A stretch of DNA of 64,000 nucleotides from Shewanella seohaensis (GTDB lineage: Bacteria > Pseudomonadota > Gammaproteobacteria > Enterobacterales > Shewanellaceae), in NCBI RefSeq assembly GCF_025449215.1, contig NZ_CP104900.1, forward strand, positions 4,340,001 to 4,404,000, in the 5' to 3' direction. The notes below the pieces were generated by a model. It was not told the origin of the DNA, made no database searches, and saw nothing but the letters and a program-made list of their open reading frames with translations. A program made the translations under genes and the position numbers. Shown here in pieces: positions 1 to 64,000 of this stretch (position 1 is its first letter; each line of letters starts with the position of its first letter).

Positions 1-2
1 GC

Positions 3-269
3 AAAGCATTTTTGAGTGACGAGCTCGATTTCCATGAAGTCCAGCTCTATCTTTGGGACACACTCGAGGAATGGCAATTACTCATTCCAAGTAGTGAAGC
101 GCAAACAGAAACAGAAACCGTGTTTTGGCATTTGCTCCATAGCTTTAACAAGTGGCCAGACTGGGTGATCCGCGGCAATCAGTACCTGTATCAGCAGTTG
201 CATGCGTGCTGCGACTTCCTTAGTTTAGGAGGCCAAATGCCCTCAGGGTGCGTTGGTATTCGACCTTGA
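3..269 (+). CDS. Hypothetical protein, possibly 5'-truncated by the window edge
   Basis: The reading frame is open from the first complete codon of the window to a TGA stop. The first usable start is TTG at 12, giving 85 residues, but the frame continues upstream, so the true start may lie outside. The product is acidic and rich in Trp, Leu and Gln, without signal peptide, membrane segment or a motif I recognise. A good rho-independent terminator lies about 15 bases after the stop, which supports it being the end of a real transcription unit. Function unknown. Confidence 0.5.
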   Translation, partial: KAFLSDELDFHEVQLYLWDTLEEWQLLIPSSEAQTETETVFWHLLHSFNKWPDWVIRGNQYLYQQLHACCDFLSLGGQMPSGCVGIRP

Positions 270-283
270 GCAATACACTCTCT

Positions 284-315
284 AAAGACTCAGCTTGCTG
301 GGTCTTTTTATTTTC
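284..315 (+). terminator. Rho-independent terminator
   Basis: The stem GACTCAGC / GCTGGGTC contains one G-T pair and is followed by TTTTTATTTT. It sits just after the first gene and before the AmpG-like gene. Confidence 0.75.
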
Positions 316-417
316 CCCTGCCGCACAGAAACCCATCGAGCATCAAAAGGATACGCATTAATCCTTGAATCCCACCGCATCTTACCCGTAAGCTAGGCGG
401 ATTCGACTCCTCGGCTC

Positions 418-1809
418 ATGCTTATGTTCGTAATCGGTTTAAATCGGCGCATCTTAGAATTCTTTAGCGTTTACTACCATAAGCGCGTGTTGATACTGCT
501 GTTACTCGGCTTTTCTGCCGGCCTGCCATTAATGTTGGTCTTTTCAACCTTGTCTTTTTGGCTACGGGAAGCGGGAGTCGACCGTACTTCTATCGGGTAT
601 TTCAGCTGGATAGCGCTGGCTTATGCCTTCAAATGGGCCTGGTCGCCCTTGGTGGACAGATTATCTCTGCCCATACTGACGCGCTTTTTAGGTCGTCGGC
701 GCAGTTGGATGTTGTTCGCCCAGCTGCTATTGGTCGGCGCGATTTTGGGTATGTCCTTTAGCGACCCACTGCAAGATCTCGAACGCTTGGCCGTATTTGC
801 CCTGATGGTCGCCTTTGCATCCGCCACCCAAGATATTGTGATTGATGCCTTTCGTATCGAATCTGCCCCCGAAAAAATGCAGGCCGCGCTTGCTGCCGCC
901 TATCAGGTGGGCTATCGCAGCGCCATGATTGTGGCGACCGCTGGTGCGCTCAGCATCGCCGCTTGGGTTGAGCCAGGCAATACCGAATATAACCTGCTCG
1001 CTTGGCAAACTTCCTATTTGGTGATGGCAGGACTGATGTTTGTCGGGGTGTTAACAACGCTTTTTAGCCGCGAGCCACAGGTCGATACCCGCGCCGCCGA
1101 TGAGACCGAATTAGCGGTAAAACAACGCTTGAGCGAGCGTTATCCCAAGCCCGTTGCGGCGAGCCTCTCATGGATTTATACCGCCAGCATACTGCCCTTT
1201 ATCGACTTTTTTAAACGCTATGGCCGTAGCGCCATTTTGATTCTATTGCTGATTTCCTGCTATCGCATTTCGGATATTGTGATGGGGATTATGGCCAACG
1301 TGTTCTACGTGGACATGGGATTTAGCAAAGAAGAAATTGCTTATCTGAGTAAGATCTATGGCCTTATCATGACCTTAGTTGGCGCAGCCTTTGGCGGTAT
1401 CCTATTAGCCCGCTTTGGCACCATGAAGATTTTATTCCTTGGCGCCCTCTTGGTCGCCGTGACCAATTTGCTGTTTGCCTGGCAGGCGATGATTGGTTAC
1501 AACGTCCAATTTTTAACTTTTGCGATCTCGGTCGATAACTTTAGTGCCGGTATTGCCACCGCCGCCTTTATCGCTTATCTCTCAAGCCTCACCAGCAGCG
1601 GCTACAGTGCGACCCAATATGCGCTACTCTCCTCAATTATGTTGCTCTTCCCTAAGTTTATTGCTGGCTTCTCGGGCGCCTATGTCGATGCCTATGGCTA
1701 TGTTAACTTCTTTGTCGCCGCCAGTGTGATAGGTTTTCCCGTATTGCTGCTTATTCATTTAGTGAATAAATACGTGCCCCATGGCAGCAAAAGCAACACC
1801 GAATCCTAA
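418..1809 (+). CDS. ampG: AmpG-like muropeptide permease (MFS)
   Basis: The 463-residue protein has about 12-14 hydrophobic segments. The first is followed by LLLGFSAGLP, then WLREAGVDRTSIGYFSW, and by KWAWSPLVDR, a pattern typical of AmpG rather than general MFS drug exporters. AmpG proteins import anhydro-muropeptides from the periplasm for cell-wall recycling, and in some bacteria they thereby affect beta-lactamase induction. The charged loop FLGRRRSWM after the second segment is the usual MFS loop 2-3. ATG codons at 418 and 424 are both possible starts; neither has a strong ribosome site. The gene is convergent with yajQ and shares a bidirectional terminator with it. The family call is strong; the substrate is inferred. 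Confidence 0.85.
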   Translation: MLMFVIGLNRRILEFFSVYYHKRVLILLLLGFSAGLPLMLVFSTLSFWLREAGVDRTSIGYFSWIALAYAFKWAWSPLVDRLSLPILTRFLGRRRSWMLFAQLLLVGAILGMSFSDPLQDLERLAVFALMVAFASATQDIVIDAFRIESAPEKMQAALAAAYQVGYRSAMIVATAGALSIAAWVEPGNTEYNLLAWQTSYLVMAGLMFVGVLTTLFSREPQVDTRAADETELAVKQRLSERYPKPVAASLSWIYTASILPFIDFFKRYGRSAILILLLISCYRISDIVMGIMANVFYVDMGFSKEEIAYLSKIYGLIMTLVGAAFGGILLARFGTMKILFLGALLVAVTNLLFAWQAMIGYNVQFLTFAISVDNFSAGIATAAFIAYLSSLTSSGYSATQYALLSSIMLLFPKFIAGFSGAYVDAYGYVNFFVAASVIGFPVLLLIHLVNKYVPHGSKSNTES

Positions 1810-1814
1810 GTAAT

Positions 1815-1849
1815 AAAAAAGCCCCTCGTCTTTGACAGCGAGGGGCTTT
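1815..1849. terminator. Bidirectional terminator, ampG / yajQ
   Basis: The perfect stem GCCCCTCG / CGAGGGGC has an A-run on its left and a T-run on its right, between two convergent genes. Confidence 0.85.
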
Positions 1850-1906
1850 GAGATATCTATCAGCACACTGACTCGAGGTGAATCAAATGCTGGCTAGGCT
1901 TTGCGA

Positions 1907-2392
1907 TTAATCGCGGAAGTTATTGAACTGGAAAGGCTGACCCAGATCCGCTTGACGCACTAACGCCATCACAGCTTGTAAATCATCGCGAGCTTTACCC
2001 GTTACACGCACTGTGTCGCCTTGGATCTGAGATTGCACTTTAATCTTGCTATCTTTGACCATCTTAACGATTTTCTTGGCGATATCCGTCTCGATCCCCT
2101 GCTTAAAGCGCACTTTCAGGGAGAAGGTTTTGCCACTGTGAACCGACTTTTCGTCGACATCCATAGTCGAAGGCTCAACGTTACGCTTGCTCAATTGGGT
2201 ACGCAGAATATCGACCAACTGCTTGCACTGGAAATCATCTTCCGCGGTGAGAGTCACCACATGATCTTTATATTCGATGCTGGCATCTTTACCACGAAAA
2301 TCGAATCGGCTGCTGAGTTCACGGCGGGAGTTTTCGACCGCGTTACGTAATTCAACCTCATCCACTTCAGACACAATATCAAATGAAGGCAT
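1907..2392 (-). CDS. yajQ: YajQ-family nucleotide-binding protein
   Basis: The 161-residue protein starts [20 protein letters not shown], the characteristic YajQ opening, and carries [12 protein letters not shown] and later [20 protein letters not shown]. These mark the two RNP-like alpha/beta repeats of the family. YajQ proteins are small cytoplasmic proteins; some members bind cyclic di-GMP and control gene expression, and an older study reported tRNA/GTP binding. The length is normal (about 160). Whether this copy binds cyclic di-GMP cannot be told from sequence, but the window also encodes one EAL and one GGDEF protein. It is transcribed alone, with a terminator shared with ampG. Confidence 0.95.
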
Positions 2393-2554
2393 AGTTGCCG
2401 CCCCTTAGGTGATTGTAAATGCCCATAGTTTACCGACTCCCTCCCCCAAGTTGAAGGTTAACTTTACCCAAGCAAGATAAAACTCGGGTTATGGATGACT
2501 TTGGCGGCACATTTTCCTATTATGGCGTCACACTAAGATAATCAAATTGTATTT

Positions 2555-2917
2555 GTGATAACTAAAAACACCCTATTCAAATTGGCTTTAGCCGTAGCCT
2601 TTGTCGTGATCAGTTATCTGGTGTTTTCCAGACCAACCTATTCGCAAAGTATCCCCAATATCGATAAGGTAGGCCATCTTGGGAGCTTCTTCTGTCTCTC
2701 TTATCTGACCTTTCTCGCCTTTCGCCCTAAGTGGTACTGGCTCTCGCTGGTGCTTGCCGCCTACGCGATTTTGATTGAGCTAGTGCAATCGCGTTTACCC
2801 TACCGCAGCGCCTCTGTGGGCGATGTGTTAGCGGACTTTGCTGGTATCGCTTTGTTTTACTTCTGTCTTTGGGCCTATCGAAAATACTTTAGCGCCGCCC
2901 AACTCAAGGAAGAATAA
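2555..2917 (+). CDS. VanZ-like small membrane protein
   Basis: The 120-residue protein has four predicted membrane segments. The stretch IPNIDKVGHLGSFFCLSYL and the later QSRLPYRSASVGDVLADFAG match the VanZ-like fold, whose conserved features are an NxDKxxHxxxF-like motif and an R/D pair near the end. VanZ in enterococci gives low-level teicoplanin resistance, but most proteobacterial members have no known role. The start is GTG at 2555 without a clear ribosome site. Its TAA stop shares one base with the ATG of panE, so the two genes are probably translationally coupled. Confidence 0.8.
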   Translation: MITKNTLFKLALAVAFVVISYLVFSRPTYSQSIPNIDKVGHLGSFFCLSYLTFLAFRPKWYWLSLVLAAYAILIELVQSRLPYRSASVGDVLADFAGIALFYFCLWAYRKYFSAAQLKEE

Positions 2918-3897
2918 TGTTCGGCCAAGGTGCGTCATCCGCTATGGAGCCTCAAATCACCGATATCGCGATTTTAGGGGCTGGCGCCGTGGGGCAATTG
3001 ATTTGCCATCAACTGCATTCGGCAGGATTAGCCGTAGGCCTGATAGCGCGTGAATCAGTATCCACTTCTGAGGCGACGGATTGGCAAGACCTTGTGTTTT
3101 GCCCTCTGCCATCAACAGATGCAAGTGCCGATTCAGTGTCATACCGAGTGCCTAAAGTTAGTTTAGACAGCACAGGCTTACAGCAGGTTAAGCTGCTAAT
3201 TGTGTGCGTTAAGGCTTATCAAGTCGTTGATGCTATTAGCCCTTTACTCGACAAACTCTCGCCCCAGTGTCATATCCTGTTATTGCATAATGGCATGGGT
3301 CCACACTTGGCTCTCGCGCCCAAATTACAGGGTCGCGGCTTAAGCCTTGGTACTACCTCCCAAGGCGTGCTGCGCCAGTCCCGCTGGCAAGTCAAACAAA
3401 CCGGTCAAGGCTTGACCCAGTTTGGCCATTTTACCGGTCCCGCATTATCGCAAGCACTGCGTGATGGGCTGCTCAACGCTATCCCGAGCAGTGAATGGGT
3501 TGAGGCAATTATTCCGAGTCTTTGGCAAAAGCTTGCGGTAAACGCCGCGATTAATCCCCTGACCGCCCTGCATCAATGCCCGAATGGCACCTTGGCTCAA
3601 GCAGAATTTACCCAGACCATCGCCAGTATCTTAGATGAACTGGTCGAGGTGGCCGCCCACGATGGCATAGCACTGGATAGACAAATGCTTGAAGTGCGCG
3701 TGTACCGGGTGATTGAACTCACGGCCGCGAATTTCTCCTCGATGCACCAAGATGTAGCACACCATAGGCCAACCGAGATTGAACAAATTAATGGTTATAT
3801 TTGCGACCGCGCCAGCGCGCACGGTTTAAGTGCAGCCACCAATGCCCAAATGTGCCAAGCCATTAAACGGTTGTCGGCAATAACGCCACAAGCTTAA
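2917..3897 (+). CDS. panE: 2-dehydropantoate 2-reductase
   Basis: PanE reduces ketopantoate to pantoate with NADPH in coenzyme A synthesis. The 326-residue protein has the nucleotide-binding loop ILGAGAVGQL near the N terminus and a C-terminal half with WQKLAVNAAINPLTAL. The Lys in that motif matches the catalytic Lys of the family, and the following Asn residues match the substrate-binding Asn. A purine-rich site (AAGGAAG) precedes ATG 2917; ATG 2944 is an alternative that would remove nine residues ahead of the Rossmann strand. The gene overlaps the VanZ-like gene by one base. No terminator is evident after the stop. Confidence 0.9.
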   Translation: MFGQGASSAMEPQITDIAILGAGAVGQLICHQLHSAGLAVGLIARESVSTSEATDWQDLVFCPLPSTDASADSVSYRVPKVSLDSTGLQQVKLLIVCVKAYQVVDAISPLLDKLSPQCHILLLHNGMGPHLALAPKLQGRGLSLGTTSQGVLRQSRWQVKQTGQGLTQFGHFTGPALSQALRDGLLNAIPSSEWVEAIIPSLWQKLAVNAAINPLTALHQCPNGTLAQAEFTQTIASILDELVEVAAHDGIALDRQMLEVRVYRVIELTAANFSSMHQDVAHHRPTEIEQINGYICDRASAHGLSAATNAQMCQAIKRLSAITPQA

Positions 3898-4010
3898 TCA
3901 ATATAATCAGTTGATTTAAAATGGATTTAACCCTATCCAATCGAGCTAAATAAAACTCGGCGATATTCCAGCATTTTAAAATGCACTCGAATTGGTATTT
4001 TGATACTAAA

Positions 4011-4027
4011 TGCACCATAACTGCGCA
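4011..4027 (+). promoter_or_regulatory. Putative NtrC binding site, distal
   Basis: TGCACCATAACTGCGCA matches the enteric NtrC consensus (TGCACCA-N3-TGGTGCA type) at about 13 of 17 positions, including both TGCA/GCA ends. It lies about 120 bases upstream of the sigma-54 element ahead of glnK. Confidence 0.55.
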
Positions 4028-4090
4028 CCAAATCGGGGCGTAATCACCTGTTTTTGCACTCTTTTGCGGCAAAAACGCTGTCTATTTGAG

Positions 4091-4107
4091 TGCACCACAT
4101 TGTTAAC
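4091..4107 (+). promoter_or_regulatory. Putative NtrC binding half-site, proximal
   Basis: TGCACCACATTGTTAAC keeps the full left half of the NtrC consensus but a poor right half. It is 28 bases upstream of the sigma-54 -24 element, a plausible enhancer position. Confidence 0.4.
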
Positions 4108-4134
4108 ATAATGATAATAAAAACATTATTGTTA

Positions 4135-4149
4135 TGGCCTGATTCCTGC
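4135..4149 (+). promoter_or_regulatory. Sigma-54 promoter of glnK-amtB
   Basis: TGGCCTGATTCCTGC has GG and GC exactly ten bases apart, the invariant sigma-54 (RpoN) spacing. The expected transcription start falls near 4161, about 32 bases before glnK. Together with the upstream NtrC-like sites and the PII/ammonium-transporter genes, this points to nitrogen control. Confidence 0.75.
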
Positions 4150-4162
4150 TTTGTTCACCTAA

Positions 4163-5928
<1,766 letters not shown>

Positions 5929-5941
5929 CTCGATAACTACA

Positions 5942-5976
5942 CTTGCCATCAGGACTCACGTCCTGATGGCAAGTTT
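5942..5976. terminator. Strong hairpin between amtB and the EAL gene
   Basis: A perfect 14-bp stem (CTTGCCATCAGGAC and its complement) with a four-base loop is followed by TTTA. It lies between convergent genes and probably ends both. Confidence 0.8.
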
Positions 5977-5990
5977 ACTGATACCGCTTG

Positions 5991-7546
5991 TTAATGAACC
6001 TTCAGCCATTGCCTAAGCTCATCTAATTTCATCGGCTTAGCGTATAAATAGCCCTGCAAAAAGTGCACTTCACGACTGATTAAATAGTCCGCCTGCTCTT
6101 GGGTCTCCACCCCTTCGGCCACAGCCACATAATTCATCTTATGGCAGAGTTCGATGATGGTATCGAGCACATGGGAGGTCACCGAATCTTGGCCTATGGT
6201 ATCGATAAAGCATTTATCGATTTTAAGGTAATCCAAGGTAAAGGTTTGCAGCAGCGACAAGGTTGTCTGCCCAGTACCAAAATCGTCAATCGCCACCAGA
6301 ATCCCCAGCTCACGTAGCGCCGCAATTCGCTCACACATATCCGCCGTTAATAATTGCCGCTCGGTGATTTCGATTAACGGCTGCACACCGATTTCGGCAA
6401 ACGCATCCCTAAGGTAACGAAACTTAGCCTCGATATCACTTTGGATAAAATGCTCGGGCGCCACGTTAAAACCGACCCTAAAAACCGGTTCCACTTGCAT
6501 CGAGCTAAAATCGGCCAAGGCCCGTTCAAAAATATAATTGGTTAATGGCACGATTAATTGGCTTTCTTCGGCGATGGGAATAAACAAATCGGGACGAACT
6601 AAACCCATTTGCGGATGTTGCCAACGCACCAGCGCTTCAACGCCTTTGGCTTTGCCATCTTCACTGCTCACAATAGGTTGATATACTAGGAAAAACTCTT
6701 TATTTTCAATGCCGCTTCTAATGTCGTCCGCAAGGGAGTGGCGCCCACGATGCTTTGTCAGCAATAGGCTGGACAATATGATCAGGGTAAATATCAGCGG
6801 CAGTGATAATGCAAAGGCAATCCAATAAAAATGCCAAAACAACCCCTTAGAGATCTCCAGCAGGATGACAAAATCCTGATGCACATCAAACTGATCCTTC
6901 GCCAATACCCTAATAACTTGGTTACCACTAAACTGCGGGCTTGAGGGCAACGTCGCCCCATGTAAGCCAAGCACAACGGTTTTCACCGCGCGAGGAAAGA
7001 CATCCGGCTGAATAAAACTATCGATAAGGTATTGGCCTTCGGAAACAACAACAGCGCCGTATTGCGTATTCTCATTCTTATAAATCGTGATGATCGCAGG
7101 TACGCCCGGCCGAGCAGGCGTCTCAGGCACGATATATTGCGCGCCATCTTGCAAACTATTCGCAGGAAGTAAGGTATTTAAGGGGAGATTCACCTCCCCG
7201 TAATCGACGAGCAGTAAAACGCGTTTGCATTGAAGAGTAATACGCCCCGAAAATAAGGCTGAAAACGCATGTACTCAGTTAACTTGCCGCAATCTTGTTC
7301 AGTTATGTCCTTGGCAAACTCACCCACTTCATCCGATAAGTCTAAGATGGCCTCTAGACGCTCCAAATTGAAACGGCCAATTTCCGCGGCTTTATTATGG
7401 CTAAAATAGCCCGCGATAACGTAACTCAATAGCAAAGCTAAAAAGATGGGCAGCAGGAATAAAGTTAGCCAGTGCTTTAATGTCGATTCGGATAGGGAGA
7501 AGGTGTGACGCATCGAAATTTGGGCAAGAATCGTACGGACTGGCAT
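5991..7546 (-). pseudogene. CSS-motif/EAL cyclic di-GMP phosphodiesterase, frame broken
   Basis: Two overlapping frames make one protein of about 518 residues if one G is added to the GGGG run at 7196-7199. The upstream part (7190-7546) has a membrane segment and a periplasmic region ending in a DCGK...FYCSS motif. The downstream part (5991-7193) continues that domain, then has a second membrane segment and an EAL domain with EALVRWQHP, a DDFGTG loop and LKIDK. CSS-EAL proteins hydrolyse cyclic di-GMP and are governed by the redox state of the periplasmic cysteines. As read, the first frame stops directly after CSSITGR and the second could start at an overlapping GTG. I favour a missing base; translational -1 slippage is the alternative. 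Confidence 0.85.
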
Positions 7547-7719
7547 AGTAACAAATCCCCGTTGAATCGATTGTTATTTTTTGTATCGACAGTATCTTAG
7601 CGACTTAAAGAATCAAAGATATAGCCGATTTGATCTTTCTTGCCCTATGTTTTGATTAATCGATTATCGGGCCTGCGCAACTTCACTAATCGATACCGAC
7701 TTTGCCATCAATTGCCGCA

Positions 7720-8592
7720 TTATTCCCACATCACTAATATCGCCGCCAAGGCGATTAAGATAAGGCCGAGCAACTCTTTGATTTTCACTTTCTCTTTGAG
7801 CCAGAATGCCGAAATCAACATCATAAAGAAAATTTCCACTTGGCCTAGGGTTTTCACGTAGGGTACGGCCTGCAAAGACATGGCACTAAACCAACCAATA
7901 GAGCCAAAGCAGCTAGCGGTACTCGTCAGCAAGGTTAACTTAGGCCGTTGGATTAAGGCGATTAACGTTTCCTTATCCTTTAGGACTAAATAACTGACTA
8001 ACACTAAGGTTTGTAGACATATCACCAAAAGCAATACCCAAGCGGCGCTATGGGGAAAGCCGACATTTAACCTCAGGCTTGCTTCCCTCACCCATAAAGA
8101 GGTCAGTGCAAAGGCGCTGCCGCTAGCAATGCCAAGGAGCACTGTGCTTAGGGATAACTGCCTAAGTCCTTGCTTGGCGCTCAATAAAAACACGGCAACG
8201 CCACCTAAAATCACCCCAATCCAACCGAGTAACGATAAATGAGTGCCAAAAAAGAAGGTGCCTAATATCGCGGCGACAATGGCCTCACTCTTGGCAAGCC
8301 CGGCACCGATGGCAAAATTTTGTTGTTGGAACAACTTAACCATCAAACCAGTCGCGAGGATCTGCATCATAGATGCACCGACAATAAAGCCGATAAATTC
8401 CGCCGTAAAATGCGGTAATCCCACATTGTTCCAAAGATATAACAGCCCAAGATACAAGGCAGCAATCGGGCCAGCCCAAATAAACCGCGCTAAGGTGACG
8501 CCCGCCACCTTAACCTCTTTACTCAGTTGGCTCTGAAAGGCATTGCGCCACGCCTGCATAAATGCGGCTAATAAGGTAAAGAAAATCCACAT
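7720..8592 (-). CDS. EamA/DMT-family permease
   Basis: The protein has about ten hydrophobic segments in two five-helix halves, as in EamA transporters of the drug/metabolite superfamily. It begins MWIFFTLLAAFMQAWRNAF. The open frame extends to ATG 8637, but that start lacks a ribosome site and adds a polar leader. ATG 8592 has AGGA eight bases upstream and puts the first helix at the N terminus, so I prefer it. The substrate cannot be inferred. It stands alone; a hairpin terminator upstream separates it from kdsA. Confidence 0.8.
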   Translation of the reverse strand: MWIFFTLLAAFMQAWRNAFQSQLSKEVKVAGVTLARFIWAGPIAALYLGLLYLWNNVGLPHFTAEFIGFIVGASMMQILATGLMVKLFQQQNFAIGAGLAKSEAIVAAILGTFFFGTHLSLLGWIGVILGGVAVFLLSAKQGLRQLSLSTVLLGIASGSAFALTSLWVREASLRLNVGFPHSAAWVLLLVICLQTLVLVSYLVLKDKETLIALIQRPKLTLLTSTASCFGSIGWFSAMSLQAVPYVKTLGQVEIFFMMLISAFWLKEKVKIKELLGLILIALAAILVMWE

Positions 8593-8703
8593 CCGAGCCA
8601 TCCTGTTACTGCCAGACTGCACTCTGACATGGGTCATACGTTATTTGGAGCCAACATCATAAACACAAGGTATTGATATCGCTATGGAGAAAATTTCACC
8701 CAA

Positions 8704-8733
8704 TAAAAAACCCCGAACGATTCGGGGCTTTTT
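8704..8733 (-). terminator. kdsA terminator
   Basis: The stem CCCCGAA / TTCGGGG has A- and T-runs on both sides. It lies about 25 bases after the kdsA stop on the minus strand. Confidence 0.85.
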
Positions 8734-8755
8734 AGTTAAGAAGGTTCAGCCAAGC

Positions 8756-9616
<861 letters not shown>

Positions 9617-9661
9617 CTAAAATGCTGGAACCTTACCAGCGCTGAACAGGAGCTAAGGCTA

Positions 9662-10909
9662 CTATACCGCGACGGCTTGCAGTAACTGACCGCAGAGCCA
9701 CGCCATATAAGTGCCTAGCGCATAACCAAATACGGCTAACAATACCCCAACAGGGGCTAAAGCTGGGTGGAACGCCGCCGCCACAACTGGCGCCGATGCC
9801 GCCCCACCTACGTTTGCCTGACTACCCACGGCCATATAAAACAAAGGAGCCTTAATTAACTTAGCAATCAATAACATAAAACCAGCGTGCACTATCATCC
9901 AAATAATGCCCACTAAAAAATATAGCGGTGTATCAAGGACCTTGCTTACATCCATATGTAAACCAATGGTCGCCACCAAAATATACAAGAATGCCGACGC
10001 TACCTTAGAAGCCCCCGCCGCCTCTAAATGGCGCATAGGGCTAAAGGACATGGCTAAACCTATGGTGGTCACAATCACCACTAACCAGAAGAACTTAGAG
10101 GTTAAGCTGTAATCCTCAGTCCAAGGATAGTTGGCCTCAAAATAAGGGCCGAGGAAATCGGCGGCAATATGGGCCACGCCCGTGATGCCAAAACCGACGG
10201 CCACAATCAGCATCAAATCACGCAGGCTTGGAATACGTGCATTTTCAGCATGATACTGCTCAACCTTGTTCTTTAAGGTCTCAATTGCTGTGGTATCTGC
10301 ACCTGTCTTGGCATCGATTTCTTTGGCTTTTGATGCCATAAACAACAATACCGCCATCCAAATATTGGCCACAATCACATCGACTGTCACCATCACGGAG
10401 AAGATATTGCCGCCCACTTCATAAATTTCCTTCATCGCGGCTTGGTTCGCACCGCCGCCAATCCAGCTCCCCGCGAGGGTCGTCATGCCACGCCACACCG
10501 CATCAGGACTATCGACACCAATCAATGAGGGTTCGATAAAGGACACTACGAGCAGTGCAATCGGCCCGCCGATCACAATGCCGACAGTCCCAGTTAAAAA
10601 CATGATCACCGCCTTAGGCCCTAGTCCTAAGATGGCTTTTAAATCCACACTTAAAATCAATAACACCAAACAGGCGGGCAATAGATAACGCGAGGCCACA
10701 TAGTAAAGCTGCGATGTGCCACCATCGATCACCCCAAAGGTATTCAACAACGATGGCAAGAAATAGCAGAGTAATAACGCTGGGATAAAACGGTAAAACT
10801 TTTGCCAAAATGGATGGCTACTACTACTGGTATAAAACACAAATCCCAGAATCGTTGCCAATATTCCCAGCGCCACCGCGTCATTGGTGACTAATGCCGT
10901 GCTTGCCAT
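9662..10909 (-). CDS. DUF819 integral membrane protein
   Basis: The 415-residue protein has about 11 hydrophobic segments and the DUF819 signature GSWIGGGANQAAMKEIY. A second conserved glycine-rich stretch, VGSQANVGGAASAPVVAAAF, follows near the C terminus. A polar region around residues 195-225 (KAKEIDAKTGADTTAIETLK) is probably a cytoplasmic loop. The repeated GG-x-N motifs in two halves recall inverted-repeat secondary transporters, but no substrate is known. It lies on the same strand as sirB1 and kdsA with gaps of about 145 and 57 bases. A hairpin ends sirB1 upstream, so it probably has its own promoter. Confidence 0.85.
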   Translation of the reverse strand: MASTALVTNDAVALGILATILGFVFYTSSSSHPFWQKFYRFIPALLLCYFLPSLLNTFGVIDGGTSQLYYVASRYLLPACLVLLILSVDLKAILGLGPKAVIMFLTGTVGIVIGGPIALLVVSFIEPSLIGVDSPDAVWRGMTTLAGSWIGGGANQAAMKEIYEVGGNIFSVMVTVDVIVANIWMAVLLFMASKAKEIDAKTGADTTAIETLKNKVEQYHAENARIPSLRDLMLIVAVGFGITGVAHIAADFLGPYFEANYPWTEDYSLTSKFFWLVVIVTTIGLAMSFSPMRHLEAAGASKVASAFLYILVATIGLHMDVSKVLDTPLYFLVGIIWMIVHAGFMLLIAKLIKAPLFYMAVGSQANVGGAASAPVVAAAFHPALAPVGVLLAVFGYALGTYMAWLCGQLLQAVAV

Positions 10910-11019
10910 GTGTATTCTCCCTGTTTGGTACAGTTGTTATTGTATTTATGCTAAAAACTGCCGTTTGCAGTTAGTGGGCAAACTTCCCATTCGCCCGATT
11001 TATTGTTGTTTTTTAGAAA

Positions 11020-11048
11020 AACAAGGAGAGCCTGCTAGGCTCTCCTTT
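11020..11048 (-). terminator. sirB1 terminator
   Basis: On the minus strand, GGAGAGCCTAGCAGGCTCTCC forms a nine-base-pair stem followed by TTGTTTTTCT. Confidence 0.75.
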
Positions 11049-11053
11049 AAGAT

Positions 11054-11842
11054 TTAGTGATAGATTTCAGCGTGTTCACTGAGCTCTTTGAGCTGCATTT
11101 TGACGATTTCGATAACAGGATCATGCGGGCTGTTATCGACAAAGTGTTGCAGATCGGCCGCCGCGACATTGATACACCCTAGTTGCTGGGCGATAAAGGC
11201 GCGCTCCCGATTTAAATGCACATCATCTGGATGCCACTGTAGCAGTAAGTTGCAACATTCCATCGCCGCCTCAAATTGATGCGACACGATACACCCAGCC
11301 TTAAGCTCATGCAGCATGCGTGAAATCAGCTTCTTCACCGACGCCGCCTTTAAATAACTTGGCTTAAGTTCGGCCGCGTTACCCAGCTCACCGCGCACTA
11401 ACACATGGAGTTGGTGTTTCGTTAGCTCTTTGCCCGTCAGCGGATCGTGATAACGCACAACGCCAGCAACATGACTGCGAAGCACGGTATTACCCGGTAA
11501 GAGTATGGCTTCGAGCTCTAAATCGAGCTGCTTGGCCAGTAGCATCAAAACCGTCGCCAGTGTGGTGCTATTGCCCTGTTTAGTGATAAGGCAAGTGCCT
11601 AAGTCCGCCGCTTCGGTACTGAAGTAATTGTCGCGGACACAAAAACCCAAGTCCTGATAAAACCAATGCAGCAAGGCATTTAAGCGTTGCTGTTGATCCA
11701 CCAGGTAATGACTTAATACGGCTCCCGCCAATTCAAACCAAGCCCATTTCGCCGCTTCGAGGTTTGAAAATCCAAGGTGAGCACCTACATCCAATGCCGA
11801 CTCGGGCAAAGAAATGCCATCTTGCAGATTGTATTTACCCAT
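11054..11842 (-). CDS. sirB1: SirB1-family transglutaminase-like/TPR protein
   Basis: The 262-residue protein opens LPESALDVGAHLGFSNLEAA and has a transglutaminase-like N-terminal region (LLHWFYQDLGF...LGTCLITKQGNSTTLA). It ends in helical TPR-like repeats. SirB1/YchA proteins are widespread beside prmC and kdsA in gammaproteobacteria, but their biochemical role is unclear. Its ATG shares one base with the sirB2 stop, so the pair is probably co-translated. A hairpin follows the stop. Confidence 0.85.
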   Translation of the reverse strand: MGKYNLQDGISLPESALDVGAHLGFSNLEAAKWAWFELAGAVLSHYLVDQQQRLNALLHWFYQDLGFCVRDNYFSTEAADLGTCLITKQGNSTTLATVLMLLAKQLDLELEAILLPGNTVLRSHVAGVVRYHDPLTGKELTKHQLHVLVRGELGNAAELKPSYLKAASVKKLISRMLHELKAGCIVSHQFEAAMECCNLLLQWHPDDVHLNRERAFIAQQLGCINVAAADLQHFVDNSPHDPVIEIVKMQLKELSEHAEIYH

Positions 11843-12237
11843 TAACCCAATAATACCGCTTGTTTAAAATGCGCCAATTTGGCGGCGTAAACTAACCAAC
11901 CTAATGCACCTAAAAAGGCAAAAACTTTGAATAATTTGTTTCTGTTCGCTTTTATCGCAATCACGCCCAAGGCAATATACGCGAGCACGGCGCCAATTTT
12001 TTCGGTCAACCAAGGGTCCACAAAGGGATATTGCTTGATCATAAAGCACAGGGTTAAGCCCGACAGCAGTAAAAAAGTGTCGATAACATGGGGCGCGATT
12101 TTGAATACTTTCTTGCCCATCAGTGCTGACTGACGTAAATGCAACACAAAACGAACGACAAAAAACAGCACACTCACGGCAATTAAGGTTAAATGCAGGT
12201 GCTTAACAGCAGGATAAAGACTGTAAAAAGTTTCCAT
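11842..12237 (-). CDS. sirB2: SirB2-family membrane protein
   Basis: This small protein has four hydrophobic segments. METFYSLYPAVKHLHLTLI at its start and the HVIDTFLLLSGL segment match the SirB2/YchQ family. The open frame runs upstream to a TTG at 12261, but ATG 12237 gives the usual N terminus, so I use it. It overlaps sirB1 by one base. In related species it follows prmC directly. Here a 1.6-kb segment with two genes on the other strand separates them. Molecular function unknown. Confidence 0.85.
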   Translation of the reverse strand: METFYSLYPAVKHLHLTLIAVSVLFFVVRFVLHLRQSALMGKKVFKIAPHVIDTFLLLSGLTLCFMIKQYPFVDPWLTEKIGAVLAYIALGVIAIKANRNKLFKVFAFLGALGWLVYAAKLAHFKQAVLLG

Positions 12238-12355
12238 TGTGATACTTATGGCCAGTGACAAAGGCGCTAGTTTACCCTAATCATAACGCCAGACCAATGC
12301 CTAACGCGCGAGATTCGCAGACGAAAACCCGGCCCTCAGTTTGTAGGAAACCACA

Positions 12356-12769
12356 ATGAATTTAATGATAATTGACGATGAGTCCGCCGAATTTGCCGAT
12401 GCAGTAAAGCAAAAAATCGTCGAATTTAATCAGCTGCACTGGCAAACACTGAAACGCCAAAACCTAGGATTAAAATTACAGGATGAGGATGGCAGCTTGC
12501 TCGCGGGCTTAAGCGGCAAAACCTTTGGTAATTGGCTATTGATTGACTACCTTTGGGTCGATGCCGGATTACGCCAGCAAAACATCGGCTCACGCTTATT
12601 ACTCGAGGCCGAAACCAAGGCCAAACAACGCGGCTGCCAATTTGTCCTGCTCGATACCTTAGATTTTCAAGCCAAACCTTTCTATGAGCGCCACGGATAT
12701 CGTGTGCAGTGGGTACAACAAGCCTATCCCGAAACCGGCAGTAAATTCTTTATGGTCAAAGTGCTCTAA
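12356..12769 (+). CDS. GNAT-family N-acetyltransferase
   Basis: The 137-residue protein has a clear acetyl-CoA loop, LRQQNIGSRLLLEAE (the R/Q-x-x-G-x-G/A class, here with Ile-Gly-Ser). It is preceded by the strand LIDYLWVDAGL and followed by FVLLDTLDFQAKPFYERHGY, the usual end of the fold. The acceptor substrate cannot be inferred. A GGAAACC-type ribosome site precedes ATG 12356. The gene runs opposite to the sirB genes and forms part of the segment that splits sirB2 from prmC. Confidence 0.85.
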   Translation: MNLMIIDDESAEFADAVKQKIVEFNQLHWQTLKRQNLGLKLQDEDGSLLAGLSGKTFGNWLLIDYLWVDAGLRQQNIGSRLLLEAETKAKQRGCQFVLLDTLDFQAKPFYERHGYRVQWVQQAYPETGSKFFMVKVL

Positions 12770-13071
12770 AAATAATTGATCATCCAGAGATCGTGAAAAA
12801 TTAGTTTTATCTAAAAGCTCACGAAAGGACACAGCCTATTAAATTTGAGTTGTACAACTAATTAATGACATCAGAATCAAACACCCAAATCGATATTTTA
12901 GACTTAGGCAACGTTTGAGCTATTCAGGATAAATCCCCCTTCAGAAACGACCAATACATCAACATCCGATAAATTTATCGATACAACGTTCGCAATAAAG
13001 GCAAACAAAAAAATTACAATACCTGTACAGATGTGGTACTTTTCGAGAGCAAAAATCTTACAGGGAGTATG
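12770..13071. other. Gene-free AT-rich interval
   Basis: About 300 AT-rich bases lie between the acetyltransferase and the barrel protein genes. No tRNA, convincing terminator or repeat was seen. It presumably carries the promoter of the downstream gene. Confidence 0.5.
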
Positions 13072-13644
13072 ATGGGAATGTTAGGAAATAAAACAAAATT
13101 ATCTTTGGTTATATTAGCCTTATTAACTTCACCAGCAGCATTGAGCGCAGATGAAAAGCATGGTTTTTCCGCAGCGATTGGTGGTGGCTCAGTTGCTACA
13201 TATGGCGGTATGACATTATATGATTTTACTTATCGTTACCAATTTACCCCTGATTGGGGAGCTGAAATTGGTTATTCACTTTTTCAAAGTGAATTGTGGA
13301 CCGCTGTGATAAATGGTGTTGCAGAGCAATATACTTTAGATAACTCTTATGCTACTCGGCTTGCGGCGACTTATACCTACCAGGTTAGTCCCCGTCATAG
13401 TATTATTTTTAAGGCCGGTTTAGGCCAAGCAGAAGCCAACTATGAGCGCCATGATTATGATCATGATAATGACCAACTTGTACTTTTAGATGAATATTCT
13501 GATGATGGTTATGGTATTTACACTGCCATAGGTTGGCGCTGCCGCTTCTTTAGTGGCTTTGAAATCTTAAGCTCAGTTGCGTATCAAAACTCAGGCCCAT
13601 TTGAAATGACTAATATTACATTTGGCTTCGGTTACAGCTTCTAA
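13072..13644 (+). CDS. Small outer-membrane beta-barrel protein
   Basis: The protein has a signal peptide (LSLVILALLTSPAALSADEK) and about 170 mature residues in alternating polar/hydrophobic strands rich in Tyr and Gly. It ends in Phe after ITFGFGYSF. This is the layout of an eight-stranded OmpA/OmpW-like barrel. The open frame extends to a GTG at 13033. GGGAG at 13063-13067 is better placed for ATG 13072 or 13078; I use 13072. The codon and base composition is more AT-rich than in the flanking housekeeping genes. Function unknown. Confidence 0.7.
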   Translation: MGMLGNKTKLSLVILALLTSPAALSADEKHGFSAAIGGGSVATYGGMTLYDFTYRYQFTPDWGAEIGYSLFQSELWTAVINGVAEQYTLDNSYATRLAATYTYQVSPRHSIIFKAGLGQAEANYERHDYDHDNDQLVLLDEYSDDGYGIYTAIGWRCRFFSGFEILSSVAYQNSGPFEMTNITFGFGYSF

Positions 13645-13788
13645 CACTATTTGTATCTACCTTATCCATCAATAAATACGGATATTTTGTTACTTCGCAA
13701 TGTTTGAAATTTACTTTAAAAGCAAACCAAATATCTCCATCCAAATGTGCTTTAAAATAAATTAAGTGTTCCTCTTCAGAAAACGTTT

Positions 13789-13824
13789 AAATAAAAACGC
13801 CATTGATAAATAACCAATGGCGTT
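13789..13824 (-). terminator. prmC terminator
   Basis: The stem AACGCCATTG / CAATGGCGTT has a nine-base loop. On the minus strand it is followed by TTTTTAT, downstream of prmC. Confidence 0.8.
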
Positions 13825-13854
13825 GTTTAGTGCTTTGCAGGATTGGATTAAATA

Positions 13855-14715
13855 TTAAATGCCAATCAAGCCCATCCACTTACCCATAGTACATCTGTCG
13901 TTACTGCCAAAATCCCGCACGGTCGCGACATTCTGATAACCCAGCTCGGTCAGTTTTTCTCTAAGCTTTACCGCCTGCTCAAAACCATGTTCGAGCAGAA
14001 TATAGCCGTTGGGCTTTAAATAATCCCGAGCAGTTTTTGCGATATAGTAAAGATCGGCAAAGCCCTCATCGGCGGCAGTGAGCGCACTTTGCGGCTCAAA
14101 ACGTACATCCCCTTGATGCAAATGCTCATCGGCCTCATCAATGTAAGGCGGATTTGAGACAATTAAATCAAAGTCATGGGCCTTAATAGCACTAAACCAG
14201 TCACTCTGGAGGATCTCAACCTGCTCGAGCTTAAGGTTAGTTCGGTTAGCCTTGGCCAATGCCACCGCATCTTCCACCTTATCGACGGCAGTGATTTGCC
14301 AAGTCGCCCGCTCAGAAGCCAGCGCCAGCGCAATTGCACCGGTTCCAGTCCCTAAATCGAGCACCTTAGCATTGCTCTCAAGGGGCAAGTTTAAGGCAGT
14401 TTCGACTAAGATTTCGGTATCGGGGCGAGGAATTAACGTGGTGTCATTCACGATAAACGGCAGTGACCAAAACTCACGCTCACCCACAATATGCGCCACG
14501 GGTACGCCCTTCTGGCGACGTTGCACCATTTGTTGGAAACGTTTCCACTGCTCCACCGTCAAGGCTTTTTCGGGCCAAGTGTAGAGATAGGCACGACTTT
14601 TATTGAGGCAATACAGCAGGAAAACCTCTGCATCCAGATGGGCGGATTCAGAGGTAGGCGCTAGCTGTACGTAGGCCCATTGCAGGGCCTCGGCGATACT
14701 CGATTGATCAGCCAA
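13855..14715 (-). CDS. prmC: Release-factor glutamine N5-methyltransferase
   Basis: PrmC methylates the glutamine of the GGQ motif in release factors 1 and 2. The 286-residue protein has the N-terminal helical domain, then IPRPDTEILVE, the SAM loop VLDLGTGTGAIALALA and the catalytic NPPY at residues 188-191. The start is TTG, two bases after the prfA stop, so translation is very likely coupled to that of its substrate. A terminator follows the gene. The hemA-prfA-prmC order is standard for gammaproteobacteria. Confidence 0.95.
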   Translation of the reverse strand: MADQSSIAEALQWAYVQLAPTSESAHLDAEVFLLYCLNKSRAYLYTWPEKALTVEQWKRFQQMVQRRQKGVPVAHIVGEREFWSLPFIVNDTTLIPRPDTEILVETALNLPLESNAKVLDLGTGTGAIALALASERATWQITAVDKVEDAVALAKANRTNLKLEQVEILQSDWFSAIKAHDFDLIVSNPPYIDEADEHLHQGDVRFEPQSALTAADEGFADLYYIAKTARDYLKPNGYILLEHGFEQAVKLREKLTELGYQNVATVRDFGSNDRCTMGKWMGLIGI

Positions 14716-14717
14716 AA

Positions 14718-15809
14718 TTACCCCTGCTCATCAGCCAGAGCGGCTAATAGGTCGGCCTGATGCTCTTGCATCAGCGGTCCTAAAATCGCATCTAAGTCGC
14801 CTTCCATCACTTCGTTTAAGCGATATAAGGTTAAGTTGATACGGTGTTCACTCACGCGGCCTTGTGGGAAGTTATAGGTACGTACACGCTCGGAGCGGTC
14901 ACCACTGGCCACCAGACTACGGCGAGTCGACTCTTCGGCGCTGCGGCGCTTTTCGTCTTCAACGGCTTGGATACGAGCCGCTAACACGCTCATCGCTTGG
15001 GCGCGGTTTTTATGCTGTGAACGTTGGTCCTGACATTCCACCACAATCCCGGTAGGAATGTGAGTAATACGAATGGCAGAATCGGTTTTGTTAACGTGCT
15101 GACCACCGGCGCCCGATGAACGGAAGGTATCGACCTTCAGATCGGCTGGGTTGATTGAAATCGCTTCTGCTTCAGGCACTTCGTGCATGACTACTACAGT
15201 TACAGCAGAGGTATGTACACGGCCCTGAGATTCAGTTTCAGGCACACGTTGAACACGGTGACCGCCGGATTCAAACTTGAGTTTGCCGTAGGCACCTTCA
15301 CCACTGACTTTAACGATGATTTCTTTAAAACCGCCATGCTCACCTTCGTTCGAGCTCATGATCTCGAGCTGCCAACGGTTGGCTTCGGCATAACGGCTAT
15401 ACATACGGAACAGGTCACCCGCGAAGATTGCGGCTTCGTCGCCACCCGCACCTGCTCGAATTTCGATAAAGGCGTTGGTGTCGTCGTTAGGATCTTTTGG
15501 CAGTAACAGAATTTGCAGCTCGGCTTCGAGACACTCGAGTTCGGCTTTAGCCGCCTTGATTTCTTCCTGCGCCATTTCGCGCATTTCAGCGTCATCTTCT
15601 TCCAGCATTTCCTTGGCAGACTCGAGATCCGCCTGTGCTTGCTGGTAGGCTTTAAAGCCTGCAACCACTTCTTCTAACTGAGAATATTCTTTGGATAACG
15701 CGCGAAAACGCTCCTGATCGGCGATAACGGACGCATCACCAAGCAAGGCTAAGACTTCTTCATTGCGCTCGAGCAAGCCTTCCAGCTTGCGGATAACGGA
15801 TTCCTTCAT
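14718..15809 (-). CDS. prfA: Peptide chain release factor 1
   Basis: RF1 recognises UAA and UAG stop codons and triggers peptide release. The 363-residue protein has the GGQ motif at 235-237 in [17 protein letters not shown]. The codon-reading tripeptide position is PET (190-192) in [14 protein letters not shown]; the motif is PxT, so Glu in the middle is acceptable. The gene lies 14 bases downstream of the restored hemA stop and two bases upstream of prmC, forming an operon. Confidence 0.97.
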
Positions 15810-15823
15810 TTAACTCGCTAACC

Positions 15824-17073
15824 TTAGTTTTTATCTAATCCGAGCGCTGTTCTTAACTGACCTAAGGTATTCAAATCACCCTGACGACTCGCCACTGTGA
15901 GGGCTTGGGTTGGTGCGTGAATGAGTCTATTAGTCAGGCGATTGGCTAGTTCAATCAATACCTGCTCAGTGTCGCCCCCTGCGCTAATTTATTCAGGGCG
16001 CGTTCCACTAACTCATCCTTTATCGCCATGCTTTGGCTGCGATACTCGCGAATACTGTCGACCGACTCTAAAGAACGCACCCAATCCATAAAGAGGTAGG
16101 ATTGTTCTTCAGTAATTAATTCAGCTTGCTCGGCGGCCTCCTTACGGGAAGCCTTATTCTGTTCAATAATGCTATGCAGGTCGTCCACTGTATACAGAAA
16201 CGCATCGTCCAAATCGGCGACTTCCGGCTCAATATCCCGGGGAACTGCTATATCAACCAATAACATAGGTTGATGACGACGCTGCTTAAGCGCTTTTTCT
16301 ACCATGCCTTTACCCAGTATAGGTAGCGGGCTGGCGGTAGAGGATATCACGATATCGGCCTTAGGGAGAAAATCTGGTATCTGTGCCAGCGTAATTGCCG
16401 TGGCATTAAACTCTTCACACATGCTTTGGGCACGTTCAAGAGTACGGTTTGCCACGACCATAGAAGCAACACCGTTATCCTTAAGATGTTTAGCCACCAG
16501 CTCAATGGTTTCACCGGCGCCAATTAACAGCACCTTAGTGGTCGACAGCGAAGAGAAGATATGTTTTGCCATGCTCACTGCGGCAAAGGCCACCGAGACA
16601 GCCGCGGCACCGATTTCGGTTTCGGTACGCACTTTTTTCGCCACGGAGAAGGTATTTTGGAACAAGCGGTCAATGGTCAGCGCAACGGTACCCGCTTCTT
16701 TGGCTTTGACAAAAGCCTGCTTAACCTGCCCCAGAATTTGCGGCTCACCCAAAATCAGCGAGTCGAGACCGGAGGCCACGCGCATTAAATGCTTTACCGC
16801 CGCTTGACCGTGGTAATTGTAGAGGCACGGCGCTACATCTTGATGATCTAGGCCGTGATATTCTTCAAGCCACTCAATGATGTCGGCCTCATCGCCATTG
16901 TTACAATACAATTCAGTGCGATTACACGTCGAGACGATAACGGCTTCACCCGAGCGTGTACGACTGGCCAGACTCTTCATGGCGTCATGAATTTTGTCCG
17001 GAGAGAAGGCAACTTTCTCACGCAGGTCTACCGTGGCTGTTTTATGGTTAATACCGATTGCTACAAGGCTCAT
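15824..17073 (-). pseudogene. hemA: Glutamyl-tRNA reductase, frame broken near the 3' end
   Basis: HemA reduces glutamyl-tRNA to glutamate-1-semialdehyde, the first step of tetrapyrrole synthesis. The intact part has the catalytic Cys50 in [22 protein letters not shown], and the NADPH loop [10 protein letters not shown]. As read, the frame ends at 15955 after 372 residues. Adding one base to the five-base C run at 15975-15979 (G on the coding strand) continues through [17 protein letters not shown] to a TAA at 15824-15826. That gives 416 residues, the usual length, and a normal 14-base gap to prfA. The lost part is the C-terminal dimerisation region. Because the gene is normally indispensable, a sequence error is far more likely than real loss. 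Confidence 0.93.
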
Positions 17074-17327
17074 CTGACTCTTTTCTAGATTCTTGGCGTC
17101 TCTCTTAATAAGGGCATTCTACTGAATTGGCCCAACTAAAAACAGAATACGCTTAACAAAACCGAATAAAGGTCTAACTTCTTACCTAAATTTTCTATCA
17201 ATGATAGACAAATGCAGATTATCGCGACCGAAGTTATCCCAAGTGACCGCCAATGGAAATTTTACGATTGGCATTGGTATTCTTTACAAGCCCTCGTATC
17301 ATAAGGACTTTGGTATATCAGTTATAG

Positions 17328-17978
17328 ATGAATAATTTGAAGCGCTTCACAAAATCCATTTTCTCTTGTATCGCCTTGAGCGGCCTATTGTTTTTAGGCG
17401 GCTGCGAGACCCTGCCGCCAACGACAGATCTCAGCCCTATTACGGTTGATAATGCCGCGCAAGCCAAGGCGTGGGAATTACAGGGGAAACTCGCTATCCG
17501 CACGCCGCAGGATAAGCTCAGCGCCAATCTCTATTGGCGCCACAGTGAGGAGCGAGACGAGCTCACCCTCACCACTATGCTCGGCACCACAGTGTTGACC
17601 TTGGATGCGACACCTAACTCGGCTCATCTGCATGTCGATGGCAAAGATTTTCGCGATAGCAACGCCCAAGCATTACTCGAGCGAGTCAGCGGCTGGTCCA
17701 TCCCGATTAACGACTTACCCCTTTGGATCACAGGCCAAGTCGGCGCTTTAGACCGTGTGCTTGCCGTCGATAGCAATGGCAATGGCAAAACCAAACAAAT
17801 TCAAAACTCGCAAACCTTGCCACCTTGGGACGTCACATTTTTGAGTTGGCAATCCCAAAGCGGTGCCGAGGTACCCTATCAGTTAAAGCTTGAACGTGGA
17901 GATTTACAGCTCAAGCTGCAACTCAATCAATGGCAAGCCTTAGGTAAACCCTCAATAATGCTCGGAGAAAAACCTTAG
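17328..17978 (+). CDS. lolB: Outer-membrane lipoprotein LolB
   Basis: LolB receives lipoproteins from LolA and inserts them in the outer membrane. The 216-residue protein has a lipoprotein signal with lipobox LFLGGC, so the mature protein starts at Cys26. [20 protein letters not shown] and [16 protein letters not shown] follow, matching the LolB fold. It heads the lolB-ispE-prs block and is divergent from hemA, the common gammaproteobacterial arrangement. One base separates its stop from the ispE start. No strong ribosome site precedes the ATG. Confidence 0.92.
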
Positions 17979-17979
17979 C

Positions 17980-18834
17980 ATGTCGAATGAGATTTCACGC
18001 AATTGGCCCGCGCCCGCCAAATTAAATCTGTTTCTGCATATCAACGGTCGCCGCGCCGACGGTTACCATGAGTTGCAAACACTATTTCAATTTATCGATT
18101 GTTGCGATCTGCTCGACTTTAAGGTGACGCAGACGCCTGAGCTGATATTGCACTCGGACATGTCGGCCGTTGTCGCGGATAGCGATAACTTAATTCTGCG
18201 AGCCGCAAAATCATTACAGCAAGCTACAGGCTATTCTGGCGGCGCCGAAATCTGGCTCGAAAAATGTCTACCCATGGGCGGCGGTTTAGGCGGCGGTTCC
18301 TCCGATGCGGCCACCACACTTGTGGCGTTAAATCAGTTGTGGAACACCCAATTATCTAACGATGAATTAGCCACAATTGGTTTAAAACTCGGTGCCGATA
18401 TCCCTGTTTTTATTCGCGGTTTCGCGGCATTTGCCGAAGGCGTTGGCGAACGTTTACAGGCAGTAGCGCCCACTGAATTTTGGTATTTAGTGATAGCGCC
18501 CGATGCCCATGTCTCCACCGCTGCGGTGTTTCAAGATCCTTTGCTACCCCGCAATACACCTAAGCTTGGCATCGACACGTTAATGAGCCAACCTTGGGCA
18601 AATGATTGCCAAGATCTGGTCGTTTCCAAATACCCTCAAGTTGCCAAGGCCTTAGGCTGGCTGCTAGAATATGCGCCGTCGAGAATGACCGGAACGGGCG
18701 CATGCGTGTTTGGGGAGTTTTCTTCGCAGCAGCAAGCTCTCGCAGCCTTGGCGAAATTACCGTCTGATATGCAAGGATTTGTTGCAAAAGGGATGAATAT
18801 TTCGCCGCTCATAGTGCGACTCAATCATCCATAA
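17980..18834 (+). CDS. ispE: 4-diphosphocytidyl-2-C-methyl-D-erythritol kinase
   Basis: IspE phosphorylates CDP-methylerythritol in the MEP isoprenoid pathway. The 284-residue GHMP kinase has [20 protein letters not shown] with the substrate-binding Lys. The ATP loop is [18 protein letters not shown], and a second glycine motif, [10 protein letters not shown], follows near the end. The gene starts one base after lolB ends. It is followed by a nested hairpin (18846-18910) before prs. Confidence 0.97.
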
Positions 18835-18845
18835 ACTACTTTCTT

Positions 18846-18913
18846 CTAGAGCAACTTTATTACGATAGCCCACGGGTTCCGCTCCCGTCCCCGCATCGTC
18901 GTTGCTCTAGCCA
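18846..18913 (+). ncRNA. Nested hairpin / tRNA-like element between ispE and prs
   Basis: Three stems nest inside one another. CTAGAGCAAC (18846-18855) pairs perfectly with 18901-18910, ACGAT (18862-18866) with ATCGT (18895-18899), and ACGGG (18872-18876) with CCCGT (18884-18888), closing a seven-base loop TTCCGCT. The tip has the exact geometry of a tRNA anticodon arm (5 bp, 7-base loop, T at the position equivalent to 33). The outer stem is followed by GCCA, like a tRNA 3' end. D and T arms are absent and no T-run follows, so it is neither a normal tRNA nor a terminator. It could be a prs leader structure, a small RNA or a tRNA remnant. Confidence 0.5.
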
Positions 18914-18947
18914 CTAAAATATAAAGCATACGCCTGAGGTCCATACA

Positions 18948-19894
18948 GTGCCTGACATTAAACTATTTGCCGGTAACGCCACACCCAGTCTCGCAAAGAA
19001 GATAGCAGATCGCCTATTTTGTAAACTCGGAGACGCTGAGGTTGGCGTTTCAGCGACGGTGAAATCAGTGTCCAGATTAACGAAAATGTACGTGGGGCGG
19101 ATGTGTTTATCATTCAATCTACTTGTGCACCTACTAACGATAACCTGATGGAACTTATCGTTATGGTAGACGCGTTACGTCGCGCATCTGCTGGCCGTAT
19201 TACTGCGGTTATTCCTTACTTTGGTTATGCACGTCAAGACCGTCGTGTTCGTAGTGCTCGTGTACCTATTACCGCTAAGGTTGTCGCCGACTTCCTATCA
19301 AGCGTTGGGGTTGACCGCGTACTGACTTGTGATTTACACGCCGAGCAGATCCAGGGCTTCTTCGATGTACCTGTTGACAACGTATTTGGTAGCCCAGTGC
19401 TGCTTGAAGATATGCTAGCTAAGCAGCTAGACAACCCAGTGGTTGTTTCTCCTGACATTGGTGGTGTTGTCCGTGCTCGCGCCGTCGCTAAGCTACTGGA
19501 CGATTCTGACCTGGCAATCATCGATAAGCGTCGCCCACAGGCAAACGTTGCCCAGGTGATGCATATCATAGGTGACGTACAAGGCCGTGACTGCATCATA
19601 GTCGACGACATGATCGATACCGGTGGCACACTATGTAAAGCCGCTGAAGCCCTGAAAGAACACGGTGCAAACCGCGTATTTGCTTATGCTACTCACCCAG
19701 TATTCTCTGGCAAAGCGGCTGAAAATATCGAAAACTCAGTGATCGATGAAGTTATCGTAACCGATACTGTACCTTTAAGCCCTGAAATGCTTAAAGTGGC
19801 TAAAGTGACTCAACTGACAATGTCGGCCGTATTGGCAGAAGCCATTCGTCGCGTCAGCAACGAAGAGTCTATCTCTGCAATGTTCAGCCACTAA
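18948..19894 (+). pseudogene. prs: Ribose-phosphate pyrophosphokinase, frame broken near the 5' end
   Basis: Prs makes PRPP from ribose 5-phosphate and ATP for nucleotide, His and Trp synthesis. Translation from GTG 18948 (TGAGGT ribosome site) gives [20 protein letters not shown] and LGDAEVG, then leaves the family frame at about 19046. There GGCGTTTC is found where GGCCGTTTC would encode GRFSDGE. The remaining frame runs from there through [24 protein letters not shown] and the PRPP loop DDMIDTGGT to 19894. With one C added the product is 315 residues, the standard length. Loss of prs is rarely tolerated, so a missing base in the sequence is the likely cause. Confidence 0.95.
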
Positions 19895-19909
19895 TCGCGG
19901 CGCTTTGCA

Positions 19910-19939
19910 TAAAAAACGCACCTTAGGGTGCGTTTTTTG
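19910..19939 (+). terminator. prs terminator
   Basis: The stem AACGCACC-TTA-GGGTGCGTT is flanked by A- and T-runs. The same sequence occurs inverted at 20034-20057. Confidence 0.85.
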
Positions 19940-20033
19940 TTTGTGGGTTTTATCTTGTTTTTATTTAGAGCCATTCACGTTAATTCACTCACGCAGCCAT
20001 CTTAAAGCAAACCTCAGCGTTTAACTTCGCTAT

Positions 20034-20057
20034 AAAAAACGCACCCTAAGGTGCGTT
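20034..20057 (-). terminator. Chemoreceptor gene terminator
   Basis: On the minus strand, AAACGCACCTTAGGGTGCGTTTTTTA forms a stem with a T-run 21 bases after the stop. It is an inverted copy of the prs terminator about 100 bases away. Confidence 0.85.
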
Positions 20058-20077
20058 TCTGACAGACAAAAGTGCGA

Positions 20078-21940
20078 CTAGATCTTAAAGTGGCTCACGG
20101 CACTGACCAGATATTCGGCGCGGGATTTAAGCTCATCCGAAGCCGACGCATTAGCATCGGCAGCCCGAGAAGAATCCTCAGCAATATCACGGATAACGAC
20201 CACGTTCTTATTCACTTCGGCGGCAACCATGCTCTGCTCTTCAATCGCTGCAGCAATCTGTGTGCTCATATCCATAATATTATGCACATCGGTATTGATA
20301 AGCTTCAGCAATTCTCCCGCCGCGGCGGCCTGCTCGGCACTCTCGGCCCCTTGCTTTTGGCTCGCGTCCATTAATTGCACTATGGCGCGAGTTCGACTTT
20401 GCAGGGTTTGAATAATGTTGGCAATTTCCTGTGTCGACGATTGAGTTCGCATCGCCAGACTGCGTACTTCATCGGCAACCACAGCAAAACCACGGCCTTG
20501 CTCACCCGCGCGAGCTGCCTCAATCGCCGCATTGAGTGCCAGTAAGTTGGTTTGCTCCGCAATGCCACGGATCACATCGAGCACGCTACCAATGGTTTCA
20601 CTATCACGCTCGAGCTCATCCACCACAGAGGCGCTGCTGTTAATCTGATCTGACAGTTGTCTGATCTTAAGGATGGTTTGCTCCACCTCAGTTTGCCCTA
20701 ATTGGGCGTTATCATGGGTTTTACCCGCTTTGAGGGCCGCAAGCTCGGTAGTTTTAGCAATTTCATCAATGGTCGCGCCCATTTCGGTAATCGCCGTCGC
20801 CACCATATCGGTTTCATTAAGCTGCTGGGCAACGCCTTCGGACGCGAGCATCGCGTTCTCTGACACACTCTTACAGGAGGTGTTAATCGTGGCGACTGAG
20901 TCAATAACCTGCTCGATAAGCTGCTGGAAGCTTCCCACCATACTGTTGAAATGCTGTGCAATTTCACCCAGCTCATCCTGGGTCGAGGCATCGCATCTGA
21001 GGGTTAAATCCTTACTGACCTCGATACGTGAAATCACCTGAGTGATACGCTCAACAGGAGTGATAATGCTGCGGATGATGAGGTAGGTGATCACAGCAAG
21101 GATCAGGGCGATAATCACAAAGACCAAAATCCCGATATTCACGCTGCCGCTTTCAGTATCATCGATGGCTTTCAACGCAAGATTATGCAGCTCGTCGGCA
21201 CTGACTTCGGTCAACTTATTGGCTGCGATCAATTTCGCCATGGTGCCATCTTTTTCACTGAGACCCAATTGCTGCTCTTTATTAACTAAGCTCTTAAAAT
21301 CCTTTTGATATTGTTCAATTAAGCCCGCAATTTTATTTTGGGTATCCGTGTCTAAACTCGATGCTCTGAGGCTAGCGTTGAACTTGGCGATGTTAGTGTC
21401 GAAGGTCTCGACATAGCTCATCTCGCGGCGCAGCATAAAGTCTTTTTCGTTGCGGCGTAGCTGCAACATAGCGACTTCGAGGGATAACTGGTCGTATTCC
21501 TTCAACATGGACTCGACATTATGCACTGCCGTTCTTAGGGTGCCATAGAGACCCGTTTTAGGGGTTAAACCAATTTCTTGCTGGAGCTGAACGACTTCGT
21601 TGAAGGCGACTTGGTACTGATTAAGGTTACGGTCAAAGCTTTCGAGTGACGCTGTGGAAACCTTGTATTTTTTAAAAATACTCTCAAGACTCGGGACTAG
21701 CTGGTCAATCTTGGCATGTACCTCACTATGCTGTTGAACATACTGCATATCTTTACGACCAAAGAAATCCTTCTCGTTTTTACGCAGTAGCAATACGTCT
21801 CGTTCTAGCTCGAGAACGGTTTGCGCAGCGTGGGAGAGTTCCGACTCAACCGAATTAGAATGAAGCTGCAATCCAAACATGGCAATCAAGGCCGTAACGG
21901 ATACAGCGGCACTGAGTAACAACTTTGAGCGGATTAACAT
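20078..21940 (-). CDS. Methyl-accepting chemotaxis protein with HBM-type sensor
   Basis: The 620-residue chemoreceptor has an N-terminal membrane helix (about 8-27). An all-helical periplasmic region of about 230 residues follows, with repeated LRKNEKDF / LRRNEKDF motifs, the mark of the helical bimodular (HBM) sensor. A second membrane helix (about 267-290), a HAMP domain and a cytoplasmic signalling domain complete it. The signalling hairpin tip has [20 protein letters not shown] and [18 protein letters not shown] receptors studied elsewhere bind organic acids such as TCA intermediates; the ligand here is unknown. No C-terminal CheR-tethering pentapeptide is seen. It is a single gene with its own terminator. 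Confidence 0.92.
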
Positions 21941-22341
21941 AAAAAGCCCCTAATAAATAACATCTCTTAAAAAGATAGCTGGGAGTTAGGCCTTTAACAG
22001 CAAAATATCCCTGATATACCAAGTTTATCTTTTATTTATAGTGCATCGGTCGAGCAATGCTCCTCTTCTCACTACCACCATAGACTGCGATACCTGCGCT
22101 AGGCTTAATATCACGAATGATTTATCGTGCTGTATTAGCGATTACACCTGAATACCATCTGGTATAAAATTAATAACTTCATAAAGTTAGCGCTAAAAAA
22201 CACAACTAATTTTACTACAACAACGCAAAGAGTTACGCAATATCTAAAAATAAACTGAATATATTTTTATTGGATACAAACCTTTTGCGCTTTTCAAAGC
22301 GTCCAATCAGTAATCATTCACCTTGATGACAGGAAAATACA
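21941..22341. other. Divergent intergenic region, chemoreceptor / sigma factor
   Basis: About 400 AT-rich bases separate two divergent genes and must carry both promoters. I searched by eye for a flagellar sigma-28 element ahead of the chemoreceptor and did not find a convincing one. No repeat or RNA gene was seen. Confidence 0.5.
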
Positions 22342-22874
22342 GTGACGGTAGGGAGACTCCCACTCAACGATGCAATGTCAGAATTTGACCTCATCACCTT
22401 GGCCAGCCAAGGGAATAGAGCCGCATTTAAGCAACTGTATTTACAGCATCATCCAAGAGTATATGCCCTATCACTGCGGTTATCCGGCCAAGCCTCGCAG
22501 GCGGAAGAAATCACCCAAGAGTGCTTTATTCTGGTCTGGCAGAAATTGCCGCAGTTTAGGGGGAGAGCCAATTTTCCACTTGGTTACACAGTATTTGTGT
22601 GAATCAGGCACTGAGCTTTATCCGTAAGCAAAAGTCATTTTGGGCACGTTTTATCCCGATGGAGAGTGACGATGAACATTCAAGCGCGGATGAGCATTAT
22701 CAAGGGTTAGACAAGTTGATCCTCAAACTGCCAGAGCGGGCGCGCATCGTGTTTGTGCTCTGCGCCATTGAAGGCTATCAACATGAAGAAATTGCGCAAT
22801 TACTTGGTATTGCGGTGGGAACCAGCAAGACCCAGTACCACAGAGCCAAGCAATTACTACAGGAGATGCTGTAA
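22342..22874 (+). pseudogene. ECF-type RNA polymerase sigma factor, frame broken
   Basis: The first part (to 22602) has region 2: FKQLYLQHHPRVYALSLRL and AEEITQECFILVWQKLPQFRG. The second part (in frame from before 22599) has the linker and region 4: LPERARIVFVLCAIEGYQHE and EIAQLLGIAVGTSKTQYHRA. One added G in the run at 22559-22563 joins them through ESQFSTWLHSICVNQALSF, giving 177 residues, normal for an ECF sigma. GTG 22342 has AGGA at a good distance; ATG 22375 is an alternative. The stop shares one base with the next gene, a likely anti-sigma factor. Confidence 0.88.
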
Positions 22875-23452
22875 TGTCCTTATCTAACGATCCCCGCGAG
22901 GCCAAGCTCCAACAGTTGATTGATGATGCTCCCAAAGCATTAACTCCCGAACGGGATCTTTGGCAAGGCATCGAAAAACGTATGGATAAGCCATTGGCGT
23001 CGCAAACGGCTGTTCGCCAAGCGCCGCGACAGCAAGGCGTGCAATGGGCGATTGCCGCAACTGTAGTGCTAGCGGTGTTCTTTGGTTTTTACACTCAAGC
23101 TCCGGTAAAAACGTTGCTACCAGAACAAATCGCCAGCCAACCGGCGGATGATGAACAAGCGCTGCACACGCTGCTAAGCCAAATTGCCCAGACACATCAA
23201 GCCCAAGTAACGAGCCTCGAACAAGCCCCGATGATTGTCGCTTGGCAAACCAGTCGATTTGGCGCGCCGCTAGAACAAGGCTTAGCGGAATTACGCCGTG
23301 CTGGCGAACAGATTTATCAAGCATTACAGGCTAATCCAACCGACAAACAACTTTGGCAACTCTGGCTTTGGGTGCAACAACGTGAACTCGATTTGCTACA
23401 GCAAGGCCAAAAACTTCCGATTCAAAACTCAACACAAGGAAATAGCATATGA
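22874..23452 (+). CDS. Putative anti-sigma factor, single-pass membrane protein
   Basis: The 192-residue protein has about 60 cytoplasmic residues, one membrane helix (WAIAATVVLAVFFGFY) and a periplasmic Gln-rich helical part. Its start overlaps the ECF sigma stop by one base and its stop overlaps the DUF4097 gene by four bases (ATGA). This topology and position are typical of anti-sigma factors. I do not see a zinc-binding HxxxCxxC motif, so it is not a classical ZAS protein. The role is inferred mainly from context. Confidence 0.7.
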   Translation: MSLSNDPREAKLQQLIDDAPKALTPERDLWQGIEKRMDKPLASQTAVRQAPRQQGVQWAIAATVVLAVFFGFYTQAPVKTLLPEQIASQPADDEQALHTLLSQIAQTHQAQVTSLEQAPMIVAWQTSRFGAPLEQGLAELRRAGEQIYQALQANPTDKQLWQLWLWVQQRELDLLQQGQKLPIQNSTQGNSI

Positions 23453-24404
23453 GCCATTTTACCCTCACGAAAACCAGTCTCTTAGTGTCGACGCTTTATC
23501 TTGGCCTTATGAGCAGTGTGTTCGCCGCTGAAAGTGTGGATAAACAGTTGCCGATGAGCAGCGATACCCTGCTGCAAATCAAAGTCCAACGGGGCGAAGT
23601 GCAAATTCAAAGCTGGGATAAAAATGAAGTCAGCGTGACGGGCACTCTCGATGAGCTGAGCGAAGGTTTTGTCTTCGAACAGAAAGGTAACAACCTGAAT
23701 ATCGAAGATAAAATGCCACGCCACTATAACGGCAGCGACAATAACGGCTCAAAACTCACCATTAAGGTTCCTAAAACCGTCAAGCTGAACGCCGATACGA
23801 TTTCAGCCAATCTGCAAATCAGCCAGACTCAAGGTGAGCTCGAGCTGAATACCGTTAGCGGTAATATCACCGCCGAGGCACTGGATGGCACACCGACATT
23901 GCACACTGTGTCTGGTGACATCACCACTAAGGGGTTAGCGGGTAAAGTGATGTTAGATACTGTCTCCGGTGAGATTAAAGACTCCCAAAGCAAAGGCGAA
24001 ATCAAATACCGTTTAGTGAGCGGCGATCTCGACAGCCAAACCTTAGCCGATAAAGTGAAAGTCGAGCAGGTTTCGGGGAAATCAAAGCCGACTTAAATAC
24101 CGCCAAAGAAGTCAATGTCCGCACCGTGAGCGGCGACACCCAAGTCTCACTGGCAAAAAGCTTCGATAAAGCCAATCTAGAGAGCGTTAGTGGCGATATT
24201 ATTGTGACATTTGCTGATACACCCGATGCCAATTTCGAGCTCAATGGCGGCCCGGGCGGCAAAATCAAAAATGGCTTGAGCCAAGATGTGCCACAAAGAC
24301 AAAAATACGTGCCGAATGAATCCTTAAGCTTCCAAACGGGTGCTGGTAGCGCCAGTGTGAAGATGGATACCATTAGCGGTAATCTGATCCTGAAAAAACA
24401 ATAG
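23449..24404 (+). pseudogene. Exported DUF4097 beta-solenoid protein, frame broken
   Basis: A signal peptide (SLLVSTLYLGLMSSVFAAES) is followed by repeated LNTVSGNI / LHTVSGDI / LDTVSGEI units spaced about 18-20 residues apart, a DUF4097-type beta-helix. The first frame stops at 24096 and the rest continues from 24126 to 24404. One G added to GGGG at 24075-24078 joins them (VSGEIKADLNTAKEVNVRTV), giving 318 residues with uninterrupted repeats. The gene overlaps the anti-sigma gene and is probably a periplasmic output of that sigma operon. Precise function unknown. Confidence 0.85.
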
Positions 24405-24439
24405 TCTTATCAGAAAACACGAATTAGCGATAACAATAG

Positions 24440-24478
24440 CAATAAAAATGCCGCTCATCAGGAGCGGCATTTTTTTAG
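24440..24478. terminator. Bidirectional terminator, DUF4097 gene / rsuA
   Basis: The stem ATGCCGCT / AGCGGCAT has A- and T-runs on both sides, between convergent genes. Confidence 0.85.
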
Positions 24479-24488
24479 CCAAACGGTG

Positions 24489-25196
24489 TTAAATCGAAGC
24501 GATTTCTTCGCTCGTCAGATAACGCCATTCGCCTAGGGCAAGTTCTGCGTCTAATTCAATTTTGCCAATGCTTTCGCGATGTAAGCCAACCACATGATTG
24601 CCTACGGCGGCAAACATCCGCTTCACTTGGTGATACTTGCCTTCGGAAATGGTTAAACGCACCAACTGCGGCTCGATGATTTCAAGCACTGCGGGTTTTG
24701 TCAGGCCGTCCTCGTTTCTCAGCTCCACTCCAGCGGCAAAGACGCCAATCAGACTCTCATCCACAGGCTCGGCTAACGTCACTAAATAACGCTTGCCACA
24801 GTCTTTTTTCGGCGAGGTGATCCGATGCGACCATTGACCATCGCTCGTGATCAACACTAGGCCAGTAGTATCGGCATCTAAACGACCAGCAATGTGTAAG
24901 GTTTCGGGCTTTTCAATATCCAGCAGGCTCAATACCGAAGGGTAGACTTCATCTATGGTCGAGCAAATCGTATCCACGGGCTTATTGAGCATCAGGTAAC
25001 GCTCACCGACGAGGGAGATAGGCTCACCTTCGAGGCACACTTGCATCCCCTCGAGCACTTTAAAGCCAGCATCTTTAATCACAGCCCCATCACAGGTGAT
25101 ATCACCACGGTGCAGGGCTTTTTTCGCTAAAGAACGGGTAAGCGAGGTACTTTCACAGATAAATTTGTCTAAACGCACGGGACGACTCAACTTCAA
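24489..25196 (-). CDS. rsuA: 16S rRNA pseudouridine(516) synthase
   Basis: The 235-residue protein has an N-terminal S4 RNA-binding domain (VRLDKFICESTSLTRSLAKK). The catalytic motif is GRLDADTTGLVL, whose first Asp is the nucleophile. ISEGKYHQVKRMFAAVGNHV is characteristic of the RsuA/RluB/E/F group. RsuA is the best family match: KYHQVKRM and the S4 domain fit, and the length is near the E. coli enzyme. RluE/RluF-type specificity cannot be excluded. It converts U516 of 16S rRNA to pseudouridine. Single gene. Confidence 0.82.
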   Translation of the reverse strand: MKLSRPVRLDKFICESTSLTRSLAKKALHRGDITCDGAVIKDAGFKVLEGMQVCLEGEPISLVGERYLMLNKPVDTICSTIDEVYPSVLSLLDIEKPETLHIAGRLDADTTGLVLITSDGQWSHRITSPKKDCGKRYLVTLAEPVDESLIGVFAAGVELRNEDGLTKPAVLEIIEPQLVRLTISEGKYHQVKRMFAAVGNHVVGLHRESIGKIELDAELALGEWRYLTSEEIASI

Positions 25197-25534
25197 TAAA
25201 TGAAAACCGCCGTATTATGAGGCCCAACGGACGAAAGGGCAAAGCCTAGCAAAACAAATTGCCCAAACACGTGCTCGGTTACGCAGTGCAAACCTAAGTG
25301 CTTACTAACTTGTCAGAGCTTGCGTACGGTATGTTTGGCGGTTTTTAGGCCAAATTCAACCATGGTAATTTTTAGTTACAACTGATGGATAATAAATCCG
25401 GCTGAAAAAGTGTGATCACCTTGTTTAGATTCCCACTAAAGCATTAACATACGTAGCGTTGCGCCTGAAGCAATCCCATTTTGCAGCCAAACAGACCCAG
25501 AGATGGGCACAATAACAAATTCGAAGGAAACGAC
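25197..25534. other. Intergenic region upstream of the M13 peptidase
   Basis: About 340 bases between divergent genes. GTGTGATCACC near 25421 resembles a CRP half-site but lacks a good partner half. No RNA gene or repeat was seen. Confidence 0.4.
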
Positions 25535-27619
25535 ATGAGAAAAGTACTCATTGGGGGACTGTGTGCCTCACTCATCGCGGGCCTCACTGCCTGTAATGAC
25601 AAACCCGCTGAAGTTAAAGCGCCAGAAACCACTAAAACCGCCACTGCTGCCGCTGTAACTAAAGCATTAGGTTCAGGTATCGAATTTGAAAACTTCGATA
25701 AGTCTGTGCGTCCACAGGACGACTTCTATGAATATGTTAACGGCGCTTGGCTGAAGAAAGCCGAGATCCCAGCCGATCGCACTAGCATTGGTGCCTTCTA
25801 CGATCTGCGTGAAAAATCCCGTGATGACGTTAAAGCCATTATCGAAGAAGTGGCTGCAACGCCAAATCTAGCCGAAGGCACTGACGAGCAAAAAGTGGCA
25901 GACCTTTACCGTTCATTTATGGACACAGCGACGCTAAACAAGCTGGGCGTGACGCCACTGAAAGGCGAGTTTGATGCCATCAACGCCTTAAAAGACAAAA
26001 ACGAGCTGGTGAAATACTTCGCCCACAGTCAAATCATGGGTGCGGGTACGCCAATGGCTTTCTACATCGATATCGATGCGAAAAACTCTAGCCGTTACGC
26101 GACTCACCTGTGGCAGTACGGTTTAAGCCTGCCGGAAAAAGACTACTACTTCAACGAAGCAGAGCGTTTCGTCAATATCCGTAAGGCTTACCTTGCCCAT
26201 ATTGAAAAAATGTTCACTCTGGCAGGCCTTGCCAATCCAAAAGCCAGCGCAGAATCTATCCTCGCACTCGAAACTGCGATTGCCTCTAAACATTGGGATG
26301 TGGTTGAAACCCGCGACAGCACTAAGACCTACAACCTGTACCAAGTAAAAGATCTGCCAAGCTTAGCGCCAGATATCGACTGGACTGGCTACTTAACGGC
26401 ATTAGGTGCTGACAAGCAAACCGACATTATCGTTAACCAACCAAGCTATATCCAAGGCCTGAACGAAGTCCTCAAAACCACCGATTTGGCCACTTGGAAA
26501 ACCTACATGCAATGGCAAGTGCTGACCCACGCGGCAAGCAACTTGAGCGAAGAGTTCGACAACGAGAACTTTGCTTTCTTCTCTAAAACCCTCAACGGTC
26601 AAGAAGAACAAGAGCCACGTTGGAAGCGCGGTGTTGCGGCAGTTAACGGCGTATTAGGTGAAGTGGTAGGTAAAGTGTACGTGAAGCGTCACTTCGCACC
26701 AGAAGCCAAAGAGCGCATGCAAGCATTGGTAGAAAACCTGCGCGGCGCCTACGGCGACAGTATCAAAGATCTGACTTGGATGAGCGATACCACTAAGCAA
26801 GCTGCTGCCGAAAAATTAGCGAAATTCAACCCGAAAATTGGTTATCCAAACAAGTGGGAAGATTACAGCAAGCTGACCATCAAAGCCGATGATTTGATTG
26901 GTAACGCGGTTCGCGCAAGCGAAGTTGAGCACGCTAAGTCACTGGCTAAGTTAGGCGCGCCAATCGATAAAGACGAGTGGCACATGACCCCACAAACGGT
27001 TAACGCCTACTACAACCCAACCATGAACGAAATCGTGTTCCCAGCTGCAATTCTGCAACCACCGTTCTTCAACATGGAAGCGGATGATGCCGTCAACTAC
27101 GGTGGTATCGGTGCGGTTATCGGTCACGAAATGGGCCATGGTTTCGACGACCAAGGCGCTAAGTTCGACGGCGAAGGCAATATGCGTGACTGGTGGACAG
27201 AGAAAGACTTAGAAGAATTCTCTGCCCGTGGTAAGGCGTTGATCGCACAATACGATGGTTACTATGTGTTTGACGATCTGCACGTGAACGGCAGCCTGAC
27301 CTTAGGCGAAAACATCGGTGACTTATCGGGCGTGACTATCGCTTACCGTGCGTACAAAAAGTCGCTCAATGGTAAAGAAGCACCGGTTATCGACGGTCTG
27401 ACTGGCGACCAACGTTTCTTCATCGGCTTCACGCAAATTTGGCGTGCAAAAGCCAAGGAAGAAGCTCTGCGTAACCGCGTAGCGACAGATCCACACTCAC
27501 CAGCGGAATTCCGTGCACTGGGTGCGCTATCTAACATGCCTGAGTTCTACAGCACCTATGATGTGAAACCTGGTGATGCTATGTATATCGCGCCAGAGAA
27601 ACGCGTGAAAATTTGGTAA
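25535..27619 (+). CDS. pepO: M13-family metallopeptidase, lipoprotein
   Basis: The protein of about 694 residues has a lipoprotein signal MRKVLIGGLCASLIAGLTAC, with the lipidated Cys in LTAC. The zinc site is VIGHEMGHGFDDQG (HExxH), with the downstream Glu in LGENIGDLSG. NAYYNPTMNEIVFPAAIL is the substrate-cleft motif of neprilysin/PepO enzymes. They cleave oligopeptides on the hydrophobic N-terminal side. The open frame extends upstream to 25481, but ATG 25535 has GAAGGA and begins the lipoprotein signal, so I choose it. It is ended by a strong hairpin. Confidence 0.93.
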   Translation: MRKVLIGGLCASLIAGLTACNDKPAEVKAPETTKTATAAAVTKALGSGIEFENFDKSVRPQDDFYEYVNGAWLKKAEIPADRTSIGAFYDLREKSRDDVKAIIEEVAATPNLAEGTDEQKVADLYRSFMDTATLNKLGVTPLKGEFDAINALKDKNELVKYFAHSQIMGAGTPMAFYIDIDAKNSSRYATHLWQYGLSLPEKDYYFNEAERFVNIRKAYLAHIEKMFTLAGLANPKASAESILALETAIASKHWDVVETRDSTKTYNLYQVKDLPSLAPDIDWTGYLTALGADKQTDIIVNQPSYIQGLNEVLKTTDLATWKTYMQWQVLTHAASNLSEEFDNENFAFFSKTLNGQEEQEPRWKRGVAAVNGVLGEVVGKVYVKRHFAPEAKERMQALVENLRGAYGDSIKDLTWMSDTTKQAAAEKLAKFNPKIGYPNKWEDYSKLTIKADDLIGNAVRASEVEHAKSLAKLGAPIDKDEWHMTPQTVNAYYNPTMNEIVFPAAILQPPFFNMEADDAVNYGGIGAVIGHEMGHGFDDQGAKFDGEGNMRDWWTEKDLEEFSARGKALIAQYDGYYVFDDLHVNGSLTLGENIGDLSGVTIAYRAYKKSLNGKEAPVIDGLTGDQRFFIGFTQIWRAKAKEEALRNRVATDPHSPAEFRALGALSNMPEFYSTYDVKPGDAMYIAPEKRVKIW

Positions 27620-27656
27620 TCCCAAATTAATTCAAGACATTAGTAAACAACCCCAA

Positions 27657-27689
27657 TGGCGCCGCTCACAATAGCGGCGCTATTTTTTA
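27657..27689 (+). terminator. M13 peptidase gene terminator
   Basis: The stem GCGCCGCT / AGCGGCGC is followed by TATTTTTT. Confidence 0.9.
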
Positions 27690-27778
27690 GGCGCTAAAAA
27701 TGTGAACCTAAGCCAAACATGAACAAGTCTTCATCATTGATTCAGCTTTAATTAAGCCACTCCAGCCTATGGTATCCC

Positions 27779-27794
27779 TGTGATGTGTATCACT
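27779..27794 (+). promoter_or_regulatory. CRP-like site in the leader of the exported RelA/SpoT-like gene
   Basis: TGTGATGTGTATCACT matches TGTGA-N6-TCACA except for the last base. It ends 21 bases before the ATG, just ahead of the AAGGAAG ribosome site. If real, it would more likely block than activate transcription. Confidence 0.4.
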
Positions 27795-27815
27795 CCCATA
27801 AGGAAGTAGGCCGTT

Positions 27816-28601
27816 ATGAATAAGTTATTTCGTACCTTTTTTATCTTTCTACTCTTATTATCGACCCGCACAGGCGTAGCCAATCCTTTAGATATTAATG
27901 ACAGCAGAGCCGAACGCGGTAATTACAGTGCAAGACAGGCTCAAAGCCATGATCTGCATGGTCTTTATGCGCTAAACACTCAAACCTTCGACACCCCACG
28001 TCAAGCTTCGGCCTGTTTAGACAACTTATATTCCAATGCCCACGCGGCCCAAAATGAACTCGCAAGCCTGTTGCAGACAGTGGCAGCCAGTTCACAGGCG
28101 CAGGTGATTTTGCCTGATGTGAAAAGTTATCAACGCGCCGCCGAAAAAGTCGCCACCAAATTTAATGGGGATGCGAGCCAGATCACCGACCTTGCCCGCG
28201 CCAGCATCGTCAGTAACAGTATCTCCGAGCTGATGCAAAGCTATTACGCCTTAAGCGAGCAAGCTCAGGTCGTAAAACAGAAAAACCGTTTCGCCGAGCC
28301 TAAAGCCTCAGGTTATCGCGACCTTAACTTACTGGTACGTTTGCCCGAAAGCGGCATGATTGCCGAGGTCCAATTACACCTTAAGGATATTGCCGACATT
28401 AAAAGCGGCCCAGAACACAAGGTTTACGAACAGGTTCAACAAATTGAGGCGAACGCGATAAAACAGCAACGAGGGTTAAGTGAGTTTGAAACCGCGCAGA
28501 TCGCTAAGCTGCGCCAAGAGTCACATAAGCTGTATCACAAAGCTTGGCTTAACTATAAACGCGTCGATGAAGGACTGCTGCTCACTAACTCAGTTGCTTA
28601 A
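27816..28601 (+). CDS. Exported protein with RelA/SpoT-like nucleotidyltransferase domain
   Basis: The 261-residue protein has a clear signal peptide (MNKLFRTFFIFLLLLSTRTG, cleavage near VAN-PL). The rest resembles the RelA/SpoT synthetase fold: YQRAAEKVATKF, then ITDLARASIV (Asp125, equivalent to the metal-binding Asp), PKASGYRDLNLLV and MIAEVQLHL (Glu184, equivalent to the catalytic Glu). The rest of the chain is helical. RelA/SpoT enzymes move pyrophosphate from ATP to GDP/GTP in the cytoplasm, so an exported copy is unusual. A secreted toxin or a changed reaction is possible. It has its own ribosome site (AAGGAAG) and terminator. Confidence 0.75.
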   Translation: MNKLFRTFFIFLLLLSTRTGVANPLDINDSRAERGNYSARQAQSHDLHGLYALNTQTFDTPRQASACLDNLYSNAHAAQNELASLLQTVAASSQAQVILPDVKSYQRAAEKVATKFNGDASQITDLARASIVSNSISELMQSYYALSEQAQVVKQKNRFAEPKASGYRDLNLLVRLPESGMIAEVQLHLKDIADIKSGPEHKVYEQVQQIEANAIKQQRGLSEFETAQIAKLRQESHKLYHKAWLNYKRVDEGLLLTNSVA

Positions 28602-28654
28602 TCGCTCGTTTATTTAATCGCTTTACCGTTTAGCTCTGTACCACTTCCACTGTT

Positions 28655-28694
28655 GCGCTGGCTATTTGTGAAAACAGATGCCAGCGCTTTTTTT
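28655..28694 (+). terminator. Terminator after the RelA/SpoT-like gene
   Basis: The stem GCGCTGGC / GCCAGCGC has a 17-base loop and is followed by a T-run. Confidence 0.75.
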
Positions 28695-28849
28695 ACGGAG
28701 TCACACCAGACTGAGCCCAAAGCGTCACTGCTGCAAATACGCAAACTAAAGCCGAACTATCCCTACTACAAGCTCACCGCCCTTCCCTCGCATCCAGCCT
28801 TGTTTCCCTATATAATCCCGCGCCATAAGGCGACCCTTAAGGAAATTCC

Positions 28850-29799
<950 letters not shown>

Positions 29800-29818
29800 A
29801 CGCTAAACGACTTAAGCA

Positions 29819-29859
29819 AAAAGGGCAGAAGTAAATCTTCTGCCCTTTTGTTTTTTTTA
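29819..29859. terminator. Bidirectional terminator, DUF4447 / GST
   Basis: The stem GGGCAGAAG / CTTCTGCCC has A- and T-runs on both sides, between convergent genes. Confidence 0.88.
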
Positions 29860-29873
29860 TCGCTTAGTGCCAA

Positions 29874-30503
29874 TTAAGCCTGCGCTGCGCTGGCGACGGC
29901 TTCCATTTTGGCGAGCGCCGATTTACGCGAAGGACGCGCCGCAATTCTATCGCGATACGCCGCCAATTTAGGCGGGATCTGCTGCTCAAATAAGGTGCCC
30001 CACATCAATGTATGTGCCAGCAGAATATCGGCAACCGATAAGGTGTCGCCGAGTAAAAAGTCGCTATCGGGCAGCATAGCTTCAGCCAAGGCCGCCGCCT
30101 TATCAAACTCCCACACAGCGCAAGGCATGATAGAAGGATGACGCTGCGCTTCCGGCAGCGCAAATTTATGCTTGCCTAGGGTCCATAGAGGCTGCTCGAG
30201 TTCGGTAATAATAAAGCTCACCCATTGATGATGCAGACCCGATGCCGCACTGCCCGCTTCAGGTAACAAGTTGCCAAACTTCTCCGCCAGATACAGGCAA
30301 ATGGCCGCCGACTCAGACAATACAAGATTATCGTCGGTTAACACGGGCACTTTGCCGCAGGGATTGAGCGCTAAAAACGCGGCGCTACGGTGCTCGCCCT
30401 TATTCATATCCACAAACGAAAAGGCCCATTCTGCGTCTAACTCTTCTAACACCCAAGCGACTCGTAATGCACGGCTGCGGGGCATGCCATATAAGGTGAT
30501 CAT
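29874..30503 (-). CDS. Glutathione S-transferase family protein
   Basis: The 209-residue protein has a thioredoxin-like N-terminal half (MITLYGMPRSRALRVAWVLE), with ALNPCGKVPVLTDD (cis-Pro) and LSESAAICLYLAEKF (the Glu-Ser glutathione contact). A helical C-terminal half carries LLGDTLSVADILLAHTLMW, the N-capping box. The substrate is unknown; many bacterial members act in detoxification or catabolism. It is a single gene. Confidence 0.9.
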   Translation of the reverse strand: MITLYGMPRSRALRVAWVLEELDAEWAFSFVDMNKGEHRSAAFLALNPCGKVPVLTDDNLVLSESAAICLYLAEKFGNLLPEAGSAASGLHHQWVSFIITELEQPLWTLGKHKFALPEAQRHPSIMPCAVWEFDKAAALAEAMLPDSDFLLGDTLSVADILLAHTLMWGTLFEQQIPPKLAAYRDRIAARPSRKSALAKMEAVASAAQA

Positions 30504-30572
30504 ATTAACGTCCTTTTAGTGATGACTGATTAACGAGAACGAAGATACACTGTGTCGCGGCAGAGTAAAATA

Positions 30573-30598
30573 CAAAAACGGCGCCGAAGCGCCGTTTC
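30573..30598 (-). terminator. TonB-dependent receptor gene terminator
   Basis: On the minus strand, the stem AAACGGCGC / GCGCCGTTT-type hairpin is followed by TTTTTGTA. Confidence 0.8.
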
Positions 30599-30620
30599 CA
30601 ATGACTCAGCTAATGACTCG

Positions 30621-33206
30621 TTAGAAGTTCATTGTCAGTTTAGTGTAGATATAACGTCCCATTGGGTTGTGTACAGAAATCACATAACCATAGAGGTCGG
30701 TATCGCCGTCACCAATCGCAAATGGTGGTTCTTCATCGAACACGTTGTTCACGCCTAATGTCAGCTTAAACATCTCGTTGAATCGGTAACTACCTGACAT
30801 ATCAACTAATAACTGCGCATCAACCATACGAGACTTGTTAGTTTCGAAGTCTAACACGCCGTCAAAGTCGATATCTGGAGTATCTTCGAACTCACCGATG
30901 TAGCTCAGGTTTACGTTGGCAGCGAAGTTATCCATGGTCCAATTCGTGGTGAGTAACCAGCGATGTTGTGGGAACTTGTACTCGCCAGTGTAATCGAGAC
31001 CGTCTTTTTCGAAGTTATGTAAGTAGCTGTACTCTAGGCCAAACTTCAAATCACCAAAGCTATCTAGCTCAAGACCATAGTGGGTTGACAGGTCAACACC
31101 CTGCACATCCTGCGAGCTTAAGTTGATAAAGCTTGAGTGAATAATGCTGATAGGACCTAAGGTTTGACCCGCTTGCGGTGCTAAACGCTCACACACTGTG
31201 CTGTTTTGATCGTTACAGTTTGCGGTGTAGATATCGCCCAATGGCTGCTTATCGATCTTGTTATCTTGAGTGATGCTGTAAACATCGAAACCGATATCAA
31301 ACTTCTGGCTTGGCGCCCAGATAAGTCCAAGGTTCCATGTTTCTGACTCTTCGGCATCCAACTCAGAGTTACCCTGGAATTCAGTGTTGTAGTCGAGCGC
31401 TTCACAATCCACACCATCGGCGGCGCAGCGATAAGTATCGATAAAGAAGCTACTTTCGCGTGATGGGCCTAAACCGATTTGTGCCAATGAAGGCGCGCGA
31501 AAACCCGTTGACCAAGAACCACGGCTCGTCAGCTCATCGGTGATGCCCCATTGGAACGCCACTTTAGGGTTAGTGGTTGAACCAAAATCGCTGTAGTGGT
31601 CGTAGCGACCCGCGAGTTGCAGCTCAAAGTTATCCGTGACAGGAATAGAGAACTCCACATAACCCGCGTATTGGTCACGGGATGCCGCAGCTGAAACCGC
31701 TTCGGTACCGAAAATCAGTCCACGTTGGAACTGTTCATCCGGCACGTCGCTGACACTTTCTTCACGGTATTCCACACCCGCAGCCATCATAATATCGCGA
31801 TCCGCCAGCGTGAACGCTTGGCCCGAAATGTTCGCCGCGTAAGACGTCATGCTCGATAAACCTTGGCGAACTAGGCTAGTGGTAATCGCATCGATCACAT
31901 CCTGCGAGTTCATGGTGCCGCCAAAGGGATTGTAGCGACCCGCATCAATTTCGGCTTGCAGGTAATCGGTTCTGACCCAACCTTGAGTACGATCGCCCGT
32001 TTGAGTCGATTCACTGCGGCCGCGTTGTACCGAGGCTTCCCAATCCCACTCTTTAATCGTGCCACGTAAACCCGCCACTAAACGCAGGGTGTCGGACTCG
32101 ATATCCCAACGACGAGCGCCCGCATCCACAGTACGGAAACGACCGATTTCAATATCTTTGCCCCAAGGATTATTTGGGTGAGTGCCAGGCACTGTTAAGG
32201 CAGCATCTTCATCCAAAGGTGTTGGCGCACCACCCGCAATTGAAGAGTTATGTTGCGCGGCTAACTCGAGGAAAGCGGTTAAATCGTCATTGAAATGGTA
32301 ATCGAATTGACCAATAGCCCCGATACGCTCAGCCTCAGGGATCACTAAGTTGTATGGACCATAGTCAAATAAACAGCTGCCGCTGGCCGTTGCACGATCG
32401 GGCGGACAGGATGGGTCGATAGTCTTCACACCATCGACATAAAAATAACCGGGGAAACCGCGTGAGGAACGGAAATCTTCACCACCGTAAGGGCTTTGAT
32501 CGGCTGTGCCAAAACGGCCCAAATCGGTTGCCGCTAAGGTATCGTTTTTAAAATAATCGAGAATAACCGACGCACTGCCCTTTTCGGACTTCACGCCCCA
32601 AACGACGCTTGCCGTGGTTTCATCGTAACCCGTACCCGGGGTGTCGCCGTAACCTAAGTTAACCTCAATCCCTTCGATGTCTTTTTTCAAGACGATGTTA
32701 ACTACACCCGCAATCGCATCGGAACCGTAAATCGCCGATGCACCATCTTTCAGAATATCAATGCGTTCAATCGCCGAAACCGGAATGTTGTTAATGTCGA
32801 CGAAGGAGTTAGTGATACCTTCGGCAAAGGCACTTGCCGCAACACGGCGACCGTTAATCAATACCAGAGTGGCGTCAGGGCCTAAGCCACGCAAACTGAT
32901 TGAAGCACCACCGTTGGCGGTCGAGTCTTGGCTGTTGCCACGGGTAGAGAAAGCGCCAGCACCGTTGGCAGGCATACGTTCGAGTAACTGCTGCAGGTTG
33001 TCAAAACCCATGTTGGCAATATCTTCTTTGCCAATGGATTGAATGGGTGACGGTCCCTCGATATCGGTGCGCTTAATACGAGAGCCCGTTACTTCAATGC
33101 GTTCAACTTTGTCAGCGCCGTTATCGGCTGCATAGCTAATACTCGGGGCAAATGCCATTGCGATCGCGATAGCACAAGCACTGGGTAGAATCTGAGGTCT
33201 TTTCAT
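30621..33206 (-). CDS. TonB-dependent outer-membrane receptor
   Basis: The 861-residue protein has a signal peptide (cleavage near SYA-AD) and a TonB-box-like VERIEVTGSRIKRTD. A plug domain carries ISLRGLGPDATLVLINGRRV and KDGASAIYGSDAIAGVVNIV, and a long barrel ends in KLTMNF with terminal Phe. The V(T)GSRIKR start and the length place it in the large Shewanella/Xanthomonas-type group, often used for peptides, sugars or unknown nutrients. No substrate can be named. An inverted repeat upstream (33267-33287) may be an operator. Confidence 0.9.
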   Translation of the reverse strand: MKRPQILPSACAIAIAMAFAPSISYAADNGADKVERIEVTGSRIKRTDIEGPSPIQSIGKEDIANMGFDNLQQLLERMPANGAGAFSTRGNSQDSTANGGASISLRGLGPDATLVLINGRRVAASAFAEGITNSFVDINNIPVSAIERIDILKDGASAIYGSDAIAGVVNIVLKKDIEGIEVNLGYGDTPGTGYDETTASVVWGVKSEKGSASVILDYFKNDTLAATDLGRFGTADQSPYGGEDFRSSRGFPGYFYVDGVKTIDPSCPPDRATASGSCLFDYGPYNLVIPEAERIGAIGQFDYHFNDDLTAFLELAAQHNSSIAGGAPTPLDEDAALTVPGTHPNNPWGKDIEIGRFRTVDAGARRWDIESDTLRLVAGLRGTIKEWDWEASVQRGRSESTQTGDRTQGWVRTDYLQAEIDAGRYNPFGGTMNSQDVIDAITTSLVRQGLSSMTSYAANISGQAFTLADRDIMMAAGVEYREESVSDVPDEQFQRGLIFGTEAVSAAASRDQYAGYVEFSIPVTDNFELQLAGRYDHYSDFGSTTNPKVAFQWGITDELTSRGSWSTGFRAPSLAQIGLGPSRESSFFIDTYRCAADGVDCEALDYNTEFQGNSELDAEESETWNLGLIWAPSQKFDIGFDVYSITQDNKIDKQPLGDIYTANCNDQNSTVCERLAPQAGQTLGPISIIHSSFINLSSQDVQGVDLSTHYGLELDSFGDLKFGLEYSYLHNFEKDGLDYTGEYKFPQHRWLLTTNWTMDNFAANVNLSYIGEFEDTPDIDFDGVLDFETNKSRMVDAQLLVDMSGSYRFNEMFKLTLGVNNVFDEEPPFAIGDGDTDLYGYVISVHNPMGRYIYTKLTMNF

Positions 33207-33266
33207 TTACATCCCCTAATCTTCACTTGTTAAATTTATTTTACTTTTATTAAACTAATTTTTAAC

Positions 33267-33287
33267 ACAACCAAGGTAATCGGTTGT
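33267..33287. promoter_or_regulatory. Inverted repeat upstream of the TonB-dependent receptor gene
   Basis: ACAACC-N9-GGTTGT is a perfect six-base inverted repeat about 60 bases upstream of the receptor start. It overlaps the area just downstream of a TTGACT -35-like hexamer on the minus strand. It is a candidate repressor operator; the regulator is unknown. Confidence 0.4.
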
Positions 33288-33405
33288 AAAACAAAGTCAA
33301 TGGGGGACTGTAAAAAGTTAAACTTTTGTTACTAATAAAAACCATGTATTTTCCTGCTGAGATCTCTCAAGATAGCGAAATGGAACATTGGCATTGAGGA
33401 AGAAC

Positions 33406-33948
33406 ATGCAAGAACAAACAATTCATGAAGCCCAATTTGAAGATAATTTAGGTTTGTACTGGTTACTCTCAGGGGCCGCTTACTTCACCTTAAGTATTGT
33501 TGGTATTCCCTTGTTATTACTTTGGTTTCCTATTGGGTTATGGGGGACTCGCCGCTACATCAGCAATATGAGCGCACGCTTAACCAGCAAAAAGCTGATC
33601 GTGCGCAGAGGCATATTAACTCGCACAGAAAATACGGTTCCCTTAGATAAAATTACCGATATCGCCCTCATTCAGGGGCCGATTATGCGCCTGATGGGAT
33701 TACATAAACTCACGGTTGAAACTGCAGGACAATCGGGGGCTGGCGCTTTAATTAGTCTGGTTGGTATAGTCAACGCCCCCGATTTTAGGGCGCAGATTTT
33801 GGAGCAAAAAGAACGCTTAAGTGAGGCACATACCACCAGCGAGACGAGCGCTCCCACAGAGGATAACGCCCTGTTGACCCAACTAGTGGAAATGACGGCA
33901 AGCTTAAAGCGCATCGAAGCCCTACTCGCCTCAAAATACAATTCTTAA
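33406..33948 (+). CDS. Membrane protein with bacterial PH-like (bPH2/YdbT) domain
   Basis: The protein of about 180 residues has two adjacent hydrophobic segments (LYWLLSGAAYFTLSIVGIPL and LLLWFPIGLW). A bPH2 domain follows: LTSKKLIVRRGILTRTENTVPLDKITDI, then LHKLTVETAG. The C-terminal polar tail is probably helical. The domain is common in small membrane proteins of unknown function. The frame is open to TTG 33388, but ATG 33406 has AGGAAG upstream and is preferred. Confidence 0.85.
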   Translation: MQEQTIHEAQFEDNLGLYWLLSGAAYFTLSIVGIPLLLLWFPIGLWGTRRYISNMSARLTSKKLIVRRGILTRTENTVPLDKITDIALIQGPIMRLMGLHKLTVETAGQSGAGALISLVGIVNAPDFRAQILEQKERLSEAHTTSETSAPTEDNALLTQLVEMTASLKRIEALLASKYNS

Positions 33949-34031
33949 CAGTTAACATCGCGACTTAACGACTTAGATAGCTCAGTATCGAGCAAACCAT
34001 TTCCAACGGATAAGGAAACACCCTGCGTATT

Positions 34032-35317
34032 ATGGCGACTTCTCAAGTAAAACCTCTCCCCATGAATTGGACAGCCCAACTGGCCCTCGGCATAAAAGCC
34101 ATGGGACCCGGTGTGTTAATGGCCGCAGCCGCGATTGGGGCTTCACATTTAGTGTCATCCACCCGCGCTGGCGCAGAATTTGGATGGCAACTCGCCTGGG
34201 TGATTTTGGGAGTAAACTTGCTGAAATACCCCTTCTTTGCCGCGGGTGCGCGATACACTGCCGCCACGGGAGAAAGCCTACTACATGGGTATCTTAAACA
34301 GGGCCGAGGTTACTTGTGGTTATTCACAGGCCTCAATGTGATTGCTTCCATCGCCAGCACCGCGGGGGTTTGCATGTTAACCGCCGCCATGCTCACCCAG
34401 TTTATCCCCTTACCTATTGATGTGTTGGCGTTATTGGTGCTGATAAGTTCGTTGTTGTTATTGATTTTAGGGCACTATTCATTGTTGGACAGGCTGACTA
34501 AGATCATCATGTTTGCCCTGACACTCACCACATTAATCGCCGTCGCCTTGGCATTAGATCATGTAAAACCGCTAGCAAGCCAGTTTGTCTCCCCCTCACC
34601 ATGGCAGTGGGCCCATGTGGGATTCTTGGTCGCCATGATGGGCTGGATGCCTGCACCTATTGAAGTCAGCGCTTGGAATTCGCTGTGGTTATTGGAAAAA
34701 CAAAAGACATCCCCCGTTACTCCCGCCCAAGCCATCTTAGACTTCAACTTAGGTTATCTAGTCACTGCTCTGTTAGCCGTGGTCTTTTTGGCCTTAGGTG
34801 CGCTGGTGATGCATGGCAGTGGTGAGCATTTTTCCGACTCTGGTGCCAAATTTGCGAACCAATTAATCAACTTATATAGCCAAGTCATGGGGGTGAAAGC
34901 CGCTATTTGATAGGCATAGTGGCGTTTTTATGTATTTTCAGCACCACTGTCACTGTCATCGATGGCTATAGCCGAACCTTGAACATGGGTTGGCAACTGC
35001 TCTCACGCGCAGCAGTCAGCGAAACCCAATCGGACAAACGCCTAACGGGCATCATGCTCAGCGTAAGCGCATTAGGATTATTGCTCATCCTGTTTTTCAA
35101 GGGCGCCCTGCTGCCACTGCTGGAGTTTGTGATGATTTTAGCCTTTATGACTACAGTAGTTTTTGCATGGCTAAACTATCGCTTAATGACTAGCACCCAA
35201 CTGCCAGAGGCTCATCGTTATGGCACCAAAATGAAATGCCTCTCATGGCTAGGATTAAGCTATTTGCTTATTTTTGCAGTGCTTTTTATTTACTGGTACT
35301 TCGTCATTCAAGCTTAA
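34032..35317 (+). pseudogene. Nramp-family transporter, frame broken
   Basis: One protein of about 428 residues with 11 hydrophobic segments results if one G is added to the run at 34889-34893 (MGGESRYLIGIVAF across the join). As read, the frames are 34032-34910 and 34907-35317. KAMGPGVLMAAAAIGASHLV at the start resembles Nramp TM1, where the metal-binding motif is DPGN. Here the sequence is GASHL at that place, so classic manganese/iron binding is doubtful. TMP-like MGWMPAPIEVSAWNS corresponds to TM6 (normally MPHN-like). It may be an Nramp-related transporter of another substrate. Confidence 0.82.
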
Positions 35318-35468
35318 TCTAACCCACAGCCGCTAAGCAGGAGAGCATTTCGCTCACAGTAACGGTGCGAGTATTTAGCAGTGAGATAGACTCACCTGCT
35401 TTTATTGCGCTTTGGGTATATAATGTCTGCTCTTAAACCAGACTGCGCAGCCGCGCCTAGAGATGACC

Positions 35469-35933
35469 ATGATTAACAATGATATTTTGCGCCGTTTGCG
35501 CTTCGTGTTTGATTTCAACAATGCCAAAATGATTAAGATCTTTGCCAAAGTTGGAAGAGAAGTGCCAACCGAAGAGATGATTAGTCTGCTGCGCAAAGAA
35601 GAGGAAGAAGGCTATAAGGCCTGTAACGACACGACCCTATGTCAGTTTTTAGATGGCCTTATAATCGAAAAACGTGGTTTACGCGAAGGGGCTGAAATCC
35701 CAAAACCAGTTTCAAAATTAAATAACAACTTAATCTTCAAAAAGTTACGTGTAGCTCTAGAAATGCGTGAAGAAGATATTGTGGCCACCTTAGCACTCGC
35801 CGAAGTGCAAATGTCTAAGTCTGAGTTAAGCGCACTGTTTCGCAACCCAGATCATAAAAACTTCAAAGCCTGTGGTGACCAAATCCTGCGTAACTTTATC
35901 CGTGGCTTATCACTAAAATATCGCGGTGTTTAA
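35469..35933 (+). CDS. DUF1456 (YehS-like) protein
   Basis: The protein of about 154 residues contains two related halves. Each begins NNDILRRLRFVFD / NNNLIFKKLRVALE and ends with an FKAC-D-LRNFI or YKAC-D-LCQFL stretch, the DUF1456 duplication. The start MINNDIL matches E. coli YehS best; ATG 35463, two codons upstream, is also possible. Cytoplasmic, function unknown. A terminator follows. Confidence 0.85.
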   Translation: MINNDILRRLRFVFDFNNAKMIKIFAKVGREVPTEEMISLLRKEEEEGYKACNDTTLCQFLDGLIIEKRGLREGAEIPKPVSKLNNNLIFKKLRVALEMREEDIVATLALAEVQMSKSELSALFRNPDHKNFKACGDQILRNFIRGLSLKYRGV

Positions 35934-35956
35934 TCTCCCAAATAGCTTAACCCCAG

Positions 35957-35986
35957 AAACGCAGCCTAGGCTGCGTTTTTTATTTT
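35957..35986 (+). terminator. DUF1456 gene terminator
   Basis: The stem ACGCAGCC / GGCTGCGT (TA between) is followed by TTTTTTATTTT. Confidence 0.85.
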
Positions 35987-36200
35987 AATAGCGCCTTAAA
36001 CAGCCATTTACACGGCAAAAGCATTTACAATCAATTAACAGAAGCATGTTTTAAACGGCCAGATTGTCGCCTGCTGCAAAAAAAGCCACAAATAGCGCAC
36101 GACACAGGCAACAAAGATCACATTTCATGATAACCTTACGTGACTTACCGCACGTCTCAAGCACGTACCGAACCATTAAACAATAACTCAAAGGTTACCC

Positions 36201-37889
36201 ATGGACGATAATAAACGCCCCCTCTATCTTCCGTTTGCAGGACCTGCCATTCTTGAAGCTCCCTTAATTAACAAGGGCAGTGCATTTTCGGAAGAAGAGC
36301 GTATTTTCTTTAACCTCGAAGGCTTAGTACCCTACGCCATTGAAACTATTGAAGAACAGGCTTCACGCGCCTACGATCAGTTCAGAAGTTTCAATAACGA
36401 TCTCGATAAGCACATCTATCTGCGCAACATTCAAGACACCAACGAAACCCTGTTTTATCGTTTAGTGCAAAACCACATCAGCGAAATGATGCCAATTATC
36501 TACACCCCGACGGTAGGTTTGGCCTGTGAGCGCTTCTCGAAAAACTATCGCCGTAACCGTGGTCTGTTCATCTCCTACCCGAATAAGGACAGAATCGACG
36601 ACATCCTCAATAACTCGACTCGCCAAAAAGTAAAAATCATCGTTGTGACCGACGGTGAGCGCATCTTAGGCTTAGGCGACCAAGGTATTGGCGGCATGGG
36701 GATCCCGATTGGTAAATTGTCGCTCTACACCAGCTGTGGTGGGATCAGCCCCGCATACACACTGCCAATTACCTTAGACGTAGGTACCGATAATCCACAG
36801 TTGCTGGAAGATCCTATGTACATGGGTTGGCGCCATCCACGTATTGGCGGCGAAGAGTATGCGGAGTTTATCGAAGCCTTTATGCAAGCCGTGCATGTAC
36901 GTTGGCCAGATACACTGATCCAATTCGAAGACTTTGCCCAAAAGAATGCGATGCCAATCCTTGAGCGTTATAAGGATCGCTACTGCTGCTTTAACGATGA
37001 CATTCAAGGCACCGCCGCCGTGACTGTGGGTTCATTACTCGCCGCCTGTAAAGCCGCGGGCACTGAGCTGAATAAACAGCGTATAGCCTTCCTAGGTGCC
37101 GGTAGCGCAGGCTGCGGTATTGCCGAAGCTATCGTTGCGCAAATGGTGTCTGAAGGTATCAGCGACGAGCAAGCCCGCAGCCAAGTCTGCATGGTTGACC
37201 GTTGGGGCCTGCTGCTCGACAACATGCCTAACCTGTTGCCATTCCAACAAAAATTGGCTCAAAAATGTGCCGATATAAGCAACTGGAATAACTTCAGCGA
37301 CAATATTTCACTGCTCGATGTGGTCAATAACGCTAAGCCAACGGTGCTGATTGGCGTATCGGGCGCACCGGGTCTGTTTACCGAAGAAATTGTTCGTGCA
37401 ATGCATAGCCACTGCGAACGTCCAATTATCTTCCCACTGTCAAACCCCACCAGCCGTGTTGAAGCGACGCCAAAAGACATTCTGCACTGGACGTCTGGCC
37501 AAGCCTTAGTGGCAACGGGTAGCCCGTTTGAACCTGTTGTTGTCGATGGCGAGACCTATGAAATCGCGCAATGTAACAACAGCTTTATCTTCCCAGGTAT
37601 TGGTTTAGGTGTACTCGCCTCGGGTGCTCGCCATGTCTCCGATGCGATGTTAATGGCATCGAGCCGCGCGCTCGCCGAATGCTCACCGTTAGCCATTAAT
37701 GGCTCAGGACCACTCCTGCCAAAACTGGAAGATATTCACTCAGTAAGTAAGCATATTGCGTTTGCCGTCGGTAAAGTGGCAATTGAGCAAGGATTATCCT
37801 TGCCTGCGAGTGATGAGCTGCTGATGCAATCTATCGAAGATAATTTCTGGAAGCCAGAGTACCGTCGTTATAAGCGTACGTCTTTCTAA
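36201..37889 (+). CDS. maeA: NAD-dependent malic enzyme
   Basis: Malic enzyme decarboxylates malate to pyruvate, reducing NAD. The 562-residue, large-form enzyme has [45 protein letters not shown] (divalent metal ligands) and the dinucleotide loop [13 protein letters not shown]. The length and the motif after the Rossmann loop fit the NAD-type MaeA/SfcA. It stands alone with a bidirectional terminator. The 200-base leader contains an ACGTG-N8-CACGT inverted repeat of unknown meaning. Confidence 0.95.
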
Positions 37890-37904
37890 TATCAGACATT
37901 ATTC

Positions 37905-37938
37905 CAATAAAAAGCCCGTCAATCGACGGGCTTTTTAT
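37905..37938. terminator. Bidirectional terminator, maeA / DUF3069
   Basis: The stem AAGCCCGTC-aat-CGACGGGCTT has A- and T-runs on its flanks. Confidence 0.88.
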
Positions 37939-37955
37939 TGAGTCAAACTCACAGT

Positions 37956-38390
37956 TTAAGGCGCCATCACCTGTTTAAAGCTGTTGAGCATAGAACGGTC
38001 GGTACGCGCTTTCTTTAATTTACGCACACACTCTTTCAGTGACTCATCGGCTAAGCGACCAAAAATACCGTTGTACTCATTCTCATTGATGGCCTCATCG
38101 GTATCGGCCTGCTCAGAAATCTCCTGGGCGACACGGCTAAGTTGCAACCACGCATTGGCAATATAAAAACCATGGAACTCAGCCTGCGGCATTAAATTGC
38201 GCGCACTGGCGGGCAATGCTTCCCAAGCCGTGGCAAATTTGTCTTCGCGATCGAGTAACAACTCGGCGCATAAACCTTGGTAAGCCGCTAACAGGCTCTC
38301 TGGCATTTTTGCCATAGGTAGCACTTTATTGGCAACATTGTGGGAAATCCGCTCGGCGGTTTCACGATACTCAACTGATACTTCAGCCAT
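37956..38390 (-). CDS. DUF3069 protein
   Basis: The 144-residue, mostly helical cytoplasmic protein has no membrane segment. FATAWEALPASARNLMPQAEFHGFY and the acidic EISEQADTDEAINENEYNGIF match DUF3069, a small Shewanella/Vibrio-group family without known function. It is convergent with maeA. It lies 24 bases downstream of the PAP2 gene on the same strand and may be co-transcribed with it. Confidence 0.75.
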   Translation of the reverse strand: MAEVSVEYRETAERISHNVANKVLPMAKMPESLLAAYQGLCAELLLDREDKFATAWEALPASARNLMPQAEFHGFYIANAWLQLSRVAQEISEQADTDEAINENEYNGIFGRLADESLKECVRKLKKARTDRSMLNSFKQVMAP

Positions 38391-38414
38391 AATTACTCTC
38401 TTATCCTAAGCAGC

Positions 38415-38942
38415 TTAAAATTGGCCACTAATATATAAACCATAGACCCCATTATGGGCCAAAGGTGTCACTGTGATCCCTTTATAGGGCTCAGTAAAAT
38501 ACCAACCCGCCAGTGCGCCAATGGCTGCGCCTGCGAGCACATCTTCTAAATAGTGCTTATCACTCTCGACTCGGGTGTAGCCCACATAAGTCGCAGCAAG
38601 ATAGGCAGGCAGACCATATTGCCAGCCATAACGCTGCTGAATAAACGTGGCCGCCATAAAGCTGTCCGAGGTGTGCCCTGACGGAAAAGAATCATCACCA
38701 CTGCCATCGGGTCTATCCTTACTGACACCCAATTTAAGCCCTTCGACTATGACTCGGCTCGAGACGGCGGCCTTAAGTAATTGCCACGATCCCTCATTCC
38801 CATCCTCATAGAATAGGGTCGCGCCCAAAGCCGTCGCAGGCAGGAGTAGATGAACCACATCGCCCGAGGTTTCGATATCATCCGAGTTTGCCCAACTCGC
38901 TCCCGTAAACAGCAACAGGACGGCACAGAGTAATTTTTTCAA
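38415..38942 (-). CDS. PAP2-family phosphatase, exported
   Basis: The 175-residue protein has a signal peptide (MKKLLCAVLLLFTGASWANS) and all three PAP2 motifs: K70-x6-R77-P78 in KLGVSKDRP, PSGH at 87-90 and R124-x5-H130-x3-D134 in YTRVESDKHYLEDV. The histidines carry out phosphate transfer. Members act on lipid phosphates such as undecaprenyl pyrophosphate or phosphatidic acid; this short form probably acts in the periplasm. The substrate is not known. It probably forms a unit with the DUF3069 gene. Confidence 0.88.
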   Translation of the reverse strand: MKKLLCAVLLLFTGASWANSDDIETSGDVVHLLLPATALGATLFYEDGNEGSWQLLKAAVSSRVIVEGLKLGVSKDRPDGSGDDSFPSGHTSDSFMAATFIQQRYGWQYGLPAYLAATYVGYTRVESDKHYLEDVLAGAAIGALAGWYFTEPYKGITVTPLAHNGVYGLYISGQF

Positions 38943-39016
38943 GGGTTTTCCTTATTGGGTGAGATCCAAGGCGACGTTTATACCTTGATAGCGGAATGAA
39001 TGCAAAAATTGCAAAC

Positions 39017-39028
39017 TTTACATGTAAA
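39017..39028. promoter_or_regulatory. Palindrome upstream of the TPR-GGDEF gene
   Basis: TTTACATGTAAA is a perfect 12-base palindrome in the 156-base gap between the divergent PAP2 and GGDEF genes, 70 bases ahead of the GGDEF start. It is a candidate operator; the regulator is not identified. Confidence 0.35.
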
Positions 39029-39098
39029 CAAGACGTAAAAAGTTTATGCTAAGATAATGATTAGCTATCTGTTTCAGCGCTAACGGGAAACCTCATAC

Positions 39099-40997
39099 TT
39101 GCAACATTACCTTCGATATTTAGCCATTTGTCTTATGCTGTTAATAGGACCGCATAGGGTTGCTATTGCCGAAGAACAGACGCAAGTCGATCAGATTTTT
39201 GCATTATTCGATAGCGGTGAAGCCATGACCCGTGAATCTATCGAGCAAAACCTATCACTGCTGGAAAAGCTCATTTCGAGTGATGATGTCAAGCGCATCG
39301 AAAAACTGAATCTGCTTAAATGCTGGAATCTTCCCTCGGAGACCGAGGCAGACGTATCTCACTCACTCAATCATATTGAGCAGATTAAGATACAACTACC
39401 AGCTAACGCATCACCACATTTCATCACCGACTTAACCCTCTGCCATGCTTGGTTTTTACAACAAAAGGGTGATATTAATGGCGCCATGTCGGGTTATACC
39501 AAAAGTATTCAGAGCGCCTATGAACACGAAGATATAAAACTAATTGCCGATGCTCGCAGTCTGCGGGGAGCCTTATATTCCTACATTGGAGATTTTTCTG
39601 AGGCGCTGGACGATTTAGTGACCGCGCAGGGGTTGTACGAGTCCTTGAACTTAACGGGCTGGGCAAATATCAATTTAGCGGATATTGCCACCAGCTTTAG
39701 GCGTTATGGCGACCCTGAGAGTGCGATTAAATACTACAATAAACTCAAAGAGTTTTACTCCCAAAAAGGCAATAAGGAACAAGTTGCCAATGTCACTTCG
39801 GATATCGGTCTCGCGTTAGACGAACTCGGAGAGCACGAGCTGGCCATCGATAACTTCCGCTTTAGCTATCAGTATTTTAAAGAGCACAAATACCCTCTTA
39901 TTGCCGCGATCAACGCGACCAATATTGCCTATAGCCTTATTCAGTTAAATCGCCTCAATGAAGCCGAAAGCTATTTAAAGGAAGCGGCGCAGGAAATTAC
40001 CGACAAAGAACCCAGCGCCTACAGCTTTATGAAGCTATTTATGGCGAAAATTCGTTATCAACAGGGACGCTATCAAGAAGCGCTGGATGAACTCGCCGCC
40101 GCAGAAGTGTCATTCCGTGTGATGCACAATGATCGCGGCCTCATCCAACTATTACAGCTTAAAAGTGATATCCATGCGGCCATGGGCGATCTACCATCGG
40201 CCTACCAAGAGCTACAGCAATTTATCGCCTTGACGAAAAAGGTGGATGATAGCTCCTCTGCACACCAAACGACTGAATTAAAAGTAAAGTTTGATACTAG
40301 CTGGATCGAATCAGAAAACAAACGCTTGCTCGATAATCAAAAATTAAAAGAACAAGAGTTAGCACTACTCGAGAAAAATAAATCACTGCAACTTATCATC
40401 CTGCTGCTCACGGGCTTTATTTTGGCGATAGTGTCACTCTTTGCCTACAAGCAAGTACACCGTAACCGTCACCTACAGACCATAGCCTTAACAGATTATC
40501 TGACCCAATTGCCCAATCGCAGGCACATCTATGCCCAAGCTGAGCTGTATTTCCAGCAGGCGATCAAACAAAAAACACCATTCTCTGTGATCATTTTCGA
40601 TGCGGATCATTTTAAAAAGATTAACGATAATTTCGGTCATGAAATTGGTGACCAAGCCTTGCTGACCATAGCCCAAGCCAGCCAAGCATTAACCGCGGAC
40701 CGCAATCTCATCGGCCGAATTGGCGGTGAGGAGTTTTTAATCCTCTTACCCAATACCAACCCAGAGCGCGTTTGGGAGCTGGCACACGAGTTACAAACCT
40801 TAATCACTCGTTATGGTGCCATTAATTTGCCCGTAGAGTTAAAGTTAACTGTAAGTGCCGGAGTGGCTACTTTAAATACCGAATTAGGCAAACAAGATGA
40901 TAGCTTTGCGCGCTTGCTTAAGCGAGCAGATAACGCCCTTTACGACGCCAAAAACGCTGGGAGAAACTGCGTTAAAGCCGCAAAAACTGCCGACTAG
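39099..40997 (+). CDS. Diguanylate cyclase with periplasmic TPR repeats
   Basis: The 632-residue protein has a signal peptide (LAICLMLLIGPHRVAIAEEQ) and about 350 residues of TPR-type repeats (for example AIKYYNKLKEFYSQKGNKEQ). A coiled segment, a membrane helix (LIILLLTGFILAIVSLFAY) and a C-terminal GGDEF domain follow. LTDYLTQLPNRRHI, FDADHFKKINDNFGHEIGD and RIGGEEFLILLP (an active GGEEF) show a complete cyclase that makes cyclic di-GMP. The TPR part is expected in the periplasm as a protein-binding sensor. The start is TTG 39099. The stop lies one base from the end of the convergent next gene, with no room for a terminator. Confidence 0.92.
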   Translation: MQHYLRYLAICLMLLIGPHRVAIAEEQTQVDQIFALFDSGEAMTRESIEQNLSLLEKLISSDDVKRIEKLNLLKCWNLPSETEADVSHSLNHIEQIKIQLPANASPHFITDLTLCHAWFLQQKGDINGAMSGYTKSIQSAYEHEDIKLIADARSLRGALYSYIGDFSEALDDLVTAQGLYESLNLTGWANINLADIATSFRRYGDPESAIKYYNKLKEFYSQKGNKEQVANVTSDIGLALDELGEHELAIDNFRFSYQYFKEHKYPLIAAINATNIAYSLIQLNRLNEAESYLKEAAQEITDKEPSAYSFMKLFMAKIRYQQGRYQEALDELAAAEVSFRVMHNDRGLIQLLQLKSDIHAAMGDLPSAYQELQQFIALTKKVDDSSSAHQTTELKVKFDTSWIESENKRLLDNQKLKEQELALLEKNKSLQLIILLLTGFILAIVSLFAYKQVHRNRHLQTIALTDYLTQLPNRRHIYAQAELYFQQAIKQKTPFSVIIFDADHFKKINDNFGHEIGDQALLTIAQASQALTADRNLIGRIGGEEFLILLPNTNPERVWELAHELQTLITRYGAINLPVELKLTVSAGVATLNTELGKQDDSFARLLKRADNALYDAKNAGRNCVKAAKTAD

Positions 40998-40998
40998 C

Positions 40999-41814
40999 TT
41001 ACGTATTTCGGTGCCAAAAGATCTGATGTTCGAGGGGCGGCGGCAAAGCGCCAAACCATTTTTGATAGAGCCGAGCAAAATCCCCCGATTCTTTGAGCTT
41101 TTCTAACTCGGCTTGCCAACGTTGCACCGTGTCGGCAGAGGTTCCTTTTGAGAATGCGAGATAAAGATGGATTTCGGCGATGACATACACAGGTTTGATG
41201 TCCGACTCCTTCGCACCGATATCTTGCAGTATATGCTTGACCGCCAAATCGGCCTGACACCAGAACCGCACCCGTGAAAACAACAACTGCTTTGCCGATT
41301 GCTGCGGAAAACTCGCCACTAATAGCGCATCGATACCCTGCTGTTGCAGCAGCTGCGCGCCGATAGACTCCCGATAAACACCGACAATCCCCGCCGCACT
41401 CACTTCAGATAATTGATTGATGCTAATAGGATCGTCAGCTCTGACGTAGAGGGTAATTTTACTGGTCGCTATAGGGCCAATAAAATCGAAATGGCTTTCC
41501 CGTTCATCGCTGATAGAAGTGGCAAACAGCAACACATTCGGCGCAGAACTCGCAATCGAGTAAGCTCGCGCCCAAGGTAGCACCTCGATTTTCTCCTGCT
41601 GTCCAAGGCGGGGCTGCAGCAGATTCACCAGTTCCACCCCAAAGCCTGTCGGCACCCCATCTTGCTCGAAGCTCATGGGAGGCCAAGCTTCTGTCACTAA
41701 CCGCACCGTCTCGGTTGCTGCTTCTGTTGCCGCAAAGCTAAGCCCTGAATAGCCTAATCCCATGCACAGTAGCAGGCGATAACAGTGTTTACTGAGGGTG
41801 GACAACATAGGCAA
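40999..41814 (-). CDS. Periplasmic solute-binding protein (SBP_bac_3)
   Basis: The 271-residue protein has a signal peptide (cleavage near FAA-TE), then VRLVTEAWPPMSFEQDG and GFGVELVNLL, the usual opening of family-3 amino-acid-type binding proteins. ISDERESHFDFIGPI and the C-terminal KLKESGDFARLYQKWFG complete the fold. No permease or ATPase gene is adjacent, so it may serve a distant transporter or act as a sensor. Stand-alone copies are common in Shewanella. Its 3' end abuts the GGDEF gene. Confidence 0.85.
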   Translation of the reverse strand: MPMLSTLSKHCYRLLLCMGLGYSGLSFAATEAATETVRLVTEAWPPMSFEQDGVPTGFGVELVNLLQPRLGQQEKIEVLPWARAYSIASSAPNVLLFATSISDERESHFDFIGPIATSKITLYVRADDPISINQLSEVSAAGIVGVYRESIGAQLLQQQGIDALLVASFPQQSAKQLLFSRVRFWCQADLAVKHILQDIGAKESDIKPVYVIAEIHLYLAFSKGTSADTVQRWQAELEKLKESGDFARLYQKWFGALPPPLEHQIFWHRNT

Positions 41815-41969
41815 GACCGAAGAGGAAACTTACTATCCATCATAGATCTAATTTACACACTGAAGAAAGCAAATTAAGGATTTGGCTAAATCCCCTTGGA
41901 ACGAAACTCGTCCCTAGTGGCATAAAACTGCTATCATAGCGCCATCTTATTAAGCCCAATGCCGCTTCC

Positions 41970-43145
41970 ATGTCGATCACCACTCCTAGCAATATTCCCG
42001 ATGCCGCCACCCTATCCCGTCTCGCTTTACAAATTAAGCATTGGGGAAAGGCGCTCGGATTTGCCCAAATAGGGATTTGCGACACCGACTTAACAGCGGA
42101 AGAAGCTAAGTTGCAAACCTGGTTAGATAAAGGATATCACGGGGAAATGGGTTACATGGCCACACACGGTATGATGCGTGCCCGCCCCCACGAGTTGCAC
42201 CCTGGCACAGTTCGAGTGATTTCAGCTCGGATGGATTATTTGCCGCCGGAGGCGGGGTTTGCCACTAACTTAGCCTCGCCGAATATGGGCTATATCTCGC
42301 GTTACGCAGGCGGCAGGGATTACCACAAACTCATCCGTGCCCGGTTAAAAAAGCTGGGCGATCAAATCAGTAGCGAGCTTGTCGCCTTGGGGTTCGATGC
42401 CGCCGACTTCAGGCCCTTTGTCGATTCGGCCCCAGTGCAGGAACGTCCACTCGCCGAAAAAGCCGGCATAGGTTGGACTGGTAAGCACTCACTTATCCTT
42501 AATCACGATGCGGGCAGTTGGTTCTTCCTCGGGGAATTGCTGATCAACCTGCCGTTACCCGTAGACATTCCGATCCAAGAAGACTGCAACACCTGCGTGG
42601 CCTGCATCACTTCCTGCCCGACAGGCGCCATTGTCGAGCCTTATACTGTGGATGCACGGCGCTGTATTTCTTATCTGACAATCGAATTGCAGGGTGCCAT
42701 TCCCGAGGAGTTTCGCCCCTTAATGGGAAATCGCATTTACGGTTGTGACGATTGTCAGTTGGTGTGCCCGGTCAATCGCGAGGCGCCGCTGACTCAGGAG
42801 AGTGATTTCCACATTCGGCCTAAACTCAAGCAGCCTGAACTGCTCACCTTGTTTGCGTGGAGCGAAACCGAGTTTCTTAAACAGACCGAAGGCAGCGCCA
42901 TTCGCCGTATTGGTCATCAGCGCTGGCTACGCAATATCGCCGTTGCCCTAGGCAATGCGCCGAGTTCTCCGCAAATCATCGCCGCCCTTGAGCAACGTAA
43001 AGCCCAAGCAGATGTCGATGATATGGTGAAAGAACATATCGACTGGGCCCTAGTGCGGCAACGTGCGGGCGGCTCACAAACCAATAACCGTAAAACGGAG
43101 CGACTGGTTAGGGTCATCCAAAAAGGCTTACCACGGGATGCCTAG
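41970..43145 (+). CDS. queG: Epoxyqueuosine reductase
   Basis: QueG reduces epoxyqueuosine to queuosine in the wobble base of certain tRNAs, using cobalamin and two 4Fe-4S clusters. The 391-residue protein has both cluster motifs: CNTCVACITSCP and CDDCQLVCP. It also has the conserved RYAGGRDYHKLIRARLKKL and DSAPVQERPLAEKAGIGW with its catalytic Asp. The length is standard. It is convergent with modE with a 17-base gap. Confidence 0.95.
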   Translation: MSITTPSNIPDAATLSRLALQIKHWGKALGFAQIGICDTDLTAEEAKLQTWLDKGYHGEMGYMATHGMMRARPHELHPGTVRVISARMDYLPPEAGFATNLASPNMGYISRYAGGRDYHKLIRARLKKLGDQISSELVALGFDAADFRPFVDSAPVQERPLAEKAGIGWTGKHSLILNHDAGSWFFLGELLINLPLPVDIPIQEDCNTCVACITSCPTGAIVEPYTVDARRCISYLTIELQGAIPEEFRPLMGNRIYGCDDCQLVCPVNREAPLTQESDFHIRPKLKQPELLTLFAWSETEFLKQTEGSAIRRIGHQRWLRNIAVALGNAPSSPQIIAALEQRKAQADVDDMVKEHIDWALVRQRAGGSQTNNRKTERLVRVIQKGLPRDA

Positions 43146-43162
43146 CATTTCAGCTTAATGCT

Positions 43163-43941
43163 TTAATTCATACTGGCAACAATCACTTGTGTGGCATCAA
43201 AACAGGCAAAACAAGGCTCACCAACTTTGAGCGTTTGAATGTCGGCCAATGGCATCACCGAATAGATAATCTCTTTAGCGCCAATCTCTATCGCTAACTC
43301 AGCCTTATCGGCAAGTTTAGTCACACTCAGTAAGTGCCCACTGACGCAGTTTTGCCCCGCGCTCTGGCATGCATCACGACTGGCCGTCACCGCGGGCGCC
43401 TTAAACAACAATAGAATCGATTGGTCCAAAGCTAACTGCAGACGCTCAAAACTGGCATGGGTCACTGAGATTTGGATCTGTTGCCCCCCGCCAATGTCAC
43501 CTTCAGGCTGTCATTCAAACCGAGTGGCTCAATGCTGTGGATACGCCCCGTTAATTGGTTGCGAGCACTGGTTTTAAGGGAGAAATGCGCCATCACATCT
43601 AACAAACTGTGCATATCGACCGAATCATCCAGCAACGCTGACAGCGCCATTTCCTGCACCTGCGAGGTGATGGAATACACCTTAAGTAAACGTTCACCAA
43701 ACTCGGTCAGTTTGGCACCACCACCGCCCTTACCACCCTTTTCGCTGCTGACGACGGGCTCGGGCATAGTGGTATTCATCTCATTTATCGCATCCCAGGC
43801 GGCCTTATAGCTGATCCCCGCCAACTTCGCGCCCTGGCTGATAGACCCAGTGTTAGCCACTTGGCGCAGCAAAGCTATCCGCCGAGGATTGGCGAAGGGT
43901 TTGTCCCCCAATGACAATGTCAGTAGTGCGTGTAAGTCCAT
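43163..43941 (-). pseudogene. modE: Molybdate-responsive regulator ModE, frame broken
   Basis: ModE binds molybdate and represses modABC. The N-terminal winged helix (43462-43941) has RIALLRQVANTGSISQGAKL, AGISYKAAWDAINEMN and GGGGAKLTEFGERLL, followed by most of the first molybdate-binding (Mop) repeat. One base added to the C run at 43484-43489 (G on the coding strand) leads into the second frame, SVTHASFERLQLALDQSILL. That frame has LLFKAPAV and the second Mop repeat to 43163. The restored length is about 259, close to E. coli ModE (262). It is divergent from modABC, whose promoter holds a ModE operator. Confidence 0.92.
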
Positions 43942-44093
43942 GTTCCTGCGCGCCTTAGCTTAAGTGAATACTATTGTCCCCGATCAATCTTGAGATACCA
44001 ATACGTACGGTCGGAATTCTCCGCCGAGGTATTAGCGTTTTCGCCAATAAACCGAGCCGAGATCACTAATTTACGTATCAGGACTTGAATGAC

Positions 44094-44117
44094 CGATATG
44101 TAGATTGGTATATATCG
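44094..44117. promoter_or_regulatory. ModE operator upstream of modA
   Basis: CGATATGTA-N6-TATATATCG is an inverted repeat with one mismatch. It matches the E. coli ModE consensus (CGnTATATA-N6-TATATAnCG) at nearly all positions. It ends 26 bases before the modA ATG and overlaps the expected promoter, fitting molybdate repression. Confidence 0.8.
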
Positions 44118-44143
44118 ATCACTTTTTATCACGGAGGAACACC

Positions 44144-44929
44144 ATGAGCTCGCTCAAAGACTTTATTCGTTTTACCACAGCCTCAGTCGTTGGCTTAGCC
44201 CTCAGTTGCAGCATCAGCTTTGCCGCAGACCAAGAACAAGTGACGGTTTTTGCCGCCGCATCCCTCACGAATGCGCTTAATGAGATTGGCCAGCAGTACG
44301 AAAAGGAACATCAAACGAAAGTGATTTTCTCCTTTGCCTCCTCCTCAACACTCGCCAAACAAATCGCTAATGGTGCGCCCGCCGATCTGTTTATCTCCGC
44401 CAACCAAAAATGGATGGATTACCTCGTCGAGGCCAAGGCGGTCAATGCCGATAGCCGCATTACCCTGTTAAAAAATACCTTAGTGCTGATTGCCGAAAAG
44501 AACAGCCCGGTAAACCAAGTCACACTGAACAGCGATTGGGATATTAAGGCCGCAGTCAATGGCAGCCGTTTAGCGGTGGGCGACCCTGACCATGTCCCAG
44601 CCGGACAATACGCCAAGCAAGCGCTTGAAAACCTCAACCTTTGGAAAACCGCAGAACCACTGCTAGCGAGAGCAAACAATGTCCGCGCTGCTTTAGCATT
44701 AGTGGAACAGGGCGAAGCCCCGCTCGGTATCGTTTACTCGACCGATGCCAAAGTCGCGCAAAAGATTAAAATTGTGGCGACCTTCCCCGCGACCAGCTAT
44801 AGCCCGATTGAATATCCCAGCGCCTTAACGAAGCAGGAATCCACTGCCAGTGCTAAAGACTTTAATCAATACCTTCAAGGCCCAAGCGCCACAGCAGTAT
44901 TTGAAAAATATGGCTTTGGAGTGAACTAG
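44144..44929 (+). CDS. modA: Molybdate ABC transporter, binding protein
   Basis: ModA captures molybdate (and tungstate) in the periplasm. The signal peptide (VVGLALSCSISFAAD) is followed by VTVFAAASLTNALNEIGQQY and FSFASSSTLAKQIANGAPAD, with the oxyanion-binding Ser residues. GDPDHVPAGQYAKQAL and LGIVYSTDA complete the family pattern. The open frame extends to 44105, but that stretch overlaps the ModE operator. ATG 44144 has GGAGG six bases upstream and is chosen. The stop shares one base with the GTG start of modB. Confidence 0.95.
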   Translation: MSSLKDFIRFTTASVVGLALSCSISFAADQEQVTVFAAASLTNALNEIGQQYEKEHQTKVIFSFASSSTLAKQIANGAPADLFISANQKWMDYLVEAKAVNADSRITLLKNTLVLIAEKNSPVNQVTLNSDWDIKAAVNGSRLAVGDPDHVPAGQYAKQALENLNLWKTAEPLLARANNVRAALALVEQGEAPLGIVYSTDAKVAQKIKIVATFPATSYSPIEYPSALTKQESTASAKDFNQYLQGPSATAVFEKYGFGVN

Positions 44930-45666
44930 TGCTGAGTGATGTTTTAGTAAGTGGCTCGCTGTTTGACGGGCCACTGCTCAGCGAATACGAAACCGCCGCG
45001 CTACTGCTGAGCCTCAAAGTCTCAGCGGTTGCCGTGCTGGCCAGCTTACCCTTAGGCATTTTATGCGCTTGGTTGCTGGCACGCGTGGAGTTCCCCGGTA
45101 AGGCTATCTTTGACAGTCTCTTGCATCTCCCATTGGTGTTGCCGCCGGTGGTGGTGGGTTACCTGCTACTCATCAGCATGGGGCGTCAGGGCGTCATCGG
45201 GCAGTGGCTATACAATTGGTTTGGGTTAAGTTTTAGCTTTAGCTGGCGCGGCGCGGCGCTCGCCGCCGCAGTGGTCTCCTTTCCTTTAATGGTCAGAGCC
45301 ATACGTCAATCCTTCGAAACCGTCGATATTCGCCTCGAACAGGCGGCGCGCACTTTGGGAAGTAGTCGCTGGCGAGTATTTTTGACCATCACCCTGCCTC
45401 TCACCTCGCCCGGCATAGTCTCAGGGATGATCATCGCCTTTGCCCGCAGCCTTGGGGAATTTGGCTCGACCATCACCTTCGTCTCCAATATTCCCGGCGA
45501 AACTCGCACCATTCCGCTGGCCATGTATTCCTTTATCGAAACACCGGGAGCGGAATATCAGGCTATGCGCCTGTGTATCATCTCGATAGTGATAGCGCTG
45601 GCCTCCTTACTCGCCTCCCAATGGCTCACTAAAAAGGCCCTCAAAAGAACGGCAAGTGTATGTTAA
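44929..45666 (+). CDS. modB: Molybdate ABC transporter, permease
   Basis: The 245-residue inner-membrane permease has five to six helices, LHLPLVLPPVVVGYLLL near the start and the coupling loop EQAARTLGSSRWRVFLTITL (EAA motif) facing the ATPase. GEFGSTITFVSNIPGETRTI is specific to ModB/CysT-type molybdate-sulfate permeases. GTG 44929 overlaps the modA stop by one base, and the end overlaps modC by seven bases. Confidence 0.95.
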   Translation: MLSDVLVSGSLFDGPLLSEYETAALLLSLKVSAVAVLASLPLGILCAWLLARVEFPGKAIFDSLLHLPLVLPPVVVGYLLLISMGRQGVIGQWLYNWFGLSFSFSWRGAALAAAVVSFPLMVRAIRQSFETVDIRLEQAARTLGSSRWRVFLTITLPLTSPGIVSGMIIAFARSLGEFGSTITFVSNIPGETRTIPLAMYSFIETPGAEYQAMRLCIISIVIALASLLASQWLTKKALKRTASVC

Positions 45667-46745
45667 ACATCAATATTGAAAAACAACTCGGCCAACTACA
45701 ACTCAAGGTGAACACCCAATTACCATTACAGGGCGTCACCGCCGTATTCGGCCGCTCGGGAGCGGGCAAAACCTCCTTGGTGAATTTGCTCGGCGGATTA
45801 ACCACACCGGATAAAGGCGAGATTAGCCTTGGCGACACACTATTGTTCAAGCATAAAACCGTTAATCTGCCCCCTGAAAAACGCCGAATTGGCTATGTAT
45901 TTCAAGAAGCGAGGTTATTTCCCCATTACAGTGTGAAGGGCAATCTCACCTATGGGATGCGTCATAAAACGCCTGAATTGTTCGATAAAGTGGTCTCGCT
46001 ACTGGGCATAGAAAAACTTTTAAGCCGCTATCCCAGCACGCTCTCCGGCGGCGAAAAACAACGGGTCGCCATTGGCCGTGCCCTACTCACCTCGCCGCAG
46101 ATGTTATTGATGGACGAGCCCTTAGCCTCCCTCGATTTACCTCGAAAACGCGAATTGCTGCCTTACCTACAAACCCTAGCGCAGGAATTAAAGCTACCGA
46201 TCGTCTATGTGAGCCACAGCTTGGACGAAATCCTGCAACTCGCCGACCATATGCTGGTGTTGCATCAAGGAAAAATGATCGCCCAAGGACCACTAACACA
46301 GGTATGGAATAGTGAACAAATGCGCCCCTGGGTGCCATTGCAGGAACTGAGTTCATTGCTGAGTGCCAGAATCGCCGAAAGACATCCTGATTATCCAATG
46401 ACAAGGCTGTTGATGGATGATGGCAATCAGCTCTGGGTCAGTGGCCAACTGCCGCCCACCCATAAGCAGTTAAAGGTGCGCATTCAAGCGAACCATGTAT
46501 CGGTTTGCACAGAGGAACCTAAAGGCTCGAGTATTCGTAACTTACTCAGAGGAAAAATAAAAGAGCTCTACCCCAGCGATAATGGCGAGCAAATTCAACT
46601 TAAAATTGCCCTAGGTAAAGACGAGCTATGGGCCAACATCACCCCATGGGCGCGAGATGAGTTACAACTAACTCCCGGCAAAAATATCTATGCCCAAATC
46701 AAAGGCGTGACAATGACGCAAATGGATATTGCCGAGTCTCACTGA
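45660..46745 (+). CDS. modC: Molybdate ABC transporter, ATPase
   Basis: The 361-residue ATPase has the Walker A FGRSGAGKTSL, Q-loop YVFQEARLFPHYSV, signature LSGGEKQRVAIGRAL, Walker B MLLMDEP and H-loop VYVSHS. A C-terminal Mop domain (about 290-355, SIRNLLRGKIKEL) follows, which in ModC can bind molybdate and inhibit uptake. It overlaps modB and is followed by a terminator, completing modABC. Confidence 0.96.
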   Translation: MLNINIEKQLGQLQLKVNTQLPLQGVTAVFGRSGAGKTSLVNLLGGLTTPDKGEISLGDTLLFKHKTVNLPPEKRRIGYVFQEARLFPHYSVKGNLTYGMRHKTPELFDKVVSLLGIEKLLSRYPSTLSGGEKQRVAIGRALLTSPQMLLMDEPLASLDLPRKRELLPYLQTLAQELKLPIVYVSHSLDEILQLADHMLVLHQGKMIAQGPLTQVWNSEQMRPWVPLQELSSLLSARIAERHPDYPMTRLLMDDGNQLWVSGQLPPTHKQLKVRIQANHVSVCTEEPKGSSIRNLLRGKIKELYPSDNGEQIQLKIALGKDELWANITPWARDELQLTPGKNIYAQIKGVTMTQMDIAESH

Positions 46746-46772
46746 ACAGATATTGAGAACGAAATAAAACAC

Positions 46773-46805
46773 AAAAAGCCGACTCTAGGTCGGTTTTGCT
46801 TTTTA
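46773..46805 (+). terminator. modABC terminator
   Basis: CCGAC-tctag-GTCGG is followed by TTTTGCTTTTT. The core also occurs in the terminator of tRNA-Leu at 61298-61324. Confidence 0.75.
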
Positions 46806-47020
46806 TGAACAATCGTATCGACAGAAAACTCGGCTGAAGACAAAACCAAGATATATCAGGCTAATCCATTGTAATAATAGGAGAACCTGAGGCGGGTTAA
46901 GTCCACTCTACATTAGACAATCTTGTCACATGAAGGATTAAACCCTTCATATGAGATTAACTTGGTTTATTTTTTCCTCATAGTATGAATCCATTCAAGA
47001 CAACCTATGGAATCATTACT

Positions 47021-47778
47021 ATGAATACTTTAAAAAAGCCATTATCACCACCCTCATCAGCAGTACATTGGCCACAGGTGCATACGCCGCTGAAACCAAA
47101 CAAGCAGAAGCAGTCGATGCAGCCGATATGACCCGCGCTTATTCTACCCTCTTCGTTGGTGCGAGTAACAATGGTGATGTCAAAGCATCGGGTTCACTCT
47201 CTTACCGTTATGAGAATGGTATGGAGTCTATGGTATCCCTTGAGGGCACTATGGACAAAGATGGCGAATACAGCGATAGCCGCCTGCAGTATTTCCACGT
47301 ATTCAACTTAGACAATCCAATTACGCCTCGAGTAGCCGTATCCCTTGACATCATTGACAACGAAACGGCAACGACAGCCGCCTTGGGTGCAATATCGATT
47401 TTCCGTACGCCAATTGACTCGTTAACTTTCTTTGCTCGCGCTGGAGTATTAACGGGTCAATATTCAGATGAAGCTATGGATAATTTTGGTGTCACTGATA
47501 ACAGCCTAGTCGGTGGAATGGGAGCGGTATATGCGGTATGGAAAGCTGGACAAGATGGTACCTATTTGGCCTTTTACCCTGAGTACACCTATTTAAATGG
47601 TGACATAACCTCATCCACCTTAAAAACGACGCTCATGGTAGCGACTCCTTTTAGTGCGGATAAAAAACGTTGGGGACAAATTAAGTTTGAAAAAACCACG
47701 GGCAGCATGAAATCTGACACCCTCAATATTGATGTTGATGAAACCCGCGTTTGGTTTAACTACAAGGTTTATCTGTAA
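47021..47778 (+). pseudogene. Outer-membrane protein of unknown function, frame broken at the 5' end
   Basis: ATG 47021 encodes a signal peptide only if one A is added to the A6 run at 47032-47037. The product then begins MNTLKKAIITTLISSTLATG and continues AYAAETKQAEAVD in the long frame (open from 47068). The mature part is about 225 residues of alternating Tyr/Gly-rich strands (SGSLSYRYENGMESMVSLEG, RLQYFHVFNL, TRVWFNYKVYL), suggesting an outer-membrane barrel. It ends in Leu rather than Phe. The restored length is 252. I do not recognise a family. It is followed by another outer-membrane-type gene on the same strand. Confidence 0.7.
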
Positions 47779-47883
47779 ACCTCACCTATTACCTCGCAGT
47801 TAGGTGGCCAGAGCTGATGCTCCGGCCGCTTAAGTTAATTCATCCAATTCCTCAATTTACAGAGTGTCGATGAGAGTCATCAA

Positions 47884-49568
47884 ATGAATTTACAAAAAAA
47901 TCATTTATCAAGGAAAACATCAATAACACTTGTTACTTTGACATCACTTTTACTTTTTATCTCATCGAGCAATGCCGCTAGTGATGTAACAAAAAACCTA
48001 GAAAAAACGAATCCAGATAGTATTAATGATCATGGCCAAAGCATTTTCATTAAATATGGTATTGATGAAAGCTTAATTAAACTTGGTCTAAGTTCGCTTA
48101 CAGCAGGAGAGCACCTCGTCGAGCATTCAACTCGGACTATCAAAACTGGTGATAAAGTCAGAACGTCTAGAATATTCTTAGTCAAAGAAACGGATCCCAA
48201 TGGGGATATTGATCTGCGTATTAAGTACAAAAAATCAGACTTTAATGATCGAGTCAATGCCGTTGATGAAATTGAACGTAATACAAGGACAGAATATCGC
48301 CTACGAGATTATGCACAAAGTTTCGACCCTAATACGGTGAGAGAGCTTAAACAAGACGATGATACTGTTATTGTAAAGTTTAATTATTCAAAATATGGCC
48401 TCCCACAAGATATTGCTTACTTCAGACATCTTCAAGTAGCGATTAAGGTGAAAGACAACCTACCAATCAATATGATAATAAAAAATTCAAAGCCATTTAA
48501 TTATGAAGGCTATCGAATTGAGTCATATGAGCAAACCATACAATTTAATCGACTCGATAATGGCCGAGTGATTCTTTCACAAAAGGATATAAAAATAACA
48601 GGAAACTCAGCAAATGAACCACTCGAAATCAACATATCTACCATACCTGTAGCGCTTTACGACGATGCCGATGGTGTAGTTATTCTTCATCAAGAATTAC
48701 TCTCTGAAGTGTCAGATCCACGAATCCAAGAAGAGCGAGTCAAACTCGATAGGTTATTTCCACTAATGGGAGATGTGGTACGTCAAAAGGGCATAGACAT
48801 GCCCCTTCCATACGGATTGTCTATCTCCTATCGCAACCAAGAAATGGATGTTCCCTTTGATAACTTTAATATTATGGGGATAACACTTAATGAAATATTT
48901 GATCCAACTCAATCTTTCGGAGTCGTCAATGCTGAAAGTATTTCTTTAAGAGGAGATATTAATATTCTTCCGTTTTGGAACGTATTTGGTGTAATTGGTA
49001 AAGTCAGTATCGATGCGAATGTGGATGCACAATACACGGGTAAAGCGGGAGAGATGATTAAAGATAAGCTCAATGAAAAATTACCTGGACTTGGCTTTGT
49101 ATTTTGTAAAGAGTTAGTACCCGCCATGTGTAACCCAGCAACTATCCATGTACCTCTACAACTAGATTATGATGTGGTAGGGATAGGTACTACACTATCT
49201 GTGGGTTACAAGGAATTTTTGCTTCTATCACAGGAACATATACCACGACTCGTTTAGCTGGAAATGATAACTGGGGTAAGCCTATCGTCACTATTCAACC
49301 AATGCTAGGCTATCAATTCGCCGATTATCGCGCACAGTTGTTCATCGGCGCAGAATATCAGGGCTTAAGATCTACCATGAGCGGAACCATTGATAGTTTG
49401 GAAATAGCTGGTCAGCCCTTTAGATTTGATGTTGGCGTGAACTTAGATGAGTGGGCATATTTAATCGGCTTTAATAAACAGTTTAGTAAAAATTACAATA
49501 TGACCCTACTTTATAATAAAGGGGAGACACGTAATTCATTAACACTTAATTTTAGCTATCGGTTCTAA
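47884..49568 (+). pseudogene. Exported protein with C-terminal barrel-like region, frame broken
   Basis: The first frame (to 49257) encodes a signal peptide (SITLVTLTSLLLFISSSNAA) and about 400 residues with beta-rich patterns. Two cysteines lie close together (FVFCKELVPAMCNP). One G added at GGG 49203-49205 continues as GLQGIFASITGTYTTTRLAG and MLGYQFADYRAQLFIGAEYQ to SLTLNFSYRF at 49568, an outer-membrane barrel end with terminal Phe. The restored length is 561. I do not recognise the family. The gene is AT-rich compared with its neighbours, and its stop lies four bases from the convergent porin gene. Confidence 0.7.
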
Positions 49569-49572
49569 AAAA

Positions 49573-50791
49573 CTAAAAAGTAACACGCAACTTCAGTGCC
49601 GCTAGATAAAGGTTATCTTCGGTATTATTATGGGATGGATGATGAATCCATTGGATACTGGGCACTAGAAGTATATGCTTATAGAGTTGCCATTTGTAAT
49701 AGGTTTCCAGTAAATACTGATCGCGATCGTTATTAGCCGTTTGTCCCCAACTGATACCCACACCCACAAAATCACCAGTCTGACTTATTGTATAGCCAAT
49801 GCCTGTACTCAGTGTTTTTTGCTGAAAACTAACACCACGATCAGCAATTCCGAAACGTAAAAAGGGTAACCATTGGCCAAAACGCTGACTTAATGTTGCA
49901 GTAGCCCCCAATCACTTGGAATACCAGCTTCTTTTCGCTCATCCGCATGCCATAAAGTGACATGAATATTATTGGCCCATCGCTCATCCCAAGAACCAAT
50001 ACGCCCAAACTCTAAGTGAGACAGGTGCTCCGAGGTATTAAAGAAGCTATCGAAGGCATCCTCAGGCCGATGTGGATTACCATTGATATCGGAAATACTG
50101 CCTGTAATGTAATAATTACTCGGCATTAACCAACGACCCGCAACACCTAAACCTTGCGCAGGTGTTGGAATCGTTGGATTGGTTGCAAATGCTAGGTTAT
50201 TAAATTCAGTCCAAACATTTATCAAACCATAAACATCGAGGAAGTCAGCAACGTCAATGATACCTGCGATGTAACCAAACTCATTGTTTTTAAAGCTTTG
50301 CCCCCAATAAAGGTTTGTCAACACGGACTTTTTATCACTGAAAGTGGGGCCACTCACACCAGAGACCCCCGCCGACGGCAAAAGTACTTGAGGACTCAAT
50401 GTTGTGCCGATGCGGTGACGATTCTCCACTTTAAAAACTAACCGACCAGGTGCACTCGATTCTGCATCTAAATTCCACGTCCCATATAAGCGTAACGCGC
50501 CCCCAATAGCGCTGGTCTCTGAAGGACTACTATTCAACTGTTGTGCAAGTACCTGATAATCTGCAGCTAAAGATAAATTATACTCAGCGAAAGATGGGAT
50601 GCTTGGCCAGCTAGGATGCTCAGACTTTCTGATGTATTCAATTTCCTTTAGCTGACTTGGCACAGAACTAGGCCCGAGATCCAATTCTGGTTGAGTGGAG
50701 TCTACAGTTTCAGAGCAGACTGGCGCGGAACAAAAAACGACTAACATAAGGAAAAGAGGAAAAGAGGAAAAGGCTTACTCGTAATATCCAT
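49573..50791 (-). pseudogene. OprB-like carbohydrate-type porin, frame broken
   Basis: The larger frame (49890-50747) and the last frame (49573-49911) join when one G is added to the run at 49905-49909 (SDWGATATLSQRFGQWLP). The joined protein ends LYLAALKLRVTF with terminal Phe. GALRLYGTWNLD, NLYWGQSFKNNEFGYIAGII, GLGVAGRWLMPSNYYITGSI and GVGISWGQTANN match the OprB porin pattern. The best ribosome site (AAGGTGAT) precedes ATG 50791, which would supply the start of the signal peptide (MDITSKPFPLFLFSL). That ATG is also out of frame with the rest, next to an AAAAGAGG tandem repeat. Without it the start is ATG 50747 with a truncated signal. Confidence 0.78.
50750..50773. repeat. Octamer tandem repeat at the 5' end of the porin gene
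   Basis: AAAAGAGG occurs twice in a row plus a partial copy, inside the putative signal-peptide coding region on the minus strand. Removal of one eight-base unit, or addition of one base, would put ATG 50791 in frame with the porin. Confidence 0.6.
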
Positions 50792-51211
50792 TGCTTTATC
50801 ACCTTGTGAATAATGGGGACACTACAACCAGTTATCTACCTGAAATATAAAGTCTTATATGCCGAAGAGCTTGCTATCACTTCGCTACATTCGCCATCAA
50901 ACTAGAAAAGGTAAGACACCAAACGCCGTTTAATTTATCAAGCGAGAAACACCTTTGACAACAAATGATAGCAAAACCAACATTATTTAAACTTATAACT
51001 TGATATCAATATAAGTGCCAAAAATATTGGTACTCCCCTTTAAAGTTGTGAAATGCCATGTGCGAACCCAGAATCCAAGGCTTGAACGGTTAAGTTGATT
51101 TCGTGGATTACAGTTTGAATGCGTTGGCCTGGCGCCTCTTAAGCGTATGAATTAAAAAATATATACAAGTTGTTCATCGTTAAGAAACACCACGCCATTT
51201 GCCATTAGTGC
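50792..51211. other. Gene-free interval, porin / subtilase
   Basis: About 420 AT-rich bases lie between the porin start and the end of the subtilase gene. I see no open frame with family resemblance, no RNA gene and no clear terminator for the subtilase. Confidence 0.5.
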
Positions 51212-54200
51212 TTATCTTCCTATTGTTCGAGTCATGCGTCTGAACGCACATAACAAACCTAGTATGACACTCCACAGTCCAAAGCTGCCGCCACCCGAAG
51301 AATTCTCCACTTCGGCTTTAAGCTGCACACTGGCTACTGCTGCGGCACTCTTCCCCGTGCTTGTACTGACCACCAGCTCAAACTCCGCCATCGTATCCTG
51401 TGACAATGCAGTCGCCGCAATCTTTAGGATTGATGTTGTGTCACCCGTCAATGTCAACGCAGGACCGGAACGTTGACGCCACTGATATGTGAGCAATTGA
51501 CTGTCACCGTCGAAACTGTCGGCGCCACTCAGCTCCACACTACCAGGGGTTTGCAAGGTGACACTCACATTAAATGCCCCATTAATTTTCGCTACCGGCA
51601 AAGCTTTAACCTGCACAACCTCTGCAACAGTCGTCAGCGTTTTACCCGCGACCGAGTCGACAGAATGCTGCAACTCCAACTTAAGATCTGTACTTTTTTG
51701 AACGCCGCTCGTGTTCAGCTCAAAGCTAAGCTGTTGACCTTGGCTATTTTTAGGCAGTTCGACTTCCCAATTAATACGGTTACCATTGACCACACCACCA
51801 CCCGCATCTTTGACCGAAATCCCCTCAGGTAATACGGTGCTCAGAGAATAATGCTTATCGGCCCCCGATTCATTGGCGAGAATATCAATGGTGTACACAA
51901 GGGGTTCACCGCTGATTAATTGCGCCTTATCCGCACTCATGGTCACATCATCCATACCACGGGTGAGTTCGAAGTACACAGAGCCAATATTGTCAGCGAG
52001 ATTAGGATGCGTCCCTAAGGTAGCCTTAGCAAAGTAGACTTCATTCTCGGCCATCGGCAAATCCCAAGTCAGAGTGAGGTCAAACATTTCACCAGGTGCT
52101 ACCGTAGTGGGAACCACACCCGTTAGTGATGAATCCGTTTTACGCACTTTCACCATAGATATTGAGTGTTTATCTAGGTTATGCGGTGCAGTTCCCTGAT
52201 AGTTGTGTATTACGGCGAGGTAATTTGCTGGCGTTGGCGTCTCAATAAAGCAAGACTCCTTACTGTCTTCACGACCGCTCACGCACACCGCATTGTCCAA
52301 CTCGAGCTGGCTGGGTTTACCGTCTAAATTGCTGTCACGCACGATAAACAAATCCAAATCTGGCGCGTCTGCACTGTTAACCCACACCCCGACCATGGCA
52401 ACGGATGAATTAGTATTCAGCGGAATGACATGGTAGGTTTCTGGATTTTGAGCTCGATACTTAGCGTCAGGATCCCAAGCGGTTTGGCCTTCGACTGTGT
52501 CGACCTTAGACAACCCCATGAGCTGCACCTGCAAGTCATCAGAGCCTATCGAAGCAAAACCCGGCAGCGTAAAGCTGTCTGCATCGCGATGGGCGGTGAT
52601 TTTAACCACCTCTTCAGTTGGTACGTTACCCCCGGTAAATTCAGCCGCAACAGTCAAATGCTGCTCAGGAAAGCCTGAGGCACTCAGTTGGATCTCACCA
52701 AAACTCCACAGGAAGACAGTGAAGCGGTAGGGCTTGCAGTAATAGTCAATTGCTGCGACTGCCCCGCCTTTAATGCAAAACTGGCGGGCGAGACTGCTAA
52801 CATCAACCCCTCGGTTTGACTCTGTGTAGACAAAGTCCAGCTCGCATCGGCGGTTGCGGTGACTGTGCGAGTCCATTCACACTTGGTCAGACACTTCAGC
52901 CCCACCATAGTAGGCAGGTTTAATTGAGCAGGATCGCCCGCTTTTGCGGGATCTGCATCAAGGTAATCCTGTTCGCTGATACGTAATAACAGCCCCGCTT
53001 TGACGGCTTTATCGATTTGAATACGTCCCGCCCCTGCATCAAAGGGCGTTGATGCTTCTTTAATCCCATCACCATCGTCGTCCTTGAAGGTGTTGCTGTT
53101 TGCCGTCGTCATAATTGCCGATTGCGCCTCATCTGGCGTCCAATGTGGACGCAGCGCCGCTAACAGCGTCAGAGCCCCCGCAACGTGAGGACTGGCCATA
53201 GAGGTGCCACTCATAAAGTCGAACTCACGTGGCACAGCAATGCTTGGTTCCACAAAAGGCCATTCGGTTGTGTGGCCGGCAAAGATGTCGACGCCGGGCG
53301 CAGCTATATCGGGAGTAATAGTGCTAGGGATAGGATAGTTAGGGCCTCGAGATGAGAAACTCCCCGCGATATCGCCATTTTCAGGAATATGTATATATTG
53401 CGACTCATTGATAGCGAGCTGATGGTTAGCGCCACTGGCAAGCCACGAGAGTAATGTCTCGCCATCACTCATCTTTAAGTGAATCGCGGGCAACGTATGT
53501 AAGTCCTGCTCGATGTTATCACTGGCAGCATCTACGTTAATCAAGATCAACCCACCAGCACCACCCGCTTGCACATTGCGGCCCTTCTCCACCCGCGCAA
53601 TATCACCACGGCGACATACCACGATTTCGCCATTGAAAGTTCCCGCCCGGAAGGGGGTATTACAATTACCGTCACCAAAGGATGCCGCATCGACGACGAG
53701 GCCAGAAAACGCGTAACTGACACCGGCGCCTTTTAGGGTCGCTAATGGGCTATCGCCGCCAGAAACCCAGCTTAGGGTCTTCTCACTGTAACCTCTGTCA
53801 TGGGTATAGGCTGCAACTGTGGTAATCCAAGGTGAATTTCCGGGCGCGCCAACGGTTTCGGCCGCAGGGCCAGAGTTACCGGCAGCGGTCACGGCATGAA
53901 TGCCTGCACTTCTCGCAGCCAAAAACGCGAATGAATCCGCAGACTCCCATGGGCTATCTGCTGCGCCACCCACTGAATAGTTAATAACGTTAACTCCGTT
54001 TGCCACAGCATGTTCAAGCGCGAGGATAGTCAAATCAGGAAAGCAGCCACCGTAGTTAGGATCCTCGCCCGACTTAGGTAAACAAACCTGATAGGAAATA
54101 ATGTTCGCCCGCGGCGCGACACCACTGACTTTTGGGATCCTAACTTGCGCATCGTCACCGATTGCATTACCCGGCACAATATTTTCAACCGGATTCCCCG

Positions 54201-55035
54201 CCACTGTCGATGCCACATGGGTGCCATGGCCATGCATGTCCCAGCCCACATTGATGATGTCAGGCTTAGGGAAACCGTCATAGATATTTCCAGGGTAATA
54301 CCCACGGAGTTCAGGATAACTAATGACTCCAATCAGTTTGTCATTGCATAAGCCATCATGGTCGACACAGTCGCCAAGATACTTACCTGTGCCTAAGGGG
54401 TTTTGGTGCTGATATCCATCGGATGCCAGAGCCGCAAAAGAAGGATGGTCGGCATCTATGCCCGTATCAATAATACCGACAACCACTCCCTCACCTTTAC
54501 TCGGCGCATCCATTCCGCTGCCATTCCAAATCCCATCGGCGCCAATAAAGGCGGGACCAGTATCGGTCAATAGTCGGCTAAGGCGCATCTTTTCGATTCG
54601 AATGCCAGTCTTGGTAGCTTGCAGCTTCGCAGCTTCCTCCTTCGAGAGTCTCACTGTAGCGGCGTTAATTAAAGTGCCATATTGGTGTTCAAAATGAAGT
54701 GAACGTCCCAATACCGCAGACAAGCTCTTGCGCGAATCTTCTTGCTGCTTGGTCAATTTTTGCAAGTAACTCTGACTCGCAACGTTAGCGAGGTTGAATT
54801 TGGCCGTAGCAGTACTCTCCCCCATGATGCCAGCACTTGGCAGGCTCTTATACGCGAGCGCCAGTGAGGGCTGTGGAAAGTGGATAAAGTACAGATCGCT
54901 GATATCTCGTTGGCGAATACTGGTTAAAGGTTTGGTTTCTGCATTCAATGGCTGTGCGCGATATTTTGTATCAATGGGCTCAGCAATGCTGTGACAACTA
55001 AGAATGGCAATAGCCAATAAACTGAGTCTGAACAC
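51212..55035 (-). pseudogene. Secreted subtilase (S8) with PA domain and GlyGly-CTERM tail, frame broken
   Basis: The N-terminal frame (52684-55035) has a signal peptide and an I9-type propeptide region. A complete S8 catalytic set follows: Asp190 in IIDTGIDADHP, His270 in HGHGTHVAS, Asn387 in TAAGNSGP and Ser612 in SGTSMASPHVAG. A PA domain (about 430-530) is inserted before the Ser block. The C-terminal frame (51212-52876) has beta-sandwich repeats, a PKD-like domain (VELSGADSFDGDSQLLTYQW) and SGGGSFGLWSVILGLL plus basic residues, a GlyGly-CTERM signal. The break lies near 52696-52712 (SLSS to WSFGEIQLSAS). The restored length is about 1274. Confidence 0.88.
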
Positions 55036-55102
55036 GTCTTGACTCCTTAAAAAAAGTAAAGTGAATTCAGGCCACTGCTATCGCAGTGGCCGATTTTTAT
55101 GA

Positions 55103-58100
55103 TTATTGTTTGCGACGCAGTAGGCCAAGCAGCAACAGTGGTAGGACACCAAAGCCTGTTCCACCGCCGCTACTCGAGGCAGGTTTAGCAACCACTTCAC
55201 CGTTAAGCGATGCCGAGGTCTGGTTTACGCCATCGGAGGCAGTAACTTGGGCAACAAACGTTCCCGGTTTGGTTGGCGTGCCCGAAATCATCATAGTGCT
55301 GGCATTAAAGCTCATGCCATCAGGCAGACCCGATACCGCAATCGTCAACTCATCGCCTTCCACATCCGTGAAATACCCTGCCAAGGAATACTCGTAGGAC
55401 TTACCCTCCTCCACACTGAAGGTGCTAAAAGGCCCCTTGAATAACGGAGCAACATCGTTAGCGTTAACAAGGTTGATAATGACGTCGGTGACTGTACCGA
55501 CGATATTGTTACGCTCGGTTTGCACTTTAAGGGTTATAGACTTCAGATTTTCATAATCCAGTGCAGCAGCGTTAGCTACAGTGATTACGCCCTCTGGACT
55601 GACGGCGATAGGATTGCCTGGTATGGCTCCCATTTGCACTATGTTAACCGATGTCCATTGGCTGTTTGCCTCACCGAAGAAACCATTAATGGTGGTCGAT
55701 AACGTACCAATCTCTTTGCCCTCGGGTGTATTTTCCTCTACCTCAAACACCTGATTCGCTTCTACGTTTTGAATGCTACCATCTCGCTGCTGCTTGGCTG
55801 CGATGACCATGTTGCTATTCAGGTCCATCAGTAGGAAGTCTGATAATGAGCAAGCTCCAGGACTAACCGCCTGAATGCCAGCCTTAGTGTTTGGGACACT
55901 CCATGCGCCACCGGCTTCACACCACGAATCTCTAAATGCCCATAACATAGCGCTTTCGTTGGGAGCCAATGTCATTTCCCATTGCCACTGCGCGCCTTCT
56001 GCCCCATCACTATCGAGACGATTCATGTTGATCATCGCAGTGCTGTAACGTTCCTTATCGACGTAATCCCCCGTCGACCAATCAAACTCGCTAGTGACAT
56101 ACTTACTGCCGAATTTCACCGGGTTAAACATTACCGACTTGCCATTCGCCGTCGGCATCACATCACGGTCAGTGCCGATAACAAACGCCATCTGCTGGTC
56201 AAAGGTTGCTGGTGAATTCAAGCCATGGTGATACATGTCTTCTAAACACGCCTGCGCAACGACGGTGTCACCACCTGGGGTAAAGTAGGTCGGCAAAGAA
56301 GAAATTTTGGGGGGAGGAGCTGGCATCCACCACGGATCATCAGAACTGTAGTCCGCGATGACTGTCTGCGGTTTACCATTGTCATCGATATAAACGCGTA
56401 AATTAGCGACTCGCTCAGCGTTGCTAAGGCTGAAATCCACGAAAGGATCGAAACTCTCAGCCAGTCCATACATGTCAATCACGGCTTCAGAGTACAAAGC
56501 GTTTTCAAGCAACATGTCGCCGAACTTATCCATGTGCCCTGAGACTGAAATATCCATAGGTCCATGCATCTGCACCGCAATCGCATATTTTTGACCACTG
56601 ACCGAACACTGTGCTTCGGGCATTACTGCTGCCGCCACATGCTTGATCATATTATTAGTATTTTCAAAACCAGCAGGAAGATTAGGTTGTGATGCAACGA
56701 CAGGAAGCGCCATCATATGGGCCGGATAGGCGTTGATATTGGTAAAGGCCTGTTTAACCGCAAAGGTTTCTTGTGCCCAAGGTAATGTTTTGGGAAGCTC
56801 CCAAATTCCATCATTGTAAGTGTTGAATTCACGGCGAATTTTCCCCTCTGGACGGGGAAAAACTGACCAGCCCATGCTGAGTGTTGGCAGTTGTTCAGCA
56901 CTTAAGGTGAGATAACCGTTAAGCTCAAATTGCTCCCATGCATCAATGCCAAAGTCTTCAGTGTTATTGAGTTTGGACATCGGCAGCTTGGCGGCATCAA
57001 TTTCCAAGATAACAGGCACTGACAAAGTGCTCTTGGCTGGCACAGTGACTTTGGCCGGGAAACTCCAATTGATGGCGGCATTGCCCTCACGGTCAGGGGC
57101 AACCTCAATGGCCAGAGTATAAGTCTTGGCTGAATCACTGTAATTCTTCAGCGCGACTTCTTTTATCAGCCTTGCTTTACCTGATACGAGTTGCTGACCA
57201 AAAGTTAAGTTGGGTTGATACGAACTATGCTCCCACACGGCAACGGGTGAGTTCAGAGCCGCCTCTAGGTTTTCAACCCCGGTGCCAATTTGAGTCACGG
57301 AGGCTCTCTGGCCACTATCACCACGTTGGATAGTATGATTTGCGGTATTGGCCAACAAGGCTTTCACTTCAACTGCCGAGACATCACGGCTGGCTTTTAA
57401 AATCGCAGCCGCAGCCGCCATACGCGCAACCGGGAATTCTTTTTCGCTGGACGCTAAGGTTTGCGCGGCGCCACCCACAAGGGCAACGGTTTCTTCGCTG
57501 GCATAAGTCACCAGATCGGGTTTAAGGGTTTGGATACCACGCACAGGGCCGTGGGGTGTCCATGCAGTGGTTGCCAGTAAATCATCGCTAAGAGACTCCA
57601 CAGCCCCCACTGTTAATGATTCTGCGGTCGCCCCCAAATTGCCAATATTGTATTTCGTTGGCAGCTCGCCGTAATAGCCGGCACTGACCACCACCAACAC
57701 TCCTTTAGATGCAATGCTGTTGACCATAATGTGATCAAAAATCGCGCCGGATGAGTTGGGATCATTCGGATCGTAGTAAGCTGCAAAGTTACCGCCATAA
57801 ACGCTCTGATCCACGACGATGATATTGGCCCCCTTCTCGACGGCATCTTCCATCGCGGCCGCCATATCTGTATGGGAAGGAAATCGCGGAGAAGGACCGC
57901 TTCCCCATGGATCAGACAAGCCCGCCATTTTATAAGCCAACAATTTGGCTCCCGGAGCCTGCTGGTGAATAAGAGATGCGATCATAGTGCCGCGACCAGT
58001 AGGGAACTCAAAACCAGAGACCGGATTGACATAGCTCATGTCACTGTCGAGCGGATTGGGGTCTTCACCCCAGCCAAATTCAGATGAATAGTCGCGACCA

Positions 58101-58738
58101 GCGATAACAAGATCTGTCGGGAAGCCATCAAATTCGGCCGTATTATTGATTTTTGCCTCGTCGTACGCTGCAGCTGTTCCAGCACCGCCCAGTGTCGCAT
58201 GGGTATAATCAATCCCAGTAGACAAAATAGCGATAACAGTTCCTTTACCCGCGAGTGGATCATCACTTAAGGCTGGAGCTTTACCAACAGCAGTTGCGCG
58301 CGGCGCCGAAGTGGTTGCCACTCCCTTAGTCGCAGATGGCATGGCCTTGGAGACTTGTTCAAGCTGTTTGGATTGCAGCGAACTGACAGCCTTAACCTCA
58401 CGATTCGCTTTTATCGTTTGTGCGGCCGATGCCGACATCTCCACATGCAATGAATTTATCGCCTTGCTGCTGGTTGTCAGAATTTTTGCGCTGCTGTCTA
58501 GGCTCTGGATCTGGGCGATAAGTTGCTGCTGTTGCAGTTGTATATCCTGTCGATTCCCACCCTGCCACTCACTCTTTCCCGCGAGTAAGATGTCAAATTG
58601 AGACTTTTCTTGAGTTGAATTCCCCACATGTTGCGGCGCTAATTTACCAAATGCATTCGTGACAGGGCGAGCATCGATGCAGGCTGGCGCCAACGCAATA
58701 CTGATGCAAACACAAAGATGGGACATTTTTATTGCCAT
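55103..58738 (-). CDS. Catalytically dead subtilase-like surface protein with GlyGly-CTERM tail
   Basis: The 1211-residue protein has a signal peptide, a Gln-rich helical prodomain-like region and a subtilase-like domain (about 160-470) that keeps the fold. All catalytic positions are changed: ILSTGIDYTH has Ser173 for the Asp, TGRGTMIAS has Arg249 for the His, VSAGYYG has Tyr355 for the oxyanion Asn, and no GTSxA block is present near 430-440. Long beta-rich regions, two cadherin/Ig-like domains (FEVEENTPEGKEIGTL; FSVEEGKSYEYSLAGYF) and SSGGGTGFGVLPLLLLGLLR follow, a GlyGly-CTERM signal. It lies upstream of the active subtilase with a 67-base gap, probably in one operon. Confidence 0.88.
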   Translation of the reverse strand: MAIKMSHLCVCISIALAPACIDARPVTNAFGKLAPQHVGNSTQEKSQFDILLAGKSEWQGGNRQDIQLQQQQLIAQIQSLDSSAKILTTSSKAINSLHVEMSASAAQTIKANREVKAVSSLQSKQLEQVSKAMPSATKGVATTSAPRATAVGKAPALSDDPLAGKGTVIAILSTGIDYTHATLGGAGTAAAYDEAKINNTAEFDGFPTDLVIAGRDYSSEFGWGEDPNPLDSDMSYVNPVSGFEFPTGRGTMIASLIHQQAPGAKLLAYKMAGLSDPWGSGPSPRFPSHTDMAAAMEDAVEKGANIIVVDQSVYGGNFAAYYDPNDPNSSGAIFDHIMVNSIASKGVLVVVSAGYYGELPTKYNIGNLGATAESLTVGAVESLSDDLLATTAWTPHGPVRGIQTLKPDLVTYASEETVALVGGAAQTLASSEKEFPVARMAAAAAILKASRDVSAVEVKALLANTANHTIQRGDSGQRASVTQIGTGVENLEAALNSPVAVWEHSSYQPNLTFGQQLVSGKARLIKEVALKNYSDSAKTYTLAIEVAPDREGNAAINWSFPAKVTVPAKSTLSVPVILEIDAAKLPMSKLNNTEDFGIDAWEQFELNGYLTLSAEQLPTLSMGWSVFPRPEGKIRREFNTYNDGIWELPKTLPWAQETFAVKQAFTNINAYPAHMMALPVVASQPNLPAGFENTNNMIKHVAAAVMPEAQCSVSGQKYAIAVQMHGPMDISVSGHMDKFGDMLLENALYSEAVIDMYGLAESFDPFVDFSLSNAERVANLRVYIDDNGKPQTVIADYSSDDPWWMPAPPPKISSLPTYFTPGGDTVVAQACLEDMYHHGLNSPATFDQQMAFVIGTDRDVMPTANGKSVMFNPVKFGSKYVTSEFDWSTGDYVDKERYSTAMINMNRLDSDGAEGAQWQWEMTLAPNESAMLWAFRDSWCEAGGAWSVPNTKAGIQAVSPGACSLSDFLLMDLNSNMVIAAKQQRDGSIQNVEANQVFEVEENTPEGKEIGTLSTTINGFFGEANSQWTSVNIVQMGAIPGNPIAVSPEGVITVANAAALDYENLKSITLKVQTERNNIVGTVTDVIINLVNANDVAPLFKGPFSTFSVEEGKSYEYSLAGYFTDVEGDELTIAVSGLPDGMSFNASTMMISGTPTKPGTFVAQVTASDGVNQTSASLNGEVVAKPASSSGGGTGFGVLPLLLLGLLRRKQ

Positions 58739-59051
58739 TTTGCTTCCTTTTTCGATTCTTAATTTTTTGATTAGTTTTTATTGCGAACCACGCCCTTAGA
58801 ACGCACCTAGGGCATCTGAAGCAAATGGATAACAAAATTGTAAAATCGCTTGAAGATCGGCAACATCACATTTGAGTCTCTTTGATGTCACTTTTTTATC
58901 ATTTACTTAAAAGTCATAAGCTTGCACTATCAACAGCCAATGAATACGTAACAATGTGTATCGACTAATATGTTAAAAGTTGACTTGTCTAGCGCAGTCA
59001 TTATTAATGTCTCGTCTAATCAAGCAGCGGGTAATGTAGGTGTTTAGGGGA
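58739..59051. other. Divergent regulatory region, dead subtilase / winged-helix regulator
   Basis: About 300 AT-rich bases between divergent genes hold the regulator promoter (58980-59007) and presumably the protease promoter. No RNA gene was seen. Confidence 0.5.
58980..59007 (+). promoter_or_regulatory. Putative sigma-70 promoter of the winged-helix regulator
   Basis: TTGACT, 16 bases, then TATTAA, ending 33-45 bases before the two possible starts of the gene. Confidence 0.5.
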
Positions 59052-61129
59052 ATGAAGCTCGGTGATTATCGAGTTGGTACGTGGTGGATTGTTGCCCGCG
59101 AGCTAAAACTCATCCGTTACGATGAACAGCATCAGTTGATTGAAGAATCCTTGCCACCTAAGGTGTTTGAGGTGCTGTTAAAATTGGTGACCTCAGCAGA
59201 TCACACTGTCACCCGTAATGAACTGATTGAAGACGTGTGGGCTGGTAATGTCTCGGTGGGAACTCGAGGTATCACCAATGCCATTTACGCCCTAAGAAAA
59301 CTGCTGGATGAAGGCGATGAGCGAAGTATCAACACCATCTCCAAAACGGGCTATCAGCTATTGTTACCAGTCTCTAGGCCCACCGAATCGTTCAAACCTG
59401 ATACCTTGCCTTCAAGCAAGCGATCACGCGTAAACTTTCGCACCATGATGCTAGTCGCTGCGACTTTGGCAGTGCTCTTCCTTTTGATGGTGTCTTATTT
59501 TGTGACCCGCGAGCCAGCTGCGTCCGTCATTCGTTACTCTAAACCCGAACCTATTAGTTATCTTGAAGGCATTGAAGAAACGCCATCAGTCTCACCCGAC
59601 GGTAAGTCGTTGGCGTTTATGTGGATGAAGGACAACGAACCCGCCAGAATTTTTGTGCAATCACTCACAGAGGCCAATGCCACACTACGCCAGTTGAGTT
59701 TTAGTGAATTCAATGAAACGACTCCCACCTGGTCGCCGGATGGCAAGCAGATAGCGTATTTGAGATTGGATGATTCTGGAGCCTGTGAGGTATGGATTAA
59801 AGAACTCAAAACCGTCCAGGAGCGAAAGCTCACAAGCTGCGTTCAAGAGCGGTACCATAAGGCGCTAGATTGGTCCCCATCCGGAAAGTTTTTAGCCCTC
59901 ATAGATGCCACAGCGTCGGGCAATACCGCCGTCTTCCTATATGAGTTATCGAGTGGAAAGAAAACCCAAGTCAGCTTTCCCAAACAAGGGGAGCGGGATC
60001 ACCAATTAGCTTGGGCACATGCCTCCGACACCCTCGCATTTATCAGAGCGCTGGGCACATTTACCTATGATTTATACTTACTGCCATTCGGGGAACAGGT
60101 ACAACGGTTAACCCATGATGAGGTTCCTATACACGGACTGACTTGGGATATCGATGATAAAGGCATAGTATTCAACTCCGTTCGTGATGGTGGACACGCC
60201 TATTGGCGTTACCTCGTCGCCAGCGCCGACATTGAGTTTGTGCACCGTGACCAAACACCTTTTAACATTGTCGCGCTGCCACAATCTAAATCCTATGCCT
60301 ATGTAAAACATGCATCTCAGGAGCAATTGGTCTACATACATGACGCTAAAGAACAAGTTATCGAGTCGACAGGGCGAGACTTATATGGCGTCATCTCACC
60401 CGACCGCCAACAACTTGCCTTTCTATCCAATCGCAGCGGGAAATTTGAGATTTGGGTCAGCGATACATTTGGCAGACAAGCGTTTCAGCTCACCAACTCA
60501 CAAGGCTTACCCGATTTAGCCTCCTGGTCCCCGGACGGACACAGCATCTTAACCGTGGTGGATTCTGCCAATGAAAAACCTAAAGTCATTCAGACTGCAG
60601 TCTCCTCCAGAGAACAAAAACCTTATTGCAGGATGGTTTTCAATATCGAAATCCTGTGTGGGCGGATTCCACAAACACCATAATGGTCTCCAGCAACCGT
60701 GGCGGTGATTGGCAACTCTGGCGGTACGATATTAAGTCGCGCAGCTTCGAACAACTGACCCGCGCAGGTGGCCAATATGGTATCTATATTAAAAACACCT
60801 TGTACTACACGCGCCCTAACACTGCTGGATTATGGCGACAAACCGCATCGGGAGTGGATGAAAACCTAATCCCCGCATTGGCAGCAGATGACTGGGGGAA
60901 CTGGGTCTATCAAGATGGGGGAATCTATTTCATCAAAAGAGATAAAGATGCTGACAAGCTGATTTACTGGAAAGACGGTACTGAGCAGGAAATTCAATCC
61001 TTTGCAAAGGGCAGTATTAAAATTCACCGAAGCCTTTCCATCGATGTAGAGCGAAACATAGTTGTGACTAAGCTGGGAAAACGCGCTGCCAATATTCTCA
61101 CGATCGCCCCGATAAAGGATGGAGCCTGA
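59040..61129 (+). pseudogene. Membrane winged-helix regulator with TolB-like propeller, frame broken
   Basis: The N-terminal OmpR/CadC-type winged helix (about 1-110) has LPPKVFEVLLKLVTSADHTV, TRNELIEDVWAG and YALRKLLDEG. A membrane helix (MLVAATLAVLFLLMVSYFV) and a periplasmic beta-propeller with repeated SPDGKSLAF / SPDGKQIAY / SPDGHSIL motifs follow. The first frame ends at 60683. One A added at the A5 run 60616-60620 continues as TLLQDGFQYRNPVWADS through SSNRGGDWQLWRYD to 61129, giving about 696 residues. Such proteins sense a periplasmic signal and bind DNA directly. Its position opposite the subtilase genes suggests it controls them. Start GTG 59040 or ATG 59052. Confidence 0.85.
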
Positions 61130-61297
61130 CAGAACTTAGCTAACTTGATTAATTCATCTCTTTGACATGTCAAATGGCAGTGAAAACGTGCACAAGGCTT
61201 AAGACCATAGTGTTTGCTTTAAAACAGTACCGAATGCAAACAAAAAAAGCGGCGAGTGAAAAAGCAAAATAGATGCTAACGAGCAGATTTTAGACAC

Positions 61298-61324
61298 AAA
61301 AAAACCGACTCTAGGTCGGTTTGA
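61298..61324 (-). terminator. tRNA-Leu terminator
   Basis: On the minus strand, AAACCGAC-ctaga-GTCGGTTTTTTT lies just downstream of the tRNA 3' end, after a small TCCCTT/AAGGGA hairpin. Confidence 0.8.
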
Positions 61325-61340
61325 GTCCCTTTGGAAGGGA

Positions 61341-61427
61341 TGGTACCAGAGGACGGACTCGAACCGTCACGCTTTTAAGGGCGGCGGATTTTGAATCCGC
61401 TGTGTCTACCGATTTCACCACTCTGGC
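61341..61427 (-). tRNA. tRNA-Leu (CAA anticodon)
   Basis: The 87-base class II tRNA is read on the minus strand. It has acceptor GCCAGAG, the D-arm with AAATCGGTAGACAC, anticodon arm CGGATTCAAAATCCG (anticodon CAA), a long variable arm, T-arm GGTTCGAGTCC and an encoded 3' ACCA. The first acceptor pair is G-T instead of G-C. It reads UUG codons. Confidence 0.96.
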
Positions 61428-61579
61428 ATTATCAAAATTAGAGCTAACAAAAACAAGCAGCTGGCTCTAAGTGCTGGGAATTATACCTTTGCCTTTGACA
61501 ATGGCAAGCCCTTTTCAAAGGCAGGATAGTAAATTAGTTTTAACCGCTCAAAAATCCAACTCTGATAAACCAAGGCCGG

Positions 61580-63169
61580 TTATTCGGCGCCATGGGCGAG
61601 TAAAAATTGGGTGTATTCCTTATCGCTCTTTTGAATATGATTGACTAGCCAAGCTTTTAAAAATGCCATGAGTTCATCGGCTACATCTTCACCTCTAGCT
61701 ACCCTCTTTTGAAAATCAAGCACTTGACCCACCAGCTGGGCATGCTTTTCCTTGTGGGCCACGGTTTGGGGATAGCCAAAACGTGCAAACAATTCTTCTT
61801 CATAGGAGAAATGGTTCGCGGTGTAATCCACCAGCCCTTGGACGATACGCTTAATCGCCTCAAGCCCATATGCCTCACTTAACGTCCGGTGTAATTCATT
61901 GATTAATGAGACTAAGCGTTGGTGCTGACGGTTAATCTCTGGCATGCCGATATCAAGCTCTTGCCCCCATTTCACGAATAACTTACTTTGGGCTTGGCTC
62001 GAATTAAACATCTTAGCATCGACATGGAATCGATGCAGCAGGGAGCCAATTTCCTGTGACATGTTATACACCTTAAGACTGGATAAGTTGGTGTGGTTGG
62101 TATGGCGCGCATTTTTTAGGGCAAGATCGGCCATCACGCTGATATTTTTGTTAATTTCTTCGGCAACTGCATGTTGCTCTTCCGAAGCCGTTGCGATTTG
62201 GTGGGACATATCGGTAATGCTTTCAACCTGAGTCACTATGTCACCGAGGGCTTGATGGGCTTGCTCCACCATCACGGCGGTTTCGTCGGCAATGGTGACG
62301 TTCTTAAGCATCACTTCTACGCTCTGCTGCGCGCCCTTTTGCAACGTTGTAATCTGCTGTTGAATTTCGGCGGTAGCCTCTGAGGTACGTTTAGCTAAGT
62401 TACGCACTTCATCGGCGACAACCGCAAAGCCACGGCCATGTTCACCGGCGCGCGCACTCTCAATCGCCGCATTGAGTGCCAATAGGTTTGTTTGCTCTGC
62501 AACTTGAGAGATGGTTTCAATGATACTGCTAATGCTATTGGTATCGGCGGCAAGGTGTTCGATAACGCCTTTAGTTTGGTGAATTTGCGATTTCATATCG
62601 CTGATTTTATTAACGATAGTACCAATTAACTCATCACCGTGTTTCGCCGAGCCTTGGGCAATATCGGCCGCACGCGCCGTACTGGCGGCATTTTGTGAGA
62701 CTTCTTGTACGGTGGAGACCATCTGCGTCATAGCCGTTGCGGCCAACTCGGTTTGACGCTCCTGTTCGAGCACGCCCTGTTTTGCCTGCTCGCTGATCGC
62801 TTTAATATCGGTCGCGACTTTCTTCATCCACTCACTCGTATCGACGAGGGAGAGAATAGTGCGACTAACATCTTCGCCCATGCGGTTGATACTGTGGACA
62901 ACCGTGATAAACACACCCGCATCTTTCTCATCGAGCTGATAACTTAAATCCCCATCCCCTAAGTGATGGGCCGCACGCTCTAAGTGCCGTAAGTTACGGA
63001 TCAACTTGTTAATATTTAAAAAGAGAATCACTGCAAGGGCAATTAAACACAGCGCCGCAATCCAGTGGGCACTGGTCGCTAAACAATAGAGTGGATATAA
63101 GAGTAAGACCATGGGCGCAAAAATAATACCGTAGCCCATGGTGCCTTTTTGGACACTGATGCCAGCCAT
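61580..63169 (-). CDS. Chemoreceptor with C-terminal hemerythrin domain
   Basis: The protein of about 529 residues has two near-adjacent N-terminal membrane helices with almost no periplasmic part and a HAMP-like region. Its signalling domain carries [20 protein letters not shown] and [16 protein letters not shown] bacteriohemerythrin domain of about 130 residues follows, with [42 protein letters not shown] and [12 protein letters not shown], the full set of diiron ligands (H, HxxxE, HxxxH, HxxxxD). It is expected to sense oxygen or redox state in the cytoplasm. ATG 63169 has AAGGAGA six bases upstream and is preferred to 63184. Confidence 0.93.
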
Positions 63170-63241
63170 TCTTGTCTCCTTCAAAAATGCTATTTCACTT
63201 GCTTGCGAGAACTAACTCGTTGGTAACCAACAGATCTTTGT

Positions 63242-63254
63242 ATCATTTAATGAT
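63242..63254. promoter_or_regulatory. Palindrome upstream of the chemoreceptor-hemerythrin gene
   Basis: ATCATTTAATGAT is a perfect palindrome around a central T, about 75 bases ahead of the gene. Candidate operator, regulator unknown. Confidence 0.3.
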
Positions 63255-63410
63255 TTTTTCGTACTCGATACTCTTAAGACTAGTCCCGAATGAAACAAGA
63301 AACAAAGCCCGAAGGAATGACTTTAGCTATATTTTACCTAGCGCTAAATTTGAGCCAGATCACAGGGTTAATCTGTAGTTACAACATTGTTTTAAGATGT
63401 CGATTTTTTA

Positions 63411-63424
63411 TTGATCGAGATCAG
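63411..63424 (+). promoter_or_regulatory. FNR/EtrA-like site upstream of the DUF3149 gene
   Basis: TTGATCGAGATCAG matches TTGAT-N4-ATCAA at nine of ten positions and lies 61 bases before the start of the 43-residue gene, a usual activator distance. FNR homologues (EtrA) control anaerobic metabolism in Shewanella. Confidence 0.55.
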
Positions 63425-63485
63425 TATTTACAGCCGCTAAGGGCGCTAGTGTAAGGGGGACTTCACAGGAAAGAGGATTTCAATC

Positions 63486-63617
63486 ATGGCATTTTGGTTA
63501 GATTTAATGTTCGGTAACCCAATTGGTTTACTCTCAATGATCGTTATCTTTAGCACTATAGGGATAATTTCTTATATCACTTGGATGTTCATTGTGAAGT
63601 CCGCGCAACAATCGTAG
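63486..63617 (+). CDS. DUF3149 small membrane protein
   Basis: The frame encodes 43 residues beginning MAFWLDLMFGNPIGLLS, with one long hydrophobic segment (MIVIFSTIGIISYITWMFI) and a short basic/Gln tail. The WLDLxFGNPIGLLSM start is typical of DUF3149. AGGAAAGAGGA precedes the ATG, and a strong terminator follows the stop, so this is a complete single-gene unit. An FNR-like site upstream suggests expression without oxygen. Function unknown. Confidence 0.85.
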   Translation: MAFWLDLMFGNPIGLLSMIVIFSTIGIISYITWMFIVKSAQQS

Positions 63618-63667
63618 TTTTTGCTTCCAAATTGTTATTCTGTTCATTGTAAAAATTGCACGTTGTT

Positions 63668-63696
63668 ATGGGGGTTAATCTAACCCCCATTTTTTG
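63668..63696 (+). terminator. DUF3149 gene terminator
   Basis: The stem ATGGGGGTTA / TAACCCCCAT has a three-base loop and is followed by TTTTTTG. Confidence 0.88.
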
Positions 63697-63730
63697 TGCC
63701 TGTGATTTCTGCTTTAGAACACAACCCGCA

Positions 63731-64000
63731 TTAAGCGGCGTGTTTACGGCTTTGCACTACCCCATTTAAGAACTGCGGACGCGCTTTAATCAAGTGCTGC
63801 ATTTCTTCCTGACTCGGCTCTCCCGCGGGTAAACGCAGTACTCCACGATTCAGATACATGCGTGCCTTCATCGAAATTTTATAATCCGCCGTAGGACCTT
63901 GGATCGCATAATGGCGCTCATTGCCTAAACATTCGAGGATGCAGGCATTCAGTAAGCTTTTTACTGCGGGTTCATTTTGCGGCAATGTCAAAATGGTGGC
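63731..64000 (-). CDS. Hypothetical protein, 5' end beyond the window
   Basis: The frame is open to the window edge; a TTG at 63991 is the first start inside it, giving 86 residues. The protein is of mixed composition with one CILEC motif, no membrane segment and a basic end (SRKHAA). QEEMQHLIKARPQFLNGVV is the best-defined stretch. I recognise no family. It is convergent with the DUF3149 gene. Confidence 0.5.
   Translation of the reverse strand, partial: ATILTLPQNEPAVKSLLNACILECLGNERHYAIQGPTADYKISMKARMYLNRGVLRLPAGEPSQEEMQHLIKARPQFLNGVVQSRKHAA

Follow-up and report, generated by a model that had tools for sequence, protein, structure and literature searches.

A pseudo-subtilase, D, lies beside an active subtilase, A, and a predicted regulator, R, in all 40 genomes that were found to encode full-length D. 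From this association we read the R-D-A cassette as a putative module for regulated surface proteolysis in which D would be the dedicated non-catalytic partner of A, a reading that we consider about evenly balanced between right and wrong.

In the window (the whole stretch of 64,000 nucleotides of Shewanella seohaensis DNA that was analysed), open reading frames and Pfam matches place two neighbouring genes with S8 domains, the active A and the dead D, on the minus strand. The subtilase profile PF00082 (cut-off 21.8 bits) scored 160.4 bits against A and 39.8 bits against D. A third gene, R, encoding a predicted winged-helix/beta-propeller regulator, adjoins the pair. The locus is laid out as follows:

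51212..52876, minus strand: second frame of A, 554 aa, the C-terminal part with a PKD-type domain and a GlyGly-CTERM-like tail (open reading frame, Pfam, TIGR03501)
52684..55035, minus strand: first frame of A, 783 aa, GTG start, with the S8 domain at aa 181-650 and a PA domain inserted at aa 458-528 (Pfam); D190, H270, N387 and S612 present
55103..58738, minus strand: D, pseudo-subtilase of 1211 aa, ATG start at 58738, from a 40-member family
58739..59039, no strand: D-R gap of 301 bases, presumed promoters of the divergent D and R (coordinates; D and R divergent in 9/40 loci)
59040..60683, plus strand: first frame of R, with a winged helix (PF00486), one hydrophobic segment and a PD40 beta-propeller (profile search, hydropathy)
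60617..61129, plus strand: second frame of R, the remaining propeller (tblastn with intact relatives from genomes G050 and G203)

The preliminary description of this DNA had reported two adjacent same-strand S8 genes; adjacency and strand hold in the window, but A is not one open frame there, and both R and this split had been missed. The S8 and PA domains (52684-55035) are read in one frame and the C-terminal part with its tail (51212-52876) in another, with an overlap of 193 bases (52684-52876) that contains the frame break. In the relatives compared, A is a single frame of 1,191-1,399 aa. Comparison with intact relatives by tblastn demonstrated that R (59040-61129) is split as well, as is a gene at 23470-24395; splits were seen for 4 of the 53 relatives' open reading frames with a best match of at least 45% identity, in three genes. 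Since R and the gene at 23470-24395 are split like A, sequencing errors are the likeliest cause of the A and R splits as judged from the sequence. Programmed frameshifting of A is unlikely, because relatives encode A in one frame and R and another gene of the window are split too. If the splits in A and R are real, the cassette may not work in this strain.

The features of D were assigned from profiles, alignments and structural models:

58664..58738, minus strand: signal peptide-like N-terminus, aa 1-25 (hydrophobic N-terminus in 40/40 D)
58373..58612, minus strand: pro-domain-like part, aa 43-122, beta-alpha-beta-beta-alpha-beta (AlphaFold2 model m8baf50d5c1cd, block pLDDT mostly 82-92)
57326..58249, minus strand: subtilase domain, aa 164-471
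58220..58222, minus strand: codon 173, Ser in place of the catalytic Asp (Ser in 22/40, Gly in 18/40, Asp in 0/40)
57992..57994, minus strand: codon 249, Arg in place of the catalytic His (His kept in 16/40)
57674..57676, minus strand: codon 355, Tyr in place of the oxyanion Asn (Asn kept in 11/40)
57437..57439, minus strand: codon 434, Glu in place of the catalytic Ser (alignments to Vpr and to A; Ser in 0/40)
55739..56911, minus strand: middle all-beta region, aa 610-1000 (model m0230e7451893, pLDDT 80.8)
55211..55429, minus strand: He_PIG Ig-like domain, aa 1104-1176 (PF05345, 51.8 bits)
55106..55177, minus strand: GlyGly-CTERM-like tail, aa 1188-1211 (TIGR03501, 11.9 bits against a cut-off of 15.5; tail comparison)

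The model of D superposes on subtilisins with an rmsd of about 2.0 over about 254 residues, and its pro-domain-like part can be read as I9-like. A search of PDB structures gave no confident match for the middle all-beta region. In the window D, the expected Asp, His, Asn and Ser are replaced by S173, R249, Y355 and E434, so that the loss of all four residues claimed in the preliminary description stands for this protein but not for the family, some members of which keep His or Asn. Because the catalytic Asp and Ser are absent from all 40 D and His is kept in only 16, D is classed as a non-peptidase homologue of S8; by its residues it is a true pseudo-subtilase. The Arg of the ARxAAAAA motif (Arg in 36 of the 40 D) was considered as a replacement for the catalytic Ser and rejected, as alignments place it near the His of SPHVAG; the Ser position in alignments to Vpr and to A is codon 434, five residues before this Arg. 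That D is still a hydrolase with another mechanism would fit the retention of His and Asn in part of the family, and Siezen is said to have described subtilase subfamilies with altered catalytic residues in 2007. However, D carries V, L, D, M, E, F, A, I or G in place of the Ser and nothing but Ser or Gly in place of the Asp, with no constant nucleophile there, and we regard this explanation as barely credible.

Among the 40 D, the subtilase domain is the best-conserved large domain, with a mean pairwise identity of 0.527 versus 0.471 for the Fn3-like, 0.426 for the middle and 0.401 for the He_PIG regions. Its dN/dS was 0.039-0.058 in the four closest pairs, all of them from just two clusters of close relatives, and at most 0.641 over the 19 usable pairs. 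Judged by these ratios, the subtilase domain of D is under purifying selection. This conservation bears on the proposal that D works on its own as a surface binding protein or adhesin, sharing only R and lifestyle with A and making no contact with it. Such a role would suit the Cadherin-like and He_PIG domains of D and its origin in another subtilase lineage, and with R adjacent in every locus, shared regulation alone could hold the trio together. An adhesin is nonetheless an unlikely identity for D, as the dead subtilase domain is conserved above the presumed adhesive domains and no D was found without A.

The full catalytic set and the PA domain that the preliminary description gave to A were borne out: its Asp-His-Ser-Asn set is complete in the window, the PA domain scores 48.3 bits in Pfam, and the catalytic Asp, His and Ser and the oxyanion Asn are each kept in 40/40 A. 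By sequence, A is thus a subtilase that keeps its full set of active-site residues, and proteolysis is predicted. The pro-domain family PF05922 (Inhibitor_I9) is annotated in many A relatives and falls below cut-off in L063. D and A belong to different S8 lineages, and we therefore reject the idea that D arose by tandem duplication of A and decay, a point absent from the preliminary description; a comparison of 30 D open reading frames with the pieces of the window A gave no BLAST match at 1e-5. Compared with Vpr-type subtilases carrying a PA domain, D has no PA match and lacks the catalytic Asp and Ser. The 35 cassette A proteins that were placed in a tree form one clade (SH-aLRT 98) that excludes 33 A-type subtilases not accompanied by D. 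Model NF033595 scored 45 bits against A (cut-off 300). Treponema dentilisin (PrtP with PrcA and PrcB) resembles the proposed cassette in being a surface protease of the subtilase type that has partners dedicated to it; unlike D, PrcA and PrcB are not known to be dead subtilases.

Full-length D was found in 30 of 129 Shewanella genomes, 5 of 14 of the Ferrimonas group and 5 others of the order. Four gene arrangements were present in 35 loci (<R>D>A in 4, <A>D>R in 16, >R>D>A in 13 and >D>A>R in 2), and 5 further loci were all <R>D>A, giving 9/40 for that order. D and A are divergent in 16 of the 40 genomes and therefore do not form one operon there, and the shared strand described for the window does not extend to these loci; where the two share a strand, D precedes A in 24/24. 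The preliminary description had proposed a survey of co-occurrence and gene order and had named a dead protein widespread without the active one as evidence against a partnership; D without A was found in 0 of the 40 genomes with full-length D. A single cassette-type A turned up without its partner, in genome G157, where neither D nor R is nearby, and A is thus not strictly dependent on D. The D-A distance correlation was 0.96, a value that common descent alone would yield, and the D and A trees had 23 of 37 splits in common, with 10 conflicts among well-supported splits. The divergent loci, the solitary A of G157 and these conflicts weigh against a partnership.

Inertia, by which genes that came together by chance in a single ancestor long ago remained neighbours without being held by selection, would be in keeping with the single clade of cassette A proteins and with the location of 30 of the 40 loci in one genus. 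However, a minimum of three changes of order or strand is required to account for the four arrangements, and the trio has stayed contiguous throughout; the same neighbours are kept even by D proteins only about 30% identical; inertia is accordingly a very improbable explanation. That D, A and R are kept together despite rearrangement suggests that D is a working partner of A. The dedicated pseudo-enzyme partnership put forward in the preliminary description is, in this respect, well supported by genomics.

The predicted regulator R scored above the PF00486 winged-helix cut-off (26.2 bits) in the window (48.6), in L046 (45.0) and in L063 (33.1). By simple hydropathy only, a 19-residue segment between winged helix and propeller reached at least 1.6 in 36 of the 40 R (lowest, 1.37), and no second segment of this kind was seen in the 8 of 40 inspected. 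The PD40 propeller scored 98.0 bits in the window R, 106.6 in L046 and 20.0 in L063 (cut-off 20.9). Like CadC/ToxR-type one-component regulators, R begins with a Trans_reg_C winged helix and has a hydrophobic segment; unlike them, it has a putative PD40 beta-propeller as its predicted periplasmic part, and its gene keeps company with a protease pair.

The C-termini of both D and A follow the Gly-rich, hydrophobic, basic plan of the GlyGly-CTERM tails noted in the preliminary description, although neither window protein reached the TIGR03501 cut-off (A, 14.5 bits). Among seven relatives scanned, three passed (L047 D, 23.7; L063 D, 16.6; L063 A, 17.1), L047 A (13.3) and L074 A (12.9) fell below, and L124 D and A were not among the matches listed. 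Rhombosortase scored above cut-off in the strain's own genome (184.5 bits) and in 12/12 other genomes tested (11 with D, plus G157). VesB and other GlyGly-CTERM/rhombosortase cargo carry, like D and A, a Gly/Ser-rich, hydrophobic, basic C-terminal tail; in the available portions of these sources VesB is a single serine protease with no dead partner named, whereas D and A are a pair (PMC6219818, PMC3237569). Processing had been expected to release the proteins from the cell surface; in Vibrio, according to the accessible text, it results in attachment at the surface instead (PMC6219818). One Shewanella genome encodes ten GlyGly-CTERM proteins, two of them S8 proteins less than 20% identical that, in the part of the paper at hand, are not called a pair (PMC3237569).

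An active protease with a dead partner, put forward as a new arrangement in the preliminary description, is not wholly new. In Clostridioides difficile, the active CspB and the pseudoproteases CspA and CspC are, like A and D, S8 proteins encoded together; in the sections consulted of both papers, the pseudoproteases are needed for germination and the CspC pro-domain is uncleaved (PMC6636752, PMC12880746). In the corresponding portion of the second, the two pseudoproteases CspC and CspA bind to one another, whereas purification of CspC did not bring down the active CspB, which counts against a D-A partnership (PMC12880746). The Csp proteins belong to a single family marked by a jelly-roll insert, are soluble in spores and are partly fused (CspBA), whereas D and A come from different S8 lineages and have surface-sorting tails in Gram-negatives and a linked membrane regulator. 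Csp models remained far below cut-off (NF040809, best 24.1 of 1250 bits; NF040808, best 16.9 of 675). A 2008 survey of prokaryotic serine proteases counted 8 inactive among 227 subtilisin homologues in 91 genomes and, in the extract available, did not pair them with an active gene or regulator, unlike D with A and R (PMC2605481). Among the entries listed by a literature search that takes in few subscription journals, no paper dealt with the D-A pair.

In the proposed mechanism, R would act as a CadC-like one-component sensor, with its winged helix inside, one membrane helix and a periplasmic beta-propeller, and would switch the cassette on. By analogy with known pathways, D and A would both be exported and cut back by rhombosortase, and type II secretion would leave them anchored to the outer side of the outer membrane. 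There, D would most likely bind A, hold its substrate, or both, through the conserved subtilase face and the extra Ig-like domains, and would thereby set what A cuts, or when; its pro-domain, not self-cleavable, probably stays bound. More tentatively, and with less confidence than the module itself, the pair may form a heteromeric surface protease in which D serves as the substrate-selecting or gating subunit and a beta-propeller membrane sensor calls up production as required; this would be an outer-membrane enzyme/pseudoenzyme pair of Gram-negatives drawn from two lineages rather than from duplication and decay.

Subtilase pro-domains act as chaperone-inhibitors. D might accordingly be an inhibitor or folding helper whose pro-domain or subtilase domain attaches to A in the periplasm, so that A stays folded yet inactive until both have arrived at the surface. 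The retention of a pro-domain-like part in a protein that cannot cleave itself, the constant position of D ahead of A on a shared strand and the precedent of the CspB pro-domain, in the available part of the source (PMC6636752), favour this role. It is doubtful, however, as A would have its own pro-domain, judging from its relatives, D bears a surface-sorting tail of its own along with some 700 more residues of Ig-like and beta domains, beyond the needs of an inhibitor, and genome G157 has A without D.

As dedicated partners, D and A would provide a bacterial surface model for pseudoenzyme research outside spore formers, with 40 natural cassettes, shuffled gene orders and the partnerless A of genome G157 as a natural control. 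They also make testable the question of why selection keeps a dead protease fold beside a live one of another lineage.

The dead pseudo-subtilase (D), the active subtilase with a PA domain (A) and a winged-helix/beta-propeller regulator (R) form a cassette in the window, laid out as follows.

55103-58738, minus strand: D, 1211 aa
55739-56911, within D: middle region, an all-beta part (model pLDDT 80.8)
52684-55035, minus strand: A, first frame, holding S8 and PA
51212-52876, minus strand: A, second frame, holding a PKD-type domain and the tail
59040-60683 and 60617-61129, divergent from D and 301 bases away: R, in two frames

D is followed by A on the minus strand after an intergenic gap of 67 bases. 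Domain searches detected a weak but significant subtilase domain in D (39.8 bits) and a strong one in A (160.4 bits) with the PA insert inside it. D also carries a He_PIG domain of the Ig-like type and a tail rich in Gly, and R combines a winged helix and a PD40 propeller with a single hydrophobic segment. At the sequence level, D has demonstrably lost its catalytic residues. Comparison of the D middle region with the PDB gave no confident match; two cysteines of this region, C711 and C831, were invariant in the 36 D proteins compared. The preliminary description of paired neighbouring subtilase genes stands in that D and A adjoin on one strand, and is amended in that A of the window occupies two frames. 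Since an unnamed gene of the window (23470-24395) is split too, as are two more subtilase loci of this genome, the frame splits look like the product of an assembly rich in indels; gene decay in the strain itself may be the other cause. At each of the two subtilase loci (G000:C1:1488452-1489986 and 4673193-4674628), the match to the S8 model is spread over two frames. A porin-like gene (window 49573-50747) also lies in two frames, as judged from adjoining ORFs only.

Full-length D was found in 30 of 129 Shewanella genomes, the present one counted in, in 5 of 14 Ferrimonas-group genomes and in 5 further genomes of the order from a sample of 394 (G203, G279, G171, G197 and G442, the first three probably Gallaecimonas, Thalassotalea loyana and Neiella). 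A class-level sample of 369 genomes contained no other genome with D. D, A and R were contiguous in all 40 loci. With D drawn pointing right and < or > giving the direction of each gene, the 35 loci of the first set were arranged as <A>D>R (16/35), >R>D>A (13/35), <R>D>A (4/35: the window, G203, G442 and G050, the last probably Shewanella litorisediminis) or >D>A>R (2/35), and the five Ferrimonas-group loci were all <R>D>A. On a shared strand the D-A gap was 15-91 bases by first start codons, and -68 once. These comparisons establish a genomic tie among D, A and R. The arrangements imply at least three changes of order and strand, through which the three genes remained neighbours; this favours a functional link over inertia. 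The proposed tie of the dead partner to the active one was borne out at the level of gene neighbourhood: D without A was sought, and was not seen among the 40 loci. That D is a surface binding protein merely co-regulated with A is unlikely.

Both termini of D and of A were hydrophobic at all 40 loci, and in the 35 loci displayed the C-terminal hydrophobic stretch followed Gly/Ser-rich motifs and preceded basic residues. Some D and A members scored over the TIGR03501 cut-off and others, including both proteins of the window, below it. Rhombosortase exceeded its cut-off in the genome of the window and in all 12 others tested. In Vibrio, rhombosortase is reported to cut such tails, and VesB to end on the cell surface (PMC6219818). 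By analogy with known pathways, D and A are probably exported.

The subtilase domain of D had a mean pairwise identity of 0.527, the highest of its large domains (Fn3-like 0.471, middle 0.426, cadherin-like 0.426, He_PIG 0.401, pro-domain 0.313); the subtilase domain of A with PA reached 0.616. Nei-Gojobori dN/dS of the D subtilase domain was computed over 39 loci other than the window; of their 741 pairs, the 19 whose dS lay from 0.05 to 1.2 in D as well as in A were used. Values ranged from 0.039 to 0.641 (median 0.35). The four closest pairs, which belong to two sets of close relatives, gave 0.039-0.058, and A had a median of 0.22. Thus, by these estimates, D is constrained, somewhat less so than A.

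In a tree of 42 subtilase sequences, D grouped with a different set of surface subtilases, intact ones from Shewanella, Pseudoalteromonas and Arsukibacterium (PA-bearing wherever Pfam was given), away from A and from A-type subtilases without D beside them. SH-aLRT was 95 to 100 on the branches separating D from A and 88 for D with its nearest group; most of the 12 comparison rows were taken from matches of D itself, which biases the tree towards D's relatives, and the D-A distance was still large. This placement indicates that the pair was assembled out of two subtilase lineages. At two loci (L120 11032-13989 and L136 10349-13726), a subtilase belonging to D's closest group adjoins an A-type subtilase without D; that of L136 keeps the D/H/S motifs, and the L120 ORF begins late, with only the GTS motif visible.

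No D stood alongside 33 A-type proteins in 31 loci from a match list, L120 and L136 among them, nor next to the A-type subtilase in 12 more loci from the order. A maximum-likelihood tree put the 35 A proteins that are paired with D on one side of one branch (SH-aLRT 98), and 0 of 500 label shufflings on the A tree were as low. Among the 12 loci, G157 (probably Ferrimonas lipolytica) carries an A that is 57% identical to the cassette A of Gallaecimonas, with neither D nor R inside the 20 kb examined and no D in the whole genome when all candidates were scored. Therefore, A can persist without D, and G157 speaks against strict dependence. A role for D as inhibitor or folding helper is unlikely. 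Near A-type subtilases without D, distant R relatives (about 140 bits) were observed at L119 699-2939 and L121 13455-15593, and large proteins (about 1,310 aa) matching A weakly, possibly another kind of partner, at L112 12294-16232, L115 2898-6833 and L119 11537-15469.

Distance correlations over 35 loci were 0.96 for D-A and 0.91 for D-R, values that common ancestry alone would yield. The D and A trees of 40 loci had 23 of 37 splits in common; well-supported splits conflicted in 10 pairs, and the pairs displayed fell between close relatives. The final 32 residues of L060 (G010) and L056 (G016) are identical in D and likewise in A, whereas the A subtilase part of L060 clusters with L051/L058, which suggests recombination within the cassette.

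An active/dead subtilase set is already known in the Csp system of Clostridioides difficile, in which CspB is active and the pseudoproteases CspA and CspC transduce germination signals (PMC6636752; PMC12880746); the arrangement is therefore not wholly new. No description of the present pair was found in the literature searched. A 2008 survey counted 8 inactive members among 227 subtilisin-like proteins (PMC2605481). Csp is the clear parallel to the cassette. Csp models scored far below cut-off on D and A, so the cassette is no Csp member; setting, sorting tail, domain plan and lineage set it apart, as does the linked regulator. In these accounts, the two dead Csp proteins bind one another and no co-purification of CspB with CspC was observed; a D-A contact is therefore not something that the parallel predicts by itself.

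For the cassette, we infer D-A contact, a function for D and regulation by R. R would sense a periplasmic signal and switch on D and A. After export and trimming, both would be anchored next to each other. There is about an even chance that the non-cutting D is a dedicated partner of A, in which case it may hold substrate, act as a scaffold or gate the protease.
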